Assembly: GCA_937927575.1 (NCBI GenBank)
Contig: CALBEE010000164.1
Location: forward strand, 1 to 64,000
Direction of reading: 5' to 3'
DNA: 64,000 bases
From: an uncultured Saprospiraceae bacterium
GTDB lineage: Bacteria > Bacteroidota > Bacteroidia > Chitinophagales > Saprospiraceae
The notes beneath the pieces are model-generated. The model saw only the letters and a program-made list of their open reading frames with translations. It did not search any database and was not told the origin of the DNA. This document shows, piece by piece, positions 1 to 64,000 of the stretch. Position 1 is the stretch's first letter. The number at the start of each line of letters is the position of its first letter. A program made the translations under genes and the position numbers.

Positions 1-1
1 T

Positions 2-109
2 CCAGTACTGTCACATAGGGTCACCATAGCTCCAGAGCGAGAAATGGAAGGTGTGAGTCCAAGTAAGATAATAAATGCCTTGATGAAAAGTGTTGAAGTT
101 CCTCGTTAA
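2..109 (+). CDS. MoxR-family AAA+ ATPase, C-terminal end only
   Basis: The window opens inside a reading frame that ends at TAA 107-109. The 35 visible residues begin PVLSHRVTIAPEREMEGVSP, which resembles the lid region at the end of MoxR ATPases (a PVLxHR phrase followed by an acidic EGVxP segment). MoxR proteins are chaperone-like ATPases usually encoded just before DUF58 and Bat genes, and a DUF58 gene follows here after about 200 nt. The family call rests on this short tail and on the neighbour; the rest of the gene lies outside the window. Confidence 0.65.
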   Translation, partial: PVLSHRVTIAPEREMEGVSPSKIINALMKSVEVPR

Positions 110-225
110 TGAGAATGCTTTAAAACTTAATCTAAAACGAAATTGTATTGGTTAAATATACTAGTTGGCCCTCAGATATTCTATGATAGATTTAATTGTG
201 GGTAAGTAACCTAAGGCAGAAATAA

Positions 226-298
226 CAAATTCTAGATACCAAATACCAAATAAAGAGTAACAAATTCCAAATACTCAATAATAAATTCCATATAGGAA
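226..298. repeat. Degenerate AAATTCCAAATAC-like intergenic repeats
   Basis: The leader of the DUF58 gene holds several imperfect copies of phrases such as CAAATTCCAAATAC, ATACCAAATACCAAATA and AATAAATTCCATAT. They are short, AT-rich and degenerate. They may be a decayed tandem repeat of the kind common between Bacteroidota genes; no function is claimed. Confidence 0.35.
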
Positions 299-312
299 GT
301 AAACGATTCAGA

Positions 313-1644
313 GTGAAAATTTTTAGATCGACATATTTGACCAATCGCTTTTTTGCAGCATTAGTAGTTGTGATATTGCTTTTTATATTAGGGCAGTCGA
401 TATCTATGATGGTGCTTTTTGCTAAAGGTGCTGCATTCGCTTTATTAGTATTAGTCTTATTAGATTTATTTACACTTTATAGAGAAAAGGAAGGCTTGGA
501 AGCTAAACGCTTGCATGATGCTAAATTGTCTAACGGTGATGATAATGATATCAAAGTAGTATTAAAATCTTTTTATGGATCTAATTTGAATGCTGAAATA
601 GTGGACGAAATACCGCATCAATTCCAACGTAGAGATATATCATGGAAAGTAGAATTGCCAGCGGGTCAAGAGAAGACTTTATTATATAAATTAAGACCTG
701 TCAAAAGAGGAGAATATAGTTTTGGTGCGGTCAATGTATTTCTTTCTACTTCGGTCGGAATGATCCAAAGAAGATATAATTTTCCAAGTGAAGCTCTCGT
801 TCCAGTCTATCCTTCGATCATACAAATGAAAAAATATGAATTTTCAGCATTCACCAATAATCTTACAGAATTAGGAATAAAGCGTATCAGAAGGATAGGG
901 CAAACCACAGAATTTGATCAGATCAAAGAATATGTACGAGGAGATGATCCTAGAAATATCAATTGGAAAGCTTCAGCGAAGTCTACGGATTTGATGGTTA
1001 ATCATTATGAAGATGAAAAGTCCCAACCTGTTTATTGTATTATAGATAAAGGGAGATTAATGAGGAGTCCCTTTGAAGGTTTGACTTTACTCGATTATGC
1101 TGTCAATAGTGCTTTAGTAATGAGCAATGTGGCTTTGAAAAAACAGGACAAAGCAGGTCTAATTACTTTTTCTAATAAGATGAGTTCGGTAGTGAAAGCA
1201 GATCGACGTTCTGGACAGTTATTGAGAATATTAGAGACTTTATATAACCAAAAGACTTTTTATAAAGAATCTAATTATGAAATGTTGGCGACCTATGTTA
1301 GAAGAAGTCTTACGAGTAGGGGGCTTATTTTGTTGTATACCAACTTTGAAAATTTGAGTTCTTTTCGCCGCCAATTACCTTATTTGAGGATGCTCTCAAA
1401 GAAACATTTGTTGGTAGTGGTATTTTTTGAAAATACTGAATTGGAAGATTTGATTCAAAAAGAACCGGATACGTCTGAAGGTATCTATACGCAAGTAATT
1501 GCAGAAAAAATTGCTTTAGAAAAAGATTTGATTGTTACTGAATTAAAAAGAAATGGAATCTTTGCTATACTGACTCCTCCAGAAAATTTAAATGTCAACA
1601 CGATTAATAAATATTTGGAGTTCAAGGCTAGAGGAATGATTTAG
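313..1644 (+). CDS. DUF58 domain-containing protein (MoxR partner)
   Basis: 443 residues from a GTG start; no in-frame ATG gives a better N-terminus. Two hydrophobic segments lie at about residues 12-48. A beta-rich region follows, then the DUF58 core around 190-290 with the phrase GDDPRNINWKASAKSTDLMVNHYEDE, given here as GDDPRNINWKAS and its acidic continuation; this is typical of the family. The C-terminal half has a von Willebrand A-like fold. DUF58 proteins work with MoxR ATPases at the membrane in poorly understood assembly or stress roles. The preceding MoxR tail supports a MoxR-DUF58 operon. The family call is secure; the cellular role is not known. Confidence 0.87.
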   Translation: MKIFRSTYLTNRFFAALVVVILLFILGQSISMMVLFAKGAAFALLVLVLLDLFTLYREKEGLEAKRLHDAKLSNGDDNDIKVVLKSFYGSNLNAEIVDEIPHQFQRRDISWKVELPAGQEKTLLYKLRPVKRGEYSFGAVNVFLSTSVGMIQRRYNFPSEALVPVYPSIIQMKKYEFSAFTNNLTELGIKRIRRIGQTTEFDQIKEYVRGDDPRNINWKASAKSTDLMVNHYEDEKSQPVYCIIDKGRLMRSPFEGLTLLDYAVNSALVMSNVALKKQDKAGLITFSNKMSSVVKADRRSGQLLRILETLYNQKTFYKESNYEMLATYVRRSLTSRGLILLYTNFENLSSFRRQLPYLRMLSKKHLLVVVFFENTELEDLIQKEPDTSEGIYTQVIAEKIALEKDLIVTELKRNGIFAILTPPENLNVNTINKYLEFKARGMI

Positions 1645-1741
1645 CATGAAAATCAATTTCTTTTTTCACAATTTTCATATTTAGATTGTTTAGTTTTGTG
1701 AAGTACTTTTATGGTTTCATCATCTAAGCGATTTTTGAAAT

Positions 1742-2170
1742 ATGGATTTAATACACAAAGCAATACTTCGATATAGAGATAAATATAATGTCACTATTCG
1801 TGAGGTTAAAAAGCGAGAAGGAGGTGTCATTATTGAAATTTCTCAAGATAAAACGATGGATGGTCATTACTTTTCTCAAAACGAATTGAGGGAAATTGTA
1901 AAATCTTTGTTTGCCTCCGTGCATGAAAATTTTCATATTGGAGCCATCCCATATAAGCCATTGGCTCATGATATAGTCACTTCTAAGTGGCTAAAGATAC
2001 AGCTAGCTGAAAATGCAATGAAAATAAAAACCTTGGCTAGCGAATTAGGTGTAAATAAAAAAACATTAGCGAAGCATCATTCTGGGACCGCTGATATGTC
2101 AAATGAAGAACGCGGAATGTATTATTATTATTTTCAAAGTCTTAAGGTGGCTAAAAATGAAGAAGAGTAG
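1742..2170 (+). CDS. Hypothetical protein with a putative C-terminal helix-turn-helix
   Basis: 142 residues, ATG start, no signal peptide or membrane segment. I do not recognise the N-terminal 80 residues. Residues about 85-135 (WLKIQLAENAMKIKTLASEL followed by GVNKKTLAKHHSG) have the spacing of a Cro/XRE-like helix-turn-helix, so a DNA-binding role is possible. The gene stands alone between DUF58 and a strong convergent terminator. The HTH idea is inference from pattern only. Confidence 0.65.
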   Translation: MDLIHKAILRYRDKYNVTIREVKKREGGVIIEISQDKTMDGHYFSQNELREIVKSLFASVHENFHIGAIPYKPLAHDIVTSKWLKIQLAENAMKIKTLASELGVNKKTLAKHHSGTADMSNEERGMYYYYFQSLKVAKNEEE

Positions 2171-2246
2171 CCAGATCAATCTTTTAGAGTTTTAATAAAG
2201 ATGCCACATTCAATTTTAAAGCGTTTTTTATAACGTCAAAAAAAAT

Positions 2247-2284
2247 AGACCTTCTTTCGAGTTATCGAGAGAAGGTCTTTTTCT
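2247..2284. terminator. Bidirectional Rho-independent terminator
   Basis: Arms AGACCTTCT (2247-2255) and AGAAGGTCT (2270-2278) pair perfectly around a loop that can pair further. An A run precedes and a T run follows, so it can stop both the + gene ending at 2170 and the - gene ending at 2340. Confidence 0.8.
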
Positions 2285-2339
2285 ATTCATTTGTCTAACT
2301 ATCCACATTTGAATCGTGGGATAGTAAAATGTTCTTTAG

Positions 2340-2702
2340 TTAACATCCATCATAACTTCGAGGAGGATATTTCGAAGAGGTTTGGAAACAAGGTGTAGTA
2401 AGTACGCAGCATTCGGAATTAGTTCCATGTACATTCCAGCAATTTTGCATACGAATTTGTAATTCGCATTCACATGATTCTTGCGTGGCCGCCCATACGT
2501 TCGAACCTACACTAGGTTCACACCATGTCATGCCGCCCTGCCAGATTTCGAATTCTAGACCTGCTGGATTGACTACATCCCAAGGATATAATCTAATATC
2601 GGTTTCTTGGTTTGTGGTATCTATTGCTTGGTCTTCTTTTCCACAAGCAAAGATGAATAGAGTACATAGGAGTACCAGTCCGAAGTTTGTTAAGTTCTTC
2701 AT
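2340..2702 (-). CDS. Cysteine-rich putative lipoprotein
   Basis: 120 residues when started at the ATG at 2702. The longer open frame upstream to 2822 lies in promoter-like AT-rich DNA and would bury the signal peptide. The N-terminus MKNLTNFGLVLLCTLFIFAC is a lipoprotein signal with the lipobox Cys at about residue 20. The mature part has many cysteines (CECE, NCWN, ECC, TPC, terminal DGC), which suggests disulfides outside the cytoplasm. I do not recognise the family. A palindrome at 2821-2840 lies upstream. Confidence 0.62.
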   Translation of the reverse strand: MKNLTNFGLVLLCTLFIFACGKEDQAIDTTNQETDIRLYPWDVVNPAGLEFEIWQGGMTWCEPSVGSNVWAATQESCECELQIRMQNCWNVHGTNSECCVLTTPCFQTSSKYPPRSYDGC

Positions 2703-2820
2703 AATCAGAAAAATTAAAAAAGTTAGACGAGTAAAAGGGGAAACTCTAATAAGATATCGATATAAATATAGCAAAATTACTTGCCATCCAAAATAAAAAA
2801 CTAAAATTAATTTCAATTGC

Positions 2821-2840
2821 AATATTGTTAAAACAATATT
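2821..2840. promoter_or_regulatory. Perfect 9-bp inverted repeat (possible operator)
   Basis: AATATTGTT, a 2-nt AA spacer, then AACAATATT form an exact palindrome. It lies about 120 bp upstream of the lipoprotein gene that starts at 2702 on the minus strand and downstream of queE. A 2-nt spacer is too short for a good RNA loop and there is no T run, so a protein-binding site fits better than a terminator. In AT-rich DNA chance cannot be excluded. Confidence 0.35.
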
Positions 2841-2972
2841 AGTTGTTATTCCATATATTTAATGGTATTGCTTTATGGGTTTATGGAAAGAGAGTCCATA
2901 TGCATTAGATAAGGAGAAGCGTTTTAGGTCCTGAATAATCCGACAGGGTATTCAATTATTCTTTTATTAAAA

Positions 2973-3602
2973 CTAGTCTATCCCAATAAATTTATGGGTT
3001 TGTAAGCTTAGTTTCCACTGAGGGTAACGCATGCAATACTCAACGCATTGGGTGATATGTGCTGCTTGCTTATCATCATCTAGCGGTTGTAAATAATAAT
3101 GCTCAAAATCAAGGTGGGCATATTGTTCAGGATCGTTATCTTTTTGAGGATAGACAAGTTTGAGCTCATCCCCATATGTTACTATAATTTTAGAATCAGC
3201 CTTAGGACTGACACAAATCCAGTCAATATCATTGGCTAGTTCAACGGTACCATTGGTTTCAATGGCGATGGAAATATTGGCATTATGAAGATGATCTACC
3301 AGGTTTTGGTCCAATTGTAGACCTGGTTCTCCTCCTGTACATACTATAAATGGGTGTTGGCCCATGTCAGACGGCCAAAGCTCATAGATGATATCCGATA
3401 AGGCCTGCTTTGTATATTTCCCACCTCTCTGGCCATCTGTACCCCAAAAATCCGTATCACAGAATTTGCAAATCGCTTTATGTCGGTCTTCTTCTCTACC
3501 ACTCCATAGGTTACAGCCGCTAAATCTGACAAATACAGCAGGTCTGCCAGTATGGTATCCTTCACCTTGGATGGTGTAATATATCTCTTTGATTTTGTAC
3601 AT
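2973..3602 (-). CDS. queE: 7-carboxy-7-deazaguanine synthase
   Basis: 209 residues, radical-SAM enzyme of the queuosine/7-deazapurine pathway that rearranges 6-carboxytetrahydropterin to CDG. The N-terminus has IQGEGYHTGRPAVFVR, then the QueE-type cluster motif: C30, then an insertion, C45 and C48 (ending CKFCDTDF). CTGGEPG at residues 88-94 is the SAM-binding GGE motif, and KLVYPQ and SPK phrases follow as in the family. The length matches the proteobacterial/Bacteroidota class with the long insertion between the first two cysteines. No queD or queC is adjacent. Confidence 0.93.
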   Translation of the reverse strand: MYKIKEIYYTIQGEGYHTGRPAVFVRFSGCNLWSGREEDRHKAICKFCDTDFWGTDGQRGGKYTKQALSDIIYELWPSDMGQHPFIVCTGGEPGLQLDQNLVDHLHNANISIAIETNGTVELANDIDWICVSPKADSKIIVTYGDELKLVYPQKDNDPEQYAHLDFEHYYLQPLDDDKQAAHITQCVEYCMRYPQWKLSLQTHKFIGID

Positions 3603-3823
3603 TTAAGAATTCTTCATTTGCAAGGCGAAGATAATGTAAAGTTCGTATTCGTGATTTGGATGTGTGATTATATACCGTAGTTTATTCATTAGAGTAGTCT
3701 TGGTCTTTGTAGTTGCGAATTAGGGAGTAGAAATATTCAGCTATCTTAGTGTTGATAATACACGAAGACACCAGTAAGAATAGAATTGAAATATATTTTT
3801 TTGTATCAAATAATTAGCTAAAT

Positions 3824-3851
3824 TTGGTTAGCCAATAATTGGTCGACCAAT
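3824..3851. promoter_or_regulatory. Paired FadR/GntR-type operators upstream of the alginate-locus regulator
   Basis: Two palindromes lie side by side: TTGGTTAGCCAA (3824-3835, imperfect centre) and ATTGGTCGACCAAT (3838-3851, perfect 14-mer). Both carry the TGGT..ACCA half-sites used by FadR-subfamily GntR regulators such as PdhR, UxuR and LldR. The second ends 13 nt before the ATG of the GntR gene, which fits autorepression. I did not see the same site before the lyase gene. Confidence 0.68.
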
Positions 3852-3864
3852 AACCACTTTAGAA

Positions 3865-4572
3865 ATGTTAGACAGATTCAGCGAGATAAAAGTAGAAGCG
3901 CCAGTCGACAAAATCATTCGGCAGATAAGGACTTTAATAACCAGTGGGGAGTTGAAACCAGGAGACAAATTGCCACCGGAAAGAAAATTATCTGATAAAT
4001 TTGGAATTGGTAGGTCAGTAGTCAGAGACGCAATCCGCAAATTAGAGTTTTACGGAATTGTGAAGACGCAACCGCAATCAGGCACAATCATAGAAGGTAT
4101 GGGTATTGTAGCCTTGGAAGGTCTCATTACTGACGTCCTAAATATTGAGGAAAGTGATTTCGCTTCATTGGTAGAAACCAGATTATTATTAGAGATAGAG
4201 TCCGCAGGTAAAGCTGCAGAAAGAAGGACTGTTGATGACCTTGTCGTATTAGAAAGTACATTAAAGGCTTACGAAGAAAAAGTAGCGCAAGGTTCGTTAG
4301 CCGTTGAAGAAGATTTATTATTTCATATCAAAATAGCTGAGGCAAGTGGAAATTCTGTACTAAAGTCATTGATGCTTATCATCACGCCAGATATAGTTAA
4401 GAGTTTTACAAAATTAAATGTTTGTAATGATGACCGTACTCAAGCCACTTTAGATGAGCATAGGGAGATTCTCAATCAAATTATCGATCAAAATCCGGAA
4501 GGTGCCCAGAGAGCCATGCGAAAGCACTTAATGGACATCTTTGAATTTAGTAAAGGATCGAGTGATCAATAA
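3865..4572 (+). CDS. FadR-subfamily GntR transcriptional regulator of the alginate locus
   Basis: 235 residues. Residues about 8-75 form the GntR winged helix (PGDKLPPERKLSDKFGIGRS, then VVRDAIRKLEFYGIV). Residues about 90-230 are an FCD ligand domain (LVETRLLLEIESAGKAAERR, LFHIKIAEASGN, HREILNQI), with the histidines and acidic residues that bind metal and a carboxylate ligand in this class. It stands directly upstream and in the same direction as the alginate genes, so the ligand is probably an alginate intermediate such as KDG or DEH (inference). The operator pair 13 nt upstream suggests autoregulation. Confidence 0.9.
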   Translation: MLDRFSEIKVEAPVDKIIRQIRTLITSGELKPGDKLPPERKLSDKFGIGRSVVRDAIRKLEFYGIVKTQPQSGTIIEGMGIVALEGLITDVLNIEESDFASLVETRLLLEIESAGKAAERRTVDDLVVLESTLKAYEEKVAQGSLAVEEDLLFHIKIAEASGNSVLKSLMLIITPDIVKSFTKLNVCNDDRTQATLDEHREILNQIIDQNPEGAQRAMRKHLMDIFEFSKGSSDQ

Positions 4573-4711
4573 TAGAATAGGCGTTGCAAAAGAATTTGAT
4601 TGAGGGTCGATTCAGCTATTTGGTGATTAAAAAAAGAAATGAAATCTTAAGCAAACTCAGGTTGTGAAATCTGACAATTAAAATTAAAATAGTTTTTTCA
4701 TTCAAGTAATT

Positions 4712-4738
4712 GGAGGCTAAATTTTGGCCTCCGATCAT
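4712..4738 (+). terminator. Hairpin between the GntR gene and the lyase operon
   Basis: GGAGGC (4712-4717) and GCCTCC (4727-4732) pair around an AT-rich loop and are followed by GATCATTTTTA. It could end the regulator transcript or act as a leader hairpin of the lyase mRNA. The stem is only 6 bp and the T run is weak. Confidence 0.4.
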
Positions 4739-4766
4739 TTTTACTCCAAAATTGAAAAATTAACCC

Positions 4767-7022
4767 GTGAACAAAATTTTATTATTATTTGCATTCTTTA
4801 TTATTTTATCATCTGGATGTAAGGATTCATCTGCGCTTAGCATAGGGTTAGTTGAAAATATTGACGAATTTAATGAAGCTGTCAGTGCTGCTGAGCCTGG
4901 CGATGTTATTACTTTGGCCAACGGTATTTGGAATAATGCTGAGTTGAAGTTTTATGCTAATGGAACAGAAGAAAAACCCATAAAGCTTACTGTCGAGACT
5001 AAAGGTAAAGTCACTTTAGAGGAAGAATCAAACCTAAGAATTGCAGGCTCGTATTTAATAGTAGAAGGTTTGGTATTTCGCAATGGGAATACGCCGACGG
5101 GTGAAGTGATTTCATTTAAAAAGGATAGCAAAACGCTATGTAATAATTGTAGAGTAACGGAATGTGTAATCGATAATTATAACCCTTCAGAAAGACATGA
5201 ATCTGATTATTGGGTGGGAATGTATGGTAAGAATAATCGATTTGACCATAACTACCTAGTGGGCAAAAGAAATAGAGGTGTGACGATGGCCGTTAGACTG
5301 AATAACGAAGAATCTTTAGAAAATCACCATCGCATCGATCATAATCATTTTGGATATAGGCCTCTATTGGGTTCTAATGGAGGAGAAACACTTCGAATAG
5401 GAACTAGTCATCATTCACTTAAGAATTCTAACACGATCGTCGAAGATAATTACTTCGAAATGTGTAGCGGAGAATTGGAAATCATATCTAGCAAATCTTG
5501 TCAAAATACTTTTAGAAACAATACTTTCTATGAATGTAAAGGCACTTTAACTATGCGTCATGGTAATGAGACTATCGTAGAAAATAATTATCTCTTCGGA
5601 AATGGAAAAGCGAATACTGGAGGAATACGAATTATCAACGAAACGCAAACGGTAAACAATAATTATTGTGAGGGGCTTACTGGATATAGATTCAGAAGTG
5701 CTCTAACCATTATGAACGGAGTACCTAATTCTCCAATCAATAGATATTTTCAAGTCATAGATTCAAAGGCTTCAAATAATTTAATTGTCAACTGTGATAA
5801 TGTACAGTTCTGTGCCGGTAGTGACTCAGAAAGGAGTGCTGTTCCTGTCAATACAGAAATGAAAAATAACATCATCTACAATACAGAAAAGGATGAAATA
5901 TTTACGGTCTACGACGATATAAGCGGTATCAGTTTTGAAGGAAATATATTAAGCCCTAATATTGAATTACCAACTAATAAAGGAGCTAATGTCAGTACGG
6001 GATTTGAGAAAAAAGAGCTTGTCTTCAATAGAGTAGATGGTTTATTAAGACCAGAAGGTTTTGATCAAGTGGGACCTAATTCAGATAAAGAAAGACCTAG
6101 TGGAAAGAATACGGGAGTAGATTGGTACCCTAAGATTGACTACACAATTAATTTTAATGTAGGAAATGAAATAGCAGTAGCTCCAGGAGAAAATACAATT
6201 CTTGAAGCGGCTTTAAAATCTAAATCAGGTGATGTATTAGTACTTGAAGCAGGAGGAAAGTATCACCAAAGTAAGTCAGTCGATGTTCCGCATACACTCT
6301 CCTTAAAGGCAAGAGGCGAAAAGCCAACGATTACCTTCGAACGATCATCATTATTTAACATCGAGAATGGTGGTTCGTTATCTTTAGAGGGTATCATAGT
6401 ATCAGGAGAAAAATGTGATGATTATGCAGGTAATAGCGTAGTGCGTACCAGTAGATACAGCATGATCGATAATTATAAATTTTTAGCTAAGGATTGTGAT
6501 TTTGTAGATCTTGATGTGAACCACAGTTTCAATGTCCTTCGGGTTTATAAAAATACTTTTGCGGATTCTATCGCTTTAGTCAATTGTAATTTTAATAATA
6601 TTTCCGGTCATGTACTGAATATGAATAAGGAGACTGACGATATAGGAATTTACAATAGTGAAAATGTAGTGGTAGAAAAATGTTCGTTCAAGAATATAGG
6701 TGGAGTTGCGATAAATCTATATCGTGGTGGAAGAGATGAAAGTACTTTTGGTCCGATCCTCAAATTGAATGAAACTTCATTTGATAATGTAGGACATGAC
6801 AAGCGAAATAAAGAAAAATCCGCAGTCTCATTACATGGTGTACAAGTGGCTAATATGAATAATTTGACGATTAGTAATTCAAAGAAGATGGATTTGCATC
6901 TTGTGGTCGGTGAGCCAGTAATAAGAGTTCAAAATACGACTTTCGAAAATTCTGAAGGGCTGACTTCTAATAGTGATGCTTTTGAAAAGAATAATGTGAA
7001 AACGATAAGTACTAAGAAATAA
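4767..7022 (+). CDS. PL6 alginate lyase (two-domain, lipoprotein)
   Basis: 751 residues from a GTG start. The lipoprotein signal has LSSGC at residues 14-18, so the enzyme is membrane-anchored outside the cytoplasm. The first parallel beta-helix carries the PL6 catalytic set at the spacing known from AlyGC: N204, E236 and E238 for calcium, K243 (ELEIISSK) as base and R264 (TMRHG) as acid; the K-to-R distance of 21 is identical. A second beta-helix-like domain spans about 470-740. PL6 enzymes cleave alginate (mannuronate/guluronate) by beta-elimination. The next gene overlaps its stop by one base, so the two are translationally coupled. Strict exo or endo mode cannot be read from sequence. Confidence 0.93.
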   Translation: MNKILLLFAFFIILSSGCKDSSALSIGLVENIDEFNEAVSAAEPGDVITLANGIWNNAELKFYANGTEEKPIKLTVETKGKVTLEEESNLRIAGSYLIVEGLVFRNGNTPTGEVISFKKDSKTLCNNCRVTECVIDNYNPSERHESDYWVGMYGKNNRFDHNYLVGKRNRGVTMAVRLNNEESLENHHRIDHNHFGYRPLLGSNGGETLRIGTSHHSLKNSNTIVEDNYFEMCSGELEIISSKSCQNTFRNNTFYECKGTLTMRHGNETIVENNYLFGNGKANTGGIRIINETQTVNNNYCEGLTGYRFRSALTIMNGVPNSPINRYFQVIDSKASNNLIVNCDNVQFCAGSDSERSAVPVNTEMKNNIIYNTEKDEIFTVYDDISGISFEGNILSPNIELPTNKGANVSTGFEKKELVFNRVDGLLRPEGFDQVGPNSDKERPSGKNTGVDWYPKIDYTINFNVGNEIAVAPGENTILEAALKSKSGDVLVLEAGGKYHQSKSVDVPHTLSLKARGEKPTITFERSSLFNIENGGSLSLEGIIVSGEKCDDYAGNSVVRTSRYSMIDNYKFLAKDCDFVDLDVNHSFNVLRVYKNTFADSIALVNCNFNNISGHVLNMNKETDDIGIYNSENVVVEKCSFKNIGGVAINLYRGGRDESTFGPILKLNETSFDNVGHDKRNKEKSAVSLHGVQVANMNNLTISNSKKMDLHLVVGEPVIRVQNTTFENSEGLTSNSDAFEKNNVKTISTKK

Positions 7023-9196
7023 TGAAAGCACGGAACTACATAGCTTTAATACTAATTAGTATTTGTTTTTTTGCTTGTGCTCAGACACATCCAAGCATGA
7101 TTTTGACAAAGAGTGGTGTGGAAACGATTCGCTCTCAGAAAAATCCGTTGATATTTGACGAGGTTTTGAATAAAACACGTATTCAAGTGGATGCTGCAAT
7201 TGCTGAAGGAATTGTGGTGCCGGTGCCCAAAGATATGGGTGGTGGTTATACGCACGAAAAGCACAAAAGTAACTACTTTAATATGCAGAGTGCGGGTGCA
7301 TTATATCAAATTACAGGTGAAGAAAAGTATGCCTTGTATATTAAGAACATGTTGTTAGAATATACGGCACTTTATCCTAGTTTACCTCCGCATCCTACTA
7401 ATAGATCTTATGCTGTGGGTAAGATTTTTTGGCAATGTCTTAATGATGCTAATTGGATGGTATACACTTCGCAGGCATATGATGCGATTTACAATTATTT
7501 GACCCAAGAAGAGCGTAATACAATTGAAAATGATTTTTTGAAGCCTTATGCAGATTATTTGTCTATAGAGAATCCTAAGTATTTTAATAGAGTGCATAAT
7601 CATAGTACATGGGGCAATGCGGCTGTCGGTATGATGGCTTTAGCTATGGATGATGATGCCTTACTGCAAAGAGCATTATATGGTTTGGATTTAAAAAATG
7701 TAGATGAATTAGCCAAAGATAATGATGGTGGTTTTATCTATGAAAAGGATAAAGCTAAGGCTGGCTTTTTTGCGCAGATCGATTATTCATTTTCACCTGA
7801 CGGATATTATGGAGAGGGACCTTATTATCAGAGATATGCGATGTTGCCTTTTATGGTATTTGCCCAAGCACTGAACAATAAAAAACCGGAGTTGAAAATA
7901 TTTGAATATAGAGATAGTATCTTAATCAAAGCAGTAAAGTCACTATTAAATCAAACGAATCAATCTGAAGAATTTTTTCCGATCAATGATGCTCAGAAAG
8001 GAATGTCGATTTATCCTAACTCTGTAATTACAGCTGTAAATGTTGCTTATAATGCAAGTCCTGAGGCTGAATTTTTGTTCGCTGCTAAAAAGCAAGGTGA
8101 GGTATTATTAGATCAAGGAGGATGGAATCTTGCAAGAGCTATCGAATCTTCAAATTCATTAGATTTCGAGAAAAAATCTATCCAATTTAGTGATGGTTAT
8201 AAAGGAGATGAAGGTGGATTGGGGATTTTAAGAGCTGGGAATTCTGACCGCCAATCTACCGTCGTATTTAAGTATACTTCGCAAGGATTAGGTCATGGAC
8301 ATTATGATAAATTAGGTTATCTTTTTTATGACTGTAGTACGGAAGTAATGCAAGATTACGGTGCCGCTAGATGGGTGAATATAGATCAAAAAGGAGGAGG
8401 AAGATACCTCAAAGAAAATAAGACTTGGGCTAAGCAGACCATCGCCCATAATACTTTAGTTGTGGATCAAAAATCTCACTTTGGAGGTATTTATGATGTG
8501 GCAAATTTGCATCATTCCGATCCAGTATTTTTTAATACCAACAATCCTCAAGCGCATGCTGCTGGCGCTAAAGAGGTAAACGCTTATGAAGGTATCGAAA
8601 TGAATCGTATTCTCATCCTTTGGGAAGATGATTACTTTAGTAACCCTGTACTGATTGATTACTTCTCAGCAGATACAGATGGAGCTCATAGTTTTGATAT
8701 GCCTTATCATTTTGCTGGACAGATTATGTCACAGAATTTTGATTATGCAACGCAGGTGCCTACGGTAATGGGATATGCGCATGGCTATCAACATTTATAT
8801 CAAGAGGCAACCGCTAAAGCGGAGGATGTGATACAAATGAACTGGTTTAAGGATCGAAAGTTTTATACATTGACGACTCAATCCAATGCAGGAGATGATA
8901 TCATTTTGGCTCGGATCGGCGCCAATGATCCACAATTTAATCTTAGACGAGATGCTTTATTAATACATAGAAAAGAAGGTGCTACAAGTCCTAGATTTTT
9001 ATCGGTAATAGAAAACCACGGAACTTATAGCTATGTATCTGAAAGGCCTATAGATCCTTATTCGAAAATTAATAAAGTAGCAATACTAAGAGATAATAAT
9101 ACATCAGTCACTTTTCGGATCCAGGTAAAAGATGGTATGAGTTGGGATATAGAAGTGGATAAAGCAACAGGCGAAGTGAAAATTGTAAAGAACTAA
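7022..9196 (+). CDS. PL17 oligoalginate lyase (heparinase II/III-like)
   Basis: 724 residues. The ATG shares its A with the TAA of the PL6 gene. The signal ends FFACAQTHP, either lipoprotein (C19) or ordinary export. Residues about 60-380 are the alpha/alpha toroid with VHNHSTWGN (N193-H194) and DGYYGEGPYYQRYA (tyrosines about 262-269). The C-terminal beta-sandwich contains GLGHGHYDKLG and the AKQTIAHNTLVVD phrase of heparinase II/III families. PL17 enzymes release unsaturated monouronate from alginate oligomers, complementing PL6. I assign the Asn-His and Tyr as catalytic by family resemblance only. Confidence 0.93.
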   Translation: MKARNYIALILISICFFACAQTHPSMILTKSGVETIRSQKNPLIFDEVLNKTRIQVDAAIAEGIVVPVPKDMGGGYTHEKHKSNYFNMQSAGALYQITGEEKYALYIKNMLLEYTALYPSLPPHPTNRSYAVGKIFWQCLNDANWMVYTSQAYDAIYNYLTQEERNTIENDFLKPYADYLSIENPKYFNRVHNHSTWGNAAVGMMALAMDDDALLQRALYGLDLKNVDELAKDNDGGFIYEKDKAKAGFFAQIDYSFSPDGYYGEGPYYQRYAMLPFMVFAQALNNKKPELKIFEYRDSILIKAVKSLLNQTNQSEEFFPINDAQKGMSIYPNSVITAVNVAYNASPEAEFLFAAKKQGEVLLDQGGWNLARAIESSNSLDFEKKSIQFSDGYKGDEGGLGILRAGNSDRQSTVVFKYTSQGLGHGHYDKLGYLFYDCSTEVMQDYGAARWVNIDQKGGGRYLKENKTWAKQTIAHNTLVVDQKSHFGGIYDVANLHHSDPVFFNTNNPQAHAAGAKEVNAYEGIEMNRILILWEDDYFSNPVLIDYFSADTDGAHSFDMPYHFAGQIMSQNFDYATQVPTVMGYAHGYQHLYQEATAKAEDVIQMNWFKDRKFYTLTTQSNAGDDIILARIGANDPQFNLRRDALLIHRKEGATSPRFLSVIENHGTYSYVSERPIDPYSKINKVAILRDNNTSVTFRIQVKDGMSWDIEVDKATGEVKIVKN

Positions 9197-9226
9197 TTTT
9201 GAAATTAATTGAATATCAAGTAGACA

Positions 9227-9601
9227 ATGAAAAGGAATAGTGAAAAGTACATCTTAACAGATAAAATGGAATGGGAAGAACTCGGAGGAGGTGTATCTAG
9301 AAAGTTCTTAGGATATGATAATCAGATCATGATGGTCTTGGTTAAATTTGAAAAAGGAGCTTTAGGAGCGCCTCATCAACATTTTCATACACAGTCAACA
9401 TATTGTGTAGCTGGAAAATTCGAATTTGAAATTGATGGTGAAAAGCAAGTGGTCAAAGCAGGTGATGGTGTATATATAGAGCCTAATCTTCTACATAGTG
9501 CAGTTTGTCTAGAAGAAGGTATGCTTATAGATACATTCAGTCCTGTAAGAGAAGATTTCTTAGATGGCTCAGGTGTAGCATATTTTTCAGATAAAAATTA
9601 A
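9227..9601 (+). CDS. kdgF: KdgF-like cupin (unsaturated uronate to ketouronate)
   Basis: 124 residues, a single cupin barrel with no signal peptide. The metal-site pattern HQHFH (H50, H52), Q56 and H90 has the spacing of KdgF, which speeds ring opening of 4,5-unsaturated monouronates to DEH/DKI. It lies 30 nt after PL17 and 22 nt before the hexuronate transporter, as expected for this step. Other small cupins share the fold, so the specific function rests partly on context. Confidence 0.86.
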   Translation: MKRNSEKYILTDKMEWEELGGGVSRKFLGYDNQIMMVLVKFEKGALGAPHQHFHTQSTYCVAGKFEFEIDGEKQVVKAGDGVYIEPNLLHSAVCLEEGMLIDTFSPVREDFLDGSGVAYFSDKN

Positions 9602-9622
9602 ACGAATTCCAAAAAACGCAAT

Positions 9623-10966
9623 ATGAAAACTAAGGGATTAAGATGGTGGGTAATAGGATTGATTGCTTTGGCTGCTGTTATAAATTATATTGACAGACAG
9701 GCACTAGGAGTCTTATGGCCAGACATTGCCGAATCTATGTTTCCTGAGGAAGATGCGGATAGTCGAAAAGAAATTTACGCTTGGATTACAGGTAGTTTCA
9801 TTTTTTTCTATGCAGGAGGACAGGCACTATTCGGTAAAATATTTGATTGGATAGGAACGAGGATAGGATTTGCTATTTCTATTGGGGTATGGTCGATTGC
9901 TACTGCTTTGCATGCATTTGCTATCGGAGCATGGTCATTTGCGATCTATAGATCTATCTTAGGTCTTGCAGAAGCGGGTAACTGGCCAGGGGCTGCAAAA
10001 GGTAATGCAGAATGGTTCCCTTCTCACGAAAGAGCATTTGCACAAGGTTTATTTAATTCTGGTGCTGCTATCGGAGGTATTGTGGCCATTCCACTGATTG
10101 CATATTTGACCGTTCATCTAAGTTGGCAGTTGATATTTATTACAGTCGGCCTCATAGGATTACTATGGTTAATACCTTGGTTTCTTATTGTAAAAGCTCC
10201 ACCAGAACTTCATCCTAATATTAGTGACGAAGAGAAAAATTATATACTCAGTGGTCAGCTTGTTGATGATGGGGAAGAAGATGAGAATGAATACAATCCG
10301 ACTACTGCACAATTATTTACCCATAAGGAAAGTTGGGGCGTAATATTAGCTTCAGCGGCTATAGATCCGATATGGTGGTTATTTGTGGCGTGGATACCTC
10401 TATATCTTAATGGTGTGTATGGTATGAATGTCAAGGAAATCGGTATTTATGGATGGGTTCCTTATGTAGGAGCAATGTTAGGTGCTTGGTTTGGAGGACT
10501 CTTAGCTCAGAATAGAATTAAAATAGGTTGGAGTGTAAATAAAACTCGAAAATGGGTAATAACACTTGGATGTTTGATTATGTTTCCGTCGTTCTTTTTA
10601 TTGATTAATCCAGCTTCATTTGCTTCTGTTTGTAATTCTGTATTAGGTTGGATGAATATCACAATGGATTCACCTTCAGCAGCTGTAATTATTATGGCTA
10701 TTATCTTATTTGGATTTCAGACGTCGATAGGAAATGTGCAGACTCTACCTAGTGATATGTTCAGTAAGAAAACCGTAGGGACCTTATCAGGTTTTGCAGG
10801 AATGGCAGCCAAATTAGCAGTTTTCGGATTTACTATTTTAGTACCTTGGCTGACTAAAGGAGAAAATTATGCTCCGGCTTTCTACGTAGGAGCTGGACTT
10901 ACTGCGGCGGCATTATTCGCTGTCTGGGTATTGATCCCTAGAGTAGATAAAGTGTTACCGAATTAG
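9623..10966 (+). CDS. Hexuronate-type MFS transporter (ACS family, ExuT-like)
   Basis: 447 residues, about 12 membrane segments. The N-terminus has NYIDRQALGVLWPDI, the signature of the anion:cation symporter (ExuT/GudP) group, and GNWPGAAKGNAEWFP follows in the early helices as in hexuronate carriers. It probably carries unsaturated monouronate or DEH across the inner membrane. It sits between the KdgF-like cupin and DEH reductase genes. The cupin has no signal and the lyases do, so the cupin most likely acts after import. Confidence 0.9.
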   Translation: MKTKGLRWWVIGLIALAAVINYIDRQALGVLWPDIAESMFPEEDADSRKEIYAWITGSFIFFYAGGQALFGKIFDWIGTRIGFAISIGVWSIATALHAFAIGAWSFAIYRSILGLAEAGNWPGAAKGNAEWFPSHERAFAQGLFNSGAAIGGIVAIPLIAYLTVHLSWQLIFITVGLIGLLWLIPWFLIVKAPPELHPNISDEEKNYILSGQLVDDGEEDENEYNPTTAQLFTHKESWGVILASAAIDPIWWLFVAWIPLYLNGVYGMNVKEIGIYGWVPYVGAMLGAWFGGLLAQNRIKIGWSVNKTRKWVITLGCLIMFPSFFLLINPASFASVCNSVLGWMNITMDSPSAAVIIMAIILFGFQTSIGNVQTLPSDMFSKKTVGTLSGFAGMAAKLAVFGFTILVPWLTKGENYAPAFYVGAGLTAAALFAVWVLIPRVDKVLPN

Positions 10967-11034
10967 ATTACTGAGGAAAAGAGATAAACATTAAGAATTT
11001 TACGAAATAATGAAATGAGGATGGAAGATCAATC

Positions 11035-11042
11035 TATCTTTG
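11035..11042 (+). promoter_or_regulatory. Possible internal -7 promoter element (TATCTTTG)
   Basis: TATCTTTG matches the Bacteroidota TAnnTTTG -7 box and lies 41 nt before the SDR start, in the longest gap (116 nt) of the first part of the operon. No clear TTG is found at the -33 distance. It could give extra expression of the three central catabolic genes. Confidence 0.32.
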
Positions 11043-11082
11043 TACTAATTAAAAAACTAACAACATACAAATTTTATATAAT

Positions 11083-11841
11083 ATGAGTAATAACAAAGTA
11101 GCCATAGTAACTGGTGCAACAAGTGGAATCGGATTTGAAGTAGCAAAAAGATTAGGACAGGATGGATATACCGTTATTTTAAACGGTCTTCAAGATGATG
11201 TCGGAGCAGAAAGAGTAAAAGAACTTTCAGCGATGGGCATAAATGCAGAATACTGCGGATTTGATGTCACGAATGAAGAGGCGGTGACTTCTAATATCGT
11301 TAAAATCGGAGAGAAATATGGCAAAATTGATACGCTTGTAAATAATGCAGGTGGATTAGGTGGAAGATCTAGATTCGAAGTGATGACCACTGAGTTTTAT
11401 AAGAAGGTAATGGCATTAAATTTAGATTCAGTATTCTACGCTTCAAGAGCGGCTATACCTTTCCTCAAAAAAGGAGAACACCCATCTATAATTAATTATA
11501 CATCTAATGCAGCATGGAACGCAGGTGGTCCAGGAGCCGGCATTTATGGTACATCTAAAGCTGGAGTACATGCAATTACAAGAGCATTGGCTAAGGATTT
11601 GGCAGAATACGGAATTAGAGTAAATGCAGTTTCTCCTGGGACAATAGATACACCATTTCACTCTCAAATAAAATCTACAAAGCCTGAAGTTTTTGCTTCT
11701 TGGGCTAACAATATTATGCTTGGAAGATTGGGTCAACCTGAAGATGTTTCTGGAGTTGTTTCTTTTTTAGCAAGTAAAGATGCTTCATTTATTACGGCTG
11801 AAACAATCCAAATCGGTGGTGGTCAAGCTTTAGGAATTTAA
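11083..11841 (+). CDS. SDR-family DEH reductase (alginate pathway)
   Basis: 252 residues, classical short-chain dehydrogenase: TGATSGIG at 10-17 for the cofactor, NNAG at 87-90, S141, Y155 and K159 (YGTSK) as catalytic residues, N113 in the fourth position. In alginate loci this enzyme reduces 4-deoxy-L-erythro-5-hexoseulose uronate to 2-keto-3-deoxygluconate with NAD(P)H. Sequence alone gives only a classical SDR; the substrate follows from the position between the uronate transporter and KDG kinase. Confidence 0.87.
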   Translation: MSNNKVAIVTGATSGIGFEVAKRLGQDGYTVILNGLQDDVGAERVKELSAMGINAEYCGFDVTNEEAVTSNIVKIGEKYGKIDTLVNNAGGLGGRSRFEVMTTEFYKKVMALNLDSVFYASRAAIPFLKKGEHPSIINYTSNAAWNAGGPGAGIYGTSKAGVHAITRALAKDLAEYGIRVNAVSPGTIDTPFHSQIKSTKPEVFASWANNIMLGRLGQPEDVSGVVSFLASKDASFITAETIQIGGGQALGI

Positions 11842-11865
11842 TAAAAAAGAATAAAGAAGATAGCA

Positions 11866-12903
11866 ATGGGAAAAGTGGTAACCTTTGGTGAAATTATGTT
11901 AAGATTAAGTCCTCCAGGATTTAAAAGATTTTCGCAAGCCAATAGTTTTGATGTAGTATATGGAGGAGGAGAAAGTAATGTAGCAGTATCGCTTGCCAAT
12001 TATGGTTTGGATACAGAATTTGTAACTAGGCTTCCACAAAATGACTTAGGAGAATGTGCCTTGATGGAGATGCGAAAGCGAAATGTGGGTACGCAATATA
12101 TAGAAAGAGGTGGCGAAAGATTAGGTATTTACTTTTTGGAAACAGGAGCTGTAAGTAGAGGAAGTAAAGTGGTCTATGATAGAGCACACTCAAGTATGTC
12201 TACCATCGAGAAAGGTATGGTAGATTGGGAAGCTGTTTTTAAAGGAGCCGAGTGGTTTCATTGGACAGGAATCACTCCAGCGATTTCGCAAGGAGCTGCT
12301 GATGCTTGCCTCGAGGCTATTCAAATGGCTAACAAATTAGGTGTCACTGTTTCGACTGATTTAAACTACCGTAAAAAGCTTTGGAAGTATGGTAAATCTC
12401 CAATGGATGTAATGCCAGAATTAGTCGCAGGTTGTGATATAATTCTTGGAAATGAAGAAGATGCAGAAAAGCATTTTGGATTACATCCTGAAGGTGTTGA
12501 TGTTACTCATGGTGGATCAGTTGATGGCAAAGCATATTTGTCTGTACTGAAGCAATTAATGGAAATGTTTCCTAGAGCTAAAAAAGTCATAACTACTTTA
12601 AGAGGTTCTATTTCTGCATCACATAATACTTGGTCCGGTGTATTATATGATGGCAAAACTTTGTACGAAGCGCCAGAATATAATATTACTCATATAGTAG
12701 ATCGTGTGGGTGGCGGTGATAGTTTTATGGGAGGATTAATTTATGGTCTCATGCAATATCAAGGTGATGATCAGAAAGCACTCAATTTTGCTGTCGCAGC
12801 TTCTTGCCTCAAGCATACTATCAAAGGTGATGCAAATCTAGTTACGGTCGAAGAGGTAGAGAAATTAATGAGCGGTGATGCAAGTGGAAGAGTAAGTAGG
12901 TAA
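11866..12903 (+). CDS. kdgK: 2-keto-3-deoxygluconate kinase
   Basis: 345 residues, PfkB sugar-kinase fold: the N-terminal FGEIMLRLSPPG and GGGESNVAVSLANYG phrases are typical of KdgK, and VGGGDSFMGGLIYG carries the anion hole and catalytic Asp. It makes KDPG for the aldolase encoded next. The gene starts 24 nt after the SDR gene. It is slightly longer than E. coli KdgK (about 310) because of an insertion around residues 205-225. Confidence 0.92.
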   Translation: MGKVVTFGEIMLRLSPPGFKRFSQANSFDVVYGGGESNVAVSLANYGLDTEFVTRLPQNDLGECALMEMRKRNVGTQYIERGGERLGIYFLETGAVSRGSKVVYDRAHSSMSTIEKGMVDWEAVFKGAEWFHWTGITPAISQGAADACLEAIQMANKLGVTVSTDLNYRKKLWKYGKSPMDVMPELVAGCDIILGNEEDAEKHFGLHPEGVDVTHGGSVDGKAYLSVLKQLMEMFPRAKKVITTLRGSISASHNTWSGVLYDGKTLYEAPEYNITHIVDRVGGGDSFMGGLIYGLMQYQGDDQKALNFAVAASCLKHTIKGDANLVTVEEVEKLMSGDASGRVSR

Positions 12904-13035
12904 GCTAGTTGACAATTGATCATGGATAGTTGATAGTTTTTGAACTTGTAAACTCTTGAGATTAATTGTAACTATCGAGAATTATTGTTATTGAAATTAA
13001 TCGGAATAGTGAAAACATCGAAAAATAGAATATTC

Positions 13036-13084
13036 CATTATCCATTATCCATTATCCATTATCCATCATCCATTATCCATTATA
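13036..13084. repeat. Heptanucleotide tandem repeat (CATTATC)x7 in the eda leader
   Basis: Seven contiguous 7-bp units run from 13036 to 13084; unit 5 reads CATCATC and the last ends in A. The array stops 4 nt before the aldolase ATG. Unit-number change would alter leader length and start context but not a reading frame, because it lies before the start. Confidence 0.92.
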
Positions 13085-13088
13085 ACAT

Positions 13089-13757
13089 ATGTCAAGATTT
13101 AGTAGAATAGAAGTAGCAAACGTAATGAGAGATACTGGACTCGTTCCTTTATTTTTTCATAGTGATATTGAAGTAGCCAAGCAGGTGACAAAGGCCTGTT
13201 ATGATGGAGGAGCTAGATTACTAGAATTTACGAGTAGGGGAGACTTTGCTCATCAAGTGTTTGGCGAATTATCTAAATACTGTAATGAAGAGTTGCCAGA
13301 GATGGTGCTTGGAGTGGGTTCGGTTACTGATGCAGCATCTGCTTCTTTGTACATGGCTTTAGGTGCTAATTTTATTGTTACTCCAGTATTAAGAGAAGAT
13401 ATAGCTACTGTATGTAATCGAAGGAAAGTATTGTGGTCTCCAGGTTGCGGATCACTTACTGAAATATGTAGAGCGGAAGAGTTAGGCTGTGAAATTGTTA
13501 AACTATTTCCAGGAGGTATTTATGGCCCCAATTTTATTAAAGCTATTAAAGGGCCACAACCTTGGACAAGCGTAATGCCTACGGGTGGTGTTTCGCCTAC
13601 GGAAGAAAATCTTAAAGGTTGGTTTAATGCAGGTGCTACTTGCGTAGGAATGGGATCTAAGTTAATTACTAAGGAAATGGTTCTTAAAAAAGATTATGAA
13701 GGTATAAGAGAAAACTGCGAAAAAGCTTTAGAGCTTATTGACATTATTAGATCTTAA
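13089..13757 (+). CDS. eda: KDPG / KHG aldolase
   Basis: 222 residues, class I aldolase TIM barrel. LLEFTSRG carries E46, and CEIVKLFPGG carries the Schiff-base lysine K138. The PTGGV phosphate-binding phrase lies near residue 185. It cleaves 2-keto-3-deoxy-6-phosphogluconate to pyruvate and glyceraldehyde-3-phosphate, the last step of the alginate route. A 185-nt gap with a CATTATC repeat separates it from kdgK, so it may be expressed from its own promoter. Confidence 0.93.
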   Translation: MSRFSRIEVANVMRDTGLVPLFFHSDIEVAKQVTKACYDGGARLLEFTSRGDFAHQVFGELSKYCNEELPEMVLGVGSVTDAASASLYMALGANFIVTPVLREDIATVCNRRKVLWSPGCGSLTEICRAEELGCEIVKLFPGGIYGPNFIKAIKGPQPWTSVMPTGGVSPTEENLKGWFNAGATCVGMGSKLITKEMVLKKDYEGIRENCEKALELIDIIRS

Positions 13758-13867
13758 TCTTTACTACGATCGTAAATATTGAAAATCAACTTTAGTATAA
13801 ATAAACTTACAAAGAGAATAGCGAATAGGACTATTAAGTAGTTAGCAGTATAAGCTTGATATTCCAT
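13754..13867 (-). CDS. 37-residue single-span membrane peptide coupled to the upstream hydrolase
   Basis: Minus-strand frame from ATG 13867-13865 to TAA 13756-13754. The hydrolase gene ends TAA, then one base, then this ATG, so translation is likely coupled. The peptide has a short polar start, a hydrophobic segment (NYLIVLFAILFVSLFILKLI) and a charged tail ending YDRSKD, as expected for a single membrane helix with a cytoplasmic end. It also overlaps the end of eda on the other strand by 4 bases. Family unknown; too short for ordinary gene finders. Confidence 0.5.
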   Translation of the reverse strand: MEYQAYTANYLIVLFAILFVSLFILKLIFNIYDRSKD

Positions 13868-13868
13868 A

Positions 13869-14405
13869 TTATTTTCTTTTAAAAATTCTATAAGTTTTGG
13901 CCAAAGCCCAAAGGGTGAAGCAAGGTATTCCTATGTATTTTGCTTCACTGGCTAATACTTTCAATCCCCATTCACTGAAGAATCTCGAAGCACTTATGGG
14001 AGATACTTTGATAACTCTCCAAGGAAAAAAGTAGCGTTCGGTATCAAAGGGAGCAAAGAATACTACACCAGCACCACCGGTAGTAAATGCATCCAAAACA
14101 GAATGGCTTACCGTCGCTAAGAAATAAAATGTAAATAGTTTCCAGCGATGATTTCTTTTAGATTTGCCATGAAATACAAGCACCAATACTGTCGACCAGA
14201 TTACAGCAAAAAATATAGAATGAGTCATACCTCGATGTCCCCAGAGGTCTTCGTAAGGAATGCCATATCTAAATGCAAGTACATCTATGTCAGGCATAAT
14301 ACTCGAAGCGATGCCTAGAAAGATTACGCGTTTCTGCATCAAAAATTTCGGAAAAAATCTGCTTGCTGTAAAAGCTGCTACTGCATGTCCAAAGGCTGAT
14401 GCCAT
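13869..14405 (-). CDS. YdjM/DUF457-type membrane-bound metal-dependent hydrolase
   Basis: 178 residues with several membrane segments. It has the family's metal-site phrases in order: H7 near the N-terminus, SSIMPDIDVLAFRYG (Asp pair), WGHRGMTHS (HRGxTHS) and ATVSHSVLDAFTTGG (SHxxLD). These match the LexA-regulated YdjM / DUF457 family, thought to be inner-membrane hydrolases of unknown substrate. A 37-residue membrane peptide follows one base after its stop. Confidence 0.87.
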   Translation of the reverse strand: MASAFGHAVAAFTASRFFPKFLMQKRVIFLGIASSIMPDIDVLAFRYGIPYEDLWGHRGMTHSIFFAVIWSTVLVLVFHGKSKRNHRWKLFTFYFLATVSHSVLDAFTTGGAGVVFFAPFDTERYFFPWRVIKVSPISASRFFSEWGLKVLASEAKYIGIPCFTLWALAKTYRIFKRK

Positions 14406-14540
14406 AATATGAATTTAGACGATTAGAATTGAGATAACAAGAACTCAGACTCTTTTTGTCTTATTAATAATACTTAGCTAAAATAAGAAAAATGCATGAT
14501 TGGTGTCTGAAAGCAAAGTGGTCTGAAGGCTTAGGCGGTC

Positions 14541-14936
14541 TTAATTCTCAATGTCTTGAATATTAGCTGTTGCTTCTATTTCGATTAGCATTTCTGGATC
14601 TACCAATCGAGAAATTTCTACCATGGTGCTCGCAGGCCTTATATCTTTGAAGTATTCTCCATGAGCACTACCAATCTCTTCAAATAGGGTGATGTCTGTG
14701 ACATACATTCGAGTGCGCACTACATCGGAAAGTGAACCACCAAGACCTTCGATAGCTTCTTTGATGATTTCAATTATGCATTTAGTTTGCAAGTAGGCAT
14801 TGCCAGCTCCTACTAGTTTGCCATCCTTCATTGCAGTTGTACCCGCCACTTCAATCATGTTACCAACACGGACTGCACGGGAATACCCAACAGTAGATTC
14901 CCAAGGAGCACCTGATGAGTATAGCGTTCGTTTCAT
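14541..14936 (-). CDS. RidA-family protein (YjgF/UK114)
   Basis: 131 residues, whole-length Rid domain: GYSRAVRVGNMIEVAGTTA near the start, the conserved RTRMYVTDI and a C-terminal EIEATA. The arginine expected in the enamine/imine-binding pocket is present in VVRTRMYV. RidA proteins hydrolyse reactive enamines from pyridoxal-phosphate enzymes; the subfamily here has an N-terminal variant (SSGAPWEST) so the substrate may differ. Stands alone between intergenic stretches. Confidence 0.9.
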   Translation of the reverse strand: MKRTLYSSGAPWESTVGYSRAVRVGNMIEVAGTTAMKDGKLVGAGNAYLQTKCIIEIIKEAIEGLGGSLSDVVRTRMYVTDITLFEEIGSAHGEYFKDIRPASTMVEISRLVDPEMLIEIEATANIQDIEN

Positions 14937-15080
14937 GATTAGGTGTACAATGATTAGATGATAGAATGAAAAAATGATTCAATGAATACTCAAACCTTTA
15001 TGCGCTCAAAGTCTCCAAGGCGCAGCCGACTCTCATTTCTCAAAGCGACGAAGGAGCGACTCTTAAAGTCTAATAGAGCA

Positions 15081-15650
15081 TTAAATTTTTACGAGCATAT
15101 CAGCGATCGCATTATAAGGATTTACCCCTTCTTGAAATGACTCTGCTGGCCAAACTTGCTTAATGATTCCAAATTCATCTATGAAGAAGTATCTAGGATA
15201 TCCAAGATCAGCGGCATAGGCCATTTGGCCAAATACATCCGCATTGGGTATAACTACAAACTCTACATTATTAGCTTCTGCAAATGTTTTAACATCAGAT
15301 TTGGAACCTCTTGCGAAACTAAGAATTACAAGATCCTCATTATGTTTTTGCGTAGCATTCAATGCGCTGATATGTCCATTAGAGAGTATTTCATCCTTAG
15401 ACCAAAACCATAGAATCACTTTCTTTCCTTTATAATCACCAAGAAAATGCTCTTTTCCAGTTATATCGCTAGCCATAAATTGTTCTGCAGGTCTTCCTTC
15501 AAAAGATTGAGCCATCTCCCTAATCGGAGGACTAAACTTCCCAAAATCCACTAAAAAGTGCGATCCATCAGCAGATTTAGCGTCTTGAGCAAATGCCAAC
15601 ATAAAAAAACAGGCAGAGAAAATAAAGGTGAAAATGATTTTTGCTTTCAT
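15081..15650 (-). CDS. Exported thioredoxin-fold protein lacking CxxC
   Basis: 189 residues from the ATG at 15650; the frame is open to 15689 but only the later start places the signal peptide (MKAKIIFTFIFSACFFMLAF, cut after AFAQ) at the N-terminus. Residues about 55-185 resemble AhpC/TSA-TlpA redoxins (GKKVILWFWS, DLVILSFARG, GYPRYFFIDEFGIIKQ). The redox motif position reads WSKDE with no cysteine, so the protein is unlikely to be a dithiol oxidoreductase. Role unknown. Confidence 0.72.
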   Translation of the reverse strand: MKAKIIFTFIFSACFFMLAFAQDAKSADGSHFLVDFGKFSPPIREMAQSFEGRPAEQFMASDITGKEHFLGDYKGKKVILWFWSKDEILSNGHISALNATQKHNEDLVILSFARGSKSDVKTFAEANNVEFVVIPNADVFGQMAYAADLGYPRYFFIDEFGIIKQVWPAESFQEGVNPYNAIADMLVKI

Positions 15651-15717
15651 ACTAAAAGGTCTTTTTAATAAAATGATAATGTAACCCATCCAGAGTCAGT
15701 GTAATTATATATTACAT

Positions 15718-16260
15718 TTATATCAAATATGATGCTAGATTTTTTAAATCTGTCACTTTTAGATCAGCGTCAATATCCGCATTAGTTCCGTCTAAAATAA
15801 GTACAGTAATCATACCCAACCGCTTACCAAACTGCATATCACTTAATGTATCGCCCACCATAATGCTTTTTTCAAACTCAATATTGGGAAATTCTTCCTT
15901 GGCCTGCAATGCCATACCTGGATTGGGTTTGCGACATAAAGGCTCAAATACCGCAAGATGAGGACAATAGTAAATCTGATCTATACGACCATGGGCCGCT
16001 TTGATTCCTTCCATCATATGATCATGTACCACCTTTAATTCTTCGTGTGTTATGATTTCTCTATCAATGCATTGCTGATTAGTAACAATAACTACGGTAT
16101 CAAACAATGGAGATAGTTCATATATACCTTCAAGGGCATTAGGCAAAAAATCAAATTCTTTGATGTTTTTTACATAATCACCGATCAGCCTTCGATTGAT
16201 GGTCCCATCGCGATCTAGAAATAATGTCCAAGAAGGATCTATACTGATTTTTTCATTCAT
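15718..16260 (-). CDS. HAD-IIIA phosphatase, GmhB-like
   Basis: 180 residues. LFLDRDGTINRRL has the nucleophile D16 and acid/base D18, VVIVTNQQ is motif II, CRKPNPGM contributes the motif III lysine, and VGDTLSDMQ carries D137 and D141. The overall pattern fits D-glycero-D-manno-heptose-1,7-bisphosphate 7-phosphatase. The GmhB zinc loop normally has four ligands; here C99, H101 and C109 are seen but the Cys expected just before C109 is not, so the zinc site may be incomplete. Other HAD-IIIA histidinol-phosphate-type phosphatases remain possible. Confidence 0.85.
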   Translation of the reverse strand: MNEKISIDPSWTLFLDRDGTINRRLIGDYVKNIKEFDFLPNALEGIYELSPLFDTVVIVTNQQCIDREIITHEELKVVHDHMMEGIKAAHGRIDQIYYCPHLAVFEPLCRKPNPGMALQAKEEFPNIEFEKSIMVGDTLSDMQFGKRLGMITVLILDGTNADIDADLKVTDLKNLASYLI

Positions 16261-16445
16261 AGTATTAAAACTGATTTATAGACTATTTTAGTTCAGTTCA
16301 TACAATTACACGTTTATTTTTTTGAAAACATGGATTTGTCGCAGAATGAAAGGGTAAGATTTATTTCCTCTGAGTATTAAGAAGAAATATTAACTTCAAC
16401 TCTATTTTGGAATCCAAGAGAGGTAAATGCCTCGTAAGTGTAATT

Positions 16446-18674
16446 ATGAAATTTAGCTTTACAATTTGTCTAATCATCATCTTTAAGCTGGGACTTCTAG
16501 CACAAGTTTTAGAAGGCGTGGTAAAAAATCAGGATAATGAGCCTATAATAGATGCGTATGTCTATTTAACCCAATCCAAGATTCACTCTCATACGGATGA
16601 TATTGGTTATTTTAAGTTAAATAAAATAGATGTAGGAGATACTTTAGTTGTAACCTATTTGGGTTACAAGACCATTAGAAAAGTGATTGATCCTAGCGCT
16701 TTAAAGGAATCTTTGAAATTAGTGATGGTGGATGGAAAATTATTATTAGATCAAGTTCAGGTAACTGGATCTATGAGAAATGCATACCAAATAAGTAACA
16801 TAGATATCCAGCTCAATCCTGTAAAATCTTCGCAAGAGATTCTTCAAAAAGTACCAGGACTTATTATTGCCCAACATGCAGGTGGAGGTAAAGCCGAACA
16901 AATTTTTCTTCGAGGATTTGATATAGATCACGGTACAGATATAGCTATAAATGTGGATGGAATGCCAGTCAATATGGTTTCACATGCACATGGGCAAGGA
17001 TATAGTGATCTTCACTTTCTAATTCCAGAAACGGTAGATGATATTGAATTTGGTAAAGGAACGTACTATGCAGATGTAGGAAATTTTGGAACCGCTGGAT
17101 ATGTAAATTTTACTACGAAAGATAAGATCGACAAAAGTGTCTTAGGAGCAGAATATGGTAGATTCGATACACGTAGGTTATATGGTTTATTGGACTTATT
17201 GGGAAATGTGAAAAATACAAGTGCATACATCGCTTCTGAATATATTTATAGTGATGGCCCTTTCGAATCTTCTCAAAACTTTAATAGGTTTAACATCATG
17301 GCCAAATTGGTAAAGTCATTTGAAGATGAATCTAAGTTGACATTACAAGCTAGCATATTCGATAGTAAATGGGATGCCTCTGGACAGATACCGCAAAGAC
17401 TAGTAGACGCTGGTACAATATCTAGATTTGGTGCAGTGGATGATACAGAAGGTGGATTTACTAGTCGTATTAATCTTTCTTTAAATCATTTAAAACCATT
17501 GGGTGTATCCAACTTCGTAAAGACTAATGTGTACATGGTAAAGTATGATTTCCAATTGTTTTCCAATTTTACTTTTTTCTTGGAGAACCCTGAAGAAGGA
17601 GATCAAATCATGCAATCAGAAGATCGAACTATTTATGGAATGCAATCACAAATATTTGATTCTAGATATTACGAAAACTTTACTTTGAATAGTCAACTTG
17701 GTATTGGATTGCGACATGATGAAGTCGAAGATAATCAGTTGTCTTCTACACTGAATAGACAATTTATTCGTGACCGTTTTTCTTTTGGTGATGTACATGA
17801 GACTAATATGTTTGCATTTGCTAGTACTGAAATTGATTTTGGCCAGTGGTTAATCGTACCAGGTATTAGATTTGATTTTTTCTCTTTCGAATATGTAGAT
17901 TTATTACAAACGTTGTATTCAACTAGATCCAAGAATGCTTCGATAGTATCGCCAAAGCTCAATTTAATTTATAATCCTAATCAAAATTTGCAACTGTATC
18001 TTAAAACAGGAAAAGGCTTTCATGCAAATGATACCAGAGTAGCCATAAATGATGAACTTAAGACTATTCCTTCGGCTTATGGAGTTGATCTAGGTTCAGT
18101 TTGGAAACCCAATAGTAAGGTTTGGTTGACGGCTGCTTTATGGAGTTTGTATTTGGAACAAGAATTTGTTTATGTAGGTGATGCTGCCATAGTAGAACCA
18201 AGTGGTGAGACTCAAAGGAGTGGTGTAGAAGTAGGTGTAAGATGGCAATTGACAGATAATCTATTTTTTGATAGTGACGCTACGTATACAATGGCCAGAT
18301 CTATTGAGGAAGGCGTCGAATCTGGTCAAGATTACATCCCTTTAGCACCAGATCTTACTATGGCTGGAGGTGTCAGTTATAATACTAATAATTGGTCGTC
18401 TGCGCTTAGGTACCAATATATAAAAGATCGACCGGCTAATGAAGATAATAGTTTAGTCGCAAAAGGTTATATGGTTGTAGAAGCTAACGCTAATTATAAG
18501 TTTGATAAACTTACCATCGGTATATCCATCGATAACCTCTTTAATACTGAATGGAATCAGGCTCAATTTGCTACAGAATCTAGATTGCAAAATGAACCGA
18601 TGTCTGTAGAAGAAATACACTTCACACCAGGAACGCCTTTTTTTGTGAAAGGGCGTGTGGCGTTTAATTTTTAA
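16446..18674 (+). CDS. TonB-dependent outer-membrane receptor
   Basis: 742 residues from the ATG at 16446, chosen because it starts the signal peptide (MKFSFTICLIIIFKLGLLAQ). A carboxypeptidase-like regulatory domain (about 20-105; VVKNQDNEPIIDAYVYL, GYFKLNKIDVGDTLVVTYLG) comes before the plug (SSQEILQKVPGLIIAQ, FLRGFDIDHGTDI, VNMVSHAHGQGYSDLHF) and a beta-barrel ending in GTPFFVKGRVAFNF with a terminal Phe. The His-containing plug phrase SHAHGQGY is a recognisable subfamily mark. There is no SusD or other neighbour to reveal the substrate. Confidence 0.92.
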   Translation: MKFSFTICLIIIFKLGLLAQVLEGVVKNQDNEPIIDAYVYLTQSKIHSHTDDIGYFKLNKIDVGDTLVVTYLGYKTIRKVIDPSALKESLKLVMVDGKLLLDQVQVTGSMRNAYQISNIDIQLNPVKSSQEILQKVPGLIIAQHAGGGKAEQIFLRGFDIDHGTDIAINVDGMPVNMVSHAHGQGYSDLHFLIPETVDDIEFGKGTYYADVGNFGTAGYVNFTTKDKIDKSVLGAEYGRFDTRRLYGLLDLLGNVKNTSAYIASEYIYSDGPFESSQNFNRFNIMAKLVKSFEDESKLTLQASIFDSKWDASGQIPQRLVDAGTISRFGAVDDTEGGFTSRINLSLNHLKPLGVSNFVKTNVYMVKYDFQLFSNFTFFLENPEEGDQIMQSEDRTIYGMQSQIFDSRYYENFTLNSQLGIGLRHDEVEDNQLSSTLNRQFIRDRFSFGDVHETNMFAFASTEIDFGQWLIVPGIRFDFFSFEYVDLLQTLYSTRSKNASIVSPKLNLIYNPNQNLQLYLKTGKGFHANDTRVAINDELKTIPSAYGVDLGSVWKPNSKVWLTAALWSLYLEQEFVYVGDAAIVEPSGETQRSGVEVGVRWQLTDNLFFDSDATYTMARSIEEGVESGQDYIPLAPDLTMAGGVSYNTNNWSSALRYQYIKDRPANEDNSLVAKGYMVVEANANYKFDKLTIGISIDNLFNTEWNQAQFATESRLQNEPMSVEEIHFTPGTPFFVKGRVAFNF

Positions 18675-18894
18675 ATCAAAAGGATGTACGTTAGGAATAA
18701 AAAAATCTAAGTTGAATTGGTTATGTTCATCGAAATTATAGTTCTAATTCGTCGAATAGGATAGTTACACTACGATAAGCGGCTAATAATATGATACTAT
18801 TTTCTAAGGCCTTTTATTCGGTTGTCTATAAAAGCTTTTACGTAATCCTATAAATGCAATTGTTCTATGATCACCAGATGTTTTTGGATATGAA
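18675..18894. other. AT-rich intergenic stretch, nothing clear
   Basis: The region after the receptor gene shows no convincing terminator, promoter pair or homologous coding frame. A weak 44-codon frame follows it at 18895. Confidence 0.5.
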
Positions 18895-19029
18895 ATGTAT
18901 GAATTTCCAAATATGTTAGTATCACTTTCAGAGCATAACTTTACCTTTTATATACTATGTGTTTTAATAATGCTTCATGGATATATAAAAATGAAGAGGA
19001 ATAATAAAATTGCTAGAGAAAATAAATAG
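18895..19029 (+). CDS. Possible 44-residue membrane peptide (weak)
   Basis: ATG 18895 to TAG 19027-19029. The middle is hydrophobic (FTFYILCVLIML) and the end is basic (KMKRNNK), a plausible single-span peptide. There is no coupling, no recognisable start context and no homology known to me, and AT-rich DNA makes such frames by chance. Confidence 0.22.
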   Translation: MYEFPNMLVSLSEHNFTFYILCVLIMLHGYIKMKRNNKIARENK

Positions 19030-19038
19030 TCTAAGCAT

Positions 19039-19491
19039 CTAACAGCCTAACATCAATTCGATCGTGTTATTAGGTAGGGAATATTTTCTATCAGTTGTTA
19101 AGATAATAATGCGCTCTCCTTCTTTACATTGCGAAACCACTTTTTCAGCATTTACTTTGGTGTAGATTTTGTTCGACAACAATCTTTGTGTCCCAGTTTT
19201 ATCATCTTTGATAGCGATTTGAAACGAAGGATCTTCTATAGAGGTGAGTCTTTCAGAATTGTCTAAGATTTTAAGAGTAATATCTCCATACATTCCCATT
19301 CCGAGGGTAAGTTTTTCTTTGGCAAACGACCACTCATGTAATGGCTTATCATCATATTGAATGATTAATTCTACACTATAATTTGCATTCACCTCTTTTC
19401 TGTAAGGATCTTCAAACATCATTTGAGCTGATGCGGAAAGAGAAAAAATCAATACTCCCAATAAACTAAGAACAACTTTCATAATATTCAT
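19039..19491 (-). CDS. Secreted hypothetical protein divergent from a membrane regulator
   Basis: 150 residues from ATG 19491 (a second ATG at 19482 is equally good). The frame stays open further upstream but only these starts begin with a signal peptide (MKVVLSLLGVLIFSLSASAQ). The mature protein is beta-rich with two cysteines (VSQCKEG and a C-terminal LMLGC). Family not recognised. It is divergent from a transmembrane winged-helix regulator, with phased TGTAAA repeats between, so it may be a target or partner of that regulator. Confidence 0.7.
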   Translation of the reverse strand: MNIMKVVLSLLGVLIFSLSASAQMMFEDPYRKEVNANYSVELIIQYDDKPLHEWSFAKEKLTLGMGMYGDITLKILDNSERLTSIEDPSFQIAIKDDKTGTQRLLSNKIYTKVNAEKVVSQCKEGERIIILTTDRKYSLPNNTIELMLGC

Positions 19492-19548
19492 TTTGATTAT
19501 GTAACTCCTCAAATGTGCTAGATATTCAATAGAATTAGCAATATACGC

Positions 19549-19606
19549 TGTAAAACGATGTAAACGAAATGTAAATGCCTGTATACTAAGGAGTAATGAT
19601 TGTAAA
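19549..19606. promoter_or_regulatory. Helically phased TGTAAA repeats between divergent genes
   Basis: TGTAAA starts at 19549, 19559, 19570 and 19601, i.e. steps of 10, 11 and 31 bp, so all four lie on one face of the helix. Direct repeats with 10-11 bp steps are the usual binding pattern of OmpR/PhoB-type winged-helix proteins, and the adjacent gene encodes one. On the minus strand a TACTTTTG (19615-19622) resembles a -7 box for the divergent secreted protein. Confidence 0.5.
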
Positions 19607-19635
19607 TTGAGGTACAAAAGTAATTGTATCAGTAG

Positions 19636-20517
19636 ATGAAGAATTGGACGAAGATTGTTATTGGAGCCTTATTAATTTCCAGCATTGGACTCATGGGGGC
19701 TACAGGTCTAGGCTATGATCGAGATCATGAATGGAAACCCGAGTCCGTTAATCTCGCTTTGAGACAGGTAGCTCACCAATTATATAGTCTTTGTGAAAAT
19801 CATACAGAAAGAATAGAAGCCGTACAACAATCCGATGAATCTACTTTTTCGATAAAGTTGAATGAGTATATCGACTATGATCAACTGCCTAAAATTATGG
19901 ATCGAGCCTTGAAAGATTTTGACATTACCAATGAATATGGAGTGTTAGTCAAAAGTTGTGATGAGGAAATTATTGAATTGGGATATACTTATGTAGCCTT
20001 AGAACGAAACGATGTTGCTTGTCAAGGAAGAGAACATGTTCTTGATTGCAGTTTAATTGAGCTTATTATCTATGAACAAAAAAGAAAAAGACCCATATGG
20101 AATTACCTATTATTGACATTATTATTAGGAGGTGTAATAGGTTTGCTGGTGTATAGTTATGTTGCCTCTGAGAAAGATTTAACAAAAGATATTCCTTCTG
20201 AAGATGCATTGACAGCTGAGGATTCGAAGATCTCAATTGGTAGTTTTGTATTAGATCACAATAATCAATCTCTTACCAAAGATGAAGAGGTGGTTACTCT
20301 CACATTTAGAGAATCCAAACTTTTGCATTACTTAGCGACGCATCCTAATCAAGTACTTAGTCGAGACCAGATTCAAGCTAATGTATGGGAAGACGAAGGT
20401 GTAATCGTAGGCCGAAGTTTGGATGTGTTCATTTCTCGATTGAGGAAAATTTTAAAAAGTGATACATCGATAAAAATTAAAAGTGTGCATGGAATAGGAT
20501 ATAGATTGGAGGTGTAG
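19636..20517 (+). CDS. Membrane-anchored OmpR-type winged-helix regulator
   Basis: 293 residues. A hydrophobic segment at 8-25 starts the protein, residues about 30-150 contain four cysteines and look extracytoplasmic, a second membrane helix is at about 158-180 (WNYLLLTLLLGGVIGLLVYS), and residues about 200-293 form an OmpR/PhoB winged helix (LTFRESKLLHYLATHPNQVL, then DVFISRLRKILK and GIGYRLEV). This is a one-component sensor whose DNA-binding domain is at the C-terminus in the cytoplasm. It stands divergent to a secreted protein gene with phased repeats between. Confidence 0.9.
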   Translation: MKNWTKIVIGALLISSIGLMGATGLGYDRDHEWKPESVNLALRQVAHQLYSLCENHTERIEAVQQSDESTFSIKLNEYIDYDQLPKIMDRALKDFDITNEYGVLVKSCDEEIIELGYTYVALERNDVACQGREHVLDCSLIELIIYEQKRKRPIWNYLLLTLLLGGVIGLLVYSYVASEKDLTKDIPSEDALTAEDSKISIGSFVLDHNNQSLTKDEEVVTLTFRESKLLHYLATHPNQVLSRDQIQANVWEDEGVIVGRSLDVFISRLRKILKSDTSIKIKSVHGIGYRLEV

Positions 20518-20531
20518 ATTTCATCAAATAA

Positions 20532-20574
20532 AAAGAAGACTTGCAGAATCTGATTCTACAAGTCTTCTTTTTTT
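20532..20574. terminator. Strong bidirectional terminator
   Basis: AGAAGACTTG (20534-20543) and CAAGTCTTCT (20559-20568) pair exactly, and the inner AGAAT/ATTCT extends the stem past one mismatch. A T run follows and an A run precedes, serving both the regulator gene and the convergent propeller gene. Confidence 0.87.
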
Positions 20575-20597
20575 AATGAATAATGTAAAGCTTAACT

Positions 20598-22427
20598 TTA
20601 TTTACCGACTAGGGTATCATGACACTTTACAGATTTTCCTTTCTCGACAGTAATGATAGTTTGTTCATATTCATCAATATGATATATAGGACTTTTCTCT
20701 TTCATTTTTACGGTAGAAATAGTTTTACCAGAATCCTTATTAACCTTTACGATTTGAGTATTTTTTTTGCCTTTCATAAATATGTAAACAAAATCTTTGT
20801 CTTCTTTTGTGGCCATATATCTCGTGCTACTTATTCCAAAAACAGGAGCGTCGCCTACATATAGACCACCGCTCTTAGTTCTCTCTTCAGCGCCATCCGA
20901 ACTGGCATCCTGAAACGATCCACTCATCATTCGATCCATTCTTTTTAAATCTGCCATAGCACCACCAACATTTACGCCACCAACAGTAGTCGCCATAGTA
21001 GCTAATGCACCAAACATTCTCGAAGCTGATACAGGTTTATAATGGTTATTGAATTTTACCTTGCCTTGCTTACTAACTAAGGCAACATTTTGACTGCTAG
21101 AAATGAAGTATCCAGAATCTCTTACATCGATAGTCACCCAATCCTCTGAATCTTTAAACTTTTCGAATTTGATATCTTTCGCAATTTCTTTCGCGGTTCC
21201 TTTTTTAATATCGAATGTAGTGAGTTTTTTGTCAGAGAAAATAACCACTTTATTATCTGCTTGATCAAAAGCGACAGCAGGATTTCCTTTAATTTTAATG
21301 TCATCTTTGCTCACCTTATCTCCTTTGGTATAATTCAAGATATTAGATTTTTCTCCAGAGATATAAAATACACCTTTGTCAACAGCACTCACAAAAATGA
21401 CTCTTCCAGAGATGTCTTTATCCCATTTCTTCTTTCCATTTTTATCTAATAATGTGACCTTACCGCCAGCTTCGTATTTTGTAACACTGATATACCCTTT
21501 GTCAGTTACTATGACTTGATCACATTGGCCTGGATAATCTGCTTTCGTCCAGCGCAAAGATTTCGATTCCGTATCATAGATGTTCATACCTTTTTTATGC
21601 TTAACGATGACTCCATTTTTGGTTTTTTGGATATCTACCAATTTATCTTTGAGCTTTAATGGTTCAGAAAGCTCTGATTGACCATTATCGATATTTACCA
21701 GATCCATATACTTATCTACACCCACAAAGAGCTGATTTTCTCCATGAGAAACAATCGTTTTTACATCCTTTTCATACTCTTTGGTCCATACTTTTTGACC
21801 AGATTCTAGATCTATCCCTATGATAGATTTTTTGTACGCGACCACCATTAAGTTAGAAATGGTAACGGGTTGTCCTGTTATGAAAGAAGTTTTACCCTTA
21901 AGTAATCCACCGAGACCACCCTTAGCTTTATCTATGTCTACTGACCACTTTGGAGAAGTGCTTACCAGATCATACCAAACTAGTTCATATCGCTTATCTT
22001 TTTTGATTTGAAAAACGATGGCGTTATCGTATTGAAATAGTTGATAGTCCATTATGGATACATTTTCTGACTTGGAGTCCATAAGTGTTTTTCCATCTTC
22101 AGCATTGACAACTTGTAACGACTCTTTACCTAATAGATTTTCGGTCTTTGCCACAAAATAGGGTAGCTGCTCTATCATACTTACAGTCGATAATTCTACA
22201 GCTTTCAGATTTTCATTGACCCATTTTATGTCTCCAGTAACGGGATCTAATCCAGCCATGGCTTTATCTCCACCAACAAGCACAGTGCCGTCATTGGCTT
22301 GTTGCAGCCAGTTTACTTGATAGAGTTTGTCTTTAAGCGAAACATCCCAATCTTTCTGAGCCATTCCAATCTGAGTGATACTTATAGCTACTAGTATCGC
22401 TGTCATTCTAAATATTGATTTCATCAT
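20598..22427 (-). CDS. PQQ-like beta-propeller protein, exported
   Basis: 609 residues. A signal peptide ends near GMAQ at residues 21-24. Repeated blocks of the PQQ-enzyme-like propeller type follow (AGLDPVTGDIKWV, VNAEDGKTLM, IGIDLESGQKVWTKE, VNIDNGQSEL, LLDKNGKKKWDKD). Residues around 470-520 form an insertion with Gly/Ala- and Met-rich sequence (ATMATTVGGVNVGGAMADL). Such proteins are often scaffolds; no PQQ-binding catalytic residues are evident. It has no partners nearby. Confidence 0.85.
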   Translation of the reverse strand: MMKSIFRMTAILVAISITQIGMAQKDWDVSLKDKLYQVNWLQQANDGTVLVGGDKAMAGLDPVTGDIKWVNENLKAVELSTVSMIEQLPYFVAKTENLLGKESLQVVNAEDGKTLMDSKSENVSIMDYQLFQYDNAIVFQIKKDKRYELVWYDLVSTSPKWSVDIDKAKGGLGGLLKGKTSFITGQPVTISNLMVVAYKKSIIGIDLESGQKVWTKEYEKDVKTIVSHGENQLFVGVDKYMDLVNIDNGQSELSEPLKLKDKLVDIQKTKNGVIVKHKKGMNIYDTESKSLRWTKADYPGQCDQVIVTDKGYISVTKYEAGGKVTLLDKNGKKKWDKDISGRVIFVSAVDKGVFYISGEKSNILNYTKGDKVSKDDIKIKGNPAVAFDQADNKVVIFSDKKLTTFDIKKGTAKEIAKDIKFEKFKDSEDWVTIDVRDSGYFISSSQNVALVSKQGKVKFNNHYKPVSASRMFGALATMATTVGGVNVGGAMADLKRMDRMMSGSFQDASSDGAEERTKSGGLYVGDAPVFGISSTRYMATKEDKDFVYIFMKGKKNTQIVKVNKDSGKTISTVKMKEKSPIYHIDEYEQTIITVEKGKSVKCHDTLVGK

Positions 22428-22531
22428 AATGTTGGTTTATACCCTGCATCCCTGTAGGGTTTGTGTGAATAATTCTAATTCAGCGGTAATAATAGTCAAA
22501 AGTTAAAGAATGTAAGTACCTTCTGTAAAAG

Positions 22532-22562
22532 AAAAAAGACCCATCAAACGATAGGTCTTTTT
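22532..22562. terminator. Terminator downstream of the E2 gene
   Basis: AAAGACC (22535-22541) and GGTCTTT (22554-22560) pair, with A6 before and T5 after, so it works in both directions. On the minus strand it ends the aceF-type transcript. Confidence 0.65.
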
Positions 22563-22661
22563 CCAATATTATTTAGAATAGCTTCAGCTACCTCCATTTT
22601 ATATAATCGCGCGAGTTTCAATTCTCACAATCTCGAAAACTACGAAAAAGCTAATCTCCCT

Positions 22662-23945
22662 CTAAGCCAACATCATTAATGGGCTCTGTAACATAGCTTT
22701 TAATGATTCTAAGAACTTGGCTCCTGTCACTCCATCTACTACTCTGTGATCACAAGACAGAGTTACTTTCATCATATTGCCCACAACGATTTCACCATCT
22801 TTCACAATAGGCTTTTGGATGATAGACCCTACGGCCAGGATACAAGCGTCTGGCGGATTGATAATCGCAGTGAATTCATCAATGTCAAACATACCAAGGT
22901 TAGAGATAGTGAAAGTATTTCCAGTCATCTCTTCAGTTGATAATTTTTTATTTCTGGCCTTACCCGCTAATTCCTTTACCTCGGCATTAATTTGAGTAAG
23001 TGTTTTTAAGTCAGTATCGCGAACCACCGGTACCATTAAACCATCTGGAATAGCAACAGCTACACCGATATTAATAGCTTCATGATAAGTGATTTTATCT
23101 CCATGCCAAGATGAATTGATCGCTGGGTGCTTTCTTAAAGCTACCGCACATGCTTTCATAATGATATCATTGAAAGAAATCTTGATATCTGGATGAGCAT
23201 TGACTTGTTTACGAGCTGCAATGGCATTACCCATGTCAATCTCAATGGTCAGATAGAAGTGTGGAGCACCAAATTTACTTTCACTCAATCTTCGAGCGAT
23301 TACTTTACGCATCTGAGATACAGGGGCATCTCCGTATTGTATGTCAGCTTGTAAAGCTCTAGGCGCTTGCTTGCTACTTGCAGCAGGCGCAGCAGAAGGC
23401 TGATACGTCTCTACATCGCGCTTTATGATTCTTCCACCATCTCCACTTCCTTGGATTGCTTCTAAGTTGTATCCCTTCTCTGCAGCTAAGCTACGAGCGA
23501 GTGGACTTGCTAAGATTCTATCCATATTATGATTAGATTCTGCTACAGCTGCTGGTGCGGGTACTTCTTTCTTTGCTGGAGCCGGAGCCGCTTTCGCTGC
23601 TGGCGCTGGTGTAGCAGCAGCGGCTACTGGTTCTGCAGGTGCAGCTTCTTCTTTTTTAGATTCTCCCTCAGAAGCCTGAGCTTCCGCTAACAATGCCTTA
23701 TAATCCTCTCCAGCCTTTCCTATTATGGCAATGATACCATCGACAGGCACTGGGCCTTCTTTTACTCCGATGTAGAGTAATACTCCTTCATTAAAGCTTT
23801 CAAGTTCCATGGTAGCTTTGTCTGTCTCTACTTCCGCTAGTACATCACCTGGAGATACTTTATCTCCCTCTTTAGCCAACCATGCTACGATGTTACCTTC
23901 TTCCATGGTATCACTCAATCTTGGCATTCTTATGATCTCAGCCAT
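22662..23945 (-). CDS. aceF: Pyruvate dehydrogenase E2 (dihydrolipoamide acetyltransferase)
   Basis: 427 residues. Lipoyl domain at 1-75 with the lipoylated lysine in ETDKATMELES, then an Ala/Pro/Lys-rich linker (about 90-140), the E3/E1-binding domain (RILASPLARSLAAEKGYNLE, GSGDGGRIIKRDV) and the catalytic domain (from about 200) ending with CDHRVVDGVTGAKFLES, the HxxxDG active site. Only one lipoyl domain is present. The E1 and E3 genes are not adjacent. A branched-chain or 2-oxoglutarate E2 is less likely given the lipoyl and linker pattern. Confidence 0.95.
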   Translation of the reverse strand: MAEIIRMPRLSDTMEEGNIVAWLAKEGDKVSPGDVLAEVETDKATMELESFNEGVLLYIGVKEGPVPVDGIIAIIGKAGEDYKALLAEAQASEGESKKEEAAPAEPVAAAATPAPAAKAAPAPAKKEVPAPAAVAESNHNMDRILASPLARSLAAEKGYNLEAIQGSGDGGRIIKRDVETYQPSAAPAASSKQAPRALQADIQYGDAPVSQMRKVIARRLSESKFGAPHFYLTIEIDMGNAIAARKQVNAHPDIKISFNDIIMKACAVALRKHPAINSSWHGDKITYHEAINIGVAVAIPDGLMVPVVRDTDLKTLTQINAEVKELAGKARNKKLSTEEMTGNTFTISNLGMFDIDEFTAIINPPDACILAVGSIIQKPIVKDGEIVVGNMMKVTLSCDHRVVDGVTGAKFLESLKAMLQSPLMMLA

Positions 23946-24052
23946 ATCTATTGTTATTTCTTTATGATTCGATAGTTGATAAGCCTTCCCTAAGGCTGTA
24001 TTTCAATTAGTCACCAAAATTAACTTTTCGATGCTAATTCACTAGTGTTTTA

Positions 24053-24155
24053 GTACAATAATCTAACCATTATGTATAGGATATGTTTAGCTGCTATATG
24101 AGGAGTATTATCGGAATTATAGTCTATGTGTATTATTTACACTTTCTATGTGCTA
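24053..24155. repeat. Diverged direct repeat, copy 1
   Basis: About 100 bp that match 25318-25433 at roughly four bases in five, including the shared GGATATGTTTAGCTGCT and ACTTTCTAT phrases, with a 12-nt block missing here. It lies between the secreted-protein gene and aceF, in the same orientation as the other copy. Confidence 0.8.
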
Positions 24156-24192
24156 AATAATGATTTATAGAGGTAGCAGTTTGTAGGTTATT

Positions 24193-25077
24193 CTATTGTT
24201 TTATCACTCTAAAAGCTGATAATTGTTGATTTGAAGATACAATTAGAATATACAGGCCATTAATCAAACTACTAAGATCTATGTGGGCAGAATCAATGGA
24301 TCGCATCACATTCCTACCATTAATGTCTTTTACTAAGATGGATTGAATGCTTTTGTCCGAATCTATATATACTTTATCACTTGTAGGATTCGGATATATT
24401 TTGACATGGCTGATTTTTTCTTCAACTGAACTTATAACATCGCTGCAATAGAAATCCCAAACAGAAGATTCAAAGTAGTTAGAATCATTAAAATAACATA
24501 AAGAAGTGTAGGGACCATCAGTTGAACAATAGTCGTGATTCCGTACGATTTCGAAACGACCTAAATTACCTATTCGTTCAATAAGTTTTCGGTTGCCAAA
24601 GTTATTGCTTATTGGAGTAATAATATCGAAATGTTGCACCATTAATGAATCAGGGCCTACATGCAGATAGCTTATGCTATCCAATCGGTATTCAATCGTG
24701 TATTGGCAATTAGGATTAAATGTCGTTAAGTCATAAAATAGCGACTCGCCAAGTGCAAGATTGAAATCATAGTTTAATTCAAAGGATTGAGTTATGTTAC
24801 TGTAGATATATACTCTCTTATCCTCTTCGTAAGCAATTTTAATATACTCTTGAACTGGCTCGGATGAGCCTACATCGTCGGAATCAACGGTATAGAAATT
24901 AAGTACTTTGGCTTCCTTACCTAATAATACTGTATCTTTTCCTACTGTCATGTCTACAAAGGCATGATATAAAAATCCGCTGGAATTATAAACCCAATGG
25001 TCGCCTTCTGTAAACCAGTTTTGAGAAAATACTGTAAGCTGTGATACAAGGAATATACTAGAGAAAATTAATTTCAT
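24193..25077 (-). CDS. Secreted protein with type IX secretion C-terminal domain
   Basis: 294 residues. A signal peptide (MKLIFSSIFLVSQLTVFSQ) starts it. The last 70 residues form a T9SS type A sorting domain (KIYPNPTSDKVYIDS, VKDINGRNVM, LINGLYILIV, RVIKQ), so the protein is exported across the outer membrane and probably surface-linked or released. The middle (about 20-210) is beta-rich with several cysteines and is not a family I know. It is bounded by two copies of a diverged 100-bp repeat. Confidence 0.85.
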   Translation of the reverse strand: MKLIFSSIFLVSQLTVFSQNWFTEGDHWVYNSSGFLYHAFVDMTVGKDTVLLGKEAKVLNFYTVDSDDVGSSEPVQEYIKIAYEEDKRVYIYSNITQSFELNYDFNLALGESLFYDLTTFNPNCQYTIEYRLDSISYLHVGPDSLMVQHFDIITPISNNFGNRKLIERIGNLGRFEIVRNHDYCSTDGPYTSLCYFNDSNYFESSVWDFYCSDVISSVEEKISHVKIYPNPTSDKVYIDSDKSIQSILVKDINGRNVMRSIDSAHIDLSSLINGLYILIVSSNQQLSAFRVIKQ

Positions 25078-25544
25078 ATTGACGGATTAATTATTGATAG
25101 CGACTTGAGTGGTAAAGAACATTTATTTAAAATTACAATATTCTTAACAGATCTTATAGGCATTAAATTCTTAGTATTTAAATTGACAACTGTTTAACAT
25201 TCCTAGGAATACTTGAAATCCTTTATCGTTATATCTAATACACCGGTCACTTATATACTAATCTTCCTCCCTATCGAATTTTTCTTATAAATTACTAGAA
25301 GACACTGTCAACGCCCTGTACAAAAATCTAACCATTGCATATGGGATATGTTTAGCTGCTCTAGGAGGAGTATTGTCGAAATACTTTGGTATTACAGTCT
25401 ATGTGTGTTATTTAAACTTTCTATATGTTGAACTAGACATGAAATATACGAATAAGCCTAACCTGATATCGTGATCATTGACATACAGTTGCAAAAAAAA
25501 ACAAGGATAATAATAAGGTGGTGTCTCACTTAGATTAGACCGCT
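25078..25544. other. 467-bp intergenic stretch between two secreted-protein genes
   Basis: No coding frame is convincing here. It contains copy 2 of the diverged direct repeat (25318-25433). The rest is AT-rich without a clear hairpin terminator. Confidence 0.6.
25318..25433. repeat. Diverged direct repeat, copy 2
   Basis: About 115 bp that align with 24053-24155; both start GTACAA.AATCTAACCATT and share GGATATGTTTAGCTGCT. This copy has 12 extra bases in the middle. The two copies enclose the gene at 24193-25077 in direct orientation, as left by a segmental duplication or as a duplicated upstream regulatory region. Confidence 0.8.
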
Positions 25545-26198
25545 TTATTCGAGACACTTCCGATGAATGGTATTGATATTAAATTTCCAATCTATAAAGC
25601 TGATCTGAACTAGATAGCAATATTCATTTGTTACTAATATAATCGTTCCTTCGAGTTCGTGAAAGCCAGGATTACTATTGTTGTGCAAGCCGTACATATA
25701 ATTGGAGTTATAATGTGAGTATATTATTATACTTTTTGCATAGTCTAATGTGTTACATTGGACATCATCTATGTTATCAACAAGTAGAGGGATAGTTCTA
25801 ATTCTAATTGAATCCCAATCGTCATGAACCTCCGGATTAAAGTCTTCCACATCATATCTTAATGTGCTAAACATGCCTATTGTGTCCTGGAATCCTGAAG
25901 TATCTATTACTAAAGTATCAGCTCTAAGTGAGGATGCTATTAGCCAATCTTCATTAAAGCAGTTTATCAAAGCACTTGCACCATTGCCACTAGCAGAAGA
26001 ATAAGAAGAAAAATGAAAACGAATGTCTTCGATTTCATCATTATCGATGTCTATATCGAGATTATAACCAGTAGTATCTAAATCATTAACCAATTTAAAA
26101 GCACAGATGTTCTCAATTTCCGTGTCAGAGCAACTGATCAATAGCATTCCGAGAATTACAAATAATGTAATGTATTGAGCAAGTTTATTTATTTGCAT
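25545..26198 (-). CDS. Hypothetical lipoprotein
   Basis: 217 residues from ATG 26198. The N-terminus ends LGMLLISCSDTE, a lipobox with Cys at about residue 23 and an acidic residue shortly after, as in Bacteroidota surface lipoproteins. The mature part has an Asp-rich stretch (LDIDIDNDEIEDIRF) that resembles a calcium-binding or FG-GAP-like DxDxD element, but no clear domain is recognised. Lies on the minus strand upstream of the T9SS protein gene. Confidence 0.7.
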   Translation of the reverse strand: MQINKLAQYITLFVILGMLLISCSDTEIENICAFKLVNDLDTTGYNLDIDIDNDEIEDIRFHFSSYSSASGNGASALINCFNEDWLIASSLRADTLVIDTSGFQDTIGMFSTLRYDVEDFNPEVHDDWDSIRIRTIPLLVDNIDDVQCNTLDYAKSIIIYSHYNSNYMYGLHNNSNPGFHELEGTIILVTNEYCYLVQISFIDWKFNINTIHRKCLE

Positions 26199-26458
26199 AA
26201 CCTTTTATCTTTTCTGAATTGGAAAAATATGTTTCAACAATAGTTAAATGTAATCTTATTGGATTCAAAAAAGTATTCTTAAAAATAAAAAACGTTCCTG
26301 TTGTCCGCTTTGAATAATCTTTTCGATTGAAAGTGTGTCGATGATAATAAAAGAGAGTCTTCAACATTAATTATTAAACAATTATTGTTTATCGTTAAAG
26401 TGAGAAGGCTCTTCTTTCAAATCATATCTAGGCTTTCATAGAGCAATAGCCAAATATA

Positions 26459-27088
26459 TCAATGCTGAATGCTTATCAATACGACTTTTCCATCATGCAT
26501 AGAAGTCAATTGGTATTTAACGTCTTGACTTATTGTCTTTAGAAAAGCTCGTGTGTCAGCCATGTCGGCATTGTCCACATATATGTAGGTGTCATTATGA
26601 AAATTTGATTCAAGTAACCTAAATAATGGTAAATACAAATCTTTCCATCCATCTAGTAGAAGAAGATCAATCGAGTCGCCATGATTTTCTAAGGTTTTTA
26701 GAGCGTCGCCAATTTTTACTTCAATTAATTCATCGACTCCAGCATCAGAAAAATTCTGCATTGCTTTTTGCGCTTTAGAGGCTATGAGTTCCGTTGTGAT
26801 TATTTTTCCATTAGTCTCGAGTGCACCCTTGGCTAAGTATAAAGTCGAAATTCCAAAAGAGGTACCAAATTCAACTATATTTTGAATGTTCTATTCTTTG
26901 ATCAAATGGTAAAGGGCCATTCCTTGATCTTTGGATATAGATAGATACACATCTTTAAAGTCTGCGGGTGTTAATGGCCTAAATATAGTTTTGGCCATTC
27001 CTTTCATCATTCCCAGATGATCATATTTAGAATCTTCAAAGAGTTGTTCAATCGTCTGATCTAGATTTATAAATTTTTCTTTTAGCAT
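26459..27088 (-). pseudogene. Class I SAM-dependent methyltransferase interrupted by one in-frame TAG
   Basis: Read from ATG 27088 the frame encodes 65 residues ending ALYHLIKE, then TAG at 26893-26891, then continues in the same frame with NIQNIVEFGTSFGISTLYLA, which is methyltransferase motif I preceded by its usual helix. The distal part holds GDALKTLENHGDSIDLLLLDG and VDNADMAD, as in caffeoyl-CoA O-methyltransferase-like enzymes, and ends at 26459. Without the stop the protein would be about 209 residues, normal for the family. A single base change (for example from CAG or AAG) would explain it; sequencing error or readthrough are alternatives. Confidence 0.82.
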
Positions 27089-27104
27089 ATTATGAGTTTA
27101 AATG

Positions 27105-27140
27105 AAAGAAGGATATCAGTATGACCGATATCCTTCTTTT
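27105..27140. terminator. Hairpin between the SnoaL gene and the broken methyltransferase
   Basis: AAAGAAGGATATC (27105-27117) and GATATCCTTCTTT (27127-27139) form a perfect 13-bp stem. It probably ends the ABM/SnoaL transcript; the flanking U tract is short. Confidence 0.65.
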
Positions 27141-27172
27141 GTATTGAAAATATTATTGAATATCAATGGCCA

Positions 27173-28234
27173 TTAAAATTTACCATTTTTATTTTTCCAT
27201 TCTGATTCTGCAGGTATTGTGGATATCACATCCCAATGCTCTACAATCAATCCATCTTCTAGTCTAAACAAATCGTAAAAGGCAGTATGATCTCCTTTAC
27301 CAAATTTACCTTCACTCATTGCTAACACAAAATTTCCTTGACCTAGTACTTTATGAAGTTTTGTGTATTCCATCACCAAACCATTTTCGGCGAAATATTT
27401 CATAGCCGCACCAAATCCTTCTAAACCATCTGCTACTGCAGGGTTATGCTGAGCGTAATTAGTTGGATTGATATATGAAGTGACTTTATCCATTTCGTGG
27501 TTGAGTAGCACCTTCTCAATAAAGTCCTTAACCACTTTCTTATTCTCTTCTGTTTTATCTAAGTCAGTTAGTTCAGTGGCTCCATCAAATTGCGTTCTTC
27601 CACTTGGATTTGGTTCTTGTACTTCGATTAAGTTATCCCAATGTTCAACTATTTTTCCATCTTCAAATCTAAAGACATCAAAGGCTGCTTTTGGCCCAAA
27701 GAAATCATATTCAGTGTGGGTAAATACATAATCACCATCTTCAAACGCTCGGATCACATTGGCTTTGAATCCTTGTGGTGGGGCATGTTGCATTACAGCA
27801 CCAAAACCTTCAAGTCCATCTGCAACATCAAGATTGTGTTGGATGTATTGGTTTGGATTGATATAAGATATTGGTGTTTTGTCACCAGTATTAAATGAGT
27901 TTAGTAAAGCGACTACTTGATCTTTTTTAGATAGTTCCATTGTATTGTTTTTTAGTGAAGTAAGAGTTTGATATCGTCCCATTTTGATGGATGCAGGTTC
28001 CATCATATTCATAAATTTTTTAGCTAGTCTATTCTCCATAAATGGTTGTAGCGCCTTGTCCGAATTGGACTTTTCATCCCAATAAACGGCTACAACTTGT
28101 TCTCCAGTTTCGTTGGCGCCAGTGAAGCGCTGTAAAAAACCAGTCTGCTTTGCTGTAAATCCTTTTTCAACTTTTTTATTTATTTTTTTCAATGCATTGT
28201 GATCCGCATCTTCAGTAGCGGAATACGACATCAC
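27173..28234 (-). CDS. ABM-like domain fused to two SnoaL-like domains
   Basis: 353 residues; GTG at 28234 or ATG at 28231 both fit, with an AGAGG just before. Residues about 5-90 are a dimeric alpha/beta-barrel (antibiotic-biosynthesis-monooxygenase-like) domain (VEKGFTAKQTGFLQRFTGAN, MEPASIKMGRYQTL). Two NTF2/SnoaL-like repeats follow (about 100-215 and 230-345), both with YINPxxYxQHNxxVADGLEG and FRFEDGKIVEHWD-type ends. SnoaL-like proteins include polyketide cyclases and hydrolases. There is no signal peptide, while the paralogue upstream is a lipoprotein. Substrate unknown. Confidence 0.85.
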   Translation of the reverse strand: MMSYSATEDADHNALKKINKKVEKGFTAKQTGFLQRFTGANETGEQVVAVYWDEKSNSDKALQPFMENRLAKKFMNMMEPASIKMGRYQTLTSLKNNTMELSKKDQVVALLNSFNTGDKTPISYINPNQYIQHNLDVADGLEGFGAVMQHAPPQGFKANVIRAFEDGDYVFTHTEYDFFGPKAAFDVFRFEDGKIVEHWDNLIEVQEPNPSGRTQFDGATELTDLDKTEENKKVVKDFIEKVLLNHEMDKVTSYINPTNYAQHNPAVADGLEGFGAAMKYFAENGLVMEYTKLHKVLGQGNFVLAMSEGKFGKGDHTAFYDLFRLEDGLIVEHWDVISTIPAESEWKNKNGKF

Positions 28235-28236
28235 CT

Positions 28237-28629
28237 CTACAAAGCCACTATTTTAGCATTGAATTTAGTATTGATGGTATATCGATCCATTTTCATTGAT
28301 GATCCTTCAATCATAGATGCAAAATCGGCCACGGAAGCGTCTGTCATAAATTTATCCATAGAGGCTTTCGCATTTTCTATCGATTCCCAATGAACGAGTA
28401 CAACGTATTCCCCACTTTCACTTAGGCCACTTTGACGATGAATAAACCCCGGTTGTTGGCTAGTAAAGTTTTTTTCAACCTCTGCATCTAATTGGTTAAA
28501 TCGTATAGAGTTGGAAGTAGATTTGATTTTGAAAGTAGTAACTTCTAGCACAGATTGTGCTGTATTGCAACTACTTATAGCCAATCCCATTATAAGAAAG
28601 AGTAGGGATTTTAAATAAATTGATTTCAT
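28237..28629 (-). CDS. ABM-like lipoprotein, paralogue of the next gene's N-terminus
   Basis: 130 residues. The signal ends GLAISSCNTAQ, a lipobox with Cys at about 21. Residues about 35-125 align with the N-terminal domain of the following protein (VEKNFTSQQPGFIHRQSGLS, MIEGSSMKMDRYTI). The stop at 28237 is 2 nt before the next start, so the two are co-translated. This looks like a tandem duplication in which one copy kept a lipoprotein signal and the other became fused to SnoaL domains. Confidence 0.8.
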   Translation of the reverse strand: MKSIYLKSLLFLIMGLAISSCNTAQSVLEVTTFKIKSTSNSIRFNQLDAEVEKNFTSQQPGFIHRQSGLSESGEYVVLVHWESIENAKASMDKFMTDASVADFASMIEGSSMKMDRYTINTKFNAKIVAL

Positions 28630-28726
28630 GATGTTAATTCTTTTGATTTATACCACAAAATTGCGCTATAACTCAACTGAAGTAACTATCAAAATGATGA
28701 GATAAATGGTAAAAGTGTAACCTGGA

Positions 28727-29605
28727 TCAAATTTGCTGCCTAAATTTTAAAGGAGTGAGACCCGTATTCTTTTTGAAAAACTTGACCATGTTAGCAGGTT
28801 CTTCAAAACCAGTAGAATAACTGATTTCTTTGATAGATAAAGAGGTAGAAACCAGAACACGCTTAATTTCCATGATGACGAAATCATCAATAAATGACTT
28901 TACAGTTTTATCAGTAAGCTTTTTGACTACGTCATTTAAAAACTTATAAGAAATTAATAATTGAGTGGCGTAAAATCTAGAACTTCTAGTCTGCGTATAT
29001 TCCTTCTCTAGCAAATCTTTAAAATCGTTAAATACTTCTAACCATTGCGCACTGATTCCTTTTATGGATTGTCGATCTTTAGCTCGCTCTGCTTGAAGTA
29101 AAACAATATGTAGTAGCGAGCGCAATATTTCAGATTTGATGATATTAGTAGGAAAGTTGTATTCTTGATATAGTTTTTGGATTATGGTTTTGAACTGATC
29201 AGCGCCTAGGTCTACTTGATGTATTACAGGTGATTCGATATGATAGTTAAATAATCGATTGAATTTTAAACTATCAGTTATGAATGAATGATTAGTCAGA
29301 AAAACGCTATTGAAGATGATCACAAATCCATTAGCTTCTAGGATTGTTTTGGTGAAATGATGTATCTGATTTTTGGCAATAAAAAGCGTACTTCCTTCAC
29401 TAAGTTCGTATAGGTTGAAATCTACAAAATGCCGATATGATCCCTTGCTGATATACATGATTAAATAGAATTCTATTTTATGAACAGCGTAAGGGTCATG
29501 ATCGCTGATTTGATCCAGACTTGCTCTCAGTTCAGAAAAACTTAATACTTCAATATCAAGCTTCCGATCTTGTTTAAAACCTATCTTGGGAATTTCTTTT
29601 TTCAT
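28727..29605 (-). CDS. AraC-family transcriptional regulator
   Basis: 292 residues. N-terminal cupin-type sensor domain (about 25-120; HKIEFYLIMYISKGSYRHFV, STLFIAKNQIHHF) and a C-terminal double helix-turn-helix (SIKEISYSTGFEEPANMVKF, then GLTPLKFRQ). It is on the same strand and about 100 nt upstream of the ABM/SnoaL pair and is therefore its likely regulator. Effector unknown. Confidence 0.9.
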   Translation of the reverse strand: MKKEIPKIGFKQDRKLDIEVLSFSELRASLDQISDHDPYAVHKIEFYLIMYISKGSYRHFVDFNLYELSEGSTLFIAKNQIHHFTKTILEANGFVIIFNSVFLTNHSFITDSLKFNRLFNYHIESPVIHQVDLGADQFKTIIQKLYQEYNFPTNIIKSEILRSLLHIVLLQAERAKDRQSIKGISAQWLEVFNDFKDLLEKEYTQTRSSRFYATQLLISYKFLNDVVKKLTDKTVKSFIDDFVIMEIKRVLVSTSLSIKEISYSTGFEEPANMVKFFKKNTGLTPLKFRQQI

Positions 29606-29773
29606 AAGCCTTTGTAATCAACGTAAATATAGGGCAACCAAGATATAGCTAGCGGTTCTATTACTATATTTTGATGTACTGGAGATGTTAATCCGTATGC
29701 CTAAGATCTATTAAATGCCTGTGTAATTAGTTACCTTTACGCTTATCATTTCATATGTAATACTTAAGCTATA

Positions 29774-30385
29774 GTGAATCTATCATCCAAACTACTAGAA
29801 GATACCGTTAATGCCCTTAGTAGCCTTCCCAGTATAGGTAAGAAATCAGCGTTAAGGTTAGCCTTGCACTTAATTGCGGATGACACTGATAAAGCCAAAA
29901 AGATTGCAAATGTATTAGGTGTACTTCAGGAGCAAATTCAATATTGTAAACACTGTCATAATATATCTGATCTCGATGAATGCGAGATATGTATTAATCC
30001 AGTACGCAATAAAAGGGTACTCTGTATTGTAGAAAGTATTAGAGATGTCATTGCTATCGAAGAGACTCAAGAGTATAATGGTTTATACCATGTCTTGGGA
30101 GGGATCATTTCACCTATGGATGGTATTGGTCCGGATCAATTGAATATTGATGAACTCGTTCAGCGCGTCAAGGAACAGGAAATTGATGAATTAATAATGG
30201 CATTAAGTCCTACTATCGAAGGTGAGACTACTATATATTACATCACAAAATTAATAGACGTAGACCTAATAAAAGTCACTACCATAGCTCGAGGTGTATC
30301 ATTTGGTGGTGAATTAGAATATGCTGATGAAGTTACTTTAGGTAGAAGTATCAGATCGCGATTACCTTATAGTGTGGGCCAATAA
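29774..30385 (+). CDS. recR: Recombination mediator RecR
   Basis: 203 residues from a GTG start. Helix-hairpin-helix near the N-terminus (LSSLPSIGKKSALRLALHLI), a C4 zinc finger (CKHCHNISDLDECEIC) at residues 57-72 and a TOPRIM domain (LCIVESIRDVIAIEET, GLYHVLGG). The length and order match RecR, which acts with RecF/RecO to load RecA on gapped DNA. A glycosyltransferase gene begins 2 nt after its stop. Confidence 0.95.
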   Translation: MNLSSKLLEDTVNALSSLPSIGKKSALRLALHLIADDTDKAKKIANVLGVLQEQIQYCKHCHNISDLDECEICINPVRNKRVLCIVESIRDVIAIEETQEYNGLYHVLGGIISPMDGIGPDQLNIDELVQRVKEQEIDELIMALSPTIEGETTIYYITKLIDVDLIKVTTIARGVSFGGELEYADEVTLGRSIRSRLPYSVGQ

Positions 30386-30387
30386 TT

Positions 30388-32352
30388 ATGATGGATCTCA
30401 GTATCATCATAGTCAATTATAATGTTCGGCAATTTGTTTTGCAGACGATACATTCTATATACCAATCCAAGCTAGAAGGGCTTAAGATTGAGGTCATAGT
30501 AGTAGATAATAATTCCAGTGATGGTAGCGTGGAAGCGATTCGAAATAGCTTCTCAGATATAAAAGTTATAGCTAATAAAGATAATCCAGGTTTTTCCAAA
30601 GCGAATAATCAAGGCATAAAGATAAGTGAAGGAGAGTTCGTCCTATTGCTAAATCCAGATACAGTAATCGAAGAAAGTACCATTGCTTTGTCCGTGGCAA
30701 AAATGAAAGCCGAATCGGATATAGGAGCTTTGGGGGTAAAAATGATAGATGGAACTGGAGTCTTTTTACCGGAAAGCAAAAGGAGTTTTCCGACACCTTG
30801 GAATAGCTTAACTAAGTTGTTAGGTCTTTCGTCTTTGTTTTCAGGAAGTAAAATGTTGGGCGGATATAACCTGACGTATCTTGATGAGAATAAAACACAT
30901 GATATAGATGTTCTGTGTGGAGCATTTATGCTGATGCGTAAATCTGCTTTGGATAAAGCAGGTTATTTGGATGAGGATTTCTTTATGTATGGTGAAGATA
31001 TTGATCTTTCTTATCGCATCAAAAAAGCAGGATTTAGAGTATTGTATTTTCCTTTGACTAAGATCATTCATTACAAAGGAGAAAGCACGAAAAAGTCATC
31101 GGTAAATTATGTGCGTATTTTTTATAATGCCATGATTATCTACGTGAAAAAACATTATAAAGGTGGAGTCGCATCACTTTTCGTTTTGATGCTGTCGATG
31201 GCCATTTATTTTCGTGCAGGGATAAGTATCATTAGCCGATTATGGGATCGGTTGAAGTTTCCTTTGTTGGATGCGGTATTAATATTTAGCGCTTTACAAG
31301 GGGTGAAGTGGCTTTGGGGAAATTATTATTTTGCTGATCCTAATTACTATGAAGGCTCGCCGATTAATACAAATCTTATAGTATATACTGTGATTTGGGT
31401 GTTATGTCTTGCGATGTATGGCCATTACTCAAGGATGAGTTCTGCAAAGTCTCTGCTGCGTGGAGTGTCGATAGGATCTATATTGATATTAGTCATATAT
31501 GGACTACTTCCGCTAGAGTATCGGAGTAGTAGAATGGTATTACTGATGGGTGCTGCGTCGACACTTCTAATTAGCTGGATCACTACCTTATTATGGAATA
31601 AATCTATTAACAATAAATGGACTTTGAGTCGTAATCCTAAGCTAAACGTACTCATCGCAGCATCTGATAAAAATGTACAAGCGATCAAGGAAGTAATACT
31701 AACTTCAAATCCAAACTTACAACTAGTAGGCAACGTTTCGATGTCAAATGATGAGTCTACTAGTAAGGCACTTGGCTCAATAACGAATCTCGAGGTTATC
31801 GCTAAAGAACAACAAGTAGATGAAATTATTTTTAGTAGTCGAGATATGTCTTATTCAGATATCATTTCAAAGATGAATGCACTGGGCGATAGATATCAGT
31901 ATAAGATAGGAGGCGAAGATTACATAGGTGTAATCGGAAGTAATAGTAAAGACCATAGCGGTGAATATTACACCACAGATTTACAATATAGATTGGATCA
32001 ACCTTACAGTAAAAGACAGAAGAGGGTTTTTGATATTTGGAGTAGTGTAGTCATTTTACTTTTATTTCCTTTAGTATTAATTATTAATAGATTGAGATGG
32101 AAAAGTATCTCTCACGCATGGCAGGTATTAAAAGGAAATATGACTTGGGTGTCCTATATACCTAAGAAAGAAACTCATGAAAATATGCCTGTAGTAAAAC
32201 CAGGTATCATTGCATTAGATAGCAATGTAAAACTTGCACTATCTAATCTCCAACAGCAAAAAATGAATCAGGATTATGCTAGATTTTATGAGGTCTGGGA
32301 TGATCAAGTATTATTACTTCGGAATATTAATAGATTGCATATAAGATATTGA
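30388..32352 (+). CDS. GT2 glycosyltransferase fused to a degenerate sugar-phosphate transferase
   Basis: 654 residues. Residues 1-270 are a GT2 (rhamnosyltransferase-like) domain: SIIIVNYNVRQFVLQTIHSI, VVDNNSSDGSVEAI, LLNPDTVIE for the nucleotide-sugar/metal site and GEDIDLSYRIKKAG as the acceptor-side ED motif. About 280-405 has membrane helices. A CoA-binding-like region (405-510, LNVLIAASDK) and a C-terminal part resembling bacterial sugar transferases (KRVFDIWSSVVILLLFPLVL, LKGNMTWVSYIPKK) follow. The normal GDMSxVGPRP-type motif is altered and the catalytic middle is missing, so that half is probably not active as a transferase. Confidence 0.87.
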   Translation: MMDLSIIIVNYNVRQFVLQTIHSIYQSKLEGLKIEVIVVDNNSSDGSVEAIRNSFSDIKVIANKDNPGFSKANNQGIKISEGEFVLLLNPDTVIEESTIALSVAKMKAESDIGALGVKMIDGTGVFLPESKRSFPTPWNSLTKLLGLSSLFSGSKMLGGYNLTYLDENKTHDIDVLCGAFMLMRKSALDKAGYLDEDFFMYGEDIDLSYRIKKAGFRVLYFPLTKIIHYKGESTKKSSVNYVRIFYNAMIIYVKKHYKGGVASLFVLMLSMAIYFRAGISIISRLWDRLKFPLLDAVLIFSALQGVKWLWGNYYFADPNYYEGSPINTNLIVYTVIWVLCLAMYGHYSRMSSAKSLLRGVSIGSILILVIYGLLPLEYRSSRMVLLMGAASTLLISWITTLLWNKSINNKWTLSRNPKLNVLIAASDKNVQAIKEVILTSNPNLQLVGNVSMSNDESTSKALGSITNLEVIAKEQQVDEIIFSSRDMSYSDIISKMNALGDRYQYKIGGEDYIGVIGSNSKDHSGEYYTTDLQYRLDQPYSKRQKRVFDIWSSVVILLLFPLVLIINRLRWKSISHAWQVLKGNMTWVSYIPKKETHENMPVVKPGIIALDSNVKLALSNLQQQKMNQDYARFYEVWDDQVLLLRNINRLHIRY

Positions 32353-32360
32353 TACGTACA

Positions 32361-33401
32361 TCAAAATAAGGCCAGGGAGATTAATGATACCAAGGTTACC
32401 GAAAATATCAATATGTATATACTTGCAAAACTTATAATACTGGACTTAATAAATGTTTTGATAAATCCTTGTTCATAGAATCGTAATAAGGTAAACAAAA
32501 AGTACGTGCCGATAACAAAGTATATAACAAATAATATATAGTTCCAATAAGGAATTTCGAATGCGCCTAATTGTATTAATAAGACCAAGTTGGTAAGCAA
32601 CATCACTTTAGCTATATAAAGAATAACAAGGATCAAGTGCTCCACATAATAAAAGTTGTTTCTGATATAGACCAGTTTCATAAAAAGAGCCACAAGAAAA
32701 GTGTAAAGGATTACTCCCCAGATTAGTTTGTTGATAATATATGATACACTTCCAATTCGATTTTTATCTACTTTGATCAATTGTTGTATGAATAGTTTGT
32801 CATACCATTTTGTCAGCTGGTATTTTTCAAAAAGACTATCGAGTTCCATGGAGTACGCATCATAACGAGTCACTTCATAGCTCTTCAAATCCCAGGCTAA
32901 GAAGGTTCCACCTGTAAATATATATGGCGACTTATATTTCGCCCTATCAAATAATTTTTCTCTAAGCAGTCTATGTTGTACTGTGTCAATATCAGGAATA
33001 ATGGTGTACACGGCGGTATCGTAAATTTTAGCTAATTTTTTGTGTTCTACAGTAGTCATGGCTCTTAATTCACCCTTTTCTATGCTATCGCTATTCAGCA
33101 AATTATTTAGCAGAAAGAATAGAATTACCAACATCAAAAGGAAGAAGCGTATTGGATTCACATAACTTTTTCTGCGTCCATTTATATATTCTTTTGCCAG
33201 GAATGCAGGACGCCACATATGCTTAATACTACGAAATAGTCTGCCATCTAAATTGAATATATTGCTTATAAAATCCTTGAATAGCTTCCATATATTTAGT
33301 CTGGATTCGACTTTGGCTTGACCACAACTTTCACAAAAAGTTGCACGTTCTGAAATTTCATTGCCACAGTTATGACAAGGATGATTGCTATTGACCTCCA
33401 A
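32361..33401 (-). CDS. DUF3667 membrane protein with zinc ribbon
   Basis: 346 residues. Begins with a zinc ribbon (CHNCGNEISERATFCESCGQ at residues 9-28), then DUF3667 (DGRLFRSIKHMWRPAFLAKE, YINGRRKSYVNPIRFF) and membrane segments at about 88-108 and in the last 120 residues. The family is typical of Bacteroidota; function unknown. It runs convergently towards the glycosyltransferase gene and is divergent from the M20 gene. Confidence 0.88.
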   Translation of the reverse strand: MEVNSNHPCHNCGNEISERATFCESCGQAKVESRLNIWKLFKDFISNIFNLDGRLFRSIKHMWRPAFLAKEYINGRRKSYVNPIRFFLLMLVILFFLLNNLLNSDSIEKGELRAMTTVEHKKLAKIYDTAVYTIIPDIDTVQHRLLREKLFDRAKYKSPYIFTGGTFLAWDLKSYEVTRYDAYSMELDSLFEKYQLTKWYDKLFIQQLIKVDKNRIGSVSYIINKLIWGVILYTFLVALFMKLVYIRNNFYYVEHLILVILYIAKVMLLTNLVLLIQLGAFEIPYWNYILFVIYFVIGTYFLFTLLRFYEQGFIKTFIKSSIISFASIYILIFSVTLVSLISLALF

Positions 33402-33453
33402 GGAATAGTATTTCGTACATTTATATTCCCTAATTTAATAAAACGATTGTGAT

Positions 33454-34653
33454 TTGGAAAATATCCTAAATAAAATCAAAGCTCTAGCCACTCAATATAA
33501 AAGTGAAATCATAGCGCATCGAAGGCATTTACACATGCATCCGGAGCTATCTTTTCAAGAAGAGAAAACGGGTAAGTATATAGCAAGATACCTTGAAATG
33601 CTCGGAGTTCCTTTTACTTCAGGATGGGTTGAACATGGAATAGTGGCTACTATCACAGGAGCACATGAGGGACCTACTATAGCACTTAGAGGAGACATCG
33701 ATGCATTACCTATCCTAGAACTTAATGATGTAGAATATAAATCTACTATAGAGGGTAATATGCATGCCTGTGGACATGATGTACATACTGCAAGTTTGAT
33801 GGGTGTAGCTAAGATTTTATGGTCTATGCGTGATCAATTGAAAGGAACGGTTAGACTGATTTTTCAACCTGGAGAGGAGAAATTACCTGGGGGCGCATCG
33901 CTAATGATTAAAGAAGGTGTATTGGCGGATCCCAAGCCTTTGTCAATATATGGACAACACGTTCATCCACCATTAGAGGTGGGGAAAGTAGGGTATCGAT
34001 CAGGAATGTATATGGCCTCGGCTGATGAAATATACCTTACGGTAATTGGTAAAGGTGGACATGGCGCTTTACCACATAATTGTATAGACACTATATTGAT
34101 GTCGGCTCGTATTTTGGAAGCCTTACAGGATGTTGTATCTAGATTCTGTAATCCCAATATACCTTCGGTTCTTTCATTCGGTAAGATCGCAAGTGATGGA
34201 GGAGCTACTAACGTAATTCCTGATAAAGTGCGCATCGAAGGAACATTCAGAACCATGAATGAAGAATGGAGATATGAGGCGCATAAGCACATCAAAAGAA
34301 TAGCGGAACAAACCGCAATGGCTATGGGAGGCACATGTGAGGTAGACATACATATTGGATATCCTTGTTTGATTAATCACGCTAAAGAAACCGAATATGT
34401 ATATCAAGGGATGGTAGACTATTTGGGCGCAGACAATGTAGTAGAGTTGCCCATTAGATTGACTGCGGAAGATTTCTCTTATTATTCACAGGTGAGCGAT
34501 GCCTGCTTTTATCGCTTAGGAACTGGTAATCCAGCTAAAGGAATTACTTCACCAGTACATACACCTACCTTTGATATAGATGAAGATGCCTTAGAAATTG
34601 GTATGGGCCTGATGGCTTACTTGGCTATTAGAAGATTGGAAGAAGTGGATTAG
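33454..34653 (+). CDS. M20-family amidohydrolase (N-acyl amino acid / IAA-amino acid type)
   Basis: 399 residues from a TTG start. MHACGHDVHTASLMG has the metal-binding Cys/His residues, FQPGEEKLPGGA the Glu pair, YGQHVHPPLEVG and GGHGALPHNCIDT the dimerisation and substrate region, and SPVHTPTFDIDEDAL the last metal His. These identify the hippurate/IAA-amino-acid hydrolase branch of M20. There is no signal peptide, so it is cytoplasmic. Confidence 0.92.
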   Translation: MENILNKIKALATQYKSEIIAHRRHLHMHPELSFQEEKTGKYIARYLEMLGVPFTSGWVEHGIVATITGAHEGPTIALRGDIDALPILELNDVEYKSTIEGNMHACGHDVHTASLMGVAKILWSMRDQLKGTVRLIFQPGEEKLPGGASLMIKEGVLADPKPLSIYGQHVHPPLEVGKVGYRSGMYMASADEIYLTVIGKGGHGALPHNCIDTILMSARILEALQDVVSRFCNPNIPSVLSFGKIASDGGATNVIPDKVRIEGTFRTMNEEWRYEAHKHIKRIAEQTAMAMGGTCEVDIHIGYPCLINHAKETEYVYQGMVDYLGADNVVELPIRLTAEDFSYYSQVSDACFYRLGTGNPAKGITSPVHTPTFDIDEDALEIGMGLMAYLAIRRLEEVD

Positions 34654-34769
34654 GAAATTAGTTTAAACTATATAAGTTCTTTAAAGATTAATTACGGAAT
34701 CTTTCTAGTTTGACGATCTGGATTATATGGATACAAGTAATATCATTTTCCGTAAAAGGGTATACTCAT

Positions 34770-34802
34770 AAAAAAAGCCTCCGCAAAATCTGCAAAGGCT
34801 TC
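34770..34802. terminator. Terminator between M20 and M23 genes
   Basis: AAGCCT (34775-34780) and AGGCTT (34796-34801) enclose a GCA/TGC inner stem. The A run at 34770-34776 gives a U tract for the minus-strand M23 transcript. Confidence 0.65.
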
Positions 34803-34856
34803 TGATTGTTGTTCATGTTGGTAGTATCGTTAGTACTATTTGTTCTGCTCTTCTAC

Positions 34857-35840
34857 CTAATCAAATGATTGATTTTCTACGGTAGCTTTTTCTATTAATT
34901 CTTTGTACTCGTCAGGAGATAAACCATCTAAACAATAGTCTATAGGGTTTACTGCTTTTCCATTGATACGAACTTCATAATGAAGGTGTGGCGCGGTAGA
35001 AGTTCCAGTAGAACCTACAGTTCCGATCTTTTGACCTTTAGTGACTTTCATTCCTTTCTTTACATCAACTGTCTTCATGTGTGCATAGAGTGAAGTAAAA
35101 CCATATCCGTGATCGATGATTACATTAGTACCGTATCCGATTCTCTTTTTTTCGACTCTTATTACTTTACCATTACCTGTGGCTTGTATTGCAGTACCTG
35201 TCGGCGCTGTAAAATCTATTCCTTTATGAAATTTTTTAACCTTGTGCACAGGGTGTAATCGAATACCATATCCAGAGAGACTTTTTACTTTTCTTTTTAG
35301 TTTGTCTTCTTGTACAGGCTTTATAGATGGAATCGAAGCGAGTCTGTCTTCTTTTGATTTTGCCAACATAAATAATGAATCTAACGATTCGCTTTGAAGG
35401 CTAATTTTTCTTTTAAGTTTTGCGACACTTGAGAGAGATTCTGTAATCATCTCACCTGTTTTTTCAAAATCCTCAAGATGGTTATATCTCTTACTTCCTC
35501 CAATACCACCATTCCAGATTGCATCATCAATAGGTTCCATACCAAAAATCATACGGTGTACATCTTTATCTTTCTGTTGTAACCTTTCTACATCAGCGGC
35601 TATTTCTTGAAAGTCAGAAGTAAGATTTGAATAGTGGTACTCCATTTGAGTGAGCTCTCTATCAAGTGCTTGCTCCATGGGTGTAGGTAAGTATTTGTAA
35701 CCTAAGCCAAAGACTCCACAAGCTATGACTACGAATGCTGTGAAATATCCAGAAAATCGGATAAGTTTTTCTTTGGTGGTTAGTTTCAGTTTTTCAAACT
35801 GAAGTGTCTGTTGGTTATAGACGTATTTTTCCTTTCTCAT
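34857..35840 (-). CDS. M23-family cell-wall metallopeptidase
   Basis: 327 residues. One membrane anchor at about 30-50, a coiled coil at about 65-110 and 125-165, and a C-terminal LytM/M23 domain with HKGIDF (HxxxD), HYEV (HxH site in TAPHLHYEVR) and the GSTGTSTAPH phrase. It cuts peptide cross-links in peptidoglycan; the coiled coil and N-terminal anchor resemble the FtsX/EnvC-like or sporulation Q-type forms. All three zinc ligands appear present, so it is probably active. Confidence 0.92.
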   Translation of the reverse strand: MRKEKYVYNQQTLQFEKLKLTTKEKLIRFSGYFTAFVVIACGVFGLGYKYLPTPMEQALDRELTQMEYHYSNLTSDFQEIAADVERLQQKDKDVHRMIFGMEPIDDAIWNGGIGGSKRYNHLEDFEKTGEMITESLSSVAKLKRKISLQSESLDSLFMLAKSKEDRLASIPSIKPVQEDKLKRKVKSLSGYGIRLHPVHKVKKFHKGIDFTAPTGTAIQATGNGKVIRVEKKRIGYGTNVIIDHGYGFTSLYAHMKTVDVKKGMKVTKGQKIGTVGSTGTSTAPHLHYEVRINGKAVNPIDYCLDGLSPDEYKELIEKATVENQSFD

Positions 35841-36280
35841 TGTTTCTCTTTATAAGAGTAATAACTGCGGACCAATTATTAATATCGTAACAAAAGAAGA
35901 AACTTAGAAATCGCTGGGGGAGTATTTTTTTCAAGCCAATAAAGGCATGTTTTTGGGGTATTCGTTGCGATTATTTCTCTTAGGTTAATGATATTCCTAA
36001 TTAGTTATTATTTAATAATTAGCTACTTTTGCGCTAATAAAAAATACGTTGTCAGGATTATAACTTGTCCCAAATGTAACTCTTGACTTTCGCATTTCCA
36101 AAACATAACAAAATTAAAATTTAAGTAATCATATATTATTATACTGTATCTCTAACTTAATGACTTCTAATGGATTAGAATGATATTAATGAATACATGT
36201 TTTTTTATATAATATGATTGAGTCTAAATATTAGGCCGATAAATCACTCTTTAAGCATTTTGAACATTATGAGTAACCAT
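35841..36280. other. Long AT-rich leader region upstream of alaS
   Basis: About 440 bp between divergent M23 and alaS genes. A TAnnTTTG-like box is at 36024. TTCTAA (36165-36170) and TTAGAA (36175-36180) form a small hairpin in the alaS leader. No clear T-box (not expected in this phylum) or other riboswitch is visible. Confidence 0.5.
36024..36031 (+). promoter_or_regulatory. Possible -7 element for alaS (TACTTTTG)
   Basis: Fits TAnnTTTG but has no TTG at the usual -33 distance, and it would leave a leader of about 240 nt. Weak. Confidence 0.3.
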
Positions 36281-38899
36281 ATGACATCCAATCAAATCCG
36301 TCAAACGTTTTTTGACTTTTTTAAAGGGAAAGGACACAAGATTGTACCATCAGCCCCTATTGTGGTCAAGAATGATCCTACTCTAATGTTTACCAATGCA
36401 GGTATGAATCAGTTTAAGGATTACTTTCTGGGAAATAAAGAAGCTGAAGTCACTCGAATTGCCGATACGCAAAAGTGCTTGAGAGTATCCGGTAAGCATA
36501 ATGATCTAGAAGAAGTTGGTCGAGATTCTTATCACCATACCATGTTCGAAATGCTAGGTAATTGGTCATTCGGTGATTACTTTAAAACTGAGGCTATAGA
36601 ATGGGCTTGGGAGTTGCTTACAGAAGTATATAAGCTCGATCCAACGCGTATCTATGCAACCGTTTTTGGAGGCGATGAAAATGAAGGACTAGGTCGTGAT
36701 GAAGAGGCTGCTGAATACTGGGAAGCGTATTTACCAAAAGATAGAATTCTCTACTGTGGGAAAGAAGATAACTTCTGGGAAATGGGAGAAGTAGGGCCTT
36801 GTGGTCCTTGCTCGGAATTGCATATCGATCTAAGATCTGATGAAGAAAGAGCGAAGGTGCCTGGTAGAGATTTGGTTAATATGGATGATCCTATGGTGAT
36901 CGAAATATGGAATCTTGTATTTATACAGTTTAATAGGAAAGCGGATAGATCATTAGAGAATCTTCCAGCTCAACATATTGATACAGGAATGGGATTTGAA
37001 AGATTATGTTTGGCTATGCAAGCTAAGACTTCAAATTATGAGACAGATGTTTTTAGTCCTATGATTGCTTATATAGAAGAGCAAACAGGCATCAAATACA
37101 CTAATAACTATACAGAAAATGATAAAACGGATATCGCGATGCGAGTCATTGTCGATCATGTGAGAGCGGTATCTTTTACTATTGCTGATGGGCAATTACC
37201 TAGTAATACCGGCGCTGGTTATGTGATACGTAGAATACTTCGTAGAGCGGTAAGGTATTACTATTCCTTTTTGAATCTAAAGGAGCCTTTCATTCATCAG
37301 TTGGTCCCTATGCTAGCCGAACAGTTCAAAGACGTATTTCCAGAATTGGATGCGCAAAGGGGCTTCGTTGAAAAGGTAGTGTTAGAAGAAGAAAAGTCTT
37401 TCCTTAGAACTTTAGCAGGAGGATTGCGTAGAATCGAAAATCTTGAAGTGGAAAATAATCAGGTCACTGGAAAGCAAGCATTCGAATTATATGATACCTA
37501 TGGGTTTCCTATTGATTTGACACATATGATTGCAGATGAATATGGTTGGAAAATAGATGAGGCAGGATTTGAAGCTGCTTTAGAAGAGCAAAGAGCAAGA
37601 GGAAGAGATGACGGAAAACGTGAAACAGGAGATTGGGTAACAGTACATGATATAGAAGAAGTAACATTCTTTGGGTACGACGAATTAGAGGTAAAAAATG
37701 CAAAGATTAATAAGTATCGTACACTGAAGGAAAAAGGCAAGCCAGTCTATCAAGTCGTATTGGATAAAACTCCATTTTATGCGGAAGGGGGAGGACAAGT
37801 AGGAGACAAAGGTGTATTGATGGTAGGTGACCAAAAAATCATAGTGTATGATACTAAGAAAGAAAATGATCTCATTATCCATTATGTCAATGAATTGCCA
37901 ATTGATGCGACTCCTTTGGTAGATGCTCAAGTGAATGCAACAAGGAGAGCATTAACAGAAAATAATCACTCTGCTACCCACTTGCTTCATGCAGCACTTA
38001 GAAAAGTATTAGGTACCCATGTACAGCAAAAAGGATCTTTAGTCAAAGAAGATTATTTGAGATTTGATTTTTCTCATTTTGAAAAAGTCTCTGCTGAGCA
38101 AATCAAAGAAGTAGAGCAAATAGTAAATGCTAAAATCAGAGAGAATATTCCTTTATTAGAAAATAGAAGCATACCTGTACAAGATGCTAAAGATGCGGGA
38201 GCGATGATGCTTTTTGGAGAGAAGTATGGAGAGTTTGTTCGGATGATCACCTTCGATGCTGATTATAGTCGAGAGCTTTGTGGTGGATGCCATGTAGAGG
38301 CTACTGGTCAAATCGGTCTGATGAAAATAACGTCAGAGAGTGCCATTGCAGCGGGAGTAAGACGTATCGAAGCGATCACAGCAGATGCCGCTGAAAAATA
38401 TGTTTCTGATGCGATTGATCAACTTACAGAGGTGAAAGGATTACTCAAAAATCCTAAAGATCTAACTGGAGGAATTCAGGATCTACAAGAAGAAAATAAG
38501 TCGCTTAAGAAAGAGATCGAAAAACTGATGGCCGCTCAAGCAGGTAATATGAAAGACGATCTTATCCACGGAGCGGAAGATATCAATGGTATCAAAGTTA
38601 TTCGAAGTGTACTCAAAGGATTAGACAGCAAATCTGCCAAAACACTCGCCGTAAATATCGAACAGAAAGTAGGGAACTGTGTGATCTTATTTGGAATCGA
38701 TGGAGATAAGCCACAATTACAATTGACAGTCTCTAAGCCGCTTAATGAAAAAGGAATCCATGCTGGAAATATTGTAAGAGAACTCGCCAAAAATATCAAA
38801 GGCGGCGGTGGCGGCCAACCATTCTATGCAAGTGCAGGTGGAAGCGATGCCAGTGGATTGCAAGCGGCAGTAGATCAGTTGGCTGAGATGCTGAACTAG
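36281..38899 (+). CDS. alaS: Alanyl-tRNA synthetase
   Basis: 872 residues if started at ATG 36281 (MTSNQIRQTFFDFFKGKGHK is the canonical beginning); an ATG at 36269 and an open frame back to 36218 are alternatives. Class II catalytic core (about 1-360; NDPTLMFTNAGMNQFKDYFL, VIRRILRRAVRYY), an editing domain with HSATHLLHAAL and CGGCHVEATG for zinc, and a C-terminal oligomerisation domain ending in a Gly-rich GGGGGQPFYASAGG. All expected motifs are intact. Confidence 0.97.
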   Translation: MTSNQIRQTFFDFFKGKGHKIVPSAPIVVKNDPTLMFTNAGMNQFKDYFLGNKEAEVTRIADTQKCLRVSGKHNDLEEVGRDSYHHTMFEMLGNWSFGDYFKTEAIEWAWELLTEVYKLDPTRIYATVFGGDENEGLGRDEEAAEYWEAYLPKDRILYCGKEDNFWEMGEVGPCGPCSELHIDLRSDEERAKVPGRDLVNMDDPMVIEIWNLVFIQFNRKADRSLENLPAQHIDTGMGFERLCLAMQAKTSNYETDVFSPMIAYIEEQTGIKYTNNYTENDKTDIAMRVIVDHVRAVSFTIADGQLPSNTGAGYVIRRILRRAVRYYYSFLNLKEPFIHQLVPMLAEQFKDVFPELDAQRGFVEKVVLEEEKSFLRTLAGGLRRIENLEVENNQVTGKQAFELYDTYGFPIDLTHMIADEYGWKIDEAGFEAALEEQRARGRDDGKRETGDWVTVHDIEEVTFFGYDELEVKNAKINKYRTLKEKGKPVYQVVLDKTPFYAEGGGQVGDKGVLMVGDQKIIVYDTKKENDLIIHYVNELPIDATPLVDAQVNATRRALTENNHSATHLLHAALRKVLGTHVQQKGSLVKEDYLRFDFSHFEKVSAEQIKEVEQIVNAKIRENIPLLENRSIPVQDAKDAGAMMLFGEKYGEFVRMITFDADYSRELCGGCHVEATGQIGLMKITSESAIAAGVRRIEAITADAAEKYVSDAIDQLTEVKGLLKNPKDLTGGIQDLQEENKSLKKEIEKLMAAQAGNMKDDLIHGAEDINGIKVIRSVLKGLDSKSAKTLAVNIEQKVGNCVILFGIDGDKPQLQLTVSKPLNEKGIHAGNIVRELAKNIKGGGGGQPFYASAGGSDASGLQAAVDQLAEMLN

Positions 38900-38914
38900 C
38901 ATAAAAGTAGTGAA

Positions 38915-38946
38915 AGTTGTTGTGCGACTGTAGTCGCGCTCCAACT
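38915..38946. repeat. REP-like inverted repeat in the alaS 3' region
   Basis: A nearly continuous hairpin: AGTTG (38915-38919) with CAACT (38942-38946) outside and GCGACT/AGTCGC (38924-38937) inside. It is far more GC-rich than its surroundings and has no T run, so it looks like a palindromic repeat unit or a transcript-protecting hairpin. Confidence 0.55.
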
Positions 38947-38963
38947 GGAACGGGAGAAAAGTA

Positions 38964-38999
38964 AAAAGCAAGTAGGATTCGTTCTACTTGCTTTTTTTT
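38964..38999 (+). terminator. Rho-independent terminator of alaS
   Basis: AAAAGCAAGTAG (38964-38975) and CTACTTGCTTTT (38984-38995) form a perfect 12-bp stem with an 8-nt loop, followed by a long T run. Confidence 0.9.
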
Positions 39000-39201
39000 G
39001 TTGCTACCTAATTGGAGCAAGTGTACTATTTCGATTGGGTGTTTAAAAATCGTATTCGCGTAATTCCAGTTACCTTTTTGTTGCTCAAGGTATCTATTAG
39101 TGTTATTAAGTTTTAGCTACTTTGGTTTAGGTTGGTCCTGTAATTAGACTCACTTGCAAGAGAAGGACTTAGTAAGTATACTTATTATTAAATTAGATAA
39201 A

Positions 39202-41079
39202 ATGAATACATTTAGAATAGTTGGAATGCCATTTTTATTTACAGTATTGGTGCTTATATTGTTTTCATGCGAAAAAGAGCAAGAAAAATTTTCTGAAGAC
39301 CTTTATTCAGATAACTCAACGCTTTTGGTTAATAGTAATTCCGAAGAGGATTGTCCTGAGGTTGATGCCTTAAGACTGGATTTTGAATCGGTATTTTTTA
39401 CAAGTGATAATGAAAGAAATATTTTTCAAAGAAACTTTGGTCAACTTAATTGGGAGTGTGCCACTTATTCATGTGAATCTCTAGTTCAAGATTCAATGAT
39501 GATTATCGGTGCGTATAACACTTTCACTTCAGATCTTTTAAGTCTTATTGTGGCTGAAAAAACGACGGATGCGGAATACCAATACTCGATTATAATTTCT
39601 GATCACATATCGAGTTACGTTCTTAATAGTCAAGAGGTCGTACCTAACGAAATATTATCATTAGATTCACTTATGCGTCAATTCAGTGATTATGGCTTTT
39701 CGGATGATATAGATACAAGGGATGATGATGAAGAACCGGGTTGCCCAACTTTTGGTGGTCCAAGCTGGTGGAGTAAACTTTGGAAAAAGATTAAGAATGC
39801 TTTAACATCCGGTGGTGGAGGTGGAGCTGGAGGCACTTCGGGTACTGGTAACGGTGGGTCAAGTTGGTCGCACTGGATTTACTTTGGAAATAATAATTCT
39901 AATAGCAATACAGGTGCTAATAATTCTTCAACTGGAGGTGGTGGTGGACAAGATTTTTGCAGTAGTGCTTATGAGGCAATAGGTTTTGAGGAATTGGAAA
40001 CTATGTTGGGCTATATGACACAGTATGAAAATTCCTCAGAATTTGGAAACAACATCCCTGAGGGACTATCTTTGATGAATATTATGCAATCTGAATGTGA
40101 TATAACTGATTATCTCAGTTTTGAACAATGTGCAAATTTGAGTATTGGTTGTTATTATGGGTTGGAGCCGCAGGAACTTGGGTACTATCAAGGACTAATG
40201 CAAACTTATAACTGCAATGATCTAGAATACTTAGTTACTAATATTGGAGAATGCTATTCATGTGATAGTCAAGAGTCATTTAATCAATATGCATTAGGTC
40301 AATTGGCGAGCAATTTTGAAAAAAAATATGGTCTAGAATTATCTGGTGAAGAAAAAAGTCAAATTAAATCCAACGTTTCAAATATCTGTGAGGAAGATTT
40401 TGATGATGAAGCGTTAGAAATTTTATTTCGAATATATTTCAGTAAAAATAAAGGAGGAATCCCAATTAATTTGGAACAAACCTTTGCAGATTGCTTTGGA
40501 GTGCCTGATGCTTCAGGAAACTATATAGACTGTTCGGATATTGAAGAATCGGATATCTTTGAGTTGACTTTATTTGCTGAGCAACCGAATCCTAATACAC
40601 GAGATAGTTATTCTGGAATGGTGGGAATAAATCTAAATATTGGACATTCGTTTGTTAACCTTTCTACCAATTATGGAGGATCAAGTAGTAGTATTACTTT
40701 TGGATTTTATCCTTTTGTACCCGTTGATTATAATGCTACAATTGTTCCAATGGAGATTATAGATGATGGAGGGCACTCGTTTTCATCTGCAGTAACTATT
40801 GAATTAACTTGTTCGCAGTTTAATCAAGCGATTACGAATTCACTTTTAATTCAAAATCAAAATTATGATCTTGAAAACTATAACTGTACTGATTATGCAA
40901 TTAATGTAGCTAATTCAGTATCTTTAGGAGTACTTGATACATCGGCTCCTGTTATTTATGAAGGGAAGACACTTGGTGTTATGTCTAATCCTGGAGATTT
41001 AGGGGAGGATATTAAATTATTAACAAATGGTACGGTTAATCCAATAGGGGGGATTGCACCAGAAACAAACTGTAATTAA
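39202..41079 (+). CDS. Exported lipoprotein with Gly/Asn-rich linker and putative permuted NlpC/P60-like C-terminus
   Basis: 625 residues from ATG 39202, chosen because the lipoprotein signal begins there (lipobox LILFSC, Cys 23); the open frame starts earlier at 39154. A region of unknown fold (about 30-185) is followed by a Gly/Ser/Asn-rich linker (GGGGGAGGTSGTGNGGSS and a second stretch), a Cys-containing middle, and a C-terminal domain of about 130 residues with GHSFVNLS (H482), TFGFYP, NCTDYAIN (C562) and SNPGDLGEDIK. His before Cys is the order of circularly permuted NlpC/P60 (YiiX/LRAT-like) folds. The fold call is inference. A 105-residue gene begins 2 nt later. Confidence 0.72.
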   Translation: MNTFRIVGMPFLFTVLVLILFSCEKEQEKFSEDLYSDNSTLLVNSNSEEDCPEVDALRLDFESVFFTSDNERNIFQRNFGQLNWECATYSCESLVQDSMMIIGAYNTFTSDLLSLIVAEKTTDAEYQYSIIISDHISSYVLNSQEVVPNEILSLDSLMRQFSDYGFSDDIDTRDDDEEPGCPTFGGPSWWSKLWKKIKNALTSGGGGGAGGTSGTGNGGSSWSHWIYFGNNNSNSNTGANNSSTGGGGGQDFCSSAYEAIGFEELETMLGYMTQYENSSEFGNNIPEGLSLMNIMQSECDITDYLSFEQCANLSIGCYYGLEPQELGYYQGLMQTYNCNDLEYLVTNIGECYSCDSQESFNQYALGQLASNFEKKYGLELSGEEKSQIKSNVSNICEEDFDDEALEILFRIYFSKNKGGIPINLEQTFADCFGVPDASGNYIDCSDIEESDIFELTLFAEQPNPNTRDSYSGMVGINLNIGHSFVNLSTNYGGSSSSITFGFYPFVPVDYNATIVPMEIIDDGGHSFSSAVTIELTCSQFNQAITNSLLIQNQNYDLENYNCTDYAINVANSVSLGVLDTSAPVIYEGKTLGVMSNPGDLGEDIKLLTNGTVNPIGGIAPETNCN

Positions 41080-41081
41080 TT

Positions 41082-41399
41082 ATGAAATATATTGTAATAA
41101 TTTTTTTTAGCGTAGTATTTACGTTTTTAACAATTTCTACATTGTTTTTCACGAAAAACAGTTTTTCAATTGGAGAGAGAATTGAGTTTTGTACTAAAGA
41201 TGGTGAATATAATTTTATTTGTATTCCTTCTAAAGGCAGAGATTATCAAATGATGCTTGATTCATTTGAAAAGTACAAAAAAGAAAACAATATTGAAAAT
41301 AACGAGAAAGTTTATAGAAAAACATCTAAAAATTATTTAAAAATAAGTCATTGGTGTAAGTATAAAATTTCACCAGAATGGAATCACGAATGCTTATAG
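41082..41399 (+). CDS. Small membrane-anchored protein, candidate partner or immunity protein
   Basis: 105 residues starting 2 nt after the lipoprotein stop, so co-translated. Residues 4-25 are a hydrophobic signal-anchor (YIVIIFFSVVFTFLTISTLF); the rest is extracytoplasmic by prediction, with Cys pairs (EFCTKDG, FICIPS, HWCKY, NHECL). Family not recognised. Placement right behind an exported protein with a possible hydrolase domain resembles an effector/immunity pair, but nothing in the sequence proves that. Confidence 0.68.
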   Translation: MKYIVIIFFSVVFTFLTISTLFFTKNSFSIGERIEFCTKDGEYNFICIPSKGRDYQMMLDSFEKYKKENNIENNEKVYRKTSKNYLKISHWCKYKISPEWNHECL

Positions 41400-41792
41400 T
41401 TGCGTTCATTGTGTTTTCATAAAAAAAATAGTTGCCAGAGTTTGAGAATAGAAATTTAAATTAGGTACAGGGTTTTTAATTTCAAAAATTATTTCACATG
41501 ATACTTCAGTTTCGAGCCTCACTTTGTGAGGCTCTATTTTTTAAGAGAGTACAAAAAAAATGCTTAATGTCGACTTGCAATGAGTAAACTACAGGAATAT
41601 ATATATCAAGTTCATCTACTCAGTATAGAAAAATTACCCAGCTTCTATTAATGTCACGCTTTGGACAATAGTGGGGTAGATGATTTTAAGTTTATACCCA
41701 TTTCAGTATTGGTTCTGCATTTTGTTTCAAGGATTTAGTATCCTATTTTACGTAGAGAAGAGAGACATTAAATTTTAGTTAAGAAATTAAAC
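41400..41792. other. Intergenic stretch with one terminator
   Basis: 393 bp between convergent genes. Apart from the hairpin at 41514-41542 I see no coding frame or promoter. Confidence 0.6.
41514..41542 (+). terminator. Terminator of the lipoprotein/small-protein operon
   Basis: GAGCCTCAC (41514-41522), a TTT loop and GTGAGGCTC (41526-41534) pair exactly, followed by TATTTTTTA. It lies 115 nt after the small gene. Confidence 0.85.
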
Positions 41793-42830
41793 TTACCCAA
41801 TCCACCTCCTAACATTCCTATCCCAAATCTCTTTACGATCTGCTTCAGTAATCACCCCAGCATTTACTACTTCATCAATAACTTTCCCAGGATACCCGTC
41901 TGCAATTCCATCCATCTCACCAAGTGGATATGGGTCATCTAGTCCAGCAATGATTTGTGACTTGCCATGTCGACGGATCAGCATCTCTAACGATAATGGA
42001 TCATGGACCAATGTATCGAAGAAAATATTCTCATGTCCTATGGCATTGTCAGGATGCGTTTTTCCTTCAAACAAGTCAGGTCGACCATCAAATCCTTGAC
42101 GTCTACGACCTTGATTCATTACAGCATATTGGTTGCCATGCGCGTAGCATACACGTAAATTAGGAAATCTATTGTAATGATTGCTCAGTGTATAATCGTG
42201 ATAATGATCCGCCGTCTGAGCACACATCCATACCAAATGAAATCTCCAAGTTTTATCTTCGAGCGCAATCATTTTTTGACCATCATAAGGATGTACCTCT
42301 ACTGCCAATCCTAGATCGCTAGCTAGTTGCCAAATTGGATCCACAGACTCGTGAGCAGTCGTACGCCATTGTCCTTTTTGATCTTGGAAGTGTGTGGGTA
42401 GACAAAGTACCTTCAACTTTAATTTAGAGACACATCTTTCTATTTCTTTGAGCGCTTGATCCATATAGGCAGGTTGTACTACAAAGCCACAAGTCAGACG
42501 ATCTTTATGGTGAGCCTGCAATAATCCTTGAAAATCATTATACCAAGAATGAATATCTTTTGCTGCTTGCTGAGGTAGCCCATTAGCGTATAATTGTGAC
42601 AAGGTAATGACGACCATATGATCGATCTTCTGCTCGTCCATCCAGGATAGTTTTTCATCGAGGAAAAAACTTGGGGCAGTGATGGGCCTTTTCCAATTGC
42701 CTTGACACATAAAAGATCTATCCTCTTCTATCCAGAAGTATTTTTTGTCTTTCATGAATTGAGGAATCTCTTCCGGATTGGGAAGCAGATGACCGTGGCC
42801 ATTGATTCGTTTACCTTGAAGTTCTGGCAT
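41793..42830 (-). CDS. Metal-dependent amidohydrolase (ACMSD-like family)
   Basis: 345 residues from ATG 42830; the frame is open further but begins inside the upstream gene. INGHGHLLP at 9-17 carries the HxH metal pair (H12, H14), EVHPYDG a further His, and AGLDDPYPLGE the family's metal-binding Asp (compare GSDYPFPLG in ACMSD). This is the amidohydrolase-2 group that includes aminocarboxymuconate-semialdehyde decarboxylase and resorcylate decarboxylases. The patatin gene upstream overlaps it by 20 nt. Which reaction it performs is open; no kynurenine-pathway neighbours are present. Confidence 0.82.
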   Translation of the reverse strand: MPELQGKRINGHGHLLPNPEEIPQFMKDKKYFWIEEDRSFMCQGNWKRPITAPSFFLDEKLSWMDEQKIDHMVVITLSQLYANGLPQQAAKDIHSWYNDFQGLLQAHHKDRLTCGFVVQPAYMDQALKEIERCVSKLKLKVLCLPTHFQDQKGQWRTTAHESVDPIWQLASDLGLAVEVHPYDGQKMIALEDKTWRFHLVWMCAQTADHYHDYTLSNHYNRFPNLRVCYAHGNQYAVMNQGRRRQGFDGRPDLFEGKTHPDNAIGHENIFFDTLVHDPLSLEMLIRRHGKSQIIAGLDDPYPLGEMDGIADGYPGKVIDEVVNAGVITEADRKEIWDRNVRRWIG

Positions 42831-43722
42831 TGTATTCTTTAATTTTCTTTGCAGCAAATTCGTAACCTTCTTTCCACCACTCATTCATTTGCACAGGATC
42901 AAAGTAGAAAGAATTCTCTGTAAGTAGCTTAGGAGTGAAGAAAAATCTCACTTTAACTTGGTCGTTATATATGCTTTCTAGATGACCGATATAGATATCG
43001 TCATAGGCTATTTGTTTCAGCATAAATTGCATGCCTTGCATCAATACGTCAAAAGCATTTCGTGATTTTTCATGTTGCTTATTACTGTATTTAGGGATCA
43101 ATACGATGACATCTATTTCCGTCGCACCGGCGTCGATGGCTTGTTGCACAGGAATATAGTTGCCAAACCCACCATCTGCATATTCATATCCATTTTTCTC
43201 GATTAAGCTCATGAAAGGTACAAAGCTTGAGGAAATCCACATCCAATCTACAAAATCTTCATATGAGCAATCTCTGAGGTACTTATATTCCATTGATCTA
43301 GTCGTCAGATTAGCTACAGATATTACTACTTTCTTATCAGAACGTATAGCTTCATGATAGTCATCTTCAGTAAAGAATCGCTTAATCGTTTTTCTTAGAT
43401 TTTTATGTTCACCAAAGCTCTTTCTGCCTCTTAGAAATTGTTTGATGATGTTGAGATGATTTATAGAAGTTTTAACTGAGCCATCTTCAAGCTTTTTAAT
43501 CTTGAAAGGACTGACATTGTAGATATCATTTTGACGTACACTTGTATAAGCCGTTTTGATATCGCTAATGTCTTCTATAGCCAACGAAGGCACTAAGAGG
43601 CTGCCTGTAGAAGTACCTAGAAGTATCTTATAATCCTGCTTTTCTTCGGTTATTAGGTATTCAGCTACTCCACCCGCAAATGCGCCCTTACTTCCACCTC
43701 CTGAAATTACTAATGCCTTCAT
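42811..43722 (-). CDS. Patatin-like phospholipase
   Basis: 303 residues. GGGSKGAFAGG at 8-18 is the oxyanion loop, GTSTG at 36-40 carries nucleophile S38, and DGGFGN at 183-188 gives the catalytic Asp of the Ser-Asp dyad. No signal peptide; cytoplasmic or membrane-associated lipid acyl hydrolase. Its 3' end overlaps the start of the amidohydrolase gene by 20 nt, so they form one operon. Confidence 0.92.
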   Translation of the reverse strand: MKALVISGGGSKGAFAGGVAEYLITEEKQDYKILLGTSTGSLLVPSLAIEDISDIKTAYTSVRQNDIYNVSPFKIKKLEDGSVKTSINHLNIIKQFLRGRKSFGEHKNLRKTIKRFFTEDDYHEAIRSDKKVVISVANLTTRSMEYKYLRDCSYEDFVDWMWISSSFVPFMSLIEKNGYEYADGGFGNYIPVQQAIDAGATEIDVIVLIPKYSNKQHEKSRNAFDVLMQGMQFMLKQIAYDDIYIGHLESIYNDQVKVRFFFTPKLLTENSFYFDPVQMNEWWKEGYEFAAKKIKEYNARTSR

Positions 43723-43812
43723 TTATTACTTAATTCTCTAGTTTGTTGACTATCGCAAAGATTGCATATTTATTTATATAGATATAATTAATATTTAAAG
43801 CAATGGTTTGTC

Positions 43813-43841
43813 TTGCAATAGCTACTTTGTAGCTAATTTTG
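43813..43841 (+). promoter_or_regulatory. Bacteroidota-type promoter of the TPR gene
   Basis: TTG at 43813-43815, an 18-nt spacer and TAATTTTG (43834-43841) fit the TTG / TAnnTTTG consensus. The ATG at 43869 is 27 nt further on, so the leader is short. Confidence 0.52.
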
Positions 43842-43868
43842 TACTTTCAGTAAAGCAAAATGCCCTTT

Positions 43869-46163
43869 ATGTCAGATAACAACGTAAAAAAGTCATTTTT
43901 CTCAGATTTGTGGGATAGGAGATTTTTCCAATTTTTAGCAACCTACATAGCTGCTAGTTGGGGTCTAATACAATTTATGGAATGGATTGTAAGACGATAT
44001 GGCATTGATGAATCTTGGGTAGATAAGGTTGTTTTGATGCTACTTATACTTCTTCCTTCCGTGCTCTCATTGATTTACCTACATGGTAGGCCTGGCGCCG
44101 ATAAATGGTGGAAATTTGAAAAGATACTCTATCCGCTAAATATTGTGCTGGCATTAGGTGCTTCATTATTTTTGATCAATGGAAGTGCACAGACGACATC
44201 TGAGGTAGAGATTACTACAGATGAAGGGGAAACGATTATAAGAGAAGTGCCAAAAATGGAATTTGCTAAAAGGGTAGTCCTATTTCCTTTAGAAAATGAG
44301 AATGGCAAGAAGCCATCATGGAAGGGTATCGGATCTTCTTTACTTCTTGATAATTCCCTCGAACAAGATATGCGAGTAACAGCAGTGAGCCCATCTGCCT
44401 TCAATCAAAGTTACAAGCATTATAATTATGATGTATTTGATAATATTCCTTTCTCCACTAAGAGAAATATTGCCGAGAATTATTATTCAGACTTCTTCGT
44501 AGCGGGTAAGTTTTTAGATAATGAAGAATCTAAAGCCGAAGTAATAGTCTACGAAACAGGAACAGGGAAGGAAGTGGCTAATGAAGTGTTACAATCAGAT
44601 AACATTATACAGTTGACGCAGAAAATTTCTGATTTTGTAGACTCGAAGAACAAACTTGGTCCAGTGGAAGGTAAGGAGACTATGGTTAAACTTCCAGCAA
44701 GCAATTTGATTTCAGCAGATACAGCAGCGTTTCATAATTATGTAGATGCCATGATCGTCATGGAAACTAATGCAACTCAAGTTGCTTTGGCAAGTGCTAA
44801 GCTCGAAAAAGCAGTCGAACTAGATCCGACCTGCGCAGAATGTCATATGTCTTTGGCTAATATTTATCTTTTGAATGGTAAAGAGACTAGAGGTGCTATG
44901 AAGGAAGCCATGAAGTATGTGGAGAATGTTTCCGAAAGACAACAGATGTCGCTCAAGTACCTGAATTACATGTTTAGCGAACAACAGGATAAAGGAGAAA
45001 GGTTATTACAAAATTGGAGAAAACTTTATCCTCAAGATAAAAAGCCTGTCGATATGTTAGTGTCCCAATATAGCAGGACTTTCCAACTAGATAAAGCCAG
45101 AGCCGAGGTTGAAAGCGCATTAGAGCAAGGACACAAGGGCTCATTATTCGTTACTTATGCTAATCAATTGATAGGTTCTAAAGAATATGCTAAAGCAGAA
45201 GAGTATTTGGTGAAATACAAAGAAGCTTATCCAAAGCAAGCTGAGTCCACGACATTATTGGCGGACATTTATGCTAAACAAGGTAAAACGGAGCAAGCGA
45301 TAGAAACTCTGGATGAGCTTTCGATAATGAATACTAATGAAATTAGATTTGATATCAAAAAAGTATCGATATATAACCGCCAAAATGAATTTAAAAAAGC
45401 AGCTTCAGTTTTAGATAATTTATTGTTTAATGCCAATACAGCAAACGACACTATTTCGATTTATAGTAAACAAATGGAGATTTATCAAAGACAGGGTAAA
45501 GCAAAAGCATACTATGATGAACGAAGAAAATTGAAAAAAATATTTCTAACACAATATCCGCCGATCGCATTTATGCAGACCGAATATTCAACTTCGGGTA
45601 TGTATCAGCTGGTAGGGCAGGGAGATAGTATAATCAATAATATTAAAGCCTTAGAAGATTTGATGCCACCTGTTCAAAAGAATATGATGGGTAATCTCAA
45701 TGACTTTATCATCGCTACATTTACTGAAGACCTTGAAGGAATGGAGAAGAATTATGAAGAGGTGAGAACATTTATGATTGCTTCTACAGGTGAAGATCTT
45801 ATTAGAATTTATGATGCGGAAATTGCTTATCAAAGAGGAAATCATAAAGAGGCTAGAGAGCATTGGGAATTCCTAATCAAAAAGTTGAAGAACTATGACA
45901 TTATTAGTCATAACTATTTTGATACTTTTATAAAAACCAAAGAATATGATGAAGGGATGAAGGCAGTTAATCTTAAATTAGAAGATGACCCTAAATCTCC
46001 TACTCACTTGCTTATAAAAGCTAAGTATCTCCACTTAAAGGGTAAAAAAGATCAGGCACGTGAGGAGCTTGAAAAATCCTGGAAAGTATTGAAAGGCGCC
46101 GATGAAAATTATAGATTTAGAAAAGAGGCTCAAGAACTTATGGATCAATTGGGAGTAGCCTAG
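43869..46163 (+). CDS. Membrane protein with TPR repeats
   Basis: 764 residues from ATG 43869 (MSDNNVKKSFF); an ATG at 43860 is in frame. Two or three hydrophobic segments occur in the first 105 residues (FFQFLATYIAASWGLIQFM, VVLMLLILLPSVLSLIYL, LNIVLALGASLFLI). A FlgO/TolB-like alpha/beta domain spans about 130-260 and many tetratricopeptide repeats fill the rest. This is the architecture of signalling or scaffold TPR proteins related to adenylate-cyclase-associated families; no enzyme domain is seen. A promoter box lies just upstream. Confidence 0.85.
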   Translation: MSDNNVKKSFFSDLWDRRFFQFLATYIAASWGLIQFMEWIVRRYGIDESWVDKVVLMLLILLPSVLSLIYLHGRPGADKWWKFEKILYPLNIVLALGASLFLINGSAQTTSEVEITTDEGETIIREVPKMEFAKRVVLFPLENENGKKPSWKGIGSSLLLDNSLEQDMRVTAVSPSAFNQSYKHYNYDVFDNIPFSTKRNIAENYYSDFFVAGKFLDNEESKAEVIVYETGTGKEVANEVLQSDNIIQLTQKISDFVDSKNKLGPVEGKETMVKLPASNLISADTAAFHNYVDAMIVMETNATQVALASAKLEKAVELDPTCAECHMSLANIYLLNGKETRGAMKEAMKYVENVSERQQMSLKYLNYMFSEQQDKGERLLQNWRKLYPQDKKPVDMLVSQYSRTFQLDKARAEVESALEQGHKGSLFVTYANQLIGSKEYAKAEEYLVKYKEAYPKQAESTTLLADIYAKQGKTEQAIETLDELSIMNTNEIRFDIKKVSIYNRQNEFKKAASVLDNLLFNANTANDTISIYSKQMEIYQRQGKAKAYYDERRKLKKIFLTQYPPIAFMQTEYSTSGMYQLVGQGDSIINNIKALEDLMPPVQKNMMGNLNDFIIATFTEDLEGMEKNYEEVRTFMIASTGEDLIRIYDAEIAYQRGNHKEAREHWEFLIKKLKNYDIISHNYFDTFIKTKEYDEGMKAVNLKLEDDPKSPTHLLIKAKYLHLKGKKDQAREELEKSWKVLKGADENYRFRKEAQELMDQLGVA

Positions 46164-46175
46164 AGGATAATTATT

Positions 46176-46832
46176 TTAAGCGAGAACCAATTCTTTTTCA
46201 ACTTCTTTCGCTGTATTGTTGTACTTGATAGCCTTAGAAGTTAGGCCCTGAGATATACAATATTCAATAACTCTAGGAAGTACTTCTTTCAATGTTTTGA
46301 ATGATTTGACATTGTCATGAAATACAATGATAGAACCTGGTTTTAAGTTCTGAATTACATTTTGATAACATTGCTTCGCAGTAATATTTTGATCGAAATC
46401 ACCACTTAATACATCCCACATCACAATTTTATATTGATCTCTTATGGCTTCTGCTTGCTGTGGTCTCAATCTTCCATATGGAGGACGATATAAATTCGAT
46501 TGTACAAATGAGCCACATAACTCTACATCATCAAGATACTTCTCAGCTTCTGTACTCCACCCTGATTTATGTGAATAGCTGTGATTACCTACACTATGTC
46601 CTTCACTTATGATGCGATTATAGATATCATTGTGCTTACGTACATTATCACCAACACAGAAAAAGGTGCCATGCATGTCATATGCTTGAAGCGTGTCTAA
46701 GACCCAAGGAGTGACTTGAGGTATCGGACCATCATCAAATGTGAAATAAACAAAAGGCTTTTTTCTAGACTTATTCCAAAGGTAGTTGGGGAATAACTTC
46801 CTGATAAGCTTCGGCGTCTTAATTATGTACAT
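46176..46832 (-). CDS. Polysaccharide deacetylase (NodB-homology)
   Basis: 218 residues. FDDGP with D33-D34, HSVGNHSYSHKS with H84 and H88 (the zinc triad), RPPYGR (motif 3) and WDVLSGDFD near the end are the NodB motifs. These enzymes remove N-acetyl or O-acetyl groups from cell-wall or surface polysaccharide. There is no signal peptide, so it is probably cytoplasmic or membrane-associated; it stands divergent to gltX. Confidence 0.9.
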   Translation of the reverse strand: MYIIKTPKLIRKLFPNYLWNKSRKKPFVYFTFDDGPIPQVTPWVLDTLQAYDMHGTFFCVGDNVRKHNDIYNRIISEGHSVGNHSYSHKSGWSTEAEKYLDDVELCGSFVQSNLYRPPYGRLRPQQAEAIRDQYKIVMWDVLSGDFDQNITAKQCYQNVIQNLKPGSIIVFHDNVKSFKTLKEVLPRVIEYCISQGLTSKAIKYNNTAKEVEKELVLA

Positions 46833-47047
46833 GTATGTATTTGATATTATCCTCTAAATAGGATTACTTTGCAACCTTATAACGGAGGTATCAGAAGAAA
46901 TGTGTCTTTTAAAGGACGATTTTTTCCACTTTCAGCATAAAATTAGGCAAATCACCATTAAATGGGTCGTTTTTCGACGAATATTGAAAAGTAGACTACC
47001 AAAGCGAAGGTGAATATATTATCATAATAATAGAGAGAAACAAGCAT

Positions 47048-48565
47048 ATGAGTGATGTAAGAGTAAGATTTGCACCTAGTCCTACAGGACCTCTACATAT
47101 TGGTGGAGTGCGTACGGCATTGTATAATTATCTGTTTGCTAGGCATGCAGGCGGCACTTTTATATTGCGCGTCGAAGATACCGATCAAAATAGATATGTA
47201 CCAGGAGCTGAAGATTACATAGTCGAAGCTTTGAGTTGGTTCGGTTTGACGCCAGACGAAGGTCCTGGATTTGGCGGAGATTATGGTCCTTATCGTCAAT
47301 CTGAGCGCAAAGATCTGTACGCACAATATGCTATGCAAATGGTCGAGCAAGGTAATGCCTATTACGCATGGGATACTCCAGAGGATCTTGATGCGATGCG
47401 TAAAGAAGATGCTAATGCTAAATACGATGCCAGTACTCGTGTTAAAATGACGAATAGCCTAACACTATCGGAAGATGAAGTACGATCGCGATTGGATAAT
47501 GGAGCACCTTTTGTGATACGCCTCAAAATGCCTGAAAATGAAGATGTAAAAATTACTGATTTAGTCAGAGGTGAAGTGACATTCAATACTAAAGATCTAG
47601 ATGATAAAGTGATCCTTAAAGGGGATGGTATGCCTACTTATCATTTGGCTAATATTGTCGATGATCATCTAATGAAAATATCGCACGTAATACGCGGCGA
47701 AGAATGGTTGAGTAGTACAGCGCATCATGTTTTGATGTATAGATTTATGAGTTGGGAAGCACCTCAGTTTTCACACTTGCCATTGATCCTTAAGCCTACA
47801 GGAAAAGGAAAATTGAGTAAGAGAGATGGAGCAAAGTTTGGTATTCCTGTATTTCCATTAGAATGGGATCCAGGAAAAGATGAAGATATTTATTCTGGAT
47901 TTAGAGAGTTTGGTTTTTTACCAGAAGCAGTGATTAACTTCTTAGCATTCTTAGGATGGAATCCGGGAACAGAGCAAGAGATATTTTCTATAACAGAATT
48001 GATCGAAGCATTTAGTATCAAACGAATAGTGAAGAGTGGAGCCAGGTTTGATTATGATAAAGCGAAATGGTATAATCAGCAGTACATTATCAATACAGAT
48101 GACGACGTACTTGCTAAAATGATAAGATCAGAAGTGGGCCCAGAGTATAGCAATGAATATTTAGCTAAAGCATGTGGTCTAATGAAGGAAAGGGTGGAGT
48201 CCGTAGGCGATATCGCTAAGGTAGGAGATTTCTTATTTGGATCACCTACAGAATATGATGCCAAGATGATCAGAAAAAAATATAAGGAAGAAAACGACCC
48301 TCATTTTGAGGCATTGACAGATGCGCTTTCTAAGTTAGATACTTTTGATGCTGAGCATACTCAATCTGCAATCAAAAGATACATAGGAGATAACGAATTA
48401 TCTTTTGGAGCCATCATGCCTGTGTTACGATTAGCTACTTCTGGAACTATGAAAGGACCAGATCTTTTTGAAATGATGGAACTGCTAGGACGTGATGAGG
48501 TGTTGATAAGAATGAAGGACGGATTGGGTAAGATCAAAGACATAAAATCCGCTTCACAATCTTAG
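47048..48565 (+). CDS. gltX: Glutamyl-tRNA synthetase
   Basis: 505 residues, class I synthetase: RFAPSPTGPLHIGGVRTAL carries the HIGH-type motif and KLSKRDG the KMSKS-type motif. The anticodon-binding helices lie in the C-terminal third. Length and motifs are normal for a bacterial GltX. A short conserved-looking gene follows 19 nt later. Confidence 0.96.
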   Translation: MSDVRVRFAPSPTGPLHIGGVRTALYNYLFARHAGGTFILRVEDTDQNRYVPGAEDYIVEALSWFGLTPDEGPGFGGDYGPYRQSERKDLYAQYAMQMVEQGNAYYAWDTPEDLDAMRKEDANAKYDASTRVKMTNSLTLSEDEVRSRLDNGAPFVIRLKMPENEDVKITDLVRGEVTFNTKDLDDKVILKGDGMPTYHLANIVDDHLMKISHVIRGEEWLSSTAHHVLMYRFMSWEAPQFSHLPLILKPTGKGKLSKRDGAKFGIPVFPLEWDPGKDEDIYSGFREFGFLPEAVINFLAFLGWNPGTEQEIFSITELIEAFSIKRIVKSGARFDYDKAKWYNQQYIINTDDDVLAKMIRSEVGPEYSNEYLAKACGLMKERVESVGDIAKVGDFLFGSPTEYDAKMIRKKYKEENDPHFEALTDALSKLDTFDAEHTQSAIKRYIGDNELSFGAIMPVLRLATSGTMKGPDLFEMMELLGRDEVLIRMKDGLGKIKDIKSASQS

Positions 48566-48584
48566 TTTAAAATAGTAAAGCAGT

Positions 48585-48764
48585 ATGCCAAAGAAGATGA
48601 AAAAACAAGGAAAGCCTAATGTGCACAATGAGCTCAAAGGTTTCGATATTAAAATTAATGAGTTTGGCGAAATGCAATCAAGCTTTGACATCGATAAGCT
48701 CAATGATTTTCTCAATGATAATGTTGAAGATAAGAAGTTAGGTAATAGTGTAGAAGAAGAATAG
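48585..48764 (+). CDS. 59-residue basic/acidic small protein behind gltX
   Basis: ATG 48585 to TAG 48762-48764, 19 nt after gltX. The peptide has a Lys-rich start (MPKKMKKQGKP), then LKGFDIKINEFGEMQ, IDKLNDFLND and a Glu-rich tail. The composition and clean FDI-type phrases look like real coding sequence, and I recall similar short proteins after aminoacyl-tRNA synthetase genes in Bacteroidota. Function unknown. Confidence 0.7.
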   Translation: MPKKMKKQGKPNVHNELKGFDIKINEFGEMQSSFDIDKLNDFLNDNVEDKKLGNSVEEE

Positions 48765-48850
48765 TACGAATTATGAATGTCAAATTCTGAATGTTAAGTT
48801 AAGTAAGGTTTGCTTCTATATTTAAAAGAATACCGACGATAATGTCTCTA

Positions 48851-48881
48851 TTGTAAAATATAATTTTTCAATGTATATTTG
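48851..48881 (+). promoter_or_regulatory. Promoter of the abiF-associated RNA
   Basis: TTG at 48851-48853, 20 nt of spacer and TATATTTG at 48874-48881 match the Bacteroidota TTG / TAnnTTTG promoter well. Transcription would begin near 48886-48890, just before the structured RNA. Confidence 0.62.
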
Positions 48882-48885
48882 TATT

Positions 48886-48939
48886 AACAGTACTCGCCAC
48901 GCTACCCTTAAGAACAGCGTACCAGGGCGAGTCTTTTTT
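48886..48939 (+). ncRNA. Structured RNA upstream of abiF (abiF RNA-motif candidate)
   Basis: About 54 nt. An outer stem ACTCGCC (48892-48898) / GGCGAGT (48926-48932) encloses an inner stem ACGCT (48899-48903) / AGCGT (48916-48920) with a 12-nt loop and a 5-nt bulge (ACCAG), followed by a T run (48934-48939). The T run makes the end terminator-like. It has its own promoter, so it is probably made as a separate short RNA. Its position matches the abiF RNA motif as I recall it (found by comparative RNA discovery upstream of AbiF genes). Exact 5' end unknown; assignment is by layout and structure, not by covariance search. Confidence 0.72.
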
Positions 48940-48964
48940 GTTTAGGGAACTTTCAAAAATTAGA

Positions 48965-49879
48965 ATGATGATTTATGATAAATTGCCTTTGACTATTGAT
49001 CAACAAATCCAGAAACTTGAAGAAAGAGGAATGGAAATTGGTAGTCGTAAGAAAGTTGCTAAATATTTAAGCCATATAAGCTATTATAGATTAGCAGGAT
49101 ATTGGTGGTCAATGCAAGAAGATAAGGTCAATCATAAATTTAAAGAAGGGAGTACTTTTGAAGATGTTGTGAGCATATATAATTTTGATGCAAAGCTTCG
49201 ATTAATTTTGTTTGATGTGATTGAGAAAATTGAAATTAGTCTTAGGACAAAGCTAATTTATCATCTATCACATGATTTTGATCCTTGGTGGTTTCAGGAT
49301 ACAGCATTATTTAAAGATACTCCTGCACTTGTGAAGTCGTTAGAGAAAATTAGAGAAGAAGTAGATAGATCTAAGGATATATTCATCAAAGAACATAAGA
49401 AGATATATAGGAAAGACTATAGATTTCCTCCATCATGGAAAACTTTAGAGTTAAGTAGCTTGGGAGGACTTTCAAAGCTGTATGGAAACTTGAAAAATAC
49501 GATTAAAGCTAAGGACGCGATCGCAGTTGAATTTGGCGCTGTAAATCATACATACTTACCAAGTTGGTTACAATCAATTGCACAAATCAGAAATTTATGT
49601 GCTCACCATAGTAGATTATGGGATAAGAATCTACCTGGTACAGTCAAGTTGCTACCTAAACCCCCTAATAAATGGATTAAAGATGTACCAAAGCAGCATG
49701 AATTTCAAAGGTTATATGTGCATATGTGTATAATGAAGTATTTGTTAAATACGATCATTCCTAACAATACTTTTGCAGATGAGATTGAATCTTTATTTAA
49801 GGAGTACGATTTAATAAATCAAAAAACATTAGGATTCAAAAATGATTGGCAAGAAGAAGAACTTTGGATTTCAAATTAG
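48965..49879 (+). CDS. abiF: Abi_2 family HEPN protein, AbiF/AbiD-type abortive-infection RNase
   Basis: 304 residues from ATG 48965 (an ATG at 48968 is also possible); the frame is open from a TTG at 48938 but that lies in the T run of the upstream RNA. The protein carries the Abi_2 pattern: LTIDQQIQKLEERGMEIG, HISYYRLAGYWWSM, FDAKLRLILFDVIEKIEISL, and the HEPN RNase motif R209-x4-H214 (RNLCAH). HEPN RNases are toxins, and AbiF is related to the HEPN effector Cas13 by published accounts as I recall them. The upstream structured RNA is the likely partner. Mode of control in this organism is inference. Confidence 0.88.
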   Translation: MMIYDKLPLTIDQQIQKLEERGMEIGSRKKVAKYLSHISYYRLAGYWWSMQEDKVNHKFKEGSTFEDVVSIYNFDAKLRLILFDVIEKIEISLRTKLIYHLSHDFDPWWFQDTALFKDTPALVKSLEKIREEVDRSKDIFIKEHKKIYRKDYRFPPSWKTLELSSLGGLSKLYGNLKNTIKAKDAIAVEFGAVNHTYLPSWLQSIAQIRNLCAHHSRLWDKNLPGTVKLLPKPPNKWIKDVPKQHEFQRLYVHMCIMKYLLNTIIPNNTFADEIESLFKEYDLINQKTLGFKNDWQEEELWISN

Positions 49880-50328
49880 ACAAGCTCCGCCAACCTCAAC
49901 ACTTCTTCCCTGATAGTCTGACAAGTACCTTCCATCAAAGTTAACTCAGTACAAACCACTTCAAAGCACGAATCTTTTAGTGGAATGATGATATGTCTTT
50001 CCGGATTGGCTTCATTTTCAGAATGATCAATCCAATCAGAATCAATGACTTCTTGAAAGATATATGGTTCTAGTCCTAGATCGTAATACTCATGATCAAC
50101 TATATGATCTACTTCGAATGCACCCAACTGATATTTAGAGTATTGATCAAATCGTATAGAAATAATTTGGTCCACAGGCACCCTATTGAATGGACTATTC
50201 TCAGCATCCTGTACAGAACTATCTTCCACAAAAAATATTAAATAAACATAACGCTCACTTGCTAATACTTTAGGTGTAGGAGCTGCCACACTACATCTGA
50301 TATTTTCGAGAATTCGTTTTATTTTCAT
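49876..50328 (-). CDS. Hypothetical protein, convergent to abiF
   Basis: 150 residues, ATG 50328. Cytoplasmic, acidic, no recognisable domain; contains long Asp/Glu-rich beta-strand-like segments (VDHIVDHEYYDLGLEPY). Its 3' end overlaps the abiF end by 4 nt on the other strand. Not known to be linked to the defence function. Confidence 0.62.
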   Translation of the reverse strand: MKIKRILENIRCSVAAPTPKVLASERYVYLIFFVEDSSVQDAENSPFNRVPVDQIISIRFDQYSKYQLGAFEVDHIVDHEYYDLGLEPYIFQEVIDSDWIDHSENEANPERHIIIPLKDSCFEVVCTELTLMEGTCQTIREEVLRLAELV

Positions 50329-50397
50329 TGCTACAGTTCTTACGAAATGATAGATGTCATTGATTTATATTCTGTGACGTCGCTTCGCCAGCCGGGC

Positions 50398-50564
50398 GTT
50401 CCTTTCTTCTGCTTCCCCAAAAGAAACGAACCAAAGAAAAGGGGACTTTTTCAAAGGAGTTTTAGTTGTTCGTACTTCTCAACTAAACCAAAGGATAATT
50501 TCTAAAATGGCTCCAAGGATTCACCATTTATTAACGAATTTATCCTTTGACTCTGTTGAAAAAG
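50398..50564. repeat. Nested inverted-repeat element in a 315-bp gap
   Basis: Several pairs nest or sit side by side: GTTC...GAAC with near-complementary arms (50398-50408 and 50421-50431, one mismatch); CTTTTTCA (50446-50453) with TGAAAAAG (50557-50564); TTTAGTTG (50461-50468) with CAACTAAA (50480-50487); AAAGGATAA (50490-50498) with TTATCCTTT (50540-50548). The DNA just before it (50378-50396) is unusually GC-rich for this window. The whole resembles a MITE- or REP-like unit or a structured RNA. No coding frame. Confidence 0.68.
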
Positions 50565-50643
50565 ATCGCACTAAATGGCATTGATGCTGAAATGAAAATC
50601 TATAATACTTTCGAAATTCGTAATTCTACATTCGTAATTATAC

Positions 50644-51078
50644 CTACCTAAGGCGGTCCATACTCTTCACCAATTTATCATCTTTAGCTATAGCACGACC
50701 AGCTAATGCGGCAAAGATCAAGGCAACTATAGGAGGGTAGATGCCTAAACCATCATTGACGGCTCCGAGGGCTTCACCCGTTCTTTCATTGTAGATTAAT
50801 AAAAATGCGACCAAAGGCAATAAGATAGCCATCACTACACCCAAATAAGAAAGCCTTTTTTGCAAGCCTCTATTATTATAAAGAAAAATTGCACCAAAGG
50901 TTACTAATCCCCCTAGAATAGTCAATGCTAATAGAACATTACTATCTTGAATATTATAAACTGAATCGCTTAATACGCCAGGACTTGCTACTTCACTGGT
51001 AGCGAAAGGTAATGCAAATTCTGACCAGAAGGCTCCGCTGGCTAGTAGTAAAAAAATGCTTTGTATTCTTTGTATCAC
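50644..51078 (-). CDS. DUF4293 membrane protein
   Basis: 144 residues from a GTG start at 51078, chosen because MIQRIQSIFLLLASG is the usual N-terminus; the frame stays open further upstream. Four membrane segments: about 5-25, 50-75, 80-105 and 115-135. DUF4293 is a Bacteroidota family of unknown function. The gene is divergent from an FAD oxidoreductase. Confidence 0.87.
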   Translation of the reverse strand: MIQRIQSIFLLLASGAFWSEFALPFATSEVASPGVLSDSVYNIQDSNVLLALTILGGLVTFGAIFLYNNRGLQKRLSYLGVVMAILLPLVAFLLIYNERTGEALGAVNDGLGIYPPIVALIFAALAGRAIAKDDKLVKSMDRLR

Positions 51079-51164
51079 GAAGATTGATTTTAAGTCTCTA
51101 TAAATGTTTCTAAGATATTCAAGGCATATGATTACCTTGATACTCATAAGCAAAGATAAAGAAA

Positions 51165-52277
51165 TTGAATCTATCATATTGGGAAGAGAGACACTATTTT
51201 GAAGATAACGATCTGGTGGTGATTGGTGCAGGGATAGTGGGTCTTTCTACGGCCATTGCAGCAAAAGTAGCCAAACCTTCAATGAAGATATTAGTGCTTG
51301 AGAGATCTTCATTGCCTACCGGCGCTAGCACTAAAAATGCGGGATTTGCCTGTTTTGGAAGTGTTACGGAGTTGGTCTCTGATAGTGATCATATGACATA
51401 TGAGGAGCAAGTGGCTTTGATTCAAATGAGGTGGGAAGGCTTAGAATTATTGCAATCCAACGTATCAAAAGCTGAACTCTCATACAAAGGAAGAGGTGGA
51501 ATAGAAGTATTGGATCCGGAAGACGATATTCAAATGTCAGCTTTGGATCAAATCAATAGGTACAATCGTATGGTTGTAGATGCAATAGGAAAACAAGAAT
51601 GTTTTTCGATTATTGATCAGACGCTATCGTCATCATTTTACCGTCAGGCGATATATAATCAATACGAAGGTGAGCTCAACCCCATGAATATGATGACAGC
51701 GCTGTATAAGAAGGCAGTGAATATGGGCATAAATCTGCTTTATGGCCAAGAAGTAAAATCTATCGAATCTGGTGCGTTGCAATTAGCTAATAAACTAGTC
51801 AAAGCTCCGATTATCGCAATCTGTACTAATGGACTCTCCAAATCACTTTTGCCAAAGCTTCCTTTGCAAGCCGTACGAAACCAAGTATACATAACTGAAG
51901 TAATCCAAGATAACCCACTCCAATCTTGTTATCATTATGATCAAGGCTACATTTATTTTAGAGAGATTGATGGTAGAATATTGATCGGAGGTGCACGAAA
52001 TTTATATCATCAGCAAGAAACGACTTCTGAGTTTGGTCAGACTGATAATCTTAAGGAATATTTGCAATCCTTCGTCGAAGAGAAAATACTTTGCAGAAAA
52101 ACTCAATTTGAATATCAATGGAGCGGAATATTAGGAGTAGGAGAAAGTAAAGCTCCGATCATCAAAGAAGTCCAAGAAGGCATATTCGTCGGAGTTAGGC
52201 TCGGTGGAATGGGGATTGCCATCGGAAGTGGAGTAGGGAAGAAATTGTCAGAAATGATCGTGGCAACTAATTATTAG
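51165..52277 (+). CDS. FAD-dependent oxidoreductase, DAO/glycine-oxidase-like
   Basis: 370 residues from a TTG start (MNLSYWEERHYFE). DLVVIGAGIVGLSTAIAAK is the FAD-binding GxGxxG motif, and ERSSLPTGASTKNAGFACFG and GVGESKAPIIKE, VRLGGMGIAIGSG the later FAD contacts of the DAO fold. The family oxidises amines or D-amino acids, or acts on hydroxy acids; the substrate cannot be told. There is no clear connection to the HicA/HicB genes that follow. Confidence 0.88.
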   Translation: MNLSYWEERHYFEDNDLVVIGAGIVGLSTAIAAKVAKPSMKILVLERSSLPTGASTKNAGFACFGSVTELVSDSDHMTYEEQVALIQMRWEGLELLQSNVSKAELSYKGRGGIEVLDPEDDIQMSALDQINRYNRMVVDAIGKQECFSIIDQTLSSSFYRQAIYNQYEGELNPMNMMTALYKKAVNMGINLLYGQEVKSIESGALQLANKLVKAPIIAICTNGLSKSLLPKLPLQAVRNQVYITEVIQDNPLQSCYHYDQGYIYFREIDGRILIGGARNLYHQQETTSEFGQTDNLKEYLQSFVEEKILCRKTQFEYQWSGILGVGESKAPIIKEVQEGIFVGVRLGGMGIAIGSGVGKKLSEMIVATNY

Positions 52278-52312
52278 TTGCAATTGTTATGTGATTATAT
52301 TAGTTTTGAATT

Positions 52313-52570
52313 ATGAGTAAGTTTGAAAAAGTGGTTGCTAAGTTTTTGGATCGTAAATCCGTAGTGACTTACAAGGAACTTATTTTTTTGCTTGGACAGT
52401 TAGGGTATGTTGAAAAAAAGAAGGGTAAAACATCTGGTTCTAGAGTGGCTTTTGTGAAAGAGGATATTCAACATATCATTAGGCTGCATAAGCCTCATCC
52501 AGGAAATGAATTAAAGGATTACATGAAAAGAAATGTGTTAGACGAACTAAGAAATAGAAATTTGATATGA
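52313..52570 (+). CDS. hicA: HicA-family toxin (mRNA interferase)
   Basis: 85 residues. A dsRBD-like HicA fold with SGSRVAF where many HicA have GSH, followed by IIRLHKPHPGNELKDYMKRN. The GSR / LHKPHP pattern is that of a recognised HicA subclass rather than a defect. Toxins of this kind cleave mRNA when not bound by HicB. Its last 4 bases (ATGA) overlap the next gene start. Confidence 0.9.
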   Translation: MSKFEKVVAKFLDRKSVVTYKELIFLLGQLGYVEKKKGKTSGSRVAFVKEDIQHIIRLHKPHPGNELKDYMKRNVLDELRNRNLI

Positions 52571-52905
52571 CAGATAAGCTAGAATATAAAGACTTTATTG
52601 GATCGGTTCATTTCTCTACGAAAGATTCTGTATTTCATGGTAAATTAGAAGGGGTAAATGATTTGGTAACCTTTGAAGGTGTATCGGTAGATGAGTTGAA
52701 AAATGCATTTCATGAAGCGGTAGATGATTACATAGAATTGTGTGAAGATATTGGGAAGATTCCATTCAAATCCTTTAAAGGTTCTTTCAACGTAAGAATC
52801 ACACCTGATCTACATTCAAAAGCTTATAAAATTGCAGTTTTAAAAGGTAAATCACTAAATCAGTTCGTACAAGAAGCTATTGAACGAGAAGTGGATTCAG
52901 CTTAA
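52567..52905 (+). CDS. hicB: HicB-family antitoxin
   Basis: 112 residues starting inside the hicA stop (ATGA). N-terminal HicB fold (about 1-60; FIGSVHFSTKDSVFHGKLEG, TFEGVSVDELKNAFHEAVDD) and a C-terminal ribbon-helix-helix (about 78-108; VRITPDLHSKAYKIAVLKGK) for DNA binding and autoregulation. Together with hicA it makes a type II toxin-antitoxin operon. Confidence 0.92.
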   Translation: MTDKLEYKDFIGSVHFSTKDSVFHGKLEGVNDLVTFEGVSVDELKNAFHEAVDDYIELCEDIGKIPFKSFKGSFNVRITPDLHSKAYKIAVLKGKSLNQFVQEAIEREVDSA

Positions 52906-52950
52906 GTATCTATTCTGATAACAAATCACCTCATTATCTTAACAAGACTT

Positions 52951-52958
52951 TATCTTTG
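52951..52958 (+). promoter_or_regulatory. Possible -7 element (TATCTTTG) for the OstA-like gene
   Basis: Fits TAnnTTTG; no TTG at the usual -33 spacing. It lies 50-65 nt before the candidate starts of the OstA-like gene and just behind the hicB stop. Confidence 0.33.
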
Positions 52959-53016
52959 TACCGGATTTAAATCGGACATCTATTACGTTTATTCGTTAAC
53001 TAAATTAATAAGCCTT

Positions 53017-54858
53017 ATTAGTACATCACGGTACATACTTGCAGTCATTGCTATATTCTTGAGCTTCACTTCGTTCTCTCAGCAAGAGGAAGTGCAAGAT
53101 ACGAGCGAAACGGACCGACTGATCGTCAAGTTTGCTGAGACACGTATTACAGACCTTTCGGGTGATGATCTAGAACAAATATTTTATGGTGATGTCAAAC
53201 TGTATAAGGATAGTCTATTTATGTTTTGTGATACAGCTAAGATTATAGGAAATGATCTGTGGGCTAAAGGAAATGTGATTTTTATACAAAATGATACCAT
53301 CAGAACTTTTGCGGATAGCCTTTATTTCCATGGTGACTCTTCATTAGCTTATTTATATCATGATGTCATTCTCGAGAATGGTAGTAAAAAACTTTATAGC
53401 GATATACTAATCTATGATACTAAGACTAAAGTGGCTTCTTATCAAGATACGGCTATTATGGTCCAAGAAAAGAGTAGTCTACAGTCAGTAAGAGGATATT
53501 ATGATGTGGATAATGACCAAGCGTTCTTTTATGATGACGTATATATTGAAGGAGAGAATATGAAGATGAGAGCAGACTCTATGTCTTTTTTGACTGATGA
53601 ACAAAGGGCGATTTTTATGGGCCCAACCCGGATACAGCAGACAGATCGAGATATCTATTGTGAAAGTGGGTTTTATGATATGGATGATGAGATAGCCCTA
53701 TTCGAAAAAAATGCACAATTTGAAGAGACCGATGTCGAGGCCAATGCTCAAAGTATCAGATATACACGATCTACGGGTGATATAAGATTAGAAGGTGACG
53801 CATATTACCGAAATAAGGAAGATATCGGAACCGGTGATTTAATAACGTATAATGAGAAGTCCGAAACCGCAGAATTGGTTGGGAATGCGACTTTTGAAAA
53901 TACCAAGAGTAAAGTAGTTGGTCAAAGAATCGATTATGATAAGAAGACCGAAGCTTTTAAAGTAAAAGGACAATCCGTTATCTCTGATCCACCTTATATT
54001 ATCTCAGCCGAGTCAGTAGATTATGATAAGGCAAGTAATACTGCTTATGCGGATGGAAATGTAGAATGGCAAGATACCTCTGCCGGTATCACAATCGTGT
54101 GTGATCATCTCAATTACCAAGAATCTACAGGATATGTAAAAGCTACAAATGATAGTGGAAGACCATTAATGCAAAACATTAGCGAGGGAGATACTTTATA
54201 TCTTTCCGCAGAGGTACTGACCTCTTTCAGCGAATATGTAACGGATACATTGGGCATAACAGATACGATCAATTATTTGGTAGCAGATGATAACGTGCAA
54301 ATTATGCGACCGAGTTTACAGGCAGTATGCGACTCTTTAGTATATCAGGATAGAGACTCTCTTTTTTTATTGTTGGATGATCCAGTCGTATGGTCTGACA
54401 GTTCTCAGATTACAGGCGATACGATAGAGATATATTTAGTCAATGACAATATGGATAAGATGGAAGTCTATCCCAAAGCTTTTATGGTGAATAGTCCAGA
54501 TCTCATTTATTACAATCAGATATCTGGAAAGCGTATTACCACATCTTTTGAAGAAGGCAAATTGACTACTATGGATGTAGTAGGTAATGCAAGATCATTG
54601 TATTATATGTTGGATGACTTTAAGGCTTATATCGGAGTAAATTCTACGGAGTGTAGTAGCATTAGATTTACTTTTTTGGATAATAATATCAAGAATATAA
54701 AGTTTTTTACTAGTCCTAGATCGCAGATACTTCCCATGAGAGGTACTAATCATGAAGACATTAAGTTGGATGGGTTTAACTGGAGATTTACTGAGCGCCC
54801 AATGACTTTGGCAGACCTTAAAAGTAACCTTACTAAAGAATTAGAATTGGAGGAATAA
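53017..54858 (+). CDS. OstA-like (LptA-type) repeat protein, exported
   Basis: About 614 residues if started at ATT 53017. The usual ATG/GTG/TTG appear only at TTG 53059, inside the signal peptide (RYILAVIAIFLSFTSFSQ), which the frame continues upstream of. So a non-ATG start (ATT 53017 or ATA 53008) or a start at TTG with a shortened signal must be chosen. The body is made of several OstA/LptA-type beta-jellyroll repeats (YYDVDNDQAFFYDDVYIEG, YDMDDEIALFEKNAQFEE, KSETAELVGNATF, YADGNVEWQDTSAG). Bacteroidota OstA-like proteins are thought to function in lipopolysaccharide or envelope transport. Confidence 0.8.
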   Translation: MSTSRYILAVIAIFLSFTSFSQQEEVQDTSETDRLIVKFAETRITDLSGDDLEQIFYGDVKLYKDSLFMFCDTAKIIGNDLWAKGNVIFIQNDTIRTFADSLYFHGDSSLAYLYHDVILENGSKKLYSDILIYDTKTKVASYQDTAIMVQEKSSLQSVRGYYDVDNDQAFFYDDVYIEGENMKMRADSMSFLTDEQRAIFMGPTRIQQTDRDIYCESGFYDMDDEIALFEKNAQFEETDVEANAQSIRYTRSTGDIRLEGDAYYRNKEDIGTGDLITYNEKSETAELVGNATFENTKSKVVGQRIDYDKKTEAFKVKGQSVISDPPYIISAESVDYDKASNTAYADGNVEWQDTSAGITIVCDHLNYQESTGYVKATNDSGRPLMQNISEGDTLYLSAEVLTSFSEYVTDTLGITDTINYLVADDNVQIMRPSLQAVCDSLVYQDRDSLFLLLDDPVVWSDSSQITGDTIEIYLVNDNMDKMEVYPKAFMVNSPDLIYYNQISGKRITTSFEEGKLTTMDVVGNARSLYYMLDDFKAYIGVNSTECSSIRFTFLDNNIKNIKFFTSPRSQILPMRGTNHEDIKLDGFNWRFTERPMTLADLKSNLTKELELEE

Positions 54859-54995
54859 AAATATTTGATGCTTTAGAGTAGAGCTTGATCATTAGTATTC
54901 TAAATTTGATATTTCTTGATGAAGAGGTTTTAATATTTATATTTAATCTTGATACTATTTTTTATTTTTATTGACGAATTCATCTGTATAGAATT

Positions 54996-55748
54996 ATGAG
55001 AAATATTTTATTCCTTACTATAATTTTTGTTTTTAGTTTTCAGTTAGGGATGACACAAGATGTGGATGCTGTGATCAATGATGCAAACATTTTTACGAAG
55101 TCAGGAAAGATCGATAAAGCTATTGAAAAATTCGAGTCATTAGGCGATCATGGTTCTGCTGATATTTATTATAATTTAGGGCGACTATATCAGGAAAATG
55201 GAAACATAGCCAAAGCTGCTCTTAATTACGAAAGGGCCATTAAAGTTGAATATGGACATCATGAAGCCAATAATAATCTTTCTATAATTAGAGAAGAAAC
55301 TGACTTTGATATTATTCCTGTTGAAGAAATGTTTTTGATACGATGGTGGAAAGCGATCGCTAGATTAATGAGTGCTAATTTATGGATGATAATCAGTTTC
55401 ATTACTGCCTTGGCAATGATAGGCTCGCTATATTATTGGTGGATTGCAAATAGGCCAGAATTGAAGAAGAAAGCATTTGTGGCTACGATTATTTCTCCTG
55501 TTCTTTTATTGATAGTTATGGCTTTAGGCAATACTTCAAAATCGTTAGCGACCAATAGCAATTTTGCAGTGATTATGAATGGAGAATATGATATGCATGA
55601 AGGTGCGGATGATAGGAGTCCAATCATAAAGGATGTAGAAGCAGGTACCAAAGTACAAGTAGTAGATAGTATAGATGAGTGGATCAAAGTAGTCACTGCC
55701 GATACAGAAGCAGGTTGGCTTAAGTCTACAGAAGTAGAATTCATATAG
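54996..55748 (+). CDS. BatE-like TPR and SH3 membrane protein
   Basis: 250 residues. Signal peptide (MRNILFLTIIFVFSFQLGMT), two or three TPR units (about 30-105; GSADIYYNLGRLYQENGNIA), two membrane helices (about 128-150 and 162-178) and a C-terminal bacterial SH3 domain (about 190-250; AGTKVQVVDSIDEWIKV, AGWLKSTEVEFI). This is the architecture of BatE of the aerotolerance operon. The other Bat genes are not next to it; the MoxR/DUF58 pair is 53 kb away. Confidence 0.8.
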   Translation: MRNILFLTIIFVFSFQLGMTQDVDAVINDANIFTKSGKIDKAIEKFESLGDHGSADIYYNLGRLYQENGNIAKAALNYERAIKVEYGHHEANNNLSIIREETDFDIIPVEEMFLIRWWKAIARLMSANLWMIISFITALAMIGSLYYWWIANRPELKKKAFVATIISPVLLLIVMALGNTSKSLATNSNFAVIMNGEYDMHEGADDRSPIIKDVEAGTKVQVVDSIDEWIKVVTADTEAGWLKSTEVEFI

Positions 55749-55810
55749 TCCTCTAAACGATTAGCTTAATATTAAGGCAATATTGCCACTTTAATTTTCG
55801 TCTTGATGAG

Positions 55811-57004
55811 ATGTATAATAAACTATTTCTTTCTGTCGTCTTGATAGCCAGCTCTTTGGCTATAGTTTCAGCTCAAAATATTTATAATGGTCAAGTAATC
55901 AGCAAGAAAAATGAACCGATTGGATTTGCTCATGTATTTTTTAAAAATGACCAATCTAAAGGTACTATTACCAATGAATTAGGTGAATTTTCCATTGTAG
56001 TAACAGAACAAAATGTCCAAGATAGTTTAGTGTTTAGCGTGTTAGGGTATCATACACTTCTTGTCAATTATAAAGATGCACCTATTTATAATAATGTATT
56101 TACTTTGCTTCCTTCTTCTCTTATCATTGATGAAGTGACCATATTAAGCGATACTTATCTAAGGTATTTACTCAAAGAGGCAATTGCAAAGATTCCAGAT
56201 AATTATCCTACAGAGAAACATTTACAAAAAGCCTATTATCAAAATTATACAATTTCGGATACTACCTATGCTGAAATGATCGAGGCAGATATTACGCTCG
56301 TTACAGATGGTTATGAAAGTAAGCGTATCGAGACTAAATTAGGTCTTAATCAGTTGCGAAAATCTGAAGACAAAAGAAATCTTCCGGATCGACTTAGAAG
56401 TGATAATAATAAGTTATTTCCTGTGCTAAGAAATAATGCACTTTTTAATAGAAGCTTTTCTAAGTTTTCAGGGATGGGAAAGAATAACTCTCTGGAATCT
56501 TTTAGTCAATCCATTGATAAGATCGACGAATTACAGGTGTATGGCCAATTTGTAGATAAAGGTGATACCATTCTTACTATTAAAATTTCCGATCCATTTT
56601 TTGGAAGTATAAATAGTAAAATATTTTCTTTAGTGAGTGTCAATAAATCAGATCTCGCTATAGTCAAAGTAGTTTATGGAGACGTATGGTCGGATAAAGA
56701 TGATTTTAGTGAAGTGGTGTATAGAAAGATCAACGGTAAATACTATCCGTCTTATATTAGATCAGTGTTAGAATTTGAATTTGATCAAAAAACAAAAAAG
56801 CATTATACGAGTCATGTATTGATGTTTTATGATTTAGTGACTGGAAAGAAGAAGATGAAAAAAGTGAAGAAAGGTAAAAAGATGAAGCCAGAAAAAGGAT
56901 TGCGAAAAATGAAAATGAAAGCGGATGTTGAGTTTTGGGATTCTTTTGCTGTGCCAAGTAAAATTTCTGCGACTGACGTTTTGAGGTCTAAGGTAAAAAG
57001 ATAA
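55811..57004 (+). CDS. Carboxypeptidase-regulatory-domain exported protein
   Basis: 397 residues. Signal peptide to AIVSAQ at residue 22, then a carboxypeptidase-D regulatory-like domain (about 23-105; NGQVISKKNEPIGFAHVFF, LGEFSIVVTE, SVLGYHTL). The remainder (about 110-390) resembles the Bacteroidota DUF5686/receptor-like tail: LKEAIAKIPDNYPTEKHLQK and a long beta-rich part. The C-terminus is strongly Lys-rich (about 340-380). Function unknown. Confidence 0.78.
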   Translation: MYNKLFLSVVLIASSLAIVSAQNIYNGQVISKKNEPIGFAHVFFKNDQSKGTITNELGEFSIVVTEQNVQDSLVFSVLGYHTLLVNYKDAPIYNNVFTLLPSSLIIDEVTILSDTYLRYLLKEAIAKIPDNYPTEKHLQKAYYQNYTISDTTYAEMIEADITLVTDGYESKRIETKLGLNQLRKSEDKRNLPDRLRSDNNKLFPVLRNNALFNRSFSKFSGMGKNNSLESFSQSIDKIDELQVYGQFVDKGDTILTIKISDPFFGSINSKIFSLVSVNKSDLAIVKVVYGDVWSDKDDFSEVVYRKINGKYYPSYIRSVLEFEFDQKTKKHYTSHVLMFYDLVTGKKKMKKVKKGKKMKPEKGLRKMKMKADVEFWDSFAVPSKISATDVLRSKVKR

Positions 57005-57028
57005 TTATAGGAACGGTATAGAATTATT

Positions 57029-58109
57029 ATGAACGAATTTATTGCGAATCTTCTGGGTTGCCTCTTTGGAGTTGTTGTACTTTCTCTGCCAGTTTTTGCT
57101 ATAGCTAAATTATTTCTAACTCTTGTGGGATCGATGAGATTATCTAATAGAATACTTGATGGAATTGTAGAGTTTTGGGGAGTGTTTGGGCTTACGGCAT
57201 TTTTCTTTTTGCTTCATGAATTCAATATGGATAATGATTGTTGTAATATGTCAGCGACTTTCTCACCTTCTCATAGGTTGTCCATTGTAATTGTCATAAT
57301 GCTTTGTATGTGGGCGTTTTATATGACATGGCATAGAGATTATATTGCTCCTCCTTTGTTGGAGGTCCTTTATAATACACTCCTCGTTATAGGTGTAGTG
57401 TTAAATGTAATATTAGTTTTTCATCTTGAAGAGCCATTAGGTTTAGCGAATTTAACTATTGCTTGTTTTTTTACTTATTCGACTCATTCAAAACTTTAGA
57501 TTGCTTAGTTCTGCAATTGATCTAGAGTCTGTTTCAGGTTCAATTTTAAATAATTGGGCAAAATTTATTTTGAAACAAAACGCTTGGAGTCAGTATCCAA
57601 TATTTTTGTTTTTATGCATCCCAATTTTAGTTTTAATAGCTTGTTTGTTATTAGTTTTTGGCCAAGAACCGGACTCCATGATTAGAGCTTTTACAGATAC
57701 CTATAAGCATGGCTTTTCTCAATGGGATTATAAGTGCGACAATGTAGATTGTGGTGGTCATTATCTTTGCTCTGTTGCTGCTCAAGGCCACTCACAGGTG
57801 GTTAAGCCTATTCGATATGGCCATCGTAATGGAGGGCTTATTATTTGCAATAGACAATTGTTAATTTCGAATGCCTTTGAGGAGATGATCATGCAACGAT
57901 TTCCAAAAAGCCATAAAGTAATCAGGAAGAATTATGATATAATAGGTAATCAAGTCAAGCGTCATTACCATTTATTTTCTATCAAATGGATTTCCGATTT
58001 GGTTTATATCTTCATGAAACCATTGGAATGGATGTTTTTGATTTCGCTTTATTTGTTTGAACATAATCCAGAATCTAAAATTGCACAGCAGTATACTAGG
58101 AGGAGTTAG
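57029..58109 (+). pseudogene. DUF6688-like membrane protein split by a frameshift at a T7 run
   Basis: Two overlapping frames. The first (57029-57499, 156 residues) has four hydrophobic segments and ends shortly after the T run at 57466-57472; the second (57459-58109) takes over one base later and continues with a membrane segment and a soluble part (AFTDTYKHGFSQWDYKCDN, GGHYLCSVAAQGHS). Removing one T joins them into one protein of about 359 residues, which fits DUF6688-type proteins as I recall them. It is either a true frameshift, a slippage site or an assembly error. Confidence 0.72.
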
Positions 58110-58186
58110 TCTTCAGATAAGATGTATTATTGAGTTAGAATAGTCGAACTCAGGTTATTATATTTACCTATATATAAATACAATAC

Positions 58187-61100
58187 ATGAAAAATATATT
58201 CACTCTACTCGCTTTATTAGTATGCATAACACTTTCTGCCCAAGATGATAAGAAAAAATGGGATGTCAATCATCCACCAGGAGATTCTTCCATTACTACA
58301 ATCAAAACCGATGAAGGCACGTGGATGAGCCTGGACGTCAGTCCTGATGGTCGTACGATTGTTTTCGATATGTTAGGTGATATCTTTACAATGCCTATAA
58401 GTGGCGGTAAGGCTAAAGCAATAAGATCAGGTTTAGCCTGGGAAGTACAACCTAGGTTTAGTCCAGATGGAAAGTATATCTCTTTTACTTCCGATGTTGG
58501 AGGTGGAGATAATATTTGGTACATGAAAGCGGACGGATCTGATGCTAAACAAATAACTAAAGAGTCATTTAGATTACTCAATAATGCAACTTGGCATCCT
58601 AATGGTCAATACTTAGTGGCTCGAAAGCATTTTACTTCCAGCCGTTCATTGGGTGCCGGAGAAATGTGGCAATATCATATTACAGGTGGTGAAGGTATAC
58701 AAATTACCAAACGTAAAAACGATCAACAAGACGTAAATGAACCAGTATTTTCTCCAGATGGAAGATATTTATATTATAGTGAGGATGTCTATCCTGGTGG
58801 CTTCTTTCAATATAATAAGGACCCTAACGACCAGATTTTCGTGGTGAATAGATATGACATGGAATCTGGCAAAACGAAAAGAATTACAGGTGGTCCAGGT
58901 GGTGCATGTAGACCGCAAATTTCTAATGATGGTAAAAAACTCGCTTATGTGCGTCGAGTAAGAACCAAGTCCGTATTATTTGTACATGATCTCGCTACAG
59001 GTAGAGATTATCCATTATTTGATGGATTAAGTAAAGATCAACAAGAAGCTTGGACTGTTTTCGGAATATATACAGGATTTGATTGGATGCCTGATGACCA
59101 GCATATAATCATCTGGGGACAAGGAAAAATTCATAAAGTAAATGCGATGACGGGTGATGCTTCAGAAATACCTTTTGAAGTAGAAGTAGAGCATAAGATG
59201 ATGGAGACTTTAGAATTTCAAAATGTAGTCGATTCGGATCAGATGACCGCCAAAGTGTTGAGAGATTTAAAGACTTCACCGGATGGAAAAACTGTAGTAT
59301 TTAATGCTTTAGGTAATCTTTGGAAAGCCAATAAAAAAGGAGAAGGTTGGGGTAAACCTAAAAGACTGACTAACCATGATAATGATATAGAAGCAGAGCC
59401 TAGTTTTTCATCTGATGGTCGTAATATAGTTTTTGTAAGTTGGAATGATGAAAACCTGGGTGCCATTAAAAAAGTAGGAGTGAATGGAGGAAATGCAGTA
59501 AGTCTTACTTCAGAAAAGGGAATGTACCGAACACCATCTTTTTCGCCTGACAATCAAAAGGTCGTTTACAAACGAGATGGAGGGAATGGACATATGGGTT
59601 ATTCCTTTGCGACAGAACCAGGAATATATGAAGTTGCTGCTAACGGAGGTAAATCAACTTTAGTAACTACCGAAGGTGATTTCCCAATGTACACTGCAGA
59701 TGGAAAAGGCATATATCTTACCAAAGGAGGACATGTTTTTGGATCTATTAAAAAATCTTTCCATAGATATGATCTCGAAAAGAAAGAGTTGCAAACGCTG
59801 TTTAATACCAGTTACACAACACAATTTACACCTAGTCCTGATAATCAATGGATCGCTTTTTCAGAACTCTATAAAGTATATATTGCACCAATGCCTACGA
59901 TCGGTAAACCCATAGGCTTATCTGCTAAAACCAAGATGGTTCCGGTATCTCAGGTAGCAAGAGATGCAGGTATCAATTTGCATTGGTCAGGGGATAGTAA
60001 GGAGTTACATTGGACTTTAGGAAACGAATATTTTACTGCCCCTTTGAGAGAGCGATTTTTACATCTTGACGGAGCGGTTGATAGTATACCACCAATAGAT
60101 ACTGCCGGACAAAAAATTGAATTACTAGTTGATGTGGATAAGCCAAAAGGAACTGTCGTATTCACCAATGCTCGAATTATTACGATGGAAAATGACGAAG
60201 TAATAGAAAAGGGAACTGTAGTAGTAAGTGGTAATAAAATTGCACATGTTAGCGATGGAGATGTAAGGATTAGGATACCTGAAGGAGCTACTACAATTGA
60301 CTTAGAAGGTAAGACATTGATGCCTGGCTTGATAGATGTACATGCGCATTTGGGCGCTTTTCGCGGTGGCGTAAGTCCGCAAAAACATTGGCAATATTAT
60401 ACAAATTTGGCCTATGGTGTGACCACTACACACGATCCATCAGTGAATAGCGAAATTACGTTTGCACAATCAGAAATGGTAAGATCAGGTAAAATGGTAG
60501 GCCCAAGAATTTATTCTACGGGTACTATTTTATATGGTGCAGATGGAGACTTCAAAGCACTGATTAATAATCTGGATGACGCTAGGTCCGCCATCAGAAG
60601 AACTAAAGCTTATGGTGCCTTTTCCGTGAAGTCTTACAATCAACCAAGAAGAGAACAGAGACAGCAAGTCGTGCAGGCAGCAAGAGAAATGGGAATACGA
60701 GTAGTGCCAGAAGGAGGGTCATTTTTTCACCATAACTTGAGTATGGTAGCGGATGGTCATACGAGTGTAGAGCATAATATTCCAGTGGCACCTTTATATG
60801 ATGATGTTATTCAATTTTGGTCTTCTACTAAGACTAGTAATACACCGACATTGATCGTAAATTATGGTGGTGTCAATGGAGAATATTATTGGTATCAAAA
60901 TACTAATGTATGGGAGAAAGAAAGGCTTCTTAATTTTACTCCAAGGGCTATAATCGATAGTCGATCACGTCATAGAACTATGATTCCAGATGATGAATAT
61001 GATAATGGATATATGCTTACTTCTAGATCTTGTACTAAGCTTCAAAATGCTGGAGTAAATATTAATCTAGGTGCCCATGGACAGATACAGGGTATAGGTG

Positions 61101-61465
61101 CACATTGGGAATTGTGGATGATTCAGCAAGGTGGAATGTCCAATATGCAAGCTCTTAAAGCAGCCACTATGAATGGTGCTGAATATCTGGGAATGGAAAC
61201 TGAAATAGGATCTATTAAAGAAGGTAAATTAGCTGACTTGATAATCATTGACGGTGATCCTTTAAAGAATATACAGGATACTGAAAATGTAACACATACC
61301 ATGATCAATGGCCGATTATATGATGCGGCCACTATGAATGAAGTGGGGAATAGAACTACCGAAAGAACTAAATTTTTCTGGGAATTAGAAGGAAGTGGAA
61401 ATACTTACCCCTTCTATCAAGAAACTAATAGTTTTATGAAGCCTGTATGTCATTGCAGGATGTAA
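58187..61465 (+). CDS. Amidohydrolase with N-terminal TolB/PD40 beta-propeller
   Basis: 1092 residues. Signal peptide to SAQ at about 19; seven-bladed WD40-like PD40 repeats (about 30-620; SPDGRTIVFDMLGDIFTMPI, FSPDGKYISFTSDVGGGDNI, FSPDNQKVVYKRDG) and an amidohydrolase domain (about 655-1070; LMPGLIDVHAHLGAF with HxH, GVTTTHDPSV, HTSVEHNI, GAHGQIQGIG, KLADLIIIDGDPL). This fusion is widespread in Bacteroidota and is annotated as exported amidohydrolase or imidazolonepropionase-like; the true substrate is not known. Its metal residues appear intact. Confidence 0.92.
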   Translation: MKNIFTLLALLVCITLSAQDDKKKWDVNHPPGDSSITTIKTDEGTWMSLDVSPDGRTIVFDMLGDIFTMPISGGKAKAIRSGLAWEVQPRFSPDGKYISFTSDVGGGDNIWYMKADGSDAKQITKESFRLLNNATWHPNGQYLVARKHFTSSRSLGAGEMWQYHITGGEGIQITKRKNDQQDVNEPVFSPDGRYLYYSEDVYPGGFFQYNKDPNDQIFVVNRYDMESGKTKRITGGPGGACRPQISNDGKKLAYVRRVRTKSVLFVHDLATGRDYPLFDGLSKDQQEAWTVFGIYTGFDWMPDDQHIIIWGQGKIHKVNAMTGDASEIPFEVEVEHKMMETLEFQNVVDSDQMTAKVLRDLKTSPDGKTVVFNALGNLWKANKKGEGWGKPKRLTNHDNDIEAEPSFSSDGRNIVFVSWNDENLGAIKKVGVNGGNAVSLTSEKGMYRTPSFSPDNQKVVYKRDGGNGHMGYSFATEPGIYEVAANGGKSTLVTTEGDFPMYTADGKGIYLTKGGHVFGSIKKSFHRYDLEKKELQTLFNTSYTTQFTPSPDNQWIAFSELYKVYIAPMPTIGKPIGLSAKTKMVPVSQVARDAGINLHWSGDSKELHWTLGNEYFTAPLRERFLHLDGAVDSIPPIDTAGQKIELLVDVDKPKGTVVFTNARIITMENDEVIEKGTVVVSGNKIAHVSDGDVRIRIPEGATTIDLEGKTLMPGLIDVHAHLGAFRGGVSPQKHWQYYTNLAYGVTTTHDPSVNSEITFAQSEMVRSGKMVGPRIYSTGTILYGADGDFKALINNLDDARSAIRRTKAYGAFSVKSYNQPRREQRQQVVQAAREMGIRVVPEGGSFFHHNLSMVADGHTSVEHNIPVAPLYDDVIQFWSSTKTSNTPTLIVNYGGVNGEYYWYQNTNVWEKERLLNFTPRAIIDSRSRHRTMIPDDEYDNGYMLTSRSCTKLQNAGVNINLGAHGQIQGIGAHWELWMIQQGGMSNMQALKAATMNGAEYLGMETEIGSIKEGKLADLIIIDGDPLKNIQDTENVTHTMINGRLYDAATMNEVGNRTTERTKFFWELEGSGNTYPFYQETNSFMKPVCHCRM

Positions 61466-61491
61466 AAAAAAAGCATGACGTACTTGGAGAT

Positions 61492-61531
61492 AAAATGGTC
61501 TGAATCTATTAAGGTTTAGACCATTTTTTTT
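61492..61531. terminator. Bidirectional terminator
   Basis: AAAATGGTCT (61492-61501) and AGACCATTTT (61518-61527) pair fully, with T8 after. It separates the amidohydrolase from the convergent DUF6090-like gene. Confidence 0.87.
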
Positions 61532-61542
61532 GGATGATCTAG

Positions 61543-62130
61543 CTATAGTCTTTTAAGTAATTCAGTATAAAAGGTGATAAGATTTTCCTCGGAAATAATA
61601 ACATCATTCATAGACATGATCAGATTGGCAGCGACAGTCACCACTTCATCGTCGTTCTGAGGTATATTTTTATTTATAAATCCTGCTAGCAAACTTTTAT
61701 TATACTCATCATACTTGGATTGAAATGTATACAGGTTGTTGATGTTTTGAATCATATCTAAATCAAACTCTTGTATGATTCCAGTTTGCACCCCAGTTTG
61801 ATAAGCACTTTTACTTACAAACCCAGGACGCAACCCTTGCATCTTATATTCTTTAAACGATTGGAATGGTTCATCAGATTCGGTAATCGAAACCAAATCA
61901 TCCTTAAAGTTTTTATGATATTCGAAGTTAGGTTTTAAGCGCTCGAGATTCTGAGTCACTTCTTTTTTAATTAAAGCTTTGTATTCCGCAAATTGATTAT
62001 TCGTTTTTCTCTGCTCACTATAGTCATTCAAGGCGAAGGCAAAATATACTCCAAGCATGACTGGAATCATCTCTCTAATGAATTTCCAAAATTCGGATTT
62101 GAATTTTTGTTTTCGATTGATATTACTCAT
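61543..62130 (-). CDS. DUF6090-like membrane protein
   Basis: 195 residues. One hydrophobic segment at about 19-37 (FIREMIPVMLGVYFAFALND), a coiled coil and an alpha-helical rest. The pattern of a short basic N-terminus, one helix ending ALND and an acidic-helical tail fits DUF6090 of Bacteroidota. Function unknown. Confidence 0.65.
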   Translation of the reverse strand: MSNINRKQKFKSEFWKFIREMIPVMLGVYFAFALNDYSEQRKTNNQFAEYKALIKKEVTQNLERLKPNFEYHKNFKDDLVSITESDEPFQSFKEYKMQGLRPGFVSKSAYQTGVQTGIIQEFDLDMIQNINNLYTFQSKYDEYNKSLLAGFINKNIPQNDDEVVTVAANLIMSMNDVIISEENLITFYTELLKRL

Positions 62131-62292
62131 TTGCTAAATTGCTGGTTATCGTATAAATTTAAGTAATAATAAGAACTTGATATTTTTGATGAATTTGTCC
62201 CACAAATAGGGCTTAAATTTCGTTTGGTGTATGTTATAGGTAGGGTAAATACTTACTTACCGGTCTTATAGATAAATACAAAATCCATTATT

Positions 62293-63561
62293 ATGAGAAT
62301 ACTAATACTTGCAATTATTACTTTAGGAATTATAGGTTGTACTGAAGATTATGGTACTGTAACTGTGACTTATCAAGAAGCGACTGCGCTCTATGGCAAT
62401 ATCGATGATGTGCGTGCCGAGCCTTTAAATGAGCCTGTCAGAGATATTCATGATCCAGGAAAGATATATTTGGGAAATGATTTCATATTAATAGGAGAAG
62501 AACAGGAAGGGATCCATGTGATCGATAATTCAGATCCATTAAATCCAATTGCGGTAAATTTCATTAATCTGCCGGGTAATAAAGAGTATTTTGTCAAAGG
62601 CAACTATATATATGCAGAAAGCTATTATGATGTAGTGAAAGTAAATATTGCTGATAAACATAATGCCATTTTAGAATCAAGAGCAGAATTTGTGTTTCAA
62701 GATCTTTGGAAAAATGAAGAAGGAAAATCACTCATAGGTTTTTCTTATGAAGAGAAAACTGAAACCTTTGATGCGGGTGATGATTTTTATGAACAGGTTT
62801 TAGCCGAGAATGAAATCTACTTAGACTATGCTAAAAATATAATTCCTAAATCAGCATTGCCATCTTCATTTGCTGGAAGTGGTTCTAAAGTAAGTGGAAC
62901 TGCTAATAGAGTAACTTACGCTAAAGATCATGTGTATGTGATTGGAAATACTTCTATGTATGTAATTGCAGATAGCGATCAAGGATTAAGCAAAGTAAGT
63001 CTGAGTGATAATTTTTCTAGAATCGGAGAAGGTATGGAAACTATTTTTCCTTATGAAAATAATTTATTCGTAGGCTCTCGTAGTGCAGTCAATATTTTTA
63101 ATATTTCAGATCCGCAGCATCCAGTAGAAGCTTACGAATTTGAGCATGCTACCGCTTGTGATCCGGTTTTGCCAGCTGATGGAGTAGCTTATGTCACTTT
63201 GCGTACGGCTGATTTTTCTGCCTGTCCTGGAAATACCAACTCTTTATTAGTACTGGATACTCGTAATACCAATGACGTTAAAGAAGAAAAAGAAATTACT
63301 ATGACAAGTCCGTATGGAATGACATTAAAAGGGAATGAATTATATGTTGGTGAAGGTGATAATGGGCTTAAAATATTTGATGTGTCTAATAAGTATAAAC
63401 CTGAATTAATAAAAACAATTAATGATGTGAAAGCCTTTGATGTCATTCCTCATCCGACTAATAGTAACCTTACCTTGACAACAGGACCTAATGGTATTTC
63501 CCAATATCTCGTAGAAGGTAATTCAGAAAGTTTGACATGGCAAAGCTCTATTTCTTATTAA
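62293..63561 (+). CDS. LVIVD-repeat lipoprotein
   Basis: 422 residues. Lipobox IIGCTED (Cys about 16). Repeats of the LVIVD beta-propeller type: EEQEGIHVIDNSDPLNPIAV, VNIADKHN, VNIFNISDPQHPVEAYEF, LLVLDTRN, GLKIFDVSNKYKPELIKTI. Such surface proteins are thought to be propellers of unknown ligand. The next gene begins 4 nt after its stop. Confidence 0.86.
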   Translation: MRILILAIITLGIIGCTEDYGTVTVTYQEATALYGNIDDVRAEPLNEPVRDIHDPGKIYLGNDFILIGEEQEGIHVIDNSDPLNPIAVNFINLPGNKEYFVKGNYIYAESYYDVVKVNIADKHNAILESRAEFVFQDLWKNEEGKSLIGFSYEEKTETFDAGDDFYEQVLAENEIYLDYAKNIIPKSALPSSFAGSGSKVSGTANRVTYAKDHVYVIGNTSMYVIADSDQGLSKVSLSDNFSRIGEGMETIFPYENNLFVGSRSAVNIFNISDPQHPVEAYEFEHATACDPVLPADGVAYVTLRTADFSACPGNTNSLLVLDTRNTNDVKEEKEITMTSPYGMTLKGNELYVGEGDNGLKIFDVSNKYKPELIKTINDVKAFDVIPHPTNSNLTLTTGPNGISQYLVEGNSESLTWQSSISY

Positions 63562-63565
63562 GCTG

Positions 63566-64000
63566 ATGCCTCATATTACTCGAATTATAATCCTATTATT
63601 GGGAGTGATATTTTCTATAGGAGCTAGCGCTCAAGAAGATAATGCTTATGATGATGAGATTATTAAAATAGAGCATGCATATCACGATAGCTATGGATAC
63701 CATTATGGTTTTTCGATGGCTATCGGATTGGATGACTTTTCGTTAGATACTACTAAGCACTTGACGGCAGTGCATTTGGATGGATATGTAGGTTGGAGAT
63801 TCAACAAAAAACTATCTCTGTTTTCTGGATTAGGTTTTGAATTCAATGAGTCTCGAATTGCAAGTTTTAGATTCGATACGCAGTTTTTCTCTTTGTATGC
63901 CGGAGGAAGATATAATATCCTGAATACTAGATATATGCCATATGTCTATGCTAGAGCAGGCTATGGTTTTGGTCCTCCTCAAGAAGATGCCATAGTAGAT
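63566..64000 (+). CDS. Outer-membrane beta-barrel protein, 5' part (runs off the window)
   Basis: 145 codons visible from ATG 63566. Signal peptide (to GASAQ about residue 23), then alternating hydrophobic strands (YGFSMAIGLDDFSL, LDGYVGWRFNKKLSLFSGLG, FFSLYAGGRYNILN, MPYVYARAGYGFG) as in small OmpA-like barrels. It follows the LVIVD lipoprotein by 4 nt, so the two form an operon. The end lies beyond the window. Confidence 0.78.
   Translation, partial: MPHITRIIILLLGVIFSIGASAQEDNAYDDEIIKIEHAYHDSYGYHYGFSMAIGLDDFSLDTTKHLTAVHLDGYVGWRFNKKLSLFSGLGFEFNESRIASFRFDTQFFSLYAGGRYNILNTRYMPYVYARAGYGFGPPQEDAIVD

Follow-up and report, generated by a model that had tools for sequence, protein, structure and literature searches.

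A conserved array of TGTAAA direct repeats as the likely operator of a membrane-bound one-component regulator in Bacteroidota

What is the function of a short cluster of TGTAAA words between two divergent genes, one for a membrane-bound regulator and the other for a small exported protein? The window, which is the whole stretch of 64,000 nucleotides from an uncultured Saprospiraceae bacterium analysed here, contains four of these words in the 144-bp gap (19492-19635) that separates the two genes. They start at 19549, 19559, 19570 and 19601, all on the + strand, with offsets of 0, 10, 21 and 52 bp, or about 0, 1, 2 and 5 turns of DNA. The initial annotation had read all four as one operator laid out on a single helical face, and the repeats are indeed present at near multiples of one DNA turn. 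The elements of the locus are the following.

19039..19491, − strand: small exported protein of 150 aa with a hydrophobic N-terminus, ending in ...LMLGC; start codon at 19491
19549..19575, + strand: putative operator, three TGTAAA direct repeats with spacing of 10 and 11 bp, conserved in relatives
19601..19606, + strand: fourth TGTAAA, overlapping the position of the regulator −7 box in 23 aligned divergent loci
19636..20517, + strand: predicted membrane one-component regulator, 293 aa

We consider it likely, from sequence comparison, that 19549-19575 is a pho-box-like activator operator of the membrane regulator encoded at 19636-20517, which would serve both the exported gene and the regulator itself. 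The fourth copy is probably a different element and no operator repeat.

The single word TGTAAA is not enriched in the window (60 observed, 61.7 expected), so the signal lies in the clustering. The exact pattern TGTAAA-N4-TGTAAA-N5-TGTAAA has a single copy in the window, and 100 shuffles yielded none. With up to three mismatches 0.25 triples are expected in the window and 22 of 100 shuffles contain one, so meaning attaches to exact or near-exact copies alone. The source genome (4.45 Mb, 87% complete) contains two copies of the exact triple. At up to one mismatch the reversed control pattern also gives 1 match there, and at up to three mismatches 30 near-arrays face 22 for the reversed control; most of these near-arrays are thus chance, and they are named below only where accompanied by an exported gene and an offset-58 box. 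Chance clustering in AT-rich intergenic DNA would fit the composition of the gap (70% A+T) and the ordinary frequency of the single word, but the empty shuffles and above all the conservation of the array across genera refute it, and we give it practically no weight.

Conservation of the repeats in related genomes, on which the initial annotation had staked its reading beforehand, is clear. The same array with the same spacing stands upstream of full-length regulator relatives in other genomes. Among 80 named Bacteroidota loci that encode regulator relatives, the 80 listed of 581, 67 carry an array of this or a closely related spacing with at most two mismatches in 18, compared with 3 matches in 400 for the resampled control. 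The listed records come from Saprospiraceae, Spirosoma, Dyadobacter, Chitinophaga, Pedobacter, Mucilaginibacter, Flavobacterium, Chryseobacterium and others; two loci, L013 and L057, are apparently one. The spacing is 10/11 in 39 loci, 12/9 in 28 and neither in 13, and the outer repeats are 21 bp apart in both array types. Some of the 13 array-less loci are cut by contig ends and others have altered spacing. Arrays of the 12/9 type (L075-L117) are seen in Flavobacterium, Chryseobacterium, Pedobacter, Chitinophaga and Mucilaginibacter, and end about 15 bp before the start codon of the regulator. One regulator relative, L069, lies in a Candidatus Kapaibacterium record, outside the other lineages, and could reflect transfer or assembly contamination.

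The array also accompanies the regulator at the level of whole genomes. In 60 relatives the 10/11 array with up to one mismatch gives 40 matches, against 2 for the reversed pattern. A full-length regulator is present in 16 of the 60 genomes, and the array is found in 16/16 genomes with it and in 3/44 without it (Fisher p 6e-12, relatedness ignored). In G020, G024 and G054 the array is present and the regulator was not detected; the same-genus genome G002 has neither. In a phylum sample of 296 genomes, 22 of them regulator-positive and all scored on 8 candidates per genome, exact arrays of either spacing are found in 12/22 regulator-positive and 0/274 other genomes. For type A arrays with up to one mismatch the counts are 9/22 and 9/274, and the one-mismatch arrays of regulator-negative genomes look like background. 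In a second sample, all 9 exact arrays of regulator-positive genomes, which may overlap the named loci, have a promoter box with at least 5/6 matches and an ORF on the antisense side; one further site with one mismatch does not, and of the 10 near-arrays from regulator-negative genomes one has the box.

These counts also bear on the identity of the binding protein. Another regulator of the OmpR family, for example the soluble RprY-like response regulator of the source genome, might bind the array, and the membrane regulator would then be merely one of its targets. Related winged-helix response regulators exist in 57/60 genomes, and on contig C192 the RprY-like gene has a TGTAAA/TGTTAA-like array with 3 mismatches at a distance of about 2 kb. 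Yet soluble relatives are also found in array-less genomes, while the arrays follow the full-length membrane protein in both the 60-genome and the phylum sample, and G002, a member of the same genus, lacks the two together. We therefore regard control by another regulator as quite improbable. Two arrays of TGTAAA/TGTTAA type with 2-3 mismatches are seen in the source genome, L142 (G000:C192:1303) and L121 (G000:C117:15215). The one that shares its contig with the RprY-like gene is perhaps a related operator of the RprY-like regulator.

How is the putative operator of the membrane regulator placed relative to promoters? On the exported side, the following elements are predicted.

19510..19517, − strand: predicted −7 box of the exported-protein gene, CACATTTG (5/6 matches), offset 58
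19538..19543, − strand: position at which the aligned set shows a degenerate fourth half-site (−33 region, offset 32), weak in the window

An alignment of 65 arrays (non-identical, up to one mismatch, pooled from all loci) reveals TAnnTTTG, the −7 box of Bacteroidota, on the exported side at offset 58. Box matches of at least 5/6 occur at offset 58 in 41 sites and at offset 59 in 9 (n=64), and at no other position in more than 3 sites; the distance from array to box is thus 31-32 bp in 50/64 sites. For 12/9 arrays, counted in loci among the matches listed, the box is at offset 59 in 20/28 and at 58 in 7/28. A −33 TTG is absent: in an alignment of 62 arrays (without L148, L151 and a short one) it appears in at most 4/62 at any position of the −33 region, and this region holds a degenerate TTTACA half-site instead. 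The transcription start of the exported gene would lie near 19505. According to PMC9723704, TAnnTTTG spans −12 to −5; the array would then cover about −70 to −44.

Of 27 loci selected because the regulator is not directly preceded by an ordinary array, 24 carry an array (up to 3 mismatches); 22 of these arrays are antisense to co-directional genes, while 2 show the divergent arrangement. The orientation of the array is therefore constant relative to the exported gene, as in the window, and flips relative to the regulator. In operon loci the antisense array usually sits immediately before whichever exported gene comes first. With direct repeats spaced by roughly one turn and a constant distance to the −10/−7 box, the layout is pho-box-like.

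A repressor operator, by which the regulator would silence the exported gene and its own until it receives a signal, would suit the 12/9 group, where the array sits so close before the start codon of the regulator. On the exported side, however, the array is upstream of the −7 box and takes the place of the −33 TTG, which is the usual position of an activator, and we hold repression to be rather unlikely. The activator reading is thus preferred.

The fourth TGTAAA probably belongs to the other promoter, that of the regulator. A hand-chosen alignment of 23 divergent loci displays a TAnnTTTG-like box on the regulator side at offset 54 from the array start, and the corresponding element of the window overlaps the fourth copy.

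19603..19610, + strand: predicted regulator −7 box, TAAATTGA (TAnnTTTG / TAnnTTGY-like), offset 54

Its distance from the array is 27 bp in the window, and the start of regulator transcription would lie near 19615. An operator of four repeats that includes the copy at 19601 gains from the two closest relatives (L009 and L010), which keep this copy at the same 31-bp distance. However, the other divergent loci have a −7 box at the same place, reading TTAATTTTG or TTACTTTTG, and in the window itself the copy overlaps the predicted box. We consequently reject a fourth operator repeat as very improbable: the three-repeat array stands, and the fourth copy of the initial reading coincides with the −7 element of the regulator. 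In the source genus this box (19603-19610 in the window) reads TAAATTG(A/C) and is TAnnTTGY-like. The form TAAATTGC in two same-genus relatives matches the TAnnTTGY motif, attributed in PMC9723704 to a probable alternative sigma factor.

The regulator itself has the following predicted domains.

19639..19707, + strand: first membrane helix (or signal-anchor), residues 2-24, from the predicted model
19723..20082, + strand: periplasmic sensor domain, residues 30-149, from the predicted model and alignment
20095..20175, + strand: second membrane helix, residues 154-180, from the predicted model
20227..20511, + strand: OmpR/PhoB winged helix, residues 198-292, PF00486

Trans_reg_C (PF00486) is the sole Pfam match of the protein, with 73.7 bits (cut-off 26.2) over residues 218-291, and the whole model has a pLDDT of 88. 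No receiver domain is found by Pfam, and residues 1-180 are modelled as two helices and the domain between them, which this topology would place in the periplasm. The PF00486 match and the predicted two-helix topology thus support the proposal that the protein is a one-component sensor of the envelope whose C-terminal winged helix is of the OmpR type. In an alignment of the family, 10 of 13 invariant columns fall in the winged helix, and the DNA hexamer is conserved too.

Modelled alone, the sensor domain reaches a pLDDT of 92 and a pTM of 0.86. Cys129, Arg43 and Arg132 are invariant in 59/59 sequences. Cys108 is present in 55/59 and Cys138 in 54/59; four sequences lack both and one lacks Cys138 alone. 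This joint loss suggests a Cys108-Cys138 disulfide, with Cys129 unpaired. A scan of 59 members returned no Pfam family for the sensor domain, with stray weak matches only, and a structure search gave no clear match (best Foldseek E 0.045, best VIA Z 6.9), which does not establish a new fold. Weak rows for AlaX, TRAPP and H-NOX were set aside, and fold searches with the whole protein effectively probed the winged helix only. The convergent neighbour of the regulator, at 20598-22427, is a PQQ/BamB-like propeller (PF13360), and in L010 the regulator is likewise followed by a protein that looks similar by eye. At 24193-25077 lies an exported protein whose C-terminus resembles, by eye, a type IX secretion sorting domain.

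Winged helices of the OmpR/PhoB family occupy direct repeats in head-to-tail fashion and can replace a −35 element. We infer binding by the regulator, activation, autoregulation and an envelope signal passed on without phosphorylation. The C-terminal winged helices would bind the TGTAAA repeats head to tail next to the exported-protein promoter, and the bound regulator would recruit RNA polymerase in the manner of PhoB at pho boxes. The other side of the array faces the promoter of the regulator and could mediate autoregulation. The periplasmic domain would sense the envelope signal, which would be relayed via the second helix.

Which genes does the array serve? The divergent small exported partner had been recognized correctly: 150 aa on the − strand, with a hydrophobic N-terminus. 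It matches nothing in Pfam or NCBIfam, and is homologous to small exported proteins of other loci; its family is related to a Spirosoma-type family (hhalign probability 99.9) and to its operon mate (96.3). A hydrophobic N-terminus is present in 52/56 antisense-side ORFs versus 134/279 control ORFs, which here and in the tail counts below are mechanical reading frames and not curated genes. The antisense-side proteins include small proteins without Pfam match, YCF48/BNR and Reg_prop propellers, TonB_C-like proteins and beta-lactamase-fold proteins. The family of the window partner is found in 7/60 genomes, all regulator-positive, and a 180-aa family in 8/296 genomes, 7 of them with the regulator.

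The second exact array of the source genome (C65:1283), also conserved in genomes G001 and G003, precedes an exported TPR protein; its −7 box matches in 4/6 positions only. Two weaker candidates are an array with 2 operator mismatches before a TonB_C-like protein on C82 and one with 3 mismatches on C11, whose target resembles by eye the Reg_prop proteins of other loci. As the array is also upstream of exported genes elsewhere, in the source and in other genomes, control by the regulator probably extends beyond the adjacent gene. Sequence comparison thus establishes conservation of the array, its association with the regulator, a fixed promoter geometry and targets of exported type.

Many of these proteins end in cysteine, as the window protein at 19039-19491 does; further array-controlled examples are seen in L009-L117 and L237-L255. 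A terminal Cys is found in 42/80 distinct complete antisense-side proteins versus 6/363 other ORFs of the same loci, and 5 of these 6 have, by eye, an exported propeller-type look and lie beside the regulator. Within 1.5 kb of the regulators of the 80 listed loci, 46/169 exported-type ORFs and 4/101 others end in Cys, compared with 0/297 of the ORFs farther away. The residue before the terminal Cys is Gly in 43/50 cases from these loci. Five aligned sets, which were assembled partly for bearing it, have the terminal Cys without exception: A4 (window family), A6, A7 (180-aa family), A8 (YCF48-type) and A9 (TonB_C-like). A4 and A6 are related (profile comparison probability 96.3), and profile comparison detects no relation among A4/A6, A7, A8 and A9 (all probabilities <10). 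In a further set related to A4, A5, the tail is absent.

In the boldest reading, regulator and array would define an envelope system of Bacteroidota in which exported proteins of unrelated families (small proteins like the window partner, YCF48-type propellers, the 180-aa family and TonB_C-like proteins) share a new kind of C-terminal Gly-Cys tag, which the sensor domain would read as feedback; we rate this as speculative and unlikely. Cys129 and the two invariant arginines would recognize the thiol plus the C-terminal carboxylate, and the tag would report whether the products of the regulator are made, exported or used. The invariance of these three residues makes such reading a testable guess and nothing more.

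Among known systems, the nearest solved folds of the regulator's winged helix are response regulators, CadC (5ju7, Z 14.6, rmsd 2.3, 98 aligned) and ToxR (8b4d, Z 14.1, rmsd 2.1, 97 aligned). With ToxR and CadC it shares an OmpR-type winged helix, a membrane helix and a periplasmic sensor, as far as the predicted topology goes, and has no receiver. In ToxR and CadC the DNA-binding domain is N-terminal, followed by a single membrane helix and then the periplasmic domain at the C-terminus, whereas here the order is reversed: helix, periplasmic domain, helix and C-terminal winged helix (198-292). Its host group, Bacteroidota, differs as well, and for the sensor domain no clear relation to theirs was detected. 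Judged from the predicted model, the regulator is ToxR-like in function and reversed in domain order. With PhoB and OmpR it shares the DNA-binding family PF00486 and, as in the pho-box layout, direct repeats at intervals of about 11 bp close to the −35/−33 element. Unlike them it is membrane-bound, has no receiver domain and uses the hexamer TGTAAA. Among NCBIfam families the winged helix scores best with RprY, a response regulator of Bacteroidota (82.9 bits), but the C-terminal domain alone matches, far under the family cut-off of 370.

A literature search, covering few subscription papers and few bioRxiv preprints, returned no description of the regulator family, the operator or the Bacteroidota Gly-Cys tail; a Bacteroidota-wide family of membrane one-component regulators has apparently not been described. 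The operator, the promoter geometry and the predicted exported targets make its putative regulon readable from sequence. Since relatives occur in records of Flavobacterium, Chitinophaga, Spirosoma and Dyadobacter, the regulon would be testable in laboratory strains. The Gly-Cys tail in turn raises the question of what purpose a terminal cysteine has, and whether it may be read by the invariant cysteine of the sensor.
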